A stretch of DNA of 32,629 nt from the NCBI GenBank assembly GCA_937902985.1, contig CALFNG010000350.1, positions 1-32,629 of the forward strand, read 5' to 3'. Below are positions 1-32,629 of the stretch, piece after piece (the first letter of the stretch is position 1; the number at the start of each line of letters is the position of its first letter). The notes beneath the pieces were generated by a model. The model did no database searches, was not told the DNA's origin, and saw only the letters and a program-made list of their open reading frames with translations. The translations under genes and the position numbers were made by a program. This DNA is from an uncultured Myxococcales bacterium (lineage in GTDB: Bacteria > Myxococcota_A > Polyangia > Polyangiales > Polyangiaceae).

Positions 1-451
1 GCGCGGCCGTCTCGCCGAGGTAATACACGCGAATGGCCGCGCGGATGTCGCTGGGGCACGCGATCATCGGCTTGACCGCCAGCGACGCGGCGCGCGACAC
101 CTCGTCGATCGCGAGGTCGTTGGTCGGGTCGTCCATCGCGACGTACAACGTTTCGCCCTGTTTTCGCACCCGTCGCACGAAGATGGGCACGAGGCAGTAT
201 TTCTCGGCTGCCTCGCGCGCCACGAGGTTGAGGAGCGAGCGCGAAAAATCGACGTGATAGAGCGACACCCAGGGGATCGCGAGCTGCCTCGACAGGGTCT
301 GCGTCAGGTGGATTTCGCTCACAAGGCCCAGCTCGATGAGCAACTGGCCGAGCTTGCGGCCGTCTTTTCGCTGGGCAAAGAGCGCCTGCTCGAGCTGCGA
401 CTGAGACAGGACGCCGGCCTCGACAAGTAGCTCGCCGATGCGCTTCGCCAC
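1..451 (-). CDS. MshEN (GspE/PilB N-terminal) domain protein, partial
   Basis: This is the N-terminal 150 residues of a protein that runs off the left edge. The start is taken as GTG at 451, because the next codons read VAKRIGELLVEAGVL, the usual opening of this domain; no good ribosome site is visible. The first part has the paired helical pattern IGELLVEAGVL and LGQLLIELGLVSE. It is followed by the MshEN fold with AIPWVSLYHVDFS, LVPIFVRRV, LYVAMDDPTND and ACPSDIRAAIRVYY. The domain is known at the N-terminus of type II secretion and type IV pilus ATPases, where some members bind c-di-GMP, and it also occurs in stand-alone myxobacterial proteins. The C-terminal part is missing, so I cannot say whether an ATPase domain follows. 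The neighbouring kinase gene is divergent, with 286 bp between them. Confidence 0.8.
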   Translation of the reverse strand, partial: MAKRIGELLVEAGVLSQSQLEQALFAQRKDGRKLGQLLIELGLVSEIHLTQTLSRQLAIPWVSLYHVDFSRSLLNLVAREAAEKYCLVPIFVRRVRKQGETLYVAMDDPTNDLAIDEVSRAASLAVKPMIACPSDIRAAIRVYYLGETAA

Positions 452-737
452 GATGGGCCCATGGTACGTCAGGGGCGCCGCGCAACGCGAAATCTCCACC
501 GAAGTCCCTCGCCTCCGGCCGCGGACGGGCTCGAGTGGCCCCTCGACCGGCGCCCCAAGACCGGCGCCACGAGACCGGCCCCGCGGCGCTCGAGCTACCG
601 CACGCGCACGTGAGCGCCATGGGAACGACGCCGCGCACCTTTCTCTCCGCTCGCGCGTACCTCGGAGGTGGTATTGCGAGTGGCCCCTGCTCGTCCCAAT
701 CGCGTGGTAGCCTGAAGGCGACCCGCGCCGTCTTGCC

Positions 738-3458
738 ATGCGGTCTTGCCCCCAGTGCGCTAGCTCCTGCGACGACGCCCACCGGTTCTGCCCTTCGTGC
801 GGGTTCCCGATTGGCAAGGCCGCAGCCAGTACCGACGATCCGCTGATCGGGCGCACGCTTCCGGGCGGCTACCTGATACTCGAACTCGTGGGCGTCGGCG
901 GCATGGGCCGAGTCTATCGGGCCGAGCAGACCACGCTCGGGCGCACCGTTGCGGTGAAGATCATCCACCCGCACCTCGTCGGGGAAGAGAACACGGCCGC
1001 GCGGTTCATCACCGAGGCCCGGGCGGCCAGCCGTCTCAATCACCCGAACTCGGTCGGCATCATCGATTTCGGCAAGACGCCCGACGGACAGCTCTACCTG
1101 GTCATGGAGTTCCTGCGCGGGCGCGACCTGGCGCGGGTCACGCACGAAGACGGGGCGCTCCCGTTCCGGCGCATCGTCGACGTGCTCCGCCAGACCCTCG
1201 CGGCCCTCGCCGAGGCGCACAGCGAGAACATCATCCACCGGGACCTCAAGCCCGAGAACATCATCCTCGAGCCGGTCCGGTCCGGAGGCGATTTCGTCAA
1301 GGTCGTCGACTTCGGCCTCGCCAAGATGCGCGCCGAGACGCAGCAGCCCGGGATCACGAGCCCTGGCATCGTCTGCGGAACGCCCGAATACATGAGCCCC
1401 GAGCAGGCTCGCGGCGATCCGCTCGACGCGCGGAGCGATCTCTATTCGGTGGGGGTCATCCTCTACCAGCTCGTGTCGGGCCGGTTGCCGTTCGAGGCCG
1501 ACTCGCCGACGCAAGTCGTGCTCATGCACCTGACGGACACGCCCCGCGACCCGCGGGAGGTCGCGCCCGACCGCCAGATCCCCAAGCCGCTCGTCGACGT
1601 GACGCTCAAGGCGCTGGCGAAGGATCCCAAAGACCGCTTCCAGGACGCCGACGGGTTCGCGTCCGAGCTCGCGCGCGCGCTCGTGCAGGCCGAAGACCGG
1701 CCGAGCGGCGGGGCGCCCACGTCGCGCGCCGCCCGCTGCCCCTCGTGCGGCGCGCTGAACCCCGCGACGCAGAAGTACTGCGGCGAGTGCGGCGCGACCA
1801 CGACCGGCACGCACATGACGTCGATCCCGCCGCGGCCGTTGCTCCCTCCGACAGCGGGAACGACCGGCCCGGCGCCCGGCGCCCGGCCTTCGCGCCGTTC
1901 GCTCGACGAGCGCTCGAGCATTCCCTGGCCGCTTCCCCTGATTGCGCGCGAAGACGACCTCGCGTGGCTCGAGGCCCGCCGCGCCGAATCGCGCTCGCTG
2001 ACCGCCGCGCGCATCGTGGGCGACGTCGGCATCGGCAAGACGCGGCTCGTCCGCGAATTCCTCGATCGCGCCGCCCTGGCGGGCGACGTGGTGGTCCAGA
2101 CGGGTCCCGACCCGGCCTGGGCGGAGGTCGGCTGCTGGGCCCTGCGGCGCGCCATCGTGCATCTCGCGGCGCTCCCCGAGACGGGCGGGTCTGCGCGCGA
2201 CTGGGTGGCGGCGACCCCGGAGGCCCGCCACGGGCTCGCCGACGTGTTCGACTCGATGAGCGCGGAGCGCGGCGGCGGTCTCTCGCCCGACGAGCGCCGG
2301 TTCGCCGCCGCCGAGGCGCTCCGCTGGGCGGTGGTGCGAGCGAGCGAGCGCGCGCGCGGGCGGCGCGTAGTTCTCGCGGTCGATGACCTCCAGTCGGTCG
2401 ACGGCGCTAGCCGGAACGCTTTCGCCGATGCCCTGAGCGATCCGCCCCTCGTGGGCGCGATGCTGGTCGCCACGAGCTCGCCGGGGTTCGATCCCGGGTG
2501 GCCCGCCGATGTGTCCGTCGCGCGGGCCCTGGCTCCACTCCCCACCAGCGAAGTGCTGAAGGCCCTGGCCAACACGGTGAGACCGAGCTCGTCGCTCCTC
2601 AGCAGCCCGCGGACCATCAACCCGCTCTACGTCGAGCAGCTGCTCCGCTTCCTCCGCGAAGAGTCCGGCGCGGTGCCCCCGACGCTCGCGGACATCATCG
2701 CCGCGCGGCTCGAGCGCCTGCCCGCCGGGGCTCGCCGCGTCCTCCAGGCCGCGGCCGTGTGGGGCGACGACGCCGACGACGCGATCCTGTCACGGATGCT
2801 CGTCGACGAAGAGGTCGACCTGATCGAAGCGCTGGGCTTTCTCGGGCGCGCCGGAATGGTCCACGTCGGCGACCAGGGAATTCGCACGTCGCACCCGCTG
2901 CTCCGCGAAGTCGCCCTGGCCACGATCCCGGCGGCGGTGAAGCGCGAGCTCCACGCCGCCGCGGGCTCGGTCTGCGACGAGCGCGACATGCCGATCGAGG
3001 TGCGAGCGCTGCACGAGTCGGCCGGCGGCGCGGCGTTCCAGGCCCTCATGCTCCTCGAGCGAGTGAGCGTCACCGCGGCCGCCCGTGGCGATCACCAGGG
3101 GGCGATCATGGCCCTGCGCCGCGCCCTCGAGCTCGCGCGCCGCGAGCTTTTCCGTGGCGAGCTCGACGACCCGATGCGCGCGGTGCTCATCTTCAGTCGC
3201 AAGCTCGGCGAGGCTCTCGCCCGGAGCGGGCAGCTGAGCGACGCCGACGGGGTCCTGCGCGAAGCGCTCGACGTGGCCGGAGCGAGCGGGCCCGATCGGG
3301 CCGCCGTGCTGGGCGCGCTCGCGCACGTCGCCCACGGCCGCGACCGGCGGCAGGACGCGCGCCACTACCTTGTCGAGGCCCTCGAGCTGGCCTCCGTCTC
3401 GGGGTCCCACGAGCTAGTCGCCTCGCTCGAGACGCTGCGCCGCTCGATCGCATCGTGA
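738..3458 (+). CDS. Ser/Thr protein kinase with two zinc ribbons, AAA-type ATPase and TPR-like region
   Basis: A 906-residue cytoplasmic signalling protein. Residues 4-21 form a zinc ribbon (C4, C7, C18, C21). A complete Hanks-type kinase domain follows: glycine loop GVGGMGRVY at 52-60, VAVK lysine at 74, HRDLKPEN at 167-174 and DFG at 191-193, then GTPEYMSPEQ. A second C4 ribbon (C334, C337, C348, C351) separates the kinase from an ATPase module with Walker A GDVGIGKT at 428-435 and a Walker B-like LAVDDLQ near 550. The C-terminal 200 residues are helical, TPR-like and typical of STAND/AfsR-type regulators. All key kinase residues are present, so it should be active. No membrane segment is seen. 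The ATG start sits directly before the first zinc ribbon. A weak -10-like TAGCCT lies at 708-713. What it phosphorylates cannot be read from context; the HAD-like gene downstream is 34 bp away and may be co-transcribed. Confidence 0.93.
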   Translation: MRSCPQCASSCDDAHRFCPSCGFPIGKAAASTDDPLIGRTLPGGYLILELVGVGGMGRVYRAEQTTLGRTVAVKIIHPHLVGEENTAARFITEARAASRLNHPNSVGIIDFGKTPDGQLYLVMEFLRGRDLARVTHEDGALPFRRIVDVLRQTLAALAEAHSENIIHRDLKPENIILEPVRSGGDFVKVVDFGLAKMRAETQQPGITSPGIVCGTPEYMSPEQARGDPLDARSDLYSVGVILYQLVSGRLPFEADSPTQVVLMHLTDTPRDPREVAPDRQIPKPLVDVTLKALAKDPKDRFQDADGFASELARALVQAEDRPSGGAPTSRAARCPSCGALNPATQKYCGECGATTTGTHMTSIPPRPLLPPTAGTTGPAPGARPSRRSLDERSSIPWPLPLIAREDDLAWLEARRAESRSLTAARIVGDVGIGKTRLVREFLDRAALAGDVVVQTGPDPAWAEVGCWALRRAIVHLAALPETGGSARDWVAATPEARHGLADVFDSMSAERGGGLSPDERRFAAAEALRWAVVRASERARGRRVVLAVDDLQSVDGASRNAFADALSDPPLVGAMLVATSSPGFDPGWPADVSVARALAPLPTSEVLKALANTVRPSSSLLSSPRTINPLYVEQLLRFLREESGAVPPTLADIIAARLERLPAGARRVLQAAAVWGDDADDAILSRMLVDEEVDLIEALGFLGRAGMVHVGDQGIRTSHPLLREVALATIPAAVKRELHAAAGSVCDERDMPIEVRALHESAGGAAFQALMLLERVSVTAAARGDHQGAIMALRRALELARRELFRGELDDPMRAVLIFSRKLGEALARSGQLSDADGVLREALDVAGASGPDRAAVLGALAHVAHGRDRRQDARHYLVEALELASVSGSHELVASLETLRRSIAS

Positions 3459-3492
3459 AGAGCGCGTCTGTGGTAACGAGTCGTAAATCGGT

Positions 3493-4569
3493 TTGGCCAC
3501 GCATATCGCCCGCTGGGATCTCGACAAGACGTACCTGCGCACCGAGTTCGACTCGTTTCGCGATCTGGTGAAGACCGCCCTCGAGCGCCCCGACCAGAAG
3601 CGAACGAACCCCGGCGCGTCGACGCTCTTGCGCGAGATGGTGCGCGCCGGCATCCGGGTTCACATCCTCTCGGGCTCGCCCGAACAGATGCGAAAGAACC
3701 TCGAAGACAAGCTCCGCCTCGACGGCATCACCTGGGACAGCTTCACTCTCAAGCCCAACCTGAAGAACCTGCTGCGCCTGCGGTTCCGGGCGATGCGCGA
3801 CCAGCTCGGATACAAGCTGCCCGCCCTGCTCCGCGCCCGGGCCGCGGTGACCGGCGACGACAGCGGCGAGGTCTGGCACGAGACGCTCTTCGGTGACGAC
3901 GCCGAGGCCGACGCGTACGTCTACTCGCTCTACGCCGACCTGCTCGCCGGCCGGGTCGACGAAGAAGTGATCACCGAGGTCCTGAAGCGAGGCCGCATCT
4001 ACGAAGACGTCGTCGAAGAGACGCTCGACGCGATCCGCTCGATCGAGCACGGCGAGATCGTCGAGCGCATCTTGATTCACCTGGAGGGGCAGACGCCGCC
4101 CGACGATTTTCACGCCTACGGGCCGCGGGTCGTGCCGTTCTACAACTACCTCCAGGCGGCGTTCGTCCTCCAGGAAGACGGGCGCCTCGGGGCCGACGGA
4201 GTGCTGCGCGTCGCCGTGGAGCTCGTGACCGAGCACCGGTTCGACGGCGATTCCCTCGCGCGGAGCTACTACGATCTCGCCCGCCGCGGTCACCTGAAGG
4301 GCACCGGGATCGCCGCCGTGTCCGCCGCGCTCGACGGGTGGTTCGCGCTCGGCCACGTGCCGGCGGCCGAAGAGCTACGCGTCTTGACCACGAGCCTGCC
4401 CGCCATGGCCGAGAGCGCTCGCGCGGCGGGTCACGCGGCGTCGGCGGACGCGACCCTGGCGACCGACAAGGTGCGTCCCCCCATCCTACCCGACTACGTG
4501 AAGCTCGTCGAGGCCCACAATCCGCGCGGCCGCGCGGGTCGAGCCCAGCGGAGCGAGAAGCGGCGGTGA
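3493..4569 (+). CDS. HAD-superfamily-like hydrolase (putative phosphatase)
   Basis: A 358-residue protein starting with TTG; an in-frame stop at 3484-3486 leaves this as the only start upstream of the first motif. It opens with WDLDKTYL, a HAD motif I with the two aspartates at D9 and D11. Motif II is the serine of HILSGS (S60) and motif IV is FGDDAEAD at 133-140. The middle region resembles the catalytic half of App1/DUF2183-type phosphatidate phosphatases, but the similarity is loose and I do not assign a substrate. The C-terminal 150 residues are mostly helical without a known signature. There is no signal peptide or membrane segment. It follows the kinase by 34 bp on the same strand, so one transcript is likely. 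Confidence 0.8.
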   Translation: MATHIARWDLDKTYLRTEFDSFRDLVKTALERPDQKRTNPGASTLLREMVRAGIRVHILSGSPEQMRKNLEDKLRLDGITWDSFTLKPNLKNLLRLRFRAMRDQLGYKLPALLRARAAVTGDDSGEVWHETLFGDDAEADAYVYSLYADLLAGRVDEEVITEVLKRGRIYEDVVEETLDAIRSIEHGEIVERILIHLEGQTPPDDFHAYGPRVVPFYNYLQAAFVLQEDGRLGADGVLRVAVELVTEHRFDGDSLARSYYDLARRGHLKGTGIAAVSAALDGWFALGHVPAAEELRVLTTSLPAMAESARAAGHAASADATLATDKVRPPILPDYVKLVEAHNPRGRAGRAQRSEKRR

Positions 4570-4616
4570 CCCATGCGTAGCCATCGCCGCCGCTCGTTCG
4601 CGCGCACACTCGACGT

Positions 4617-4883
4617 GTGCCGGCCGCGATGACGACGGGAGCGGGATTGGTGCGGCGCCGCGCGCCCCTCGTCGTCGCGCTGAGCCTCGGCCTCGCCTCG
4701 GCGATCGGCGGCGCCGGGGTGGTGCTCGCGAGGTGCGGCGCCGACGTCCCGGCCGCGCCGCTCTCGAACGACGCGGGCGCCTCGGCTCCCCCCTCACCGC
4801 GACCGGCCGCGACGAGGCCTCTCGCGCCTCTCGGCTTGCCGCACGCGCCCCCCGTGATCCCGTCGTCGAGCCCGTCGCGCTGA
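4617..4883 (+). CDS. Possible small membrane-anchored Pro/Ala-rich protein
   Basis: An 88-codon frame that could start at GTG 4617 or ATG 4629. It begins with basic residues (LVRRR) and then a hydrophobic stretch of about 25 residues that could be a signal anchor. A Pro/Ala/Ser-rich tail without any domain follows. The hydrophobic part ends LARC, which is a poor lipobox because arginine precedes the cysteine. It sits 47 bp after the HAD-like gene and ends 10 bp before the convergent SUKH gene. GC-rich DNA often gives chance frames of this size, so the call is weak. Confidence 0.38.
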   Translation: MPAAMTTGAGLVRRRAPLVVALSLGLASAIGGAGVVLARCGADVPAAPLSNDAGASAPPSPRPAATRPLAPLGLPHAPPVIPSSSPSR

Positions 4884-4893
4884 ACTCAGCGGG

Positions 4894-5490
4894 TCACGTC
4901 CAGTGGCCAGCGCGAAGAGCGGCGGTGTCGATCGTCTTGACCTTCGGGCCCAGGGCCTCACGAAACGAGTCTTCGTCTTCGTCGTCCATGATGGCGTCGC
5001 CGAAGCCCGCGGCGATCTCCATGGCCGTCGAGAGGATTCGCAGGAACTGGGCGAAGCTCGATGCGGCGAGCGTCGGGTTCCAGCGGTCCTGGCCGCTCAT
5101 GGCGGTGTAAACCGGGCAGTCCCCCTCGGCGTCGGGTTTGCTCACGTCGAGGAAGTACGGGTCGCCGAGAAGGGAGCTCTCGCCGATGACGATCCACGAC
5201 GCTTTCCAGTCGAGCGGCACGGAGCCGCTCTCGCCGGGCGTCTGGATGGCCGCCTGCGCCTTGACGAGCTCCCCCGCGGGGATCAGCCGAACGCGCTCGA
5301 CGGGGGTCACCGTCTCGACCTTCTCGGGGTTCGCCGAGAGGAGGAAGTTTCGATAGCGCGCAGGCACACGGAGCTGCTTCTTCAGCTCGTCTACCGTGGC
5401 AGGCGGTGTCTTGCCGAAGGAGCAGGGAAGCTTTCGCTTCGCAAAGATCGCCTTCAGATTCTCCACTGCGTCCGCGAGATCGCTATCCAC
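4894..5490 (-). CDS. SMI1/KNR4 (SUKH superfamily) domain protein
   Basis: A 198-residue soluble protein. The GTG at 5490 is preferred because GAGAGG lies 7 bases upstream; the frame stays open to 5577, but that extension is Cys/Ala-rich and unlike the family. After an N-terminal helix (DAVENLKAIF) comes LKKQLRVPARYRNFLLSANP, the typical SUKH start. Next is the core strand pattern around WIVIGESSLLGDPYFLDVSKP and PVYTAMSG, and a C-terminal helix (FAQFLRILSTAMEIA). An acidic DDEDEDS segment lies near the end. Bacterial SUKH proteins are best known as immunity proteins of polymorphic toxin systems, but many are general adaptor-like proteins. No toxin gene is adjacent, so an immunity role is not shown here. 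It lies 133 bp downstream of the Cys-rich gene on the same strand. Confidence 0.78.
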   Translation of the reverse strand: MDSDLADAVENLKAIFAKRKLPCSFGKTPPATVDELKKQLRVPARYRNFLLSANPEKVETVTPVERVRLIPAGELVKAQAAIQTPGESGSVPLDWKASWIVIGESSLLGDPYFLDVSKPDAEGDCPVYTAMSGQDRWNPTLAASSFAQFLRILSTAMEIAAGFGDAIMDDEDEDSFREALGPKVKTIDTAALRAGHWT

Positions 5491-5623
5491 GTGGTCGCCT
5501 CTCACGAAAAGTCGGCGCAAACCCCTCGAGCAAGCAGCGCTCGACGCCGATCCGGCCTGCAAACAAGCGCCCCTCACGGTAGCACCGGAGCCCCCCGATG
5601 GGTGGAGTTTCGGCGTCCGACCC

Positions 5624-6703
5624 TCAGCGCGACGGTGCGAGCGTGCAGGTCACTTCGAGCCCGACCGCTGCCGCGCTGGCCTCGCCGCCGAGGCCTCGCA
5701 AGAGCTCGAAGAGCGTGCTCACATCGCTCGAAATGACGGCGACCGCGGGCGGCGCGAGAGCCCGAGCGCCGGGGCCGCGGGCGTCGACCTCGATGTGGAG
5801 GCGTGAGATGTCTTCGTCGGGGAATGTCGCCGACACGGAAATACGGATGGGCAGGGCTTCCCCGCAGGTCGCGTCGCCGGGTGCGTCTCGCGTTTCTCTC
5901 GCATCGCTCGCGGTCGCGCGCGCCTTCGCGCTGGCGGCGCGCAGATCGCGCACATCTCCGGCGAACACGCCCGGGCGCTGAGCGAGGGGCTGGCAGAGCC
6001 ACGGGGAGCCGCGCCCGCCATCGATGCCGAGCGCCAGCGCCGCCCACGCGCCCACGTCGACCCGCGTGCCCGAGCGGCCTCCGCTCGTGACCACCGGCCG
6101 GCAGGAGCTTCCTTCGTTCAACGTCCCTGCCGGGCACGCCGGGCCGCCTACGCAGACGCCTGCGCCTGCGCCTGCGTCCGCGCTCGCATCTGCGCTCGCA
6201 TCTGCGCGAAACCTCGTACCGCGGGGGCAGGTCGCGTCCAGGGGCACGCAGGCGGACCGCCCGTCTTCGACGATCGGCATCGTCGCGCCCTCGCACGCGA
6301 TCGCGCCGCCGCGCGGCAGCGACGCTCTCGGCACGCACGCGCCCGTGACTGCGTCGAGGAGCTCGGTCGCGCTGCACGAGCGGAACGCGCATCCGGCTCC
6401 GCTGCCCCCCGCGTGCGCGGCCGGCCCGCAAAAGGCCTCGGCGACGGCCGGCGGAACGCAGGCGCCGACCACGAGCACGTCGCCGTCGGCGCACGCGCAT
6501 CGCCCCGTCGAGTCGACCGCGGCTTCACGAGGGCACGCGGCCGCGGCTTCACGAGGGCACAGCGCGTCTGTCGCGGCGCCCGCGCCCGCGCCGTCGCACG
6601 AGCGTGCATGCGCGCATCCCACCGGCGCGGAAGGGGCGAACGCGCCGAGCGAACCGACCGCTGCCGCCATGGCCAACCTTGCACCGAGGCCGTCGCGCCG
6701 CAT
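5624..6703 (-). CDS. Cysteine-rich secreted protein, myxobacterial type
   Basis: A 359-residue protein with a basic N-terminus and hydrophobic signal-like segment (LAMAAAVGSLGAFAPSAPVGC). This is followed by a Cys-rich half with repeated short motifs such as CPREAA, GRCACADG, GACVPP, CPRGTRF and CPAGTLNEGSSC. A low-complexity Ala/Asp/Ser/Gly stretch (RADASADASADAGAGAG) interrupts this half. The C-terminal 150 residues contain few cysteines and strand-rich segments such as IRISVSATFPDED and GLEVTCTLAPS. I take ATG 6703 because the upstream part of the long open frame is antisense to hisD. The spacing of the cysteines suggests disulphide-bonded repeats in the periplasm or at the cell surface. 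The function is unknown. Only 27 bp separate its start from the divergent hisD start. Confidence 0.75.
   Translation of the reverse strand: MRRDGLGARLAMAAAVGSLGAFAPSAPVGCAHARSCDGAGAGAATDALCPREAAAACPREAAVDSTGRCACADGDVLVVGACVPPAVAEAFCGPAAHAGGSGAGCAFRSCSATELLDAVTGACVPRASLPRGGAIACEGATMPIVEDGRSACVPLDATCPRGTRFRADASADASADAGAGAGVCVGGPACPAGTLNEGSSCRPVVTSGGRSGTRVDVGAWAALALGIDGGRGSPWLCQPLAQRPGVFAGDVRDLRAASAKARATASDARETRDAPGDATCGEALPIRISVSATFPDEDISRLHIEVDARGPGARALAPPAVAVISSDVSTLFELLRGLGGEASAAAVGLEVTCTLAPSR
6517..6560 (+). repeat. Two 20-bp direct repeats with a 24-bp period
   Basis: Identical 20-bp copies occur at 6517-6536 and 6541-6560 inside the Cys-rich gene. The 24-bp period keeps the frame and encodes the doubled CPREAAAA/CPREAAVD motif, which looks like a recent in-frame duplication. 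Confidence 0.85.
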
Positions 6704-6730
6704 CGACCGCGATGCTACAGAGTGCGCGTC

Positions 6731-8029
6731 ATGCTCGCGACGTTCGTGGAGGGTACGGCCGATTTCGAGAAGGCGCTCGCGCGTCTCGAGTTCCGCGGCG
6801 AGAGCGACTTCGCGCGCGTCGAGCCCGCGGTCCGGGAGATCCTCGCCGCCGTGCGCGCCGAGGGCGACGCCGCCGTCCAGCGCTATAACGAGCGCTTCGG
6901 CCGCCGCGCGCCGCAGCTCGTCGCCCGGGAATACCCCGGCGCCGCGGCCCTCGACCGGCTCCCGGCCGACGTGCGGAGCGCCATGGAGCTCGCGGCCTCG
7001 CGGGTCCGCGCGTTCCACATGCACGAGCGCGACGCGGGGTTCCGCTACGAAGAAGCGGGCATCTCGCTGGGCGTGCGCGTCCGGCCCGTCGCTCGCGCCG
7101 GAGTCTACGCGCCGGGCGGCAAGGCCCGGTACCCGTCGAGCGTCATCATGTCGGCCGTCCCCGCGCAAGTGGCCGGGGTCACCGAGATCGTCCTGGCGAC
7201 GCCTCTCTCCGGCGACGCGAGCGACGACCCGATCTACGCGGCCGCCCACCTCTCGGGCGTCGCGGCCATCGTCGACGCGGGCGGCGCCCAGGCCATCGCG
7301 GGGCTCGCGTACGGCACGGAGAGCATCCCGCGCGTCGCCAAGATCGTCGGCCCCGGCAACCTTTACGTCGCGTGCGCCAAGCGGCTCGTCTTCGGCGTCG
7401 TCGACATCGACGGCATCGCCGGTCCGAGCGAGATCATCGTGGTCGCCGACGACGAGGCCGATCCCCGCCTCATCGCGGCCGACCTCCTGTCGCAGGCCGA
7501 GCACGACGAAGCCGCCTATCCGCTCCTCGTTTGCTCCTCCGACCTCATGGCCGGCGCCGTGCGTCGCGAGCTCGAGCTGCAGCTCGAGACCCTCCCGAAG
7601 GCCGCCATCGCCCGCGCCGCGCTGGCCAACGGCGCCGCGTTCGTCACGTACTCGCGCGAGCTCATGGCGGCCGTAGCCGATCGCCTGGCGGGCGAGCACC
7701 TGGCGCTCCACGTCGCCGATCCCGAGGCGATGCTGGGCAACATCCACCACGCGGGCGCGGCCTTCCTCGGCTCGATGACGCCCGAGGCCATGGGCGACTA
7801 CCTCGCCGGCCCCTCGCACGTCCTTCCTACCGGCGGGGCAGTGCGTTTCGGCTCGCCGCTGGGAGTGTACGATTTCGTTACGCGTACCTCGCTGATCCGC
7901 TACTCCGCCGAGGCCCTGGCCCGGCACGAACACGCCGTGTGCGCCTTCGCGCGGGTCGAAGGGCTCGAGGCCCACGCCCGCGCCGTCGAGGCTCGTTTGC
8001 CCCGCGCGACCCGCTCGTCGCGGGCCTGA
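6731..8029 (+). CDS. hisD: Histidinol dehydrogenase
   Basis: A 432-residue enzyme of the family's usual length. It catalyses the last two steps of histidine synthesis, oxidising L-histidinol to histidine with two NAD+. Family signatures are clear: RPVARAGVYAPGGKARYPSSV, IVGPGNLYVACAK, GPSEIIVVAD, DLLSQAEHDE and LAGPSHVLPTGG. The zinc ligands of the E. coli enzyme map to Q255, H258, D356 and H415, and the catalytic Glu/His pair to E322/H323. All keep the E. coli spacing with an offset of four, so the enzyme should be active. It stands alone without other his genes, as is common in myxobacteria. The ATG at 6731 has no clear ribosome site; a -10-like TACAGA at 6716-6721 would give an almost leaderless transcript. 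Confidence 0.97.
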   Translation: MLATFVEGTADFEKALARLEFRGESDFARVEPAVREILAAVRAEGDAAVQRYNERFGRRAPQLVAREYPGAAALDRLPADVRSAMELAASRVRAFHMHERDAGFRYEEAGISLGVRVRPVARAGVYAPGGKARYPSSVIMSAVPAQVAGVTEIVLATPLSGDASDDPIYAAAHLSGVAAIVDAGGAQAIAGLAYGTESIPRVAKIVGPGNLYVACAKRLVFGVVDIDGIAGPSEIIVVADDEADPRLIAADLLSQAEHDEAAYPLLVCSSDLMAGAVRRELELQLETLPKAAIARAALANGAAFVTYSRELMAAVADRLAGEHLALHVADPEAMLGNIHHAGAAFLGSMTPEAMGDYLAGPSHVLPTGGAVRFGSPLGVYDFVTRTSLIRYSAEALARHEHAVCAFARVEGLEAHARAVEARLPRATRSSRA

Positions 8030-8041
8030 GCGCCCCACCGG

Positions 8042-8094
8042 GCGCCGACCGATCGGCGCGAAGCCGGCGCGGTTTGCCCCCGACGCCGGGGGAA
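8042..8094 (+). terminator. GC-rich hairpins downstream of hisD
   Basis: A perfect 7-bp stem with a CCGA loop lies at 8042-8059, and a 6-bp stem (CCCCCG/CGGGGG) at 8079-8094. There is no T-run, so these may slow or end transcription but are not a classical intrinsic terminator. Confidence 0.3.
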
Positions 8095-8229
8095 GTGCTC
8101 GAGACGAGGCTGACGCGCGGGGGGGCGACGCGGTACCGTTCTCGTCGGCGACGCCCCCCATCGGGGTCGGCGCCGACATCGGAGGGCGCTCACCCCGCGG
8201 TGGGCGCTCGCTATTTCGAGGAGGACGGG

Positions 8230-11200
8230 ATGCGTTCGAGGGTCTCTGGCTTCGCTTGCTCTCGCGCATCCGCGCGCATGCGCCGTCGATGGAGCCCGGG
8301 GAGGGCCCTCGGGCTCGCGGCGCTGGCGTGCCTCGTCTTCGCCGTCGCGGCGGGCTGCGCGCAGCAGCGCGACCCGATCAACCGCGTGCAGGCGCTGGCG
8401 CTGTCGAAGCACTTCTTCGTGGGCCCGAACCTGAGCGACACCGCCGACGACCCCGAATTCTACATGGGCAACCGGATCATCGACGAGCCCTACGGCATCG
8501 GCCTCAACGGCTGGCTCGAACAGTCGCTCGGCTCGCTCAACCGGATCAAGTGGGAGATCCAGGAGAACGTGCTCATCGCGCGCCTCACTTACGAGCGCAT
8601 CCAGAACAGCGATCACCACGGCTCGCAGACCACGAACGACGGCCAGGTGGTCGCCGAGTTCAACATCACCAGCCAGTTCGACATCGTGCGCGACTACAAC
8701 CCGCAGACCGGCGAACAGCTGAACCTCATCGTCGAGAACACGACCGACCGGCCCTGGTACGAGCGCGAGTACTTTCGCGTCGACTGGTCGAAGAACCTCG
8801 TGACCGACGCCTACGACTTCGACCTCTTCGCGCAAGGGGCCGGGCTCGGGGGCATCACCTACGACCCGCTCTCGTACACCTACGAAGACCCGAGCGACCC
8901 GAACGCGCCCGTCTACAGCGAGGCCGACGGCTACCTCGACGTCACGACGAAGGTCTTCGCGACGCCGCAGACGATCATGACGCCCTTCGGCAACTTCCCG
9001 CTCTGCATCTTCTACGAATACCAGGGGGATCCCTCGACGACGTGCAACCCCGCCGAGGTCACCGTTCGGCTCGCGTTCAAGAAGATCGTCGACGACGACT
9101 TCGAGCCCGAAGACTGGAACGGGAACAAGATGGACGCGTTCGGTTATTTCACGGCCGATCGCTACGGCTACGACAGGAACTACGGCATCGTCGACCAAGC
9201 CTGGCACCGCTTCGCCACCAAGTACAACATCTGGCAGAAGAGCCACGTCGACGGCACGCAGTGCGCGGTCGACGCCTGGCGCGACGCGCAGGGGAACGTG
9301 CAGAACTACCGGGTCGACGGCGCGGGCAACTACGCCGTAGACGCTCACGGCCTGCCCATTCCCGATCCCGCGGGGCAGCCTTACACCAAGAGCGCGCCGG
9401 GGCAGGACGTCCACCGCGACGCCGACAAGGACGGCACCGAAGACGAGTGCCAGTTCACCGACGCCGCCGGCAACGTGGTCAACCCGGGGTCGCGCTGCGA
9501 CGAGTTCAAGAACAAGTGCGACATTCCGCTCTACGACCGGACCACGAAGACGACGCCGCTCTACTTCGGGCCCAAGTCGGCGCCGGATCTCTTCGACACC
9601 ACCGCGCAGGCGCTCAACCAGTGGAACCTCGCGATCAAGCGCGCCGTCCAGCTGGGCAAGCAAGTCGAGGCGAACCGCGTCAACATCGAAGTCGGTCCAG
9701 CCGCCTTCTTGACCACCGAACAGGACCTGATCAAAGACCAGCAGGGCGCAAAGAGCGTCCCGGACCTCCTGGTCCTCTGCCACAACCCCGTCGTCGCGGG
9801 CGACAGCCCGGCGTGCGGGGCACCTGGCCTCGCCGTTCGGCTGGGTGACCTCCGCTACAGCGTCGTGAACATCATCCCCGGCGCGCAGGAGCCATCGCCC
9901 TGGGGCATCATGACCGATTTCGACGATCCGCTCACCGGCGAGAAGATCCAGGCGAGCATCAACGAGTGGGAGTGGGCTCTCGACTACGCCTCGCAGAACA
10001 CCGAAGATCTCCTCCGCTGGATCAACGGCGAGATCGACAACTCGCAGATCGCGAACGGCCAGTACATGCAGCAGTGGCTGCAAGCGAGCAAGCTCGGGAG
10101 CGCGCAGTACACGCCCGCGGTGCTCTCGACCAAGGAGATCCAGTCGAGGCTCGCGTCGATCGATCGCTCGTCGGCGAAGCTGAACGGGCTCTCGGCGGGC
10201 TCGACGTTGCCGACGTGGGTCACCCGGCAGACCGCCGCGCAGAATCTGTCGGCGTCGCTCGGGCCCGCCCTCGACGCCAATTTCCAGGCGTCGACGCAGG
10301 CGACGCTGGGCTCGAAGTGGGAAGCGCAGCTCGTCACGCCGAACGTCCTCCAGATGGCGGGCATGAACCCGCAGCAGCCGTTCGCCGGGGATCCCACCAC
10401 CCTCGGCCTCGCGTCCCCGCTACGAGGCCTCGACCCGCGGCTCATGAAGTGGAGCCGCGGCGTCAAGACCTCGGCGCAGATCTACAAGGACATGTGCGTC
10501 CTGAACGATCTGCCCGAGCCCGACGCGCTCGTCGGGCTGGCGCGTCAGGCGGCCAAGCTCTTCCCGCTTCCCAAGACGTCGGACCCGAACTACCCGGCGG
10601 AGCTGTTCCAGCGCGACCAGGCGCTCCACGAGTGGATTCGCCAGCAGTATCACCTGTCGGTCATCGCCCACGAGATGGGGCACTCGATGGGGCTGCGACA
10701 CAACTTCACAGGCAGCTACGACGCGCTCAACTACCACACCGAGTACTGGCAGCTCCGCACGCGAAACGGGGCCGAGCGCTACTGCGGCTACCCGGCCGCG
10801 CAGGTCGACGCGACCACGTCGCACACCAACGGAGCCGACTGCGTCGGGCCGCGCTGGGTCGATCCCGTCACCGACCAGGAGACCGACGGCGCGATCTGGA
10901 AGTGGGGCTCGACGACCGTCATGGACTACCCCGGCGATCCCACGCAAGACACGAACGACATCGGCCCTTACGACAAGGCCGCGATGCGCTTCGGATACGC
11001 GAACATCGTCGACGTCGAAAAGAACATGAAATACGCGGCCCAGTCCGACGGGAGCACCGCGGGCTCGGGCGCCGACTACCTTCGCGTCCTCGACGGCTTC
11101 GGCGGGATCCTCGGCCGCCAGGTCGGCGGTCACCACTACAGCATGTACAACGATCTCTACGGTGTTCTCGGGAGCTGCACGGCGCGCCCGGGGTGGACGG

Positions 11201-12762
11201 GCGATCCGAACGATCCGCTCGCCATGCAGTGCAGCGGGCCGAACCTCGCCTACGCGGCCGAGCGCGACATGCGCACGGTCAACCAGTTCAACGCCGCGAT
11301 CGCCCAGGCCAGCGCGCAGACGGTCGCCAACTTCGCGGTCGATCCGCAGAACCGGGTGCGTCACCCGTACATGTTCGGGAGCGACGAGTTCGCCGACACC
11401 GGCAACGTCCCGGCCTTTCGCTTCGATGCCGGCGCCGACTCGTACGAGCAGATGCAGTTTCTCATCTCCACCTACGAGAACCGGTACATCTTCAACAATT
11501 TCCGGCGCAATAGCGTGCTCTTCAAGACGGAGAACGTGGTCGAGCGCGTTCGCGAGCGCTATTGGGACAAGATCCAGGGCATCAGCAAGAGCCTCGCGCT
11601 CGGCATCGAGCTCGAGACGCGACCCGGCGTGGATCCGACCAACGACCCTGGGGACCTCATGCCCATGGCGCTCGGCTCCGCCGATGCGTTCGCGATGTTC
11701 GCGCGCGCGCTCACGAGGCCCGGGCCGGGAACGTACATCGTGACGCCCCCGTCCACCGGCGGCGCTCCGAACCCGTGGGGTCGCATCTGGACGCTCGGCG
11801 ACCCCGCCTCGCCGAACTCGCCGCCGGCGAGCCTCATCAACGTGGCGCTGGGGAGCGGGCAAGGCCGCTACAGCTTCAACGACTACGACTACTCGCGGGG
11901 GTACTGGTGGTCCCAATACCAGACCCAGGTCGGGAGCTATTACGAGAAGCTCGACGCCTTCGAGTACCTCTTGCAGGCGTACAACGACTTCGTCTCGAAC
12001 TCGCCCGAGGACTACATCGACGGGCGCTACAAGAACCTCAACTACGCGTCGCTCTACCCGGAGCAGGTCAGGCGCCTGCTCTCGAACGCGATGGTCGCCC
12101 AGAGCCCGGTCGGCGTTCTCGACCTGGGAACCACGGCGCAGATCTTCACCGTCGCTCCCTACGCCATGCCGGGCACCGCGAGCCTGGGGAACGCCAACCC
12201 GCTGACCGACGTGCAGTACCTGCCCTGGGACAAGTTCGACCCCGCGGATCCGGCGACGACGTCGCTCGCGTACCCGCCGGGCGCCGTCCTCCTCGATCCG
12301 CAGCTCGGCTGGGAGGAGCAGTACTGGGGGCTCGTGCTCCAGTTCTTTTACGGGCGCACCACGCTCTCGATGGACCTCATCGATCAGCTCCGTATCTTCT
12401 CGCCCGGCGATTCGGCGACGCTCTCCATCGATCCGGCGCAAGAGGTCGCGTACCGGGACCCGTCGACGGGCATCGAGTACGTGGCGAAGAACTACGGCAC
12501 GGAGACGATCAACGGCATCACCACGGCCAAGTCGGTCGGCTCGCGCATGATCCAGTACGCGAACTCGCTCGCGCAGAAGGCGTACACGGTGGCGAGCGTC
12601 GCCCCGAACGGCGAGCTCGTATACACCGCCGACGCCGCGGGTAACCCGGTCCCGATCGCGGGCCAGGCGGCGCAAGACACCGCGACCATGCTCAAGAGCT
12701 TCACCACGAACATCGACGTCGTCCGCCAGCTGACTCTGTTCTACGGCTACGGCCCTCTCTGA
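8230..12762 (+). CDS. Large zinc-dependent metalloprotease lipoprotein (metzincin type)
   Basis: A 1510-residue protein. The ATG at 8230 is preceded by GAGGAG at good spacing; ATG 8278 would also give a standard lipoprotein signal. The signal ends AVAAGC with the candidate lipidated cysteine at 43. The N-terminal 550 residues are strand-rich with NxD-like segments (WEIQENVLIARLTYERIQ). A zinc site HEMGHSMGLRHN (H814, E815, H818, H824) matches HExxHxxGxxH, and a Met-turn candidate VMDYPGD has its methionine at 898; both are metzincin hallmarks. The HNFTGSYD continuation resembles DUF5117/DUF4953 proteases. A calcium-site-like DADKDGTEDE segment lies near residue 400. About 600 further residues follow the Met-turn. 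It is likely outer-membrane anchored and acts on extracellular or periplasmic protein. The stop codon TGA is part of the palindrome at 12758-12884. Confidence 0.9.
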   Translation: MRSRVSGFACSRASARMRRRWSPGRALGLAALACLVFAVAAGCAQQRDPINRVQALALSKHFFVGPNLSDTADDPEFYMGNRIIDEPYGIGLNGWLEQSLGSLNRIKWEIQENVLIARLTYERIQNSDHHGSQTTNDGQVVAEFNITSQFDIVRDYNPQTGEQLNLIVENTTDRPWYEREYFRVDWSKNLVTDAYDFDLFAQGAGLGGITYDPLSYTYEDPSDPNAPVYSEADGYLDVTTKVFATPQTIMTPFGNFPLCIFYEYQGDPSTTCNPAEVTVRLAFKKIVDDDFEPEDWNGNKMDAFGYFTADRYGYDRNYGIVDQAWHRFATKYNIWQKSHVDGTQCAVDAWRDAQGNVQNYRVDGAGNYAVDAHGLPIPDPAGQPYTKSAPGQDVHRDADKDGTEDECQFTDAAGNVVNPGSRCDEFKNKCDIPLYDRTTKTTPLYFGPKSAPDLFDTTAQALNQWNLAIKRAVQLGKQVEANRVNIEVGPAAFLTTEQDLIKDQQGAKSVPDLLVLCHNPVVAGDSPACGAPGLAVRLGDLRYSVVNIIPGAQEPSPWGIMTDFDDPLTGEKIQASINEWEWALDYASQNTEDLLRWINGEIDNSQIANGQYMQQWLQASKLGSAQYTPAVLSTKEIQSRLASIDRSSAKLNGLSAGSTLPTWVTRQTAAQNLSASLGPALDANFQASTQATLGSKWEAQLVTPNVLQMAGMNPQQPFAGDPTTLGLASPLRGLDPRLMKWSRGVKTSAQIYKDMCVLNDLPEPDALVGLARQAAKLFPLPKTSDPNYPAELFQRDQALHEWIRQQYHLSVIAHEMGHSMGLRHNFTGSYDALNYHTEYWQLRTRNGAERYCGYPAAQVDATTSHTNGADCVGPRWVDPVTDQETDGAIWKWGSTTVMDYPGDPTQDTNDIGPYDKAAMRFGYANIVDVEKNMKYAAQSDGSTAGSGADYLRVLDGFGGILGRQVGGHHYSMYNDLYGVLGSCTARPGWTGDPNDPLAMQCSGPNLAYAAERDMRTVNQFNAAIAQASAQTVANFAVDPQNRVRHPYMFGSDEFADTGNVPAFRFDAGADSYEQMQFLISTYENRYIFNNFRRNSVLFKTENVVERVRERYWDKIQGISKSLALGIELETRPGVDPTNDPGDLMPMALGSADAFAMFARALTRPGPGTYIVTPPSTGGAPNPWGRIWTLGDPASPNSPPASLINVALGSGQGRYSFNDYDYSRGYWWSQYQTQVGSYYEKLDAFEYLLQAYNDFVSNSPEDYIDGRYKNLNYASLYPEQVRRLLSNAMVAQSPVGVLDLGTTAQIFTVAPYAMPGTASLGNANPLTDVQYLPWDKFDPADPATTSLAYPPGAVLLDPQLGWEEQYWGLVLQFFYGRTTLSMDLIDQLRIFSPGDSATLSIDPAQEVAYRDPSTGIEYVAKNYGTETINGITTAKSVGSRMIQYANSLAQKAYTVASVAPNGELVYTADAAGNPVPIAGQAAQDTATMLKSFTTNIDVVRQLTLFYGYGPL

Positions 12763-12884
12763 GGGCGTTTCGTCTAAGTCGTTCGGGCCCGTCTCGACGC
12801 TCGCCGTGCTCGGCGTACGGACGTACGCCTGCGCGCGGCGCCCGCCGATCCGGTCCCGATCGACTTAGACGAAACGCCCTCAGA
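12758..12884. repeat. 127-bp long palindrome (REP/MITE-like inverted repeat)
   Basis: Positions 12758-12781 and 12861-12884 are perfect 24-bp inverted copies. Inside them the arms continue as an imperfect palindrome of about 20 positions. The centre is GGCGTAC-GGAC-GTACGCC, a perfect 7-bp stem with a four-base loop, so nearly the whole element can fold into one long hairpin. It lies between the convergent metzincin and FHA genes, and its first bases supply the metzincin stop codon. There is no reading frame of note inside and no obvious target-site duplication. It could be a non-autonomous mobile element, a REP-type repeat, or a bidirectional terminator. Confidence 0.88.
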
Positions 12885-12938
12885 CTTACGCCCGCAACGA
12901 ACAAGAAAACCTCTCTCTCGAGAGCGAGCGAGAACGAG

Positions 12939-13901
12939 TTACTCGACGCGGAGGTAGGTCGTCTTGATCAGCTTGAGGAGGATCTCGGCGGTCTCGAGGT
13001 CGGTCGCCAGGCTCTTGTTGAGGACCGTCTCGAAGGCGCCGTAGTTGTGCGCGAGCTGCAGGACGTCGAGCTCTTCGGGCTTGAGGTCTCGAAGCGGCGG
13101 GATGAGCGGCGCGCTCACCGCGATGCGCGCGGCGAGGTCGGGCAGGTCGTGTCGGATGCGGTTGAACTCGTCGAGTTGCCGCATGCCCTCCATCAGGATT
13201 TCCTGGACGCCCGCGTTCATCTCGGTCGGGAACTCGCGCTCCTCGGGCGGCTCGAGATCGAAGAGCCCCTTCTGCCAGGTGAGCATCCGGTAAAGGCCCT
13301 TGAGGGGCTGCACGTCGTCGAGGTCGTTGATGATCGCGTACGCGATCGCGCCCTTCTTCAGGTAGATGCGGCCGACGTCGTCTTCCGTGCGAATGACGAG
13401 GACGCCGCTCTTCTTCGACGTGCCGAAGAGCTGCAAGAGATCGGGCAGAGGCACCTCTTCGATGCTGCCGCTCATCGTGCGCTGCTGGCTGTTGCGCCGG
13501 GCGTGCGCCACGTTCTCGAGCTCGCGCTTGGCGTCCATGCCCTCGCGCGGCCCGTCGCCGGCGATGACCTTGAGGATGCTCGTGCCAATGAGGACGCGAT
13601 CGCCCTCCTTCAGCCGTGCCCGCTTGATCTTTTCGCCGTTAACGAACGTACCGTTCGTCGAGCCGAGGTCCTCGATCCAGATCTGGTCGGCCTGCATCGC
13701 GATGCGCGCGTGCTTGCGCGAGACCATGTCTTCGACGAGCACCATGTCGAGGTCGCTGGAGCGGCCGACGATGATCTGCTTGTCGGTGGCGATGGGAAAC
13801 TCGCCGCCCTGATACTTGCCGCTGATGAAGCGCAAGACGTACGAGCGCCCATCGGTACGCGGAGCGATTGGCGTGGGCGCCTTGGGTGACGGGTCTTGCA
13901 T
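12939..13901 (-). CDS. FHA domain plus DUF4388 (PATAN-like) regulatory protein
   Basis: A 320-residue soluble protein from ATG 13901; GTG 13931 is an alternative start. The N-terminal FHA domain shows IIVGRSSDLDMVL, SRKHARI and LGSTNGTFVNG, the residues that bind phosphothreonine. After a linker, a DUF4388 domain begins at SGSIEEVPLPDLLQLFGTSKKSGVL and includes RIYLKKGAIAYAII, followed by a helical C-terminus. In myxobacteria such proteins are thought to read Ser/Thr kinase output and feed into motility or gene regulation, though that is inference for this one. It is transcribed towards the metzincin gene, with the palindrome between, and is divergent from kdd across 243 bp that holds its probable promoter at 14099-14128. 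Confidence 0.9.
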   Translation of the reverse strand: MQDPSPKAPTPIAPRTDGRSYVLRFISGKYQGGEFPIATDKQIIVGRSSDLDMVLVEDMVSRKHARIAMQADQIWIEDLGSTNGTFVNGEKIKRARLKEGDRVLIGTSILKVIAGDGPREGMDAKRELENVAHARRNSQQRTMSGSIEEVPLPDLLQLFGTSKKSGVLVIRTEDDVGRIYLKKGAIAYAIINDLDDVQPLKGLYRMLTWQKGLFDLEPPEEREFPTEMNAGVQEILMEGMRQLDEFNRIRHDLPDLAARIAVSAPLIPPLRDLKPEELDVLQLAHNYGAFETVLNKSLATDLETAEILLKLIKTTYLRVE

Positions 13902-14098
13902 CTCTCGTCCGACAGAAGCGTCGCGTGTCACGGGCTGATAGGGGCGATCGAGGGGAGCCGGGCGCGGTCTACGTGGTCTAGGGGAAGCGCCCGGGGAAAC
14001 GAAGGAAAGGAAAAGGCCGTCGCGAGAGCCTATGACACAAACCCGCGGCGTGCCTCACGAGCATCCTGCGGCTACAGCGCTGAAATCCGAGCAGAAAA

Positions 14099-14128
14099 AG
14101 GTTAATGGTTGCGAAGCTGAACGGTCAA
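14099..14128 (-). promoter_or_regulatory. Probable sigma-70 type promoter for the FHA gene
   Basis: On the minus strand TTGACC (14123-14128) is followed after 18 bp by TAACCT (14099-14104). This would start transcription near 14092 and leave an untranslated leader of about 190 bases. Confidence 0.4.
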
Positions 14129-14144
14129 GTCGAGGTTCCAGCCG

Positions 14145-15236
14145 ATGAGCCCGCGAGCGCTGCCTCCCGAACGGGTCGTTGTTTCCGAGGGCGACGCCTT
14201 CGGGGCGCACCGGAGCGTCGTGCCAGCGGGGGCCCTTCCCCAGCAAGCGTGGCGACTCGATAACGATTTCACCCGCCTCTTCCAGGGAGAAACGCTCGTC
14301 TCCGTCGAGACCCTCAACATCGACGCCGCCAGTTTTGCTCAGGTGGAACAGGCTTCGGTCGAGTCCGGTGCCTCGGGCGACGACGTCGATCGCGAAGTTG
14401 CACACATCGTCTTACGAACCGTAGCCGATCGCGGCAAGCAGCATAATCCGGTCACCGGTTCCGGGGGCATGTTGCTCGGGAGCGTCGTTCAGGTGGGGGC
14501 GGGCCGGCGCGACGGGCTTCGCCGAGGGGACCGGATCGCGACGCTCGTGTCTCTTTCGTTGACCCCCCTGCGCGTCGACGCGGTCCGCGCGGTACGAAGA
14601 ACGAGCGCGCAGATCGACGTCGAAGGCGAAGCCATCGTCTTCGAGAGCGGCGCGTGCGCCGTGTTGCCCGCCGATCTGCCGGAGCGCGTGGCGCTCGCGG
14701 CGCTCGACGTCGCGGGGGCCGCGCCCCAGGTCGCGCGCCTGGTGAACGAGGGCGGCGTCGTGGTCGTTCTCGGCGCCGGCGGCAAGAGTGGCCTCCTCTG
14801 CGTCGCCGAAGCTCGGAGGCGCGGCGGCCCGCGCGCGTGCGTCGTTGGGATCGAGGCGAACGAAGTCGCCGCGGCCGACTTGCGCGCGCTGGGGCTCTGC
14901 GATGCCGTCGTCGCCGCCGACGCGCGCGACGCGCTCGCCGTGCGCCGCGCGGTGCTCGACGCCACCGGGGGCCGCGAGGCCGACGTGACCTTCTCGTGCG
15001 TCAGCGTCGCCGACGCAGAGATGGCCGCCGTGCTCTCCACGCGCGACCGGGGCGTCGTTTACTTCTTCGCGATGTCGACCAGCTTCACCCGCGCCGCCCT
15101 GGGCGCCGAGGGCGTGGGCAAAGACGTCGACCTCTTCATAGGCAACGGCTTCGCCCACGGCCACGCCGACCACACCCTCGCGATGCTCCGCGACATGCCC
15201 GCCCTCCGCGCCCTCTTCGAACGCCGCTACGCCTAG
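14145..15236 (+). CDS. kdd: L-erythro-3,5-diaminohexanoate dehydrogenase (Kdd-like)
   Basis: A 363-residue NAD-dependent dehydrogenase. The family enzyme oxidises L-erythro-3,5-diaminohexanoate to 5-amino-3-oxohexanoate in the lysine fermentation pathway. I recognise the family from the conserved N-terminal half: AHRSVVPAGALPQ, LNIDAASF at 57-64, and the block GKQHNPVTGSGGML at about 97-110. The Rossmann motif VVVLGAGGKSG ends at 216. C-terminal blocks such as VYFFAMSTSFTRAALGAEG and GNGFAHGHADH complete the fold. The ATG at 14145 has AGG about nine bases upstream. No lysine aminomutase, Kce or Kal gene lies nearby, so the substrate could differ in this organism. A strong hairpin follows at 15251-15313. 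Confidence 0.85.
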   Translation: MSPRALPPERVVVSEGDAFGAHRSVVPAGALPQQAWRLDNDFTRLFQGETLVSVETLNIDAASFAQVEQASVESGASGDDVDREVAHIVLRTVADRGKQHNPVTGSGGMLLGSVVQVGAGRRDGLRRGDRIATLVSLSLTPLRVDAVRAVRRTSAQIDVEGEAIVFESGACAVLPADLPERVALAALDVAGAAPQVARLVNEGGVVVVLGAGGKSGLLCVAEARRRGGPRACVVGIEANEVAAADLRALGLCDAVVAADARDALAVRRAVLDATGGREADVTFSCVSVADAEMAAVLSTRDRGVVYFFAMSTSFTRAALGAEGVGKDVDLFIGNGFAHGHADHTLAMLRDMPALRALFERRYA

Positions 15237-15250
15237 CCACCCGTCCGGGA

Positions 15251-15313
15251 GAGAGAGAATGAACAGGAAGGCGGGGAAACGGCCGCCTTCCCGTCTTCCT
15301 GTTCATTTCTCTC
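15251..15313. terminator. Bidirectional hairpin between kdd and histidine kinase
   Basis: The arms contain AATGAACAGGAAG and its reverse complement CTTCCTGTTCATT, extended outward by GAGAGA/TCTCTC and inward by further imperfect pairing around CGGCCG. It lies in the 82-bp gap between two convergent genes, so it can serve both. Confidence 0.7.
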
Positions 15314-15318
15314 CTCTC

Positions 15319-17487
15319 CTACGGACGTGAGGAGAGGATGGCTTCGGTGGGGACGGGGGTGACGATGGAGTCGCCGGCGGAGGGCAGCACGATGGTGAAC
15401 GTCGTGCCGGCGCCGGGCTGGGAGTGGACTTCGATCATGCCGCCGGCGTTTCGCACGATGCTCTGGCTGATCGCGAGGCCCAGGCCGGTGCCCTGACTCT
15501 TGGTGGTGAAGAACGGGATGAAGAGGTTACGGAGCACCTTGGGCGCGATGCCGGGGCCGGTGTCCCGCACCCCGACCTCGACGAGCTCCGCGGGCTTCGC
15601 CCAGCCCGCGCCGGCACCGACGGGAGGCCCGTCTTCGTCGGAGAGCGACCGGCGCGCCGCCGGGGCGCCGTCGAACGAGGGCATTCGCGCGCGGGGTGAG
15701 CGACGGACCGCGGTCGACACGGTGATCTTGCCGCGCCCGTCCATCGCCTGGATCGCGTTCTGCATCAGGTTCATCAAGACCTGCCTGAACTTCTCCGGGT
15801 CGATCCTCGTTCGCGGGATCGGCTCGCTCAGCGCGAGCTGGACGTCGATGGCCCCGTCGGTGATCTGGCTCGAGAGGATCTGCACCGTGCGGCGGACGGC
15901 GGCGTTCATGTCGACCGGGATCGGGTTGCCCGCGTGCGGGCGCGCATAGTCGAGGAAGCTCCCGACCACGCGGTCGAGTCGGTTCACTTCTTCGAGGATG
16001 ATCCCGACGAACTCGCGCGCGGCCGGGTCGTCGGGCGGCGACGAGCCGACCTCTTCGAGGAGCTGCGCCGCGCCCTTGATGGCGCCGAGCGGATTCTTCA
16101 CCTCGTGCGCGAGGCCCGCCGCCATCGAGCCCAGTGCGGCGAGGCGGTCGCGCTCCTTCATGCGCGAGTAGAGCCGGCTGTTGGCGACGACGACGGCGAT
16201 CTGCGACGCGACGGTCTCGAGGAGCGCGATCTCTTCGGGCGTGAACGCGTCGCGCACGCGGTCGTCGGACACGAAGATGAGGCCGACGGTCCCCTCGTGC
16301 TCTCCGCGTACGGCGAGGACGACGGAGCTCTGGAGCGTTCCGAGGCCCTCGGCCGCGGCGCGAACGGTGCGGTCCGATTCGTTGGCCTCGCGCGCCAGCT
16401 CTTCGAGCGAGACCGAGGGCTCCCGATCGAGCCGCTCGAGCAGGGGTCTCGTGCTCAGACTCTCGACCCGCTTGGGGACCGCCGTGCCGATCGACCCGAG
16501 GAGGTCGAACCCGTCGCCGTCTTGATCGCGCAGGTAGAGCGCCGCCGTCGTCACCCGCCGGGAGCGCTCGAGGCCGGTCATCAGCGTGCTGACCATCTCG
16601 TCGACCTCGAGCACGTGCGCGAGCACCTTGCGGAGCTCGGCCACGCTCGTCTCGAGGTCGTACCGCTCGCGGAAGAAGAACTGGTGAATCCGCCGCTCCG
16701 CCTCGGTCTGCAGCGGCTCGAAGAGCACCAGGAACACGATCGCGGCGAGCACGGCGTTCAGGTACATCGTCTCGAAGCCGCCGATGACCATGACGAACAG
16801 GTAGAAGATCGCGGCCAGCGAGAAGGCGAGCCCCGTCGAGACCAGCAGGCGGCCCGCGAGCTCGTAGATATCGGCCAGGCGCGCGCGCGTCACCGACTCG
16901 GCGAGCACGAAGAGAAAGACGATCGCGAGCACCGCGCCGATCGGCGGCAGATGCACGCCGAGATAGGAGAGAAAGTCGGCGAGCGAGAACGTGGTCGCGG
17001 CGGCGCCGACGACGACGAGGAACCGCACGCGATCGCGCACGGCCCGCGACGGGTTGCGCTGCCCTTGCCGCGCCAGCGTGATGAGGGCCGCGGCGAGCAG
17101 CCCGAAGACGTAGGTGTAGACGGTGCCGAGCGCGAAGGCGCGGTCGTGATAGGGCGAGACCGTCACGACGAGCACGGGTACGGAGACGATCGCGGCGAAG
17201 CGAGCGAGCGGGGTCGAGCGCGCTCCGGCCTCGCGCGGAACGACGTTCTGAAACAAGTGGATCGCGAACTGCGGCAGGAGCACCGTCAGGACGCCGGTGA
17301 CCCGCTCCCAGAGGTCGGGCCGGAAGAATCCGGAGAACGACTGGCTCGCGTACCAGAGCGCGATGTCGGCCGCGAAGGCCGCGAAGAGCCAGTGCACGGC
17401 GCGCCGCCCACGCAAGAGAACGCTGAGCGCGATGGCCAGCGCGAGCACGGCGCAGAAAAGAATGGTCTTCGGGCGCAGGTCCTCCAT
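15319..17487 (-). CDS. Membrane sensor histidine kinase with GAF domain
   Basis: A 722-residue hybrid of sensor and kinase. Residues 1-265 hold about seven to eight hydrophobic segments, forming a membrane sensor module. A GAF-like domain spans roughly 290-440 and ends [15 protein letters not shown]. The dimerisation domain has the phosphoacceptor H461 in [17 protein letters not shown]. The ATPase domain has the N box with N577, DTGPGI at 642-647, FIPFFTTK and GTGLGLA from 666. An unusual Pro/Ala/Ser-rich insertion of about 40 residues (about 594-632) lies between the N box and DTGPGI. The layout resembles NtrB/PrsK-like kinases, which usually act with NtrC-type regulators, but no response regulator is adjacent. 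A -10-like TAGACT at 17502-17507 suggests a very short leader. Confidence 0.93.
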
Positions 17488-17537
17488 GGGGTCCGCGGCG
17501 GAGTCTAGCCCGTCGTCGCGATCAGGCGGCGAGTTCG

Positions 17538-17939
17538 TTGCCCTCGCGGCGGCGTTCGTTGCTCCGCTGGCAAGCCGAATCCCTTCTTGGCGAAGCGCAA
17601 TTGCGGTCCATAACGATCCCTAATTCTCGAACGGAGTCGCTGGCAGATATGAAGAAGGCGGCCCTGCGCATCGACATGTCGAGTGCGAGCGCCAGCTTCA
17701 AGGGTCTGCAGATCATTCCGTCGACACCACCGATCCTCCTCGCGGCCGACTTCCACAACGCGAAGATCGACGCCTTCGATGCGAACTACGCGCCCATCAC
17801 CGCCGATGCGGGGGCGCTCACCTGGGGCCCGAACACGCCGCAAGCGGCCGACGCCGGCACCTTGCCGACTCAGCTGTTCTTCACATCGGGACCGAACGGC
17901 GAAGACAACGGCCTCTACGGGTACCTCACCGCGCCCTAG
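17538..17939 (+). pseudogene. Remnant of a TIGR03118-like beta-propeller protein gene
   Basis: The open frame encodes SFKGLQII, LLAADFHNAKIDAFDANYAPI (from 17694) and then, after a short Ala/Asp-rich join, LPTQLFFTSGPNGEDNGLYGYLTA. In full-length TIGR03118 proteins the first block is mid-protein and the second is the C-terminus, with over 100 residues between them. Here that middle and the usual N-terminal third are missing, and there is no signal peptide. I therefore read it as a deleted gene remnant, although a short functional protein cannot be excluded. It overlaps the convergent DUF2520 gene by 14 bp at its end. Confidence 0.6.
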
Positions 17940-18768
17940 CGAGCGATCGCGCGATCGCATCGAAGGTTTCCCCCGGCGCGTCACCAATGGCGCGCGCCAG
18001 GGGAAGCTGCGCCTCCGCCGCTGCCAGATAGAGGGAGACGGCCTGGGGGAGCTTCGCGCGAAGCGTGGCGAGGTGCTTCTCGAGGCCCGCCACGTCGCCC
18101 CGGCGAACCGGACCGGTCAGCGCCTCGGGGAGCCCGAGGCGCTCGACGTTCTCGGCCACGCTGCGAAGGAGCGGCCCGAGCATCTTCGGCGCGACGGCGG
18201 GCGCGACGCCCGCCTTCATGAGGAGCTCCGCCCCCACCGCGGCGAGCGCCGCGGCTCCGTTCGCGACGAGACCGGCGGCCGCGTGGTAGGCGATCGGATC
18301 GAGCCCGGCGATCGTCCGCGGGGTCATGCCCAGAATGCGCGCCAGGCGGCGCGCGCGAGAGACCGCCCGAGGGTCGCCCTGCACGTGCACGTTGCCGCGC
18401 GAGAGGTCGGGCGCCGCCCGCGACGCGTCGGACGCGAAAGATATCATCGGGTGCATCTGCGCCACGCCGGCGCACGACCCACGCAGAGCCGCGAGCGGCT
18501 CGGGTCCGAGCGCGCCGGCCACGTGGACGACCACGGCCTGCTTCGGCACGAGGCCCGCGTCGCGCAGGCGAACGGCCAGCGGCTCGAGATCGCGATCGCG
18601 CACGGCAAGGACCACGACGTCCGCGTCGATCGCGCGAGGCAAGCCGCTTCGCGCGGCTCGCAGCTGCGTATCGATGCCCGCCGCGCGAAGCGCGCGCGCG
18701 AGCGAGGCTCCGGCCTTGCCCGCGCCGAACACGAAGACCCGGAGGCCGACGTCAGTCCGGCGCGCCAT
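17926..18768 (-). CDS. Rossmann-like and DUF2520 domain protein
   Basis: A 280-residue protein with an N-terminal NAD(P)-binding Rossmann motif (VFVFGAGKAGASLARAL) and a second-half DUF2520 domain. Signatures are DADVVVLAVRDRDLEPLA, VVHVAGALG, QMHPMISFA and the helical block DPIAYHAAAGLVANGAAAL. The fold is that of 6-phosphogluconate or ketopantoate reductase-like enzymes. The reaction is not established; in many genomes relatives lie near pantothenate genes, which are absent here. Its ATG lies inside the end of nadD (17-bp overlap), so it is translated from the same message and is the last gene of a three-gene operon. Confidence 0.88.
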   Translation of the reverse strand: MARRTDVGLRVFVFGAGKAGASLARALRAAGIDTQLRAARSGLPRAIDADVVVLAVRDRDLEPLAVRLRDAGLVPKQAVVVHVAGALGPEPLAALRGSCAGVAQMHPMISFASDASRAAPDLSRGNVHVQGDPRAVSRARRLARILGMTPRTIAGLDPIAYHAAAGLVANGAAALAAVGAELLMKAGVAPAVAPKMLGPLLRSVAENVERLGLPEALTGPVRRGDVAGLEKHLATLRAKLPQAVSLYLAAAEAQLPLARAIGDAPGETFDAIARSLARAR

Positions 18769-19327
18769 AGAGGCCTCGGGCGCGCGCGTGGGCGACCACC
18801 GCGCGAGGAACGACCTTCTCGACCTCGCTCCAGGCGCCCCGAGCGATCGCGGCGCGCACCTGCGTGCTCGAGACGTCGGGCAGGAGCGCGGGAGCGGTGG
18901 CCTGATCGCCGGCGCCCGGATCGCGGAAGCCGGCGCGGCCGAGGACGATCGGCGGCGCGAGCTTCACGATCGTCTCGAAGCCGAACCAGCGCGGGGCTTC
19001 GGTCAAGATGTCGGCGCCGATGACGAGCCGGAGCTGCCAGTCGGGGTGAACCCGGGCCAGGGTCTCGAGCGTGCGAAGGGTGCGGCTCTCGCCGCCGAGC
19101 TCCTCTTCGAGGCGCGAGACCTCGACCCCCGGGATCCACGCCATCGCGAGCTCGCACATCGTCACGCGATCGTCGAAGGGCGCGAGCGGCTTGGCGAAGG
19201 GGTGTTTGAACGTGGGGACGACCAGCAAGCGGTCGACGTCCTCGATCGAGCGCACCAGCGCGCACGCGAGCACGTGCGCGACGTGCGGCGGGTTGAAGCT
19301 GCCGCCGAAGACGGCGACGCGGTTCAC
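18752..19327 (-). CDS. nadD: Nicotinate-nucleotide adenylyltransferase
   Basis: A 191-residue enzyme that joins nicotinate mononucleotide and ATP to give deamido-NAD in NAD synthesis. It starts at GTG 19327, which overlaps the upstream stop in a GTGA arrangement and shows translational coupling. The nucleotidyltransferase motif GGSFNPPHVAH lies at the N-terminus. VVPTFKHPFAK, RLVIGADIL and the C-terminal SSTQVRAAI complete the family signature. The length is slightly below that of the E. coli enzyme. It is the middle gene of an operon with a conserved hypothetical gene upstream and the DUF2520 gene downstream. Confidence 0.93.
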   Translation of the reverse strand: MNRVAVFGGSFNPPHVAHVLACALVRSIEDVDRLLVVPTFKHPFAKPLAPFDDRVTMCELAMAWIPGVEVSRLEEELGGESRTLRTLETLARVHPDWQLRLVIGADILTEAPRWFGFETIVKLAPPIVLGRAGFRDPGAGDQATAPALLPDVSSTQVRAAIARGAWSEVEKVVPRAVVAHARARGLYGAPD

Positions 19328-19935
19328 GACTTCACGCTCACCCTGGACCGACGCGACGCAGAGAGCTTCTCCCTGCGAACCGCGCGCCCGTCGGGATCGT
19401 AGAACGTGGCGACGACCTCGTCGGCGGCGTCGTCGAGCACCACGGCTCCGCCGCTCCCCGGTCCGATCGGCCCGGGCGTGAGAAACCACCGGGGACCGAT
19501 CTTCTTCACGAGCGGCCCGTCGCTCTTGCCGTAGACGAGGAACGTCGCGGCGAAGATGTCTTCTTCGTCGAGGACCGCCTTGTCGTGCACCAGGATCGCG
19601 ACCCGATCGCCGAACATCTCGACGCTCCGGAGCTCGCGCTGGGGCAGGCTCTCGAGCGACTTCAACCGCATGCGCGCGCGCTCGCTCCTCAGGAACGTCC
19701 CGATCTGCTCGGGCGAGCCCTCGGCGGCGATCGCGAAGGCCCGGTCCCACAGCCCCTTGTCGCTCGCGTCGGACCCCACGAGCGACTCTGCCCAGAGCGC
19801 CACGGTGTCTTCGAGGGCGTCGTCGGCGCCGAGGTAGATGGCCCGGGTGACCTTTGCGCCGTTCAAGAGGAGCTCCGCCGTGCGCGCCAGCGCGGCCAGA
19901 TCTCCCTCTGCCGGACCGAGAAGGCCGAGTCTCAC
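19324..19935 (-). CDS. Conserved hypothetical protein upstream of nadD
   Basis: A 203-residue protein from GTG 19935, with AAGGTAGGCGG just upstream; the frame is open further but that part is not convincing. The start RLGLLGPAEGDLAALARTAELLL followed by RAIYLGADDALEDTV recalls the first strands of calcineurin-type phosphoesterases. However, the metal ligands of that family (DxH, GD, GNH) are not present, so this is only a structural impression. The second half is strand-rich (VEMFGDRVAILVHDKAVLDEEDI, VVLDDAADEVVATFYDPDG). No membrane segment or signal peptide is seen. It is the first gene of the nadD operon. A TATAAG -10-like hexamer at 19945-19950 overlaps its ribosome site region. Confidence 0.75.
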   Translation of the reverse strand: MRLGLLGPAEGDLAALARTAELLLNGAKVTRAIYLGADDALEDTVALWAESLVGSDASDKGLWDRAFAIAAEGSPEQIGTFLRSERARMRLKSLESLPQRELRSVEMFGDRVAILVHDKAVLDEEDIFAATFLVYGKSDGPLVKKIGPRWFLTPGPIGPGSGGAVVLDDAADEVVATFYDPDGRAVRREKLSASRRSRVSVKS

Positions 19936-20113
19936 GCCGCCTACCTTATATCGATCGGAACCCGCGCATCGACTGGCATCGCGCGCGCCAGCCGAACCGC
20001 GGCAGCGCCCGGCGCAAGCGAACCCCTCGGAAAGGCTCGGCTCGACCGGTGCCCCTTCGGTGCTTACCCTGGAACCCGTGCCGACTGTCGCGCACACTGC
20101 GCCGCCGACTTTC

Positions 20114-21586
20114 ATGGACCCCGCGAAGGCGGGAGAGACCCTCCGCGCGCAGGTCGACGGCCGCTCGCCCATGACCGTCGCCGACGCGGCCGCAAAGACG
20201 GGCCTGGCGCTGCGCGACGCCGAGAGCGGGTTGAAGTGGCTCTCCACCGAGTATCGAGGGCAGCTGAGGGTCACCGCCGAGGGTCAGCTCGTTCACCTCT
20301 TCCCGAGCGGTTTCACCAAGCCGTGGGAGGGGCGCGACGCGCGCCGGCGCGTGATGAAGGCGTTCGGACGCGGCCTGATGGGCGTCTTGCGCTTCGTCGT
20401 GCGCGCCTGGGTGGCCATCGTGCTCGTCGGCTACGCGGCGATCTTCGTCGCGCTCATCCTGGCCATGACCTTCGCGCGCCAGGGAAACGACTCGCGTCGC
20501 AGCGACGGTCTCCCCGGCGGGGTGCTCGCGTACGCGTTCTTCCGGGTGCTCGGCGACGCGCTCTTCTGGACGTTCCACCCCTGGTCGCCCTTCTCCGTCT
20601 ACTCGGCGTCCGGCTGGGGCGGGGGGGGATACGAGGCGCGCCGCTTCGCGCCCCGGCGCGCCGAGGGCCCCCGCGTTCCCTTGTACGAGCGCGTCAACCG
20701 CTTCTTTTTCGGGCCGCCGGCCCCTCCCGACGATCCTCTCGAGACACCGCGTCGGGTCCTCGCCGCCATTCGCGCCGGCAAGGGCCGCATCGGCCTGGCC
20801 GACGTGATGCGCGCCACCGGGCTGCCGCGCGAAGAGGCCGATCCGATGATGGCGCGCCTCATGCTCGACTACGACGGCGAGGTCGGCGTCAGCGAAGACG
20901 GGGGCATCTTCTACAGCTTTCCGGCCTTGCGAAAGACGGCGGAAGGTACGGACGCGTCGCGAGCCAGCGTCCCTGCGCCGCCTCCGGCCGCCTGGGACCG
21001 AGGGCCGAAGCCGCTCCCGCCGCTCACGGGCAACTCGGCGGGCGCCAACGTCGGCATCGCCGCGCTCAATGCGTTCAACCTGTTCATGGGCTTCTGGGCG
21101 ATCGGCAACGGGCTGACGCTCGAGCGGGTCACGCACCTCTTCGACCGCGTGCCGCAGCCCGTGTTCGACACCGGCGTTCCCATCGCGCTCGGCGTCGTGC
21201 CGCTCGTGTTCTCGGCGCTGCTCTTCGTCGTGCCCATCGGCCGCGCGGTCGCGCGACCGTTCAGGCGCCGCGAAGAGGCCGAAGAGCGCGGGAGGCTCGC
21301 GGTCCTGCGCGCGGTGCTCGAGCGGGTGCGCTCGAAGCAGCCGATGACCGACGGCGTCGCGGCCTCGGCGTGGCAGGGGGCCACGGGCAAGCCGGCCGAG
21401 CCCAAGCGACTCGACCGCGAGCTCATCGCTCTCGGCGGCGATATCGCCATCGAGCCGACGGGAGAGACTCGCTGGCGATTTGCGGATCTGGAGACCGAGG
21501 CCGCCGCGGTCGCCGCAGAGCGCGACGCCGCCGCGGAAGAAGAGGCCCGCCTCGGCGAGGTCGTGTACGCGACCGACGAGCGCTGA
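20114..21586 (+). CDS. Membrane protein with three winged-helix-like repeats
   Basis: A 490-residue protein from ATG 20114; GTG 20080 or 20059 are possible earlier starts. Three regions of about 60 residues look alike: 5-66, 211-272 and 394-460. Each starts with helices and ends in a wing-like hairpin of the form GxhxhxxxGxhxxxF (GQLRVTAEGQLVHLF, GEVGVSEDGGIFYSF, GDIAIEPTGETRWRF). Between them lie membrane segments at about 92-118, 313-333 and 354-376, and a Trp/Tyr/Gly-rich segment near 150-175. The C-terminal 30 residues form an acidic coil. No enzyme motif is seen. The winged helices would face the cytoplasm and might bind nucleic acid or protein. It is divergent from the nadD operon and followed 60 bp later by the HtrA gene. 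Confidence 0.8.
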   Translation: MDPAKAGETLRAQVDGRSPMTVADAAAKTGLALRDAESGLKWLSTEYRGQLRVTAEGQLVHLFPSGFTKPWEGRDARRRVMKAFGRGLMGVLRFVVRAWVAIVLVGYAAIFVALILAMTFARQGNDSRRSDGLPGGVLAYAFFRVLGDALFWTFHPWSPFSVYSASGWGGGGYEARRFAPRRAEGPRVPLYERVNRFFFGPPAPPDDPLETPRRVLAAIRAGKGRIGLADVMRATGLPREEADPMMARLMLDYDGEVGVSEDGGIFYSFPALRKTAEGTDASRASVPAPPPAAWDRGPKPLPPLTGNSAGANVGIAALNAFNLFMGFWAIGNGLTLERVTHLFDRVPQPVFDTGVPIALGVVPLVFSALLFVVPIGRAVARPFRRREEAEERGRLAVLRAVLERVRSKQPMTDGVAASAWQGATGKPAEPKRLDRELIALGGDIAIEPTGETRWRFADLETEAAAVAAERDAAAEEEARLGEVVYATDER

Positions 21587-21595
21587 GCGAACGAG

Positions 21596-21617
21596 CCGGG
21601 AATCGGCCGGGAATCGG
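21596..21617 (+). repeat. Tandem 11-bp duplication upstream of htrA
   Basis: CCGGGAATCGG occurs twice in tandem in the 60-bp gap. Each copy, with its flanking base, can form a small GCCG/CGGC hairpin. Its role is unknown; it may be a weak terminator or a binding site. Confidence 0.6.
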
Positions 21618-21646
21618 CGGGCGCCCTCCCGTGTTGCAGCGGAGTC

Positions 21647-23140
21647 ATGACACTGCGAAACATCATTCCTCTCACTGCTCTCATCCTGGCGGCTGGAAGC
21701 GGCTGCCAACACCCCGCAGCGGCTGCGCAGCCCGACTCCGTGGCTCAGACGCCCGCTCCTTTCGCGACACCACCCGTTCTCCCCGGAACGCCGGACATCG
21801 CCACCCTGGCCGCCAGGGTGCGCCCCGCCGTCGTCAACATCACGACGGTCCACGAGGTGCATCAGGCTCGAGGCGAGTTCGGGTTCCCCGGCTTCGGCGA
21901 TCTCACACCGTTCTTCCACCAGCAGGGGCCGCAAGGTCGATCTCCTCGCGGCGGCAACGACGGCGACGGTGACGCCGTCACCAAGCAGCAGGCTCTGGGC
22001 TCAGGGTTCCTCATCGACAAGGAGGGTCACGTCGTGACCAACGCGCACGTCATCGACGGCGCCGATCTCGTGAAGGTGCGCCTCGCCGACGACCGCGACT
22101 ACCGCGCGAAGGTGGTCGGCAAGGACGTACGCCTCGACGTCGCGGTCCTCAAGCTCGAGAACCCGCCGAGCGATCTGCCCACGACGTCGCTCGGATCGAG
22201 CGAAGCGCTGAGGGTCGGCGAGTACGTCGTCGCCATCGGCAATCCGTTCGGGCTCGGCAACACGGTGACCATGGGCATCGTCAGCGCCAAGGGCCGCACG
22301 ATCGGCGCCGGCCCCTACGACGACTTCATCCAGACCGACGCGAGCATCAACCCCGGCAACAGCGGCGGTCCGCTCTTCAACCTGCGCGGCCAGGTCGTCG
22401 GGATCAACACAGCGATCAACCCGCAAGGCAAGGGCATCGGCTTCGCGATCCCGATCGATGCGGTCCGCGACGTCGTTCCGCAGCTCCTCGCCACGGGCCA
22501 TGTGTCGCGAGGGCGCATCGGCGTCGTCATTCAGGGAATGGACGACGACCTTGCCAGAGCCGTGGGCCTCGACCACTCCCACGGCGCGCTCGTCGAGGAC
22601 GTCGAACCAGGCAGCCCCGGCGACAAGGCGGGTATCAAGTCGGGCGACGTGATCGTCGCGGTCGACGGGCAAGACGTTCCCCACACCGAAGATCTGCCGC
22701 GGCTCGTGGCGCGCCACGCTCCAGGCACGCAGGTGAAGCTCGCGGTCTTCCACGAGCGCCAGAAGCGCGACGTCGACGTGACGCTCTCCGCCCTCAAAGA
22801 CGATGGCGAGCACGCCGACTCGTCGCCGCAAGAGTCGAGCGACGGCGCCGCCGATCGCGCCACGGCCCTCGGGATCGCGGTCGCCGAAGACGACGGACAC
22901 GTCGTCGTGTCGCGCGTGGCTTCCGACGGTCCGTCCGACGGAAAGCTCCGCCCGGGCGACGTCATCGAAGAGGTCGCCGGCCAGCGCGTCGTGAGCGCGA
23001 GCGACCTCACGGCGAAGGTGCGGGTCGCGACCAGCGCGTCGGGTCACGCACCGATTCTGCTGCGAGTGAAACGCGGCGATCAGATGCAGTACGTCGCGAT
23101 CGACGCCCGGAACGGCAGCGGCGGCAGCGGGAAAAACTGA
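21647..23140 (+). CDS. Periplasmic serine protease, HtrA/DegP family
   Basis: A 497-residue protein-quality-control protease of the cell envelope. A signal peptide (ending near C20, an imperfect lipobox) is followed by a Pro/Ala linker. The trypsin-like domain has the catalytic triad H134 (TNAHVI), D164 (LDVAVLK) and S239 (NPGNSGGPLFN). Two PDZ domains follow: the first around ARAVGLDHSHGALVEDVEPGSPGDKAGIKSGDVIVAVDG, cut here in sense only, and the second around VVSRVASDGPSDGKLRPGDVIEEVAG. This is the standard Do-family layout and the length is normal. The ATG has GGAG upstream. It probably degrades or refolds damaged exported proteins. The parvulin gene further downstream would serve the same compartment. 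Confidence 0.95.
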   Translation: MTLRNIIPLTALILAAGSGCQHPAAAAQPDSVAQTPAPFATPPVLPGTPDIATLAARVRPAVVNITTVHEVHQARGEFGFPGFGDLTPFFHQQGPQGRSPRGGNDGDGDAVTKQQALGSGFLIDKEGHVVTNAHVIDGADLVKVRLADDRDYRAKVVGKDVRLDVAVLKLENPPSDLPTTSLGSSEALRVGEYVVAIGNPFGLGNTVTMGIVSAKGRTIGAGPYDDFIQTDASINPGNSGGPLFNLRGQVVGINTAINPQGKGIGFAIPIDAVRDVVPQLLATGHVSRGRIGVVIQGMDDDLARAVGLDHSHGALVEDVEPGSPGDKAGIKSGDVIVAVDGQDVPHTEDLPRLVARHAPGTQVKLAVFHERQKRDVDVTLSALKDDGEHADSSPQESSDGAADRATALGIAVAEDDGHVVVSRVASDGPSDGKLRPGDVIEEVAGQRVVSASDLTAKVRVATSASGHAPILLRVKRGDQMQYVAIDARNGSGGSGKN

Positions 23141-23179
23141 TCTGACGAAGAAGGGATGCTACCAGGGGATCATCCAGCG

Positions 23180-23605
23180 ATGGTCCCCTTTCCCGTCACC
23201 GTGAGCTTTCCAGTTCATTGGGCCGAAATGGACGCGATGGGGCACGTGAACCATGCGCGCTATTTCACCTGGTTCGAGTCGGCCCGTATCGCGCTCTTCG
23301 CCCGCATCGGCGTTCACGCCGACAGACCGCGCGACGTCGGGCCCATCTTGGCGATGGCGAGCTGCGACTTCATCCGCCCTGTCGTCTACCCTGCGACGAT
23401 CGTCGTCGGGTCGCGCATCTTGAGGGTCGGGCGAACGAGCATCACGATGGAATACGCAGCCTGGCTCCTCGACGCTCCCGAGCGGCCCTGCGCACGCGGA
23501 GCGTCGGTTGCGGTGCTCGTCGACTACAACACGATGCAGAAGGTCGAGGTCCCTCCCGAGGTGCGCGCGGGGATCGCCGCTCTGGCGGAAGAGCCGCCGA
23601 AATAG
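23180..23605 (+). CDS. Acyl-CoA thioesterase, 4HBT hotdog fold (YbgC/FadM type)
   Basis: A 141-residue hotdog-fold enzyme expected to hydrolyse acyl-CoA thioesters. The hallmark VHWAEMDAMGHVNHARYFTWFE carries the catalytic aspartate D18 before GHVNH; most relatives have GHVNN. A central strand block (MASCDFIRPVVYPATIVVGSRI) and ITMEYAAWLLD follow, and the length is normal for the family. ATG 23180 is chosen because the family usually begins just before FPVTVSFPV. ATG 23156 is an alternative but its purine-rich AAGAAGGG lies too close. It follows htrA by a short gap and may share its transcript. Confidence 0.88.
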   Translation: MVPFPVTVSFPVHWAEMDAMGHVNHARYFTWFESARIALFARIGVHADRPRDVGPILAMASCDFIRPVVYPATIVVGSRILRVGRTSITMEYAAWLLDAPERPCARGASVAVLVDYNTMQKVEVPPEVRAGIAALAEEPPK

Positions 23606-23675
23606 ACTGCCTGCGTCCGCGCGCGCCGGCGTCCGCGCTCGCGCCCGCGCCTGCGCTCGCGGCTGTGCTCCGATC
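23606..23675. repeat. Low-complexity GCG(T/C)CC-type tract between genes
   Basis: About 60 bp of irregular GCGTCC, GCGCTC, GCGCCC and GCGCCT hexamers follow the thioesterase stop. The same kind of sequence occurs inside the Cys-rich gene near 6158-6210 and in the edge gene near 32524-32620. Here it is outside any convincing gene. Confidence 0.55.
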
Positions 23676-23744
23676 CTGACGGGCGCGACCGCGGATCGAA
23701 AGCTACAATAGACGTGTCCCTTCACACGTCAGGTCGTCCCGGTG

Positions 23745-24116
23745 ATGCTCCGCTTCACTCTCGCCGGTCTCGTTTCACTCGTGGTTCTCGGTGGGTGCGC
23801 CGCGCGGCCCAAGGTCGAGGCCCAGTCTCCGCAGTTCACCACCGAGGAGCAGAAGCTCCTCGCGTGCCTGGACCTGCAGGACCACATCGTCGACCTCTAC
23901 ACGAGCGAGTACGTCGAGCACGAAGGCATCGAGCTGAGCTCGAACGAGCGGGTCGCGTTCCGTGACGGGTGGGCCGAGGAGCTGGCGAAGCGGGGTACCT
24001 TCGAACGCTTCGAGCAATCGTGCGTGTACGGCCTGACGCCCGGAAAGTACGAGTGCGGCATGCAATCGCGAACGACCGACGGCCTCTCAGCCTGCATGAA
24101 GCTCACGATGCGCTGA
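23745..24116 (+). CDS. Small lipoprotein of unknown function
   Basis: A 123-residue protein from ATG 23745 (GTG 23742 is adjacent). The signal peptide ends in a clean lipobox LGGC with the cysteine at 18. The mature part is charged and helical (TTEEQKLLACLDLQDHIVDLYTSEY, FRDGWAEELAKRGTFERFEQSC) and has four further cysteines that could form two disulphides. A near-consensus -10 hexamer TACAAT at 23704-23709 suggests its own promoter with a short leader. No domain is recognised. It looks like a conserved myxobacterial lipoprotein. Confidence 0.82.
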   Translation: MLRFTLAGLVSLVVLGGCAARPKVEAQSPQFTTEEQKLLACLDLQDHIVDLYTSEYVEHEGIELSSNERVAFRDGWAEELAKRGTFERFEQSCVYGLTPGKYECGMQSRTTDGLSACMKLTMR

Positions 24117-24126
24117 TCCCCGCCGC

Positions 24127-24151
24127 CTGACGGGGCTGACGGGCTGACGGG
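24127..24151 (+). repeat. Three tandem CTGACGGG units
   Basis: CTGACGGGG, CTGACGGG and CTGACGGG stand in a row just after the small lipoprotein gene. The first can pair with CCCCG upstream, giving a weak hairpin. Confidence 0.6.
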
Positions 24152-24185
24152 ACACTGGTGAAGACCAGCGGGCACTGCGAGCCGT

Positions 24186-24203
24186 GCCCAATTGGGCTAT
24201 TTT
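24186..24203 (+). promoter_or_regulatory. 12-bp palindrome followed by T-rich run
   Basis: GCCCAATTGGGC is a perfect palindrome and is followed by TATTTT. It could be an operator or a minimal terminator with a 4-bp stem. A second CAATTG core lies at 24264-24269, overlapping the -35 region of the next promoter. Confidence 0.35.
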
Positions 24204-24266
24204 CCGCGACCTCCGCCAGCGAAGGCTAGGCCGAGACCGCGAATTGAACGCCGCCCTCATGTGCAA

Positions 24267-24295
24267 TTGACACTCATCCGGTAGATCGCTAACGT
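24267..24295 (+). promoter_or_regulatory. Sigma-70 type promoter for the 24335-25801 genes
   Basis: A perfect TTGACA (24267-24272) is followed after 17 bp by TAACGT (24290-24295), which keeps the first, second and last bases of the -10 consensus. The predicted start leaves a leader of about 33 bases before GTG 24335. Confidence 0.5.
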
Positions 24296-24334
24296 CGCTT
24301 CGATTCCGCGTCTGATACACCGAGGCGCACGATC

Positions 24335-24820
24335 GTGAAGGCGACCCGAACCCCCTCGAAACCGCTGAACCGACGGGGGAGTCCCGAGGCGATCGAAAAG
24401 CGGCGCGTGGCGCGACTGTTCAACGACATCCTCGGCGGCAGAGGCAACGGTGCGCACAAACAAGACGGGCGAACGGAGAAGCGCCGGCAGCGCCTCATGC
24501 GCGAGCTCGAATCGGGCAAGGTCCGCGGCGCCCGTGAGCTCAAGCCTCTCGACGTGCTCGTGCGGGTCCATGAGCTACTCGAGCTCGGCGAGCCGCTCCG
24601 GTCGATTCGCAAGGTCGCCAAGCTGCGCAAGGCGCTCGTCCCCCCCGACGCCATGGTCGAGATCGTGAGCCGGCTGCACAAGGCGTATGGCTTTCGCTCC
24701 GAGTGCTATCGGTTCGTCGGCGTCGACGACGAGGTGCTCCGCGTCGCCGGGGTTCTCAACGTCGGGCCTCGAGCGTCCGTAGCCGCGGCGCGCCCTCGCC
24801 GTCGAGCCGCGGGGTCGTAG
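24335..24820 (+). CDS. Conserved basic hypothetical protein
   Basis: A 161-residue basic soluble protein from GTG 24335, with GAGG nine bases upstream. The N-terminal half is Arg/Lys-rich (SPEAIEKRRVARLFNDILGG, DGRTEKRRQRLMRELESGK) and then becomes more regular (ELKPLDVLVRVHELLELGEPL). The C-terminal half includes RLHKAYGFRSECYRFVGVDDEVLRVAGV. The tail is a low-complexity Ala/Arg stretch. I recall similar proteins in other myxobacteria but know no function. The basic composition would fit nucleic-acid binding; no fold is recognised. It lies 3 bp before the parvulin gene, so the two are co-transcribed from the promoter at 24267-24295. Confidence 0.78.
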   Translation: MKATRTPSKPLNRRGSPEAIEKRRVARLFNDILGGRGNGAHKQDGRTEKRRQRLMRELESGKVRGARELKPLDVLVRVHELLELGEPLRSIRKVAKLRKALVPPDAMVEIVSRLHKAYGFRSECYRFVGVDDEVLRVAGVLNVGPRASVAAARPRRRAAGS

Positions 24821-24823
24821 GCC

Positions 24824-25801
24824 GTGCTCCGCGGGCTCGTCGCCGGCGCCGGTCTCGCGGTGGCCGCGGTGCTCGTCCACGACAGCAGCCGCGCAGACGA
24901 CGCCGGCGCCAGGACGGCGAACGGCGCGCAGACGTCCCTGCCGTCGCAGCGCGACGCCGTCGTGGCGGCCGTCGGCGTGCCCCCCATGTCCCGCTCGATC
25001 GCCGCGAGCGAGCTCGAAGAGCGCATCGCGTCGATGCCGGGCTTCCAGCGGGCGTCGTTCGGGTCCACGGCCGATGCGATCCGCCATCGCGTCCTCGACG
25101 AGGTGCTCGTTCGCGACGCGCTCCTCTCGCTCGCGGCCGAGACGTCGAAGCTCGCAACCGAGCCCGTGGTCGCACACGCCATCGAGCGCGCCGAGTCGGG
25201 GGCGACGGTCCGCGCGCTCCGAAACAGCCTGGGTCCCGTGGCCGACGTGCCCGTGGCCGACGTGCGCGCCTACTACGAGCGCAATCGCGCGCGGTACGAT
25301 GCCCCCGAGCGTTACCGGATCTGGCGCATCCTCTGCAAGACGCGCGACGAGGCGCAAGACGTCCTGAACGCGGCCCTCGCCGACGGCACGCCGAAGACGT
25401 TCGCGCAGCTCGCGCGCGATCACAGCCAGGACAAGGCGACCGCGCTGCGATCGGGCAACCTCGGCTTCTTGAACGCCGAGGGCGAATCGACCGAGCCCGG
25501 TCTCCGGGTCGACGCTGCGGTCGTCCGGGCGGCCCAGAGCGTCCACGACGGCGACGTCGTCCGCGCGCCGGTGGCCGAAGGCGACTTCTTCTCCGTGGTC
25601 TGGCGCCGCGGCACGCTGGCGCCACAGAAGCGCTCCGTCGAAGAGGTCGCGCCCCAGATTCGCGAGATCCTCTGGCGACAGCGCGTCAAAGACGAGACCG
25701 ACAAGCTCGTCGCCAATCTGAGGGCCGCGAAGGTCCGCGACCTGCACGAAGAGCTCCTCGACAGCCTCGAGCTCCCCGCCGACGTCGACGGCGGGCGCTA
25801 G
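24824..25801 (+). CDS. Parvulin-type peptidyl-prolyl isomerase, exported
   Basis: A 325-residue protein from GTG 24824. It has an N-terminal hydrophobic signal (LRGLVAGAGLAVAAVLVHDSSRA), then a SurA/PpiC-like N-terminal helical region including ELEERIASMPGF and IRHRVLDEVLVRDALLSLAA. VADVRAYYERNRARYDAPERYRI leads into a parvulin domain with FAQLARDHSQDKATALRSGNLGFLNAEG, matching the family's serine, aspartate and glycine positions. The C-terminal helix resumes the chaperone part. It would help fold outer-membrane or periplasmic proteins. It follows the basic hypothetical gene by 3 bp and converges on rnc. Confidence 0.9.
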   Translation: MLRGLVAGAGLAVAAVLVHDSSRADDAGARTANGAQTSLPSQRDAVVAAVGVPPMSRSIAASELEERIASMPGFQRASFGSTADAIRHRVLDEVLVRDALLSLAAETSKLATEPVVAHAIERAESGATVRALRNSLGPVADVPVADVRAYYERNRARYDAPERYRIWRILCKTRDEAQDVLNAALADGTPKTFAQLARDHSQDKATALRSGNLGFLNAEGESTEPGLRVDAAVVRAAQSVHDGDVVRAPVAEGDFFSVVWRRGTLAPQKRSVEEVAPQIREILWRQRVKDETDKLVANLRAAKVRDLHEELLDSLELPADVDGGR

Positions 25802-25892
25802 AAGCTTTGGCGGGTGGGCGCGGTTGCTCCGGCACGAGGTCTACGGTCCACGTACGCGCCGCGAGGGCCGAACCCGAATCTCTGCTCTGCGT

Positions 25893-25915
25893 CCTCTGCG
25901 CCTCTGCGGCCAATC
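25893..25915 (+). repeat. 23-bp dispersed repeat, copy 1
   Basis: The sequence is identical over 23 bp to 30975-30997. It consists of CCTCTGCG units and ends GGCCAATC. Both copies lie in gaps between convergent genes. I recall similar TCTGCG-type repeats from other bacterial genomes. Confidence 0.85.
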
Positions 25916-25939
25916 GCGCTCTTCCCGAGCGCAAGCGTT

Positions 25940-26692
25940 TCAGTTCTCTGGTTCGCACTCTCCGGCCAGGTGGGGAAAGCGCTGGGTCGGCGCCTCCTCG
26001 TGATCGAGGGCCGCGGTCGCTGCGGCGCGCTCGGCGAGGCGCTTGCTCCGGCCCTCGCCGCGCGCGGCGACCGCTTCGCCGATGACGACGTCGACGACGA
26101 AGATCTGCTCGTGGGGCGCGCCGCGCACCTCGGCGACGCGGTACGTGGGCGGCGGCAGGCCCCGGCTCTGCACGCTCTCTTGCAGGGCGCTCTTGGGGTC
26201 GCGCACGCCGAGCGACGCGGAGCGATCGAGGAGCTCGCCGACGATTTCGCGCACGAGCGCTCGCGCCCCCGCGATGCCTCGCGCCTCGTAGACCGCGGCG
26301 ACCAGCGCTTCGGCCGTGTCGGCGAGGACGTTGGTCTGCTCGCGCTCCGACCCGAGCGTCGCGCCGCGCCCGAGCGCCACGCAGGGCCCGAGCGCGACCC
26401 GCCGCGCCCACGCCGCGAGGGCGTCGGCGTTCACGAGCGCGCTGCGCATGCGGGTCAGCATTCCCTCGTCGGCCTCGGCGTGGGCCTCGCCGAGCAGCTC
26501 GCTCACGCACAGACCGAGCACCGCGTCGCCCAGGAACTCGAGGCGCTGGTTGTTCGGCACGCCCGTCTCGTTCGCGAAGCTCGCGTGCGTGAGCGCCTCG
26601 TCGAAGCGCTCGATGGGACCGGGCCCGACCACGGCCTCGATGCGCCCCCGCAGCTCGTCGCGCGCCGTGGTCAGCCGTTCGTGCTCGTTCAT
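25940..26692 (-). CDS. rnc: Ribonuclease III
   Basis: A 250-residue double-strand-specific endoribonuclease used in rRNA and mRNA processing. The signature NQRLEFLGDAVL lies at 48-59. Catalytic residues E52, D56, D125 and E128 align with E41, D45, D114 and E117 of the E. coli enzyme. A double-stranded RNA-binding domain follows: DPKSALQESVQSRGLPPPTYRV, then GEGRSKRLAERAAATAAL. The length is normal, with a short acidic tail. The ATG at 26692 lies 31 bp after phhB on the same strand, so the two probably share a transcript. Confidence 0.96.
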   Translation of the reverse strand: MNEHERLTTARDELRGRIEAVVGPGPIERFDEALTHASFANETGVPNNQRLEFLGDAVLGLCVSELLGEAHAEADEGMLTRMRSALVNADALAAWARRVALGPCVALGRGATLGSEREQTNVLADTAEALVAAVYEARGIAGARALVREIVGELLDRSASLGVRDPKSALQESVQSRGLPPPTYRVAEVRGAPHEQIFVVDVVIGEAVAARGEGRSKRLAERAAATAALDHEEAPTQRFPHLAGECEPEN

Positions 26693-26723
26693 CGGGCGGT
26701 CATCCCCCGCGCTCGCTCGACGG

Positions 26724-27026
26724 TCATGGGGCGCGCGCGTCGCTGGCTTCGGCCGCGTCGAGGTCGAGCTGGCTCACTCCGGCCGCGTCGTGGGTCGACC
26801 AGCGGAGCCGCGCGCGGCCCCATCCGAGCTCGACGTCGGGGTGGTGATCGCGTCGCTCGGCCAGGCAACCGATGCGGACCACGAACGCCAGAGCCGCCGC
26901 GAAGTCTGGGAACGTGTAGCTCCTCCCGATCCCGGCGCTCGCGCCTTCTCCGGCGCGGCTCCATTCCGGGTGCGCGCTGAGCCAGGCGTCGACGGTCGCG
27001 TCTTCGAGTTTCGTGGGTCGGGGCAT
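26724..27026 (-). CDS. phhB: Pterin-4a-carbinolamine dehydratase
   Basis: A 100-residue protein that dehydrates 4a-hydroxytetrahydrobiopterin so the cofactor of aromatic amino acid hydroxylases can be recycled. Family marks are WSRAGEGASAGIGRSYTFPDFAAALAFV, RRDHHPDVELGWGRARLRWSTHDAAGVSQLD and the usual length. The central histidines of DHHPDV are the catalytic ones. No phenylalanine hydroxylase gene is in the window. It is divergent from the membrane-protein gene at 27094 and precedes rnc. Confidence 0.94.
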   Translation of the reverse strand: MPRPTKLEDATVDAWLSAHPEWSRAGEGASAGIGRSYTFPDFAAALAFVVRIGCLAERRDHHPDVELGWGRARLRWSTHDAAGVSQLDLDAAEASDARAP

Positions 27027-27093
27027 CGGCGGTTCTTAGCTTAAGGCACCCCAGCGGGGCGGGTGCGCCGAAACGGCTGCTATGCTTTGTCGA

Positions 27094-27714
27094 ATGTCGC
27101 TGCTGGCCTGCCCCTTCTGCCGCGAGATGTTCCAGCGGGACGAGCAGACGAAATGCCCCGTCTGCGGGGTCGCGCTGGTCGCCTTCGAGAAGCTGCCGGC
27201 GTCGGCTGACGCGGTCAGCGACGATCTCCCGATCGAGCCCGAAGACGAGCTCTTGCCCCGCGGGTATCTGGGTCGCGGACGCGGCCTCCTCGTCGCCCTC
27301 GGCGTCGCCGGGCTCGCCGCGTTCTTTCTGCCCTGGATCGAAGTCACCCTCCCCGACGTGGTGTCGCTCTCCGGGTTCTCGCTCGCGCGCCGGCTGGGGT
27401 GGGCCTGGGGCGCCGGCGTGGCGTGGTCCGTCCTCGTGCCCACCGTCTTCAGCCGCCGCACCATCCGGCAGATGCGCGGCGCCCGGGTGGCGGCAGCTTT
27501 CCTCGTAGCGGTCCCGGCGGCGACGGTCGCCGTTCTCCTGGCCCGTCCGCCTCATGGGGGCCACGGCGTCCCCCTGCGGTTCACGTTTGCGCCCGCCCTC
27601 TACGCCACGCTCGGGCTCTCGCTGGTCGCGTTGGTCGTTGCCGCCCTCCTCGGGGGCCGGGCCGACGACATCCGCGTGCGGCGCGGCTCTTCCGCCGGGC
27701 ACCTCGTGCACTGA
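27094..27714 (+). CDS. Zinc-ribbon membrane protein of unknown function
   Basis: A 206-residue protein from ATG 27094 (ATG 27082 is possible). It begins with a treble-clef-like zinc ribbon, ACPFCREMFQRDEQTKCPVC. An acidic linker and four or five hydrophobic segments follow (for example GLLVALGVAGLAAFFLPW, AGVAWSVLVPTVF, AAAFLVAVPAATVAVLLA, LYATLGLSLVALVVAALL). TATGCT at 27081-27086 resembles a -10 element and would make the message leaderless from 27094. The family is unknown to me; zinc ribbon plus membrane segments is a common myxobacterial layout. The next gene begins 93 bp downstream and has a similar layout. Confidence 0.8.
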   Translation: MSLLACPFCREMFQRDEQTKCPVCGVALVAFEKLPASADAVSDDLPIEPEDELLPRGYLGRGRGLLVALGVAGLAAFFLPWIEVTLPDVVSLSGFSLARRLGWAWGAGVAWSVLVPTVFSRRTIRQMRGARVAAAFLVAVPAATVAVLLARPPHGGHGVPLRFTFAPALYATLGLSLVALVVAALLGGRADDIRVRRGSSAGHLVH

Positions 27715-27807
27715 GCGCCGACCCGTGTCACACTTCCGGCCGAGCGCGCCCAGCCGTGTGAGCAGACGTGGCAGGCGCCAGCGCGCCGGGGGCGACGGAG
27801 GCGTCCG

Positions 27808-28638
27808 ATGAAAGTCGCACTGAACCGATCGAAGGCGCCCGCCGACTCGAACGCGGAATTGCAGGCGCAGCGCGACGAGCTGGCGGACTCCGAGGTCCCC
27901 GCGGCGGTCTTGTGCGCCTTCTGCGGCGACGCCGACTGCGCCGGTTGCCGCAACGAGCAGACGCGCTCGGGCGTGGTCGCCATCGTCCCCTGGGAGCGGC
28001 CCGGCGCGCCCGCGTTGACGCGCCTCTGGGCGACCGCGAGGGCCACAACGTTCGACGCCGAACGCTTCTTCGAGGCGCTGCCCGACGGGCCCATCACGCC
28101 CGCGCTCCGCTTCGCGTTCGCGAGCGAGATGCTCGCCTCGGCGTCGATGGCGCTCCTCGCGCTGGTCCCGCTGTCGCTCGTCGCGCCGGCCTGGGTCGAG
28201 CACGTGTTTCTCGACGAGCGACTGGCGGCGACCCGGCTCGTCGCGGCGGGCGTTCCAGCGCTGGCCACGATCCTCGTCGCGGCGCACGTCGCGCATGGCT
28301 GGGCGCTCGACCGCGGCGCACGTCGCGCCGGCGTTCGCGGCGCCACCGCGCGGGCCGTCCGCTTCGGCCTCTACGCGGCGGGGTGGGACGTGGTCGTCGG
28401 TCCCCTCGGGGCCCTCGTCGTCGCCGCGAAAGAGGGGCTCGGCAAGGCGTTCTCGATCGCCGGCATCGGGATCGGGCTGCCGGGCCGGAGCGCCCGCGCG
28501 TTCCTGCGCGGTTGCTACCGCCTCGAAGGCGCGGCGGCCGAGCCGGCGCTCCGGGCGTCGTACGTGGCTGCAGCCGTTGCGACCGGCGTCGGCGCGGTGG
28601 CCGTCATCGCGGCGCTCGCGGCGGCGCTGCTGCTCTGA
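27808..28638 (+). CDS. Membrane protein with cysteine motif, unknown function
   Basis: A 276-residue protein; GGAGG lies seven bases before the ATG. A short metal-binding-like motif CAFCGDADCAGC lies at about 36-47. About four to five hydrophobic segments follow (MLASASMALLALVPLSLVAPA, VAAGVPALATILVAAHVAHG, WDVVVGPLGALVVA, YVAAAVATGVGAVAVIAAL). The arrangement recalls the YIP1-like membrane fold but I cannot confirm it. The last 124 bp overlap, tail to tail, the end of the P460 gene on the other strand. The C-terminal membrane segment lies exactly there, so this reading is probably the functional one in the overlap. Confidence 0.8.
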   Translation: MKVALNRSKAPADSNAELQAQRDELADSEVPAAVLCAFCGDADCAGCRNEQTRSGVVAIVPWERPGAPALTRLWATARATTFDAERFFEALPDGPITPALRFAFASEMLASASMALLALVPLSLVAPAWVEHVFLDERLAATRLVAAGVPALATILVAAHVAHGWALDRGARRAGVRGATARAVRFGLYAAGWDVVVGPLGALVVAAKEGLGKAFSIAGIGIGLPGRSARAFLRGCYRLEGAAAEPALRASYVAAAVATGVGAVAVIAALAAALLL

Positions 28639-29186
28639 GTCGCCGGCGGCGTCCGGAACACGAAGTCGTGCGGGGCTTCGTGGTGGCACGTCGCGCACGC
28701 GGTCGTGCGCGCGTCGGTGAGGACCTGCCCGTCGGGCTCGACGGCGCTGAACCGCCACGCGCTGCCCCGCTTCTCCATCGCGAGCAGCCCGGCGACCCCG
28801 CCGTCGCCCGTGGCGCGATCGATCGCCTCTTCGACGAACACGGCGCCTTCGGCGAAGTCGGCGCCACCGTCAGCGCGGAGGTCCCCGGTCCACGAGGCCC
28901 GGGCGGCCTCGTTGGCCCAGACGACGCCGTCGAAGCGCTCGGCGTGCCCGAGCGACAGGAAGCGATCGCTGAGGCGGGTGACGAGACCGTACCGCACGCG
29001 AAAGTCGCCGGTCCCGGCGGAGGCGTCGTCGCTCGACCGGGGGCCGCGCTCGGTGGCGCGCGGCGGCGAGATTCCCACGGGCGACGCTTCCTGGGCGCCG
29101 CATGCCGCGCCCGCGACGGCCAGGACCGCGCTCACGCCCAGGCCGAGACCTAGAAGGAGACGCCGGCTTCGAGCGACGTCGTCCAC
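28515..29186 (-). CDS. Cytochrome P460-type lipoprotein with CxxCH heme motif
   Basis: A 223-residue exported protein from GTG 29186, with GGGAG seven bases upstream. The signal peptide RSRRLLLGLGLGVSAVLAVAGAAC ends at C29, a lipobox-like site. The mature part matches the P460 fold: FRVRYGLVTRLSDRFLSLGH, GVVWANEAARASW, GAVFVEEAIDR, GLLAMEKRGSAWRF and CATCHHEAPHDFVF, with heme cysteines C164 and C167 and H168. In known P460 proteins the heme is also crosslinked to a lysine. After DFVF about 45 Ala/Ser/Thr-rich residues overlap the antisense membrane-protein gene and may have no function. The start overlaps the barrel gene's end by 37 bp, so the two are co-translated. Confidence 0.82.
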   Translation of the reverse strand: MDDVARSRRLLLGLGLGVSAVLAVAGAACGAQEASPVGISPPRATERGPRSSDDASAGTGDFRVRYGLVTRLSDRFLSLGHAERFDGVVWANEAARASWTGDLRADGGADFAEGAVFVEEAIDRATGDGGVAGLLAMEKRGSAWRFSAVEPDGQVLTDARTTACATCHHEAPHDFVFRTPPATQSSSAAASAAMTATAPTPVATAAATYDARSAGSAAAPSRR

Positions 29187-30283
29187 TGCCTGCTCCCGTT
29201 GACGCCGATGACGCCGTTCTCCGCGCCCGGGTCGGTCATGTCGATGGCGAACTGCGCCGCGAGGTAGAGGATCTCGAACCGGTAGTTCAGCCCCAGCATG
29301 CCGCGCCAGCGGTGGATGCGCGCCTTGCGGAACGTGGTGTCGTTGTTGAAGTCGCTCACGTTGCCCGTCTTGCAGACGGGCGTCCCGTCGTTCGGCAGCT
29401 GGCCGGAACCGAGGTTGCCGGGCGCATTCTTGTTGCCGGGTAGGTTGGGCCCGAGGTACCCGCACTGGTTGAGCGGGTCGGTGGTCGGCGTCAGGTCGAC
29501 GACCGACGAGTCAGCGAAGATGATGATGCGCTGAACCCCGAGGTACGGCGTGAGCACGGCGCTGTCGGCGACGGCGAAGGGCTTCGAGACCTGCGCATCG
29601 AGGCCGACCGTCGTGAGGAAGAACTTCGGCGAGCCGCCGATCGTTCGCACGCCCGCGCCGATGGAGACGTCGGGGAGGTAGCCGAGCGCGCCCGTGCGGT
29701 AGCCCTCGAGAATGGCCCAGCGAAGGTCGGCCCCCCCGACCCAGAGCGACGTGTTGGCGAGGTAGCCGAGATCGCCGGCGATCTCGAACCCGTAGGCCAG
29801 GCCCTTGCGCGCCTTCAGGCTGTAGACGCCGAGGATCGAGTCCGGGGTGGTGTTCTCGATCGAGAAGGCGTGGCTGTTCGGGTCGACCGGTCCCTCGGTG
29901 CCCTTGTGCCAGTACTGCACGCCGCCGGCCGTCGCGTCCGCGTTGATGTGCGTGAAGCTGGTCTCGAGGCTGAGCGCGAAGCCGCCCAGCCCCGTGGTCC
30001 GGGCGGCGTGGAACGCGGTCGGCGCGATCGCCATCCCGAGCTCGCTCATCATGTTGGCCCAGGCCACGTTGTTGGGAACGCACGCGGTGGTCGCGCAGCT
30101 GGCGAGGCGCTCGGGCGCCGGATCCATGTCACCCGCCCAGGCGGAGCCACCCGTCGCGGCAAGCGCGAACGTGGCCAACGTGGCAAACGTGGCAAACGTG
30201 GCAAACGTGGCAAACGTGGCAAACGTGGCAAACGTCGCGACTGAGCACGCGGTGGCGACGGGGACCTTCGGATTGCGGGGCAA
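29150..30283 (-). CDS. Outer-membrane beta-barrel protein with repetitive signal peptide
   Basis: A 377-residue protein. TTG 30283 is preferred: GGAG lies five bases upstream, and the promoter at 30320-30349 predicts a transcript starting close to the other candidate, TTG 30313. The signal peptide contains six ATF triplets, then ATL and ATF, from a 9-bp tandem repeat, and ends near SAWAG. The mature part alternates polar and hydrophobic residues in barrel strands (GFALSLETSFTHINA, LAYGFEIAGDLGYLANTSLWVGG, FFLTTVGLDAQVSKPF, ILYLAAQFAIDM) and ends SLEAGVSF with a C-terminal phenylalanine, the usual BAM signal. Two Asn/Pro/Gly-rich loops carry cysteine pairs. It probably forms a pore or ligand barrel; the P460 lipoprotein encoded next may work with it. 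Confidence 0.85.
   Translation of the reverse strand: MPRNPKVPVATACSVATFATFATFATFATFATFATLATFALAATGGSAWAGDMDPAPERLASCATTACVPNNVAWANMMSELGMAIAPTAFHAARTTGLGGFALSLETSFTHINADATAGGVQYWHKGTEGPVDPNSHAFSIENTTPDSILGVYSLKARKGLAYGFEIAGDLGYLANTSLWVGGADLRWAILEGYRTGALGYLPDVSIGAGVRTIGGSPKFFLTTVGLDAQVSKPFAVADSAVLTPYLGVQRIIIFADSSVVDLTPTTDPLNQCGYLGPNLPGNKNAPGNLGSGQLPNDGTPVCKTGNVSDFNNDTTFRKARIHRWRGMLGLNYRFEILYLAAQFAIDMTDPGAENGVIGVNGSRQWTTSLEAGVSF
30171..30233 (+). repeat. 9-bp tandem repeat, about seven units
   Basis: One GTGGCCAAC is followed by six perfect GTGGCAAAC copies. On the coding strand the unit reads GTTTGCCAC and encodes Ala-Thr-Phe in the barrel protein's signal peptide. The 9-bp unit keeps the frame whatever the copy number. 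Confidence 0.95.
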
Positions 30284-30319
30284 GAGGGCTCCGAGTAGCG
30301 TGTGCGACTCCAACTCGCG

Positions 30320-30349
30320 AGGCTACGGTTTGCCCGCGCCGAGCGTCAA
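30320..30349 (-). promoter_or_regulatory. Sigma-70 type promoter for the barrel/P460 operon
   Basis: On the minus strand TTGACG (30344-30349), an 18-bp spacer and TAGCCT (30320-30325) fit the housekeeping consensus. The start would be near 30313, about 30 bases before TTG 30283. Confidence 0.45.
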
Positions 30350-30385
30350 GCGATGGTCTAGTTCGCTCCCAAGATTGCTCCGAGA

Positions 30386-30922
30386 TTGCCGAAGAGTTCC
30401 TCGTCTACAGCGCGGCTTCGAGCCCGCCCGCTCCCTTGCCCGTTTCACGTGGTGCTCGTCGAGCCGGAAATCCCGCCCAACACCGGCAATGTGGCCCGCA
30501 TGTGCGCGGCCACGGCGTCGCCGCTGCATCTCGTCGGGGCGCTGGGCTTCCGGATCGACGACCACAGCGTTCGCCGCGCGGGGGTCGACTACTGGCACCT
30601 CGTCGACGTGCGGACCCACGTCGACTTCGAGCATTTCCTGCACGCGTGGTCGAAGGAATCGCCCCGCGGCAAGCTGCACCTGTTCAGTGCGCTCGCCGCC
30701 CGGAGCTACCTCGCCGGCCCGTATGCCGCCGGCGATGCGCTCGTCTTCGGCAAAGAGAGCGTCGGCCTCTCCGAAGACCTGCTCGCGCGCTTCCCCGACC
30801 GCGTCGCCGGCATCCCCACCCTGGGCGCCGTCCGCTCGCTCAACCTCGCCAACGCCGTGGGCATCGTCCTCTACGAGGGGCTTCGCCAGGTAGGCGCCCT
30901 CGCCGACACCTACACCGGCTAG
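30386..30922 (+). CDS. trmL: tRNA (cytidine/uridine-2'-O-)-methyltransferase TrmL
   Basis: A 178-residue SpoU/SPOUT-class enzyme that methylates the wobble ribose (position 34) of tRNA-Leu isoacceptors, using S-adenosylmethionine. The N-terminal signature FHVVLVEPEIPPNTGNVARMCAAT and the C-terminal knot residues GIPTLGAVRSLNLANAVGIVLYE are typical, and DALVFGKESVGL forms motif 2. TTG 30386 is taken because no ATG, GTG or TTG lies between it and the conserved FHVV; GTG 30449 would remove that strand's first residues. The gene is divergent from the barrel gene. It is followed by a long hairpin before gcdH. Confidence 0.93.
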   Translation: MPKSSSSTARLRARPLPCPFHVVLVEPEIPPNTGNVARMCAATASPLHLVGALGFRIDDHSVRRAGVDYWHLVDVRTHVDFEHFLHAWSKESPRGKLHLFSALAARSYLAGPYAAGDALVFGKESVGLSEDLLARFPDRVAGIPTLGAVRSLNLANAVGIVLYEGLRQVGALADTYTG

Positions 30923-30934
30923 GCCCTCCGAAGA

Positions 30935-31006
30935 CGAGAGAGAGATCTGGCGCAGAGGGCGCAGAGGGGAGCGCCCTCTGCGCCTCTGCGGCCAATCTCC
31001 CTCTCG
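30935..31006. terminator. Long bidirectional hairpin between trmL and gcdH
   Basis: CGAGAGAGAGAT (30935-30946) pairs with ATCTCCCTCTCG (30995-31006), and GCGCAGAGG-type units inside pair with CCTCTGCG units. The right inner arm contains copy 2 of the 23-bp dispersed repeat (30975-30997). It lies in a 90-bp gap between convergent genes. Confidence 0.7.
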
Positions 31007-31012
31007 TTCGCG

Positions 31013-32176
31013 CTACTCGAAGGCAGCGATGCCGGTGATGTCCTGCCCGAGGATGAGGGTGTGAATGTCGTGGGTGCCCTCGTACGTGAAGACCGTCTCG
31101 AGATTGCACATGTGGCGCATGATCGGGTACTCGAGCGTGATCCCGTTGCCGCCGAGGATTTCGCGGCAAGCGCGCGCGATCTGGAGCGCGGCGTGCACGT
31201 TGTGGCGCTTGATCATGCTCACGTGCTGCGGCCGCAGCTTCTTCTCGGCCTTCATGCGCGAGGCCTCGAGGGCCTGGAGCTGCATGTTCGTGATCTGCGT
31301 CAGCGCCTCGGCCAGCTTGGCCTGCACGAGCTGGTGCGAGGCGATCGGCTTGCCGGCGAACTGCACCCGGTGCTTCGCGTAGTCGACGGCGCAGTCGAAG
31401 CAGGCCATGGCCGCGCCGATGACGCCCCAGGCGATGCCGAAGCGTGCCGACGTGAGCGTCGAGAGGGGCCCCTTCATCCCGCGGACGCCGGGGAGGATCG
31501 CGTCTTTCTTCACGCGCACGTCTTCGAGAATGAGCTCGCTCGTGACGCTGGCCCGCAAGCTGACCTTGTGGTGGATCTCGCGCGCTTCGAAGCCGCGCGT
31601 GTCGGTCGGGACGATGAACCCGCGCACCTCGCCCTTGGGACCGCCGACCTTCGCCCAGACGAGCGCGATCTGCGCGAGGTTGCCGTTGGTGATCCAGCGC
31701 TTCGTGCCGTTGAGCACGTAGCTGTCGCCGTCGTCGACCGCCAACGTGAGCATGCCGTTCGGGTTCGAGCCGAAGTCGGGCTCCGTCAGCCCGAAGCAGC
31801 CGATGATCTCGCCCTTCGCCATCTTGGGCAGGAGCTTGGTCTTCTGCTCGTCGGACCCGTACGAGTGAATCGGGTACATGACGAGCGAGCCCTGAACGCT
31901 CGCGAACGAGCGGAGCCCCGAGTCGCCCCGTTCGAGCTCTTGCATCGCGAGGCCGTAGCCCGTGTCGCTGAGGCCCGCGCAGCCATAGCCCTGGAGGTTA
32001 CAGCCGAGGAGGCCGAGCTCGGCGATCTCGGGAATGAGCTCGGTAGGGAACGTTCCGCGCTCCCAGTGCTCGCCGATCGTCGGAAGGATGCGCGCATCGA
32101 CGAACTTGCGGACGCTCTCGCGGATCGAGCGTTCTTCGGACGTGAAGTGGCGGGAGAGGTCGAAGAAATCGGGCAT
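31013..32176 (-). CDS. gcdH: Glutaryl-CoA dehydrogenase
   Basis: A 387-residue flavoprotein of the acyl-CoA dehydrogenase family. It oxidises and decarboxylates glutaryl-CoA to crotonyl-CoA in lysine and tryptophan breakdown. Specific marks separate it from other family members: DSGLRSFASVQGSLVM with the substrate arginine R89, and FTYEGTHDIHTLILGQDITGIAAF with catalytic glutamate E366. General marks are GCFGLTEPDFGSNP and GTKRWITNG for FAD binding. ATG 32176 has GGTGG five bases upstream; ATG 32188 would add four residues. No electron-transfer flavoprotein genes are near. It may link loosely with kdd as another lysine-related enzyme, but they use different routes. Confidence 0.93.
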   Translation of the reverse strand: MPDFFDLSRHFTSEERSIRESVRKFVDARILPTIGEHWERGTFPTELIPEIAELGLLGCNLQGYGCAGLSDTGYGLAMQELERGDSGLRSFASVQGSLVMYPIHSYGSDEQKTKLLPKMAKGEIIGCFGLTEPDFGSNPNGMLTLAVDDGDSYVLNGTKRWITNGNLAQIALVWAKVGGPKGEVRGFIVPTDTRGFEAREIHHKVSLRASVTSELILEDVRVKKDAILPGVRGMKGPLSTLTSARFGIAWGVIGAAMACFDCAVDYAKHRVQFAGKPIASHQLVQAKLAEALTQITNMQLQALEASRMKAEKKLRPQHVSMIKRHNVHAALQIARACREILGGNGITLEYPIMRHMCNLETVFTYEGTHDIHTLILGQDITGIAAFE

Positions 32177-32261
32177 GGCGGCCACCATCGCGTAGCACAG
32201 GCGCGGCGAATCGGCGTGCGTTGGATTCGCGTCCTCCTCCGCGGCGCGCGCCCGCTCCGCG

Positions 32262-32629
32262 TCAGCGCGGCTGGGTTCGAATCGAAGGCGTGGCCCCGGT
32301 GAAGTCTGCGCGAAGAGTCACGCGCTCTCCGCCGCGGAGCGTCAACGACTCGCCCCTGGATTCGCCCGTTGGCGGAAACGTGAACACGACGGCGTGGGCG
32401 CCGGGCTCGAGTGCGATCGAGCGCGGGCAGGCGCCGCGGGCCACACCGTCGACCGAGACGAACGTGCCGTCGCCGAGAAGGATCAGCTGCCCCGGTTGCA
32501 CGCCTTGCCCGCCTTGTGCCGCTTGCGTTCGCGCGGTCGCGGTCGCGGTCGCGGACGCAAGCGCGGACGCGGACGCAGACGCAGGCGCAGGCGCAGGCGC
32601 GGACGCGGTCGCCGTCGCGGCCACGACCG
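32262..32629 (-). CDS. C-terminal part of a PEGA-like domain protein, partial
   Basis: The frame is open to the right window edge, so only about 121 C-terminal residues are seen and no start can be set. The first 45 visible residues are an Ala/Ser/Thr/Pro low-complexity tract coded by GCG-type hexamers. Then comes a compact strand-rich domain: ILLGDGTFVSVDGVARGACP, ALEPGAHAVVFTFPPTGE, LTLRGGERVTLRADFTG. The VDG...LEPGAH pattern is that of PEGA domains, which in myxobacteria often end Ser/Thr kinases or surface proteins. The identity of the rest is unknown. Confidence 0.68.
   Translation of the reverse strand, partial: VVAATATASAPAPAPASASASALASATATATARTQAAQGGQGVQPGQLILLGDGTFVSVDGVARGACPRSIALEPGAHAVVFTFPPTGESRGESLTLRGGERVTLRADFTGATPSIRTQPR

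Follow-up and report, generated by a model that had tools for sequence, protein, structure and literature searches.

In a conserved outer-membrane barrel gene of Polyangia, the 9-bp tandem array within the signal-peptide region is best read as a recent, lineage-specific slippage expansion that is tolerated in frame, a reading given a probability of about two in three. It lies in the window, the whole stretch of 32,629 nt that was analysed (contig CALFNG010000350.1 of an uncultured Myxococcales bacterium). Probably it is one product among others of a tendency of the whole genome to generate repeats, and not a switch built for the purpose. This reading is carried by three lines of evidence: identical DNA units inserted into a leader that in the orthologues has no repeat, many further 9-bp arrays in unrelated places of the same genome, and few such arrays in related genomes.

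Barrel gene, leader and array

The gene occupied nt 29150–30283 of the minus strand including the stop codon and encoded 377 residues, a call based on orthologues, the TTG start with its GGAG, an AlphaFold model, PDB folds and a C-terminal Phe. A GGAG ribosome binding site (nt 30289–30292, minus strand) was located 5 nt before TTG 30283 and was arranged alike in the orthologues; the nearest of these likewise started with TTG and conserved the GGAG. The promoter (nt 30320–30349, minus strand), recognised by its conservation in orthologues, consisted of TTGACG (nt 30349–30344), an 18-nt spacer and TAGCCT (nt 30325–30320), with a predicted transcription start at about nt 30313. Most of 55 orthologues (among loci L216–L279) had TTGACG-N17/18-TAGCCT ahead of the start; the promoter is thus strongly conserved across the family. 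The earlier note had conceded that its proposal would fall with a true start downstream of the repeat. Promoter, GGAG and orthologue starts agree on TTG 30283, which lies upstream of the array, and that start is therefore preferred and supported by these sequence signals; the sole downstream candidate within the leader, the TTG of an Ala-Thr-Leu unit, would leave a leader of about 15 residues that lacks a basic n-region. An alternative upstream start, TTG 30313, was disfavoured because transcription is predicted to begin at that very position.

A Sec signal peptide of 50 residues (nt 30134–30283, minus strand) was predicted from the translation, hydropathy and an alignment with orthologues (A1), all judged by eye. 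As read by eye, it comprised the n-region MPRNPK, a hydrophobic stretch of 41 residues and a cleavage site between SAWA and GD. Within it, in frame with the open reading frame 30283–29150, lay the array of eight 9-bp units (nt 30167–30238, minus strand), denoted (GCCACGTTT)8, identified by sequence, TRF and shuffles and encoding ATFATFATFATFATFATFATLATF. On the minus strand, unit 1 was GCG ACG TTT (nt 30238–30230), units 2 to 6 were five copies of GCC ACG TTT (nt 30229–30185), unit 7 was GCC ACG TTG (nt 30184–30176) and unit 8 was GCC ACG TTC (nt 30175–30167); the translation thus reads six ATF, one ATL and one ATF. The earlier note had rightly recognised an (Ala-Thr-Phe)n repeat in the hydrophobic core, as translation, hydropathy and orthologue alignment agree, and its count of six perfect units plus variants holds in the phase ACGTTTGCC; its position for the array, nt 30171–30233, clips about one unit. 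Its point that slippage by whole units preserves the frame is borne out by the unit length and by the in-frame position.

TRF reported the array at nt 30168–30235 with period 9, 7.6 copies, 98% match and a score of 129, the highest in the window, and its longest period-9 self-match ran for 50 bases, versus at most 14 in 200 first-order Markov shuffles. Among the Phe codons of 225 high-GC3 ORFs from the array-bearing genome, 9.3% were TTT, compared with 6 of the 7 Phe codons inside the array. Identical units built on a codon that is rare in the genome indicate that the array arose by DNA duplication and not by repeated selection for the same amino acids. With a unit that is a multiple of three, near-identical DNA copies and an intact frame, the array has the properties of an in-frame coding tandem repeat (VNTR-like). 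The DNA pattern GCTACATTT, a wrong back-translation of the array, gave no matches.

Barrel orthologues were present in 75 of 96 related genomes, including records of Polyangiaceae, Sorangium, Labilithrix and other Myxococcales, so that nt 29150–30283 represent a conserved Polyangia outer-membrane barrel family. No Pfam family and, by sequence, no PDB relative was found for the protein. The AlphaFold model, built from 41 sequences (pLDDT 86, pTM 0.79), had about ten long strands, and leader residues 24–44 formed a helix. A PDB fold search with this model gave 60 matches at E below 0.001, and the 50 listed were all outer-membrane barrels, with low TM-scores by query length (0.14–0.35). The protein combines a signal peptide, a predicted antiparallel beta-barrel and a C-terminal aromatic residue (Phe), and the mature form is very likely an outer-membrane barrel as modelled, in line with its naming as a barrel protein in the earlier note.

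The leader before the MDP residues was 52 residues long, versus 27–28 in the three nearest relatives (L002–L004) and 31 in a fourth (L005). The excess over the three nearest, 24–25 residues, equals about eight units, and no repeat was present in about 60 orthologue leaders inspected (overlapping sets of 29 loci and of 59 readable among 64 loci). The array is thus a net insertion by DNA duplication. Without it, the leader would be orthologue-like, having 26 residues and a hydrophobic stretch of 17. From zero to eight units this stretch grew from 17 to 41 residues by hydropathy, and the peak over 12 residues stayed nearly flat, moving from 1.92 to 1.67.

Nine-base-pair arrays across the genome

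Used as a DNA query against its own genome, the array retrieved three further arrays, and looser patterns returned many. About eight others were located in likely signal peptides, mostly of lipoproteins; the calls, made by eye, relied on three marks, namely a basic n-region, a hydrophobic core, and either a lipobox or an AxA site. These included MRRSFLF(ATF)n and (FAT)nFGAGC, which lie at the ends of contigs C119 and C478, respectively, and are probably the halves of one gene; MKRWSFLS(FAS)5FAGIAC of a PEBP lipoprotein and an (FVA)n leader, both on C160; MRVSSLFVARSASLASL...LLGC of an NlpC/P60 lipoprotein (C168); (FAS)n of a Cys-rich lipoprotein (C355); (AAF)n (C56); (AAL/AAF)n (C557); and an ATF leader of two units only (C456). 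S1 proteins are cytoplasmic, and the (ACL)n array of an S1-domain gene on C168 was for that reason left out of this count; it probably lies upstream of the true start.

Other 9-bp arrays fell into linkers, tails or stretches that are apparently intergenic, and their units differed widely in sequence across the genome. They encoded (GER)n in the tail of an RluB-type protein (C386) and in a nuclease-like protein (C203), and (KGS)n in a loop of an HtpG-like protein; these three protein names are our presumptive labels, read from sequence without Pfam support. Arrays of the unit GCCNCGTTC that appeared to be non-coding were present on C277 and C428. On C203, a perfect 6.7-copy array of CGTCGGTCT (locus L087, nt 2621–2680) encoded (DET)n close to the C-terminal end of an open frame of 755 codons.

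Four copies of GCCNCGTTN with at most one mismatch occurred at 8 contig places in this genome versus 5 in 107 family genomes (relatives with arrays include G049, G035 and G128), and at none in the congeners G001 and G002. The stricter pattern of three copies of GCCACGTTY was found in the own genome and in one other. Perfect 9-bp arrays of any unit with at least 2.8 copies numbered 13 in 810 kb of the own genome, five of them with at least 4 copies, and none with at least 4 copies occurred in 499 kb of the relatives G002 and G012, a small sample, so that the difference for all units rests on few counts. Among periods of 5–30 bp with at least 4 copies, period 9 was the commonest (10 of 26 arrays), followed by period 12 (4 arrays), in a 975-kb sample that included a few contigs chosen for pattern hits and in which some period-9 hits were arms of a separate palindromic element. 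Period-9 duplications thus appear to be made or retained far more in this genome than in its relatives. MutS is encoded in it, which indicates no obvious loss of mismatch repair and led us to reject such a loss as the cause. Loops of 9 bp are poor substrates for mismatch repair.

Two other kinds of repeat were observed in the window. Intergenic REP-like palindromes made of short repeats (GGCGCAGAGGGCGCAGAGG...CCTCTGCGCCTCTGCGG) were located at nt 30949–30990 and 25880–25908; their relatives occurred on many contigs (35 pattern matches in 1.2 Mb of the own genome), and the pattern had no match in 0.5 Mb of G002 and G012. At the contig end, an imperfect 6/12/18-bp array (nt 32532–32620) encoded an Ala-rich (A-T/S/P)n segment near the N terminus of ORF 32262–32624 (minus strand).

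Origin of the array and competing explanations

In the preferred reading, replication slippage would expand a 9-bp unit inside the signal-peptide region, and the core would accept the extra Ala-Thr-Phe triplets since it requires hydrophobicity and no particular sequence, a matter of presumed tolerance and not of selection. Because the unit keeps the frame and the core would tolerate ATF, arrays could persist in signal peptides no less than in linkers, tails and apparently intergenic stretches, and their copy number is likely still changing. The lack of a repeat in the orthologues and the many arrays in unrelated places allow general slippage to account for the array without selection for tuning. 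A modest effect of the array on export rate is possible and is not required by the data. Export tuning as proposed in the earlier note is compatible with this reading, but would call for both polymorphism in unit number and a change in export. Against plain tolerance stands the count of about eight signal-peptide arrays when cores make up, by a rough estimate, under 1% of the genome; the unit search, however, started from a hydrophobic Ala-X-Phe unit and is thereby biased towards such places. Tolerance alone may therefore be too simple an account of the signal-peptide arrays, and the over-representation of GCCNCGTTC is likewise not predicted by plain slippage.

It is conceivable, if unlikely, that the locus is a length-type contingency locus, in which the number of ATF units varies the length of the core and thereby the rate of export or processing, with selection acting here and in the other leaders. 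Such selection would suit an array that keeps the frame and sits in the core of a leader belonging to a surface protein, its recurrence in about eight other likely leaders including those of PEBP, NlpC/P60 and Cys-rich lipoproteins, and the more than doubled hydrophobic stretch, and leader repeats that alter a surface protein have a precedent in opa (PMC13183285, PMC3960869). However, the array is known from a single metagenome consensus, the peak hydropathy barely moves with unit number, arrays occur in non-exported contexts too, the proteins that carry them have no evident common role, and the repeat is absent from all inspected orthologues. The wider proposal that leader arrays form a shared, slippage-driven rheostat, by which export of outer-membrane proteins and lipoproteins would vary from cell to cell without ever being switched off, is more doubtful still. 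An improbability of similar degree attaches to a family of repeats defined at the DNA level, in which GCCNCGTTC would be a preferred unit that reached its various sites by spreading or seeding, for instance through template switching between arrays, independently of coding sense. That unit is indeed read in different senses, as ATF in leaders, as GER on C386 and C203 and in the apparently non-coding arrays, and its exact form occurred in at least 4 copies at about six loci, a fit that a random 9-mer achieves 0.2% of the time. In the unbiased arrays, however, the shift towards it was weak (6 of 13 within distance 2 versus 23% expected), many arrays have unrelated units, and no common flanking sequence was seen by eye; a pure DNA-motif family is thus not clearly shown by the unbiased sample, and the lineage appears to have a propensity for 9-bp arrays, among which GCCNCGTTC is favoured without being exclusive.

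An assembly or sequencing error in the array, or in its number of copies, is very improbable, even though 5 of 25 sampled 9-bp arrays with at least 4 copies stopped exactly at a contig end versus 0.14% expected (C119, C478, C428, C277 and C140 of the own genome, G000). The array in the window lies 2.4 kb inside its contig between unique flanks and has variant end units, and the gene is in the correct frame, intact and supported by orthologues. The arrays that stop at contig ends indicate instead that the assembler fails at long arrays; array lengths and number may therefore be underestimated in the assembly, with true lengths exceeding assembled ones. Such ends fit length variation without proving it. 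C119 and C478, and likewise C428 and C277, share units, and each pair may be one locus split by the assembler. A slippage expansion tolerated in frame remains the preferred origin of the array.

Relation to known repeat systems

Like the CTCTT repeats of Neisseria opa, the array is a short tandem repeat that belongs to a gene for an outer-membrane (surface) protein, sits where the signal peptide is encoded and has slippage as its presumed source. In opa, repeats of a 5-bp unit in this region act by on/off frameshift (PMC13183285, PMC3960869, PMC3899988). The two differ in that the opa unit shifts the frame and its variation is demonstrated, whereas the 9-bp unit is divisible by three, alters length and allows no on/off frameshift, and is documented by one metagenome consensus; an array at the orthologous gene of a related species, as expected of an opa-type contingency locus, was not found among the orthologue leaders inspected. 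Graded output from repeat length, the kind of effect proposed in the earlier note, is given by the T-tract of Helicobacter sabA (PMC4081817); that tract lies in a promoter and its effect was shown by experiment, whereas here the array is coding and a graded effect is only proposed. In Haemophilus influenzae, repeat units above seven nucleotides are rare (PMC2651432).

Constant-size bacterial tandem repeats of variable sequence were described by Subirana and Messeguer with units of 20–21 and 52 nt, units below 10 nt being excluded (PMC8161180). The arrays reported here may be similar, in that many share one unit length with differing sequences, but period 9 falls below a majority in the 975-kb sample, the unit has 9 nt, and many of them lie in coding sequence. 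Bacteria commonly have amino-acid repeats that stem from units divisible by three (PMC8161180 section 3.4, PMC6749651); the described cases are repeats of domains or protein segments, whereas the present one is a net insertion into a signal peptide. No description of an in-frame repeat array in signal peptides was found in the open-licence papers searched.

Repeats in the coding regions of signal peptides are known as on/off switches, and here an in-frame version recurs in eight or nine likely leaders of one genome. Such arrays would be a natural experiment on the limit that export sets to the length of the hydrophobic core, and could amount to a graded kind of surface variation. Should they be neutral, they still mark out a bacterium in which 9-bp expansion is in species-specific excess, and in which comparison with close relatives makes the cause of a preferred bacterial repeat length testable.
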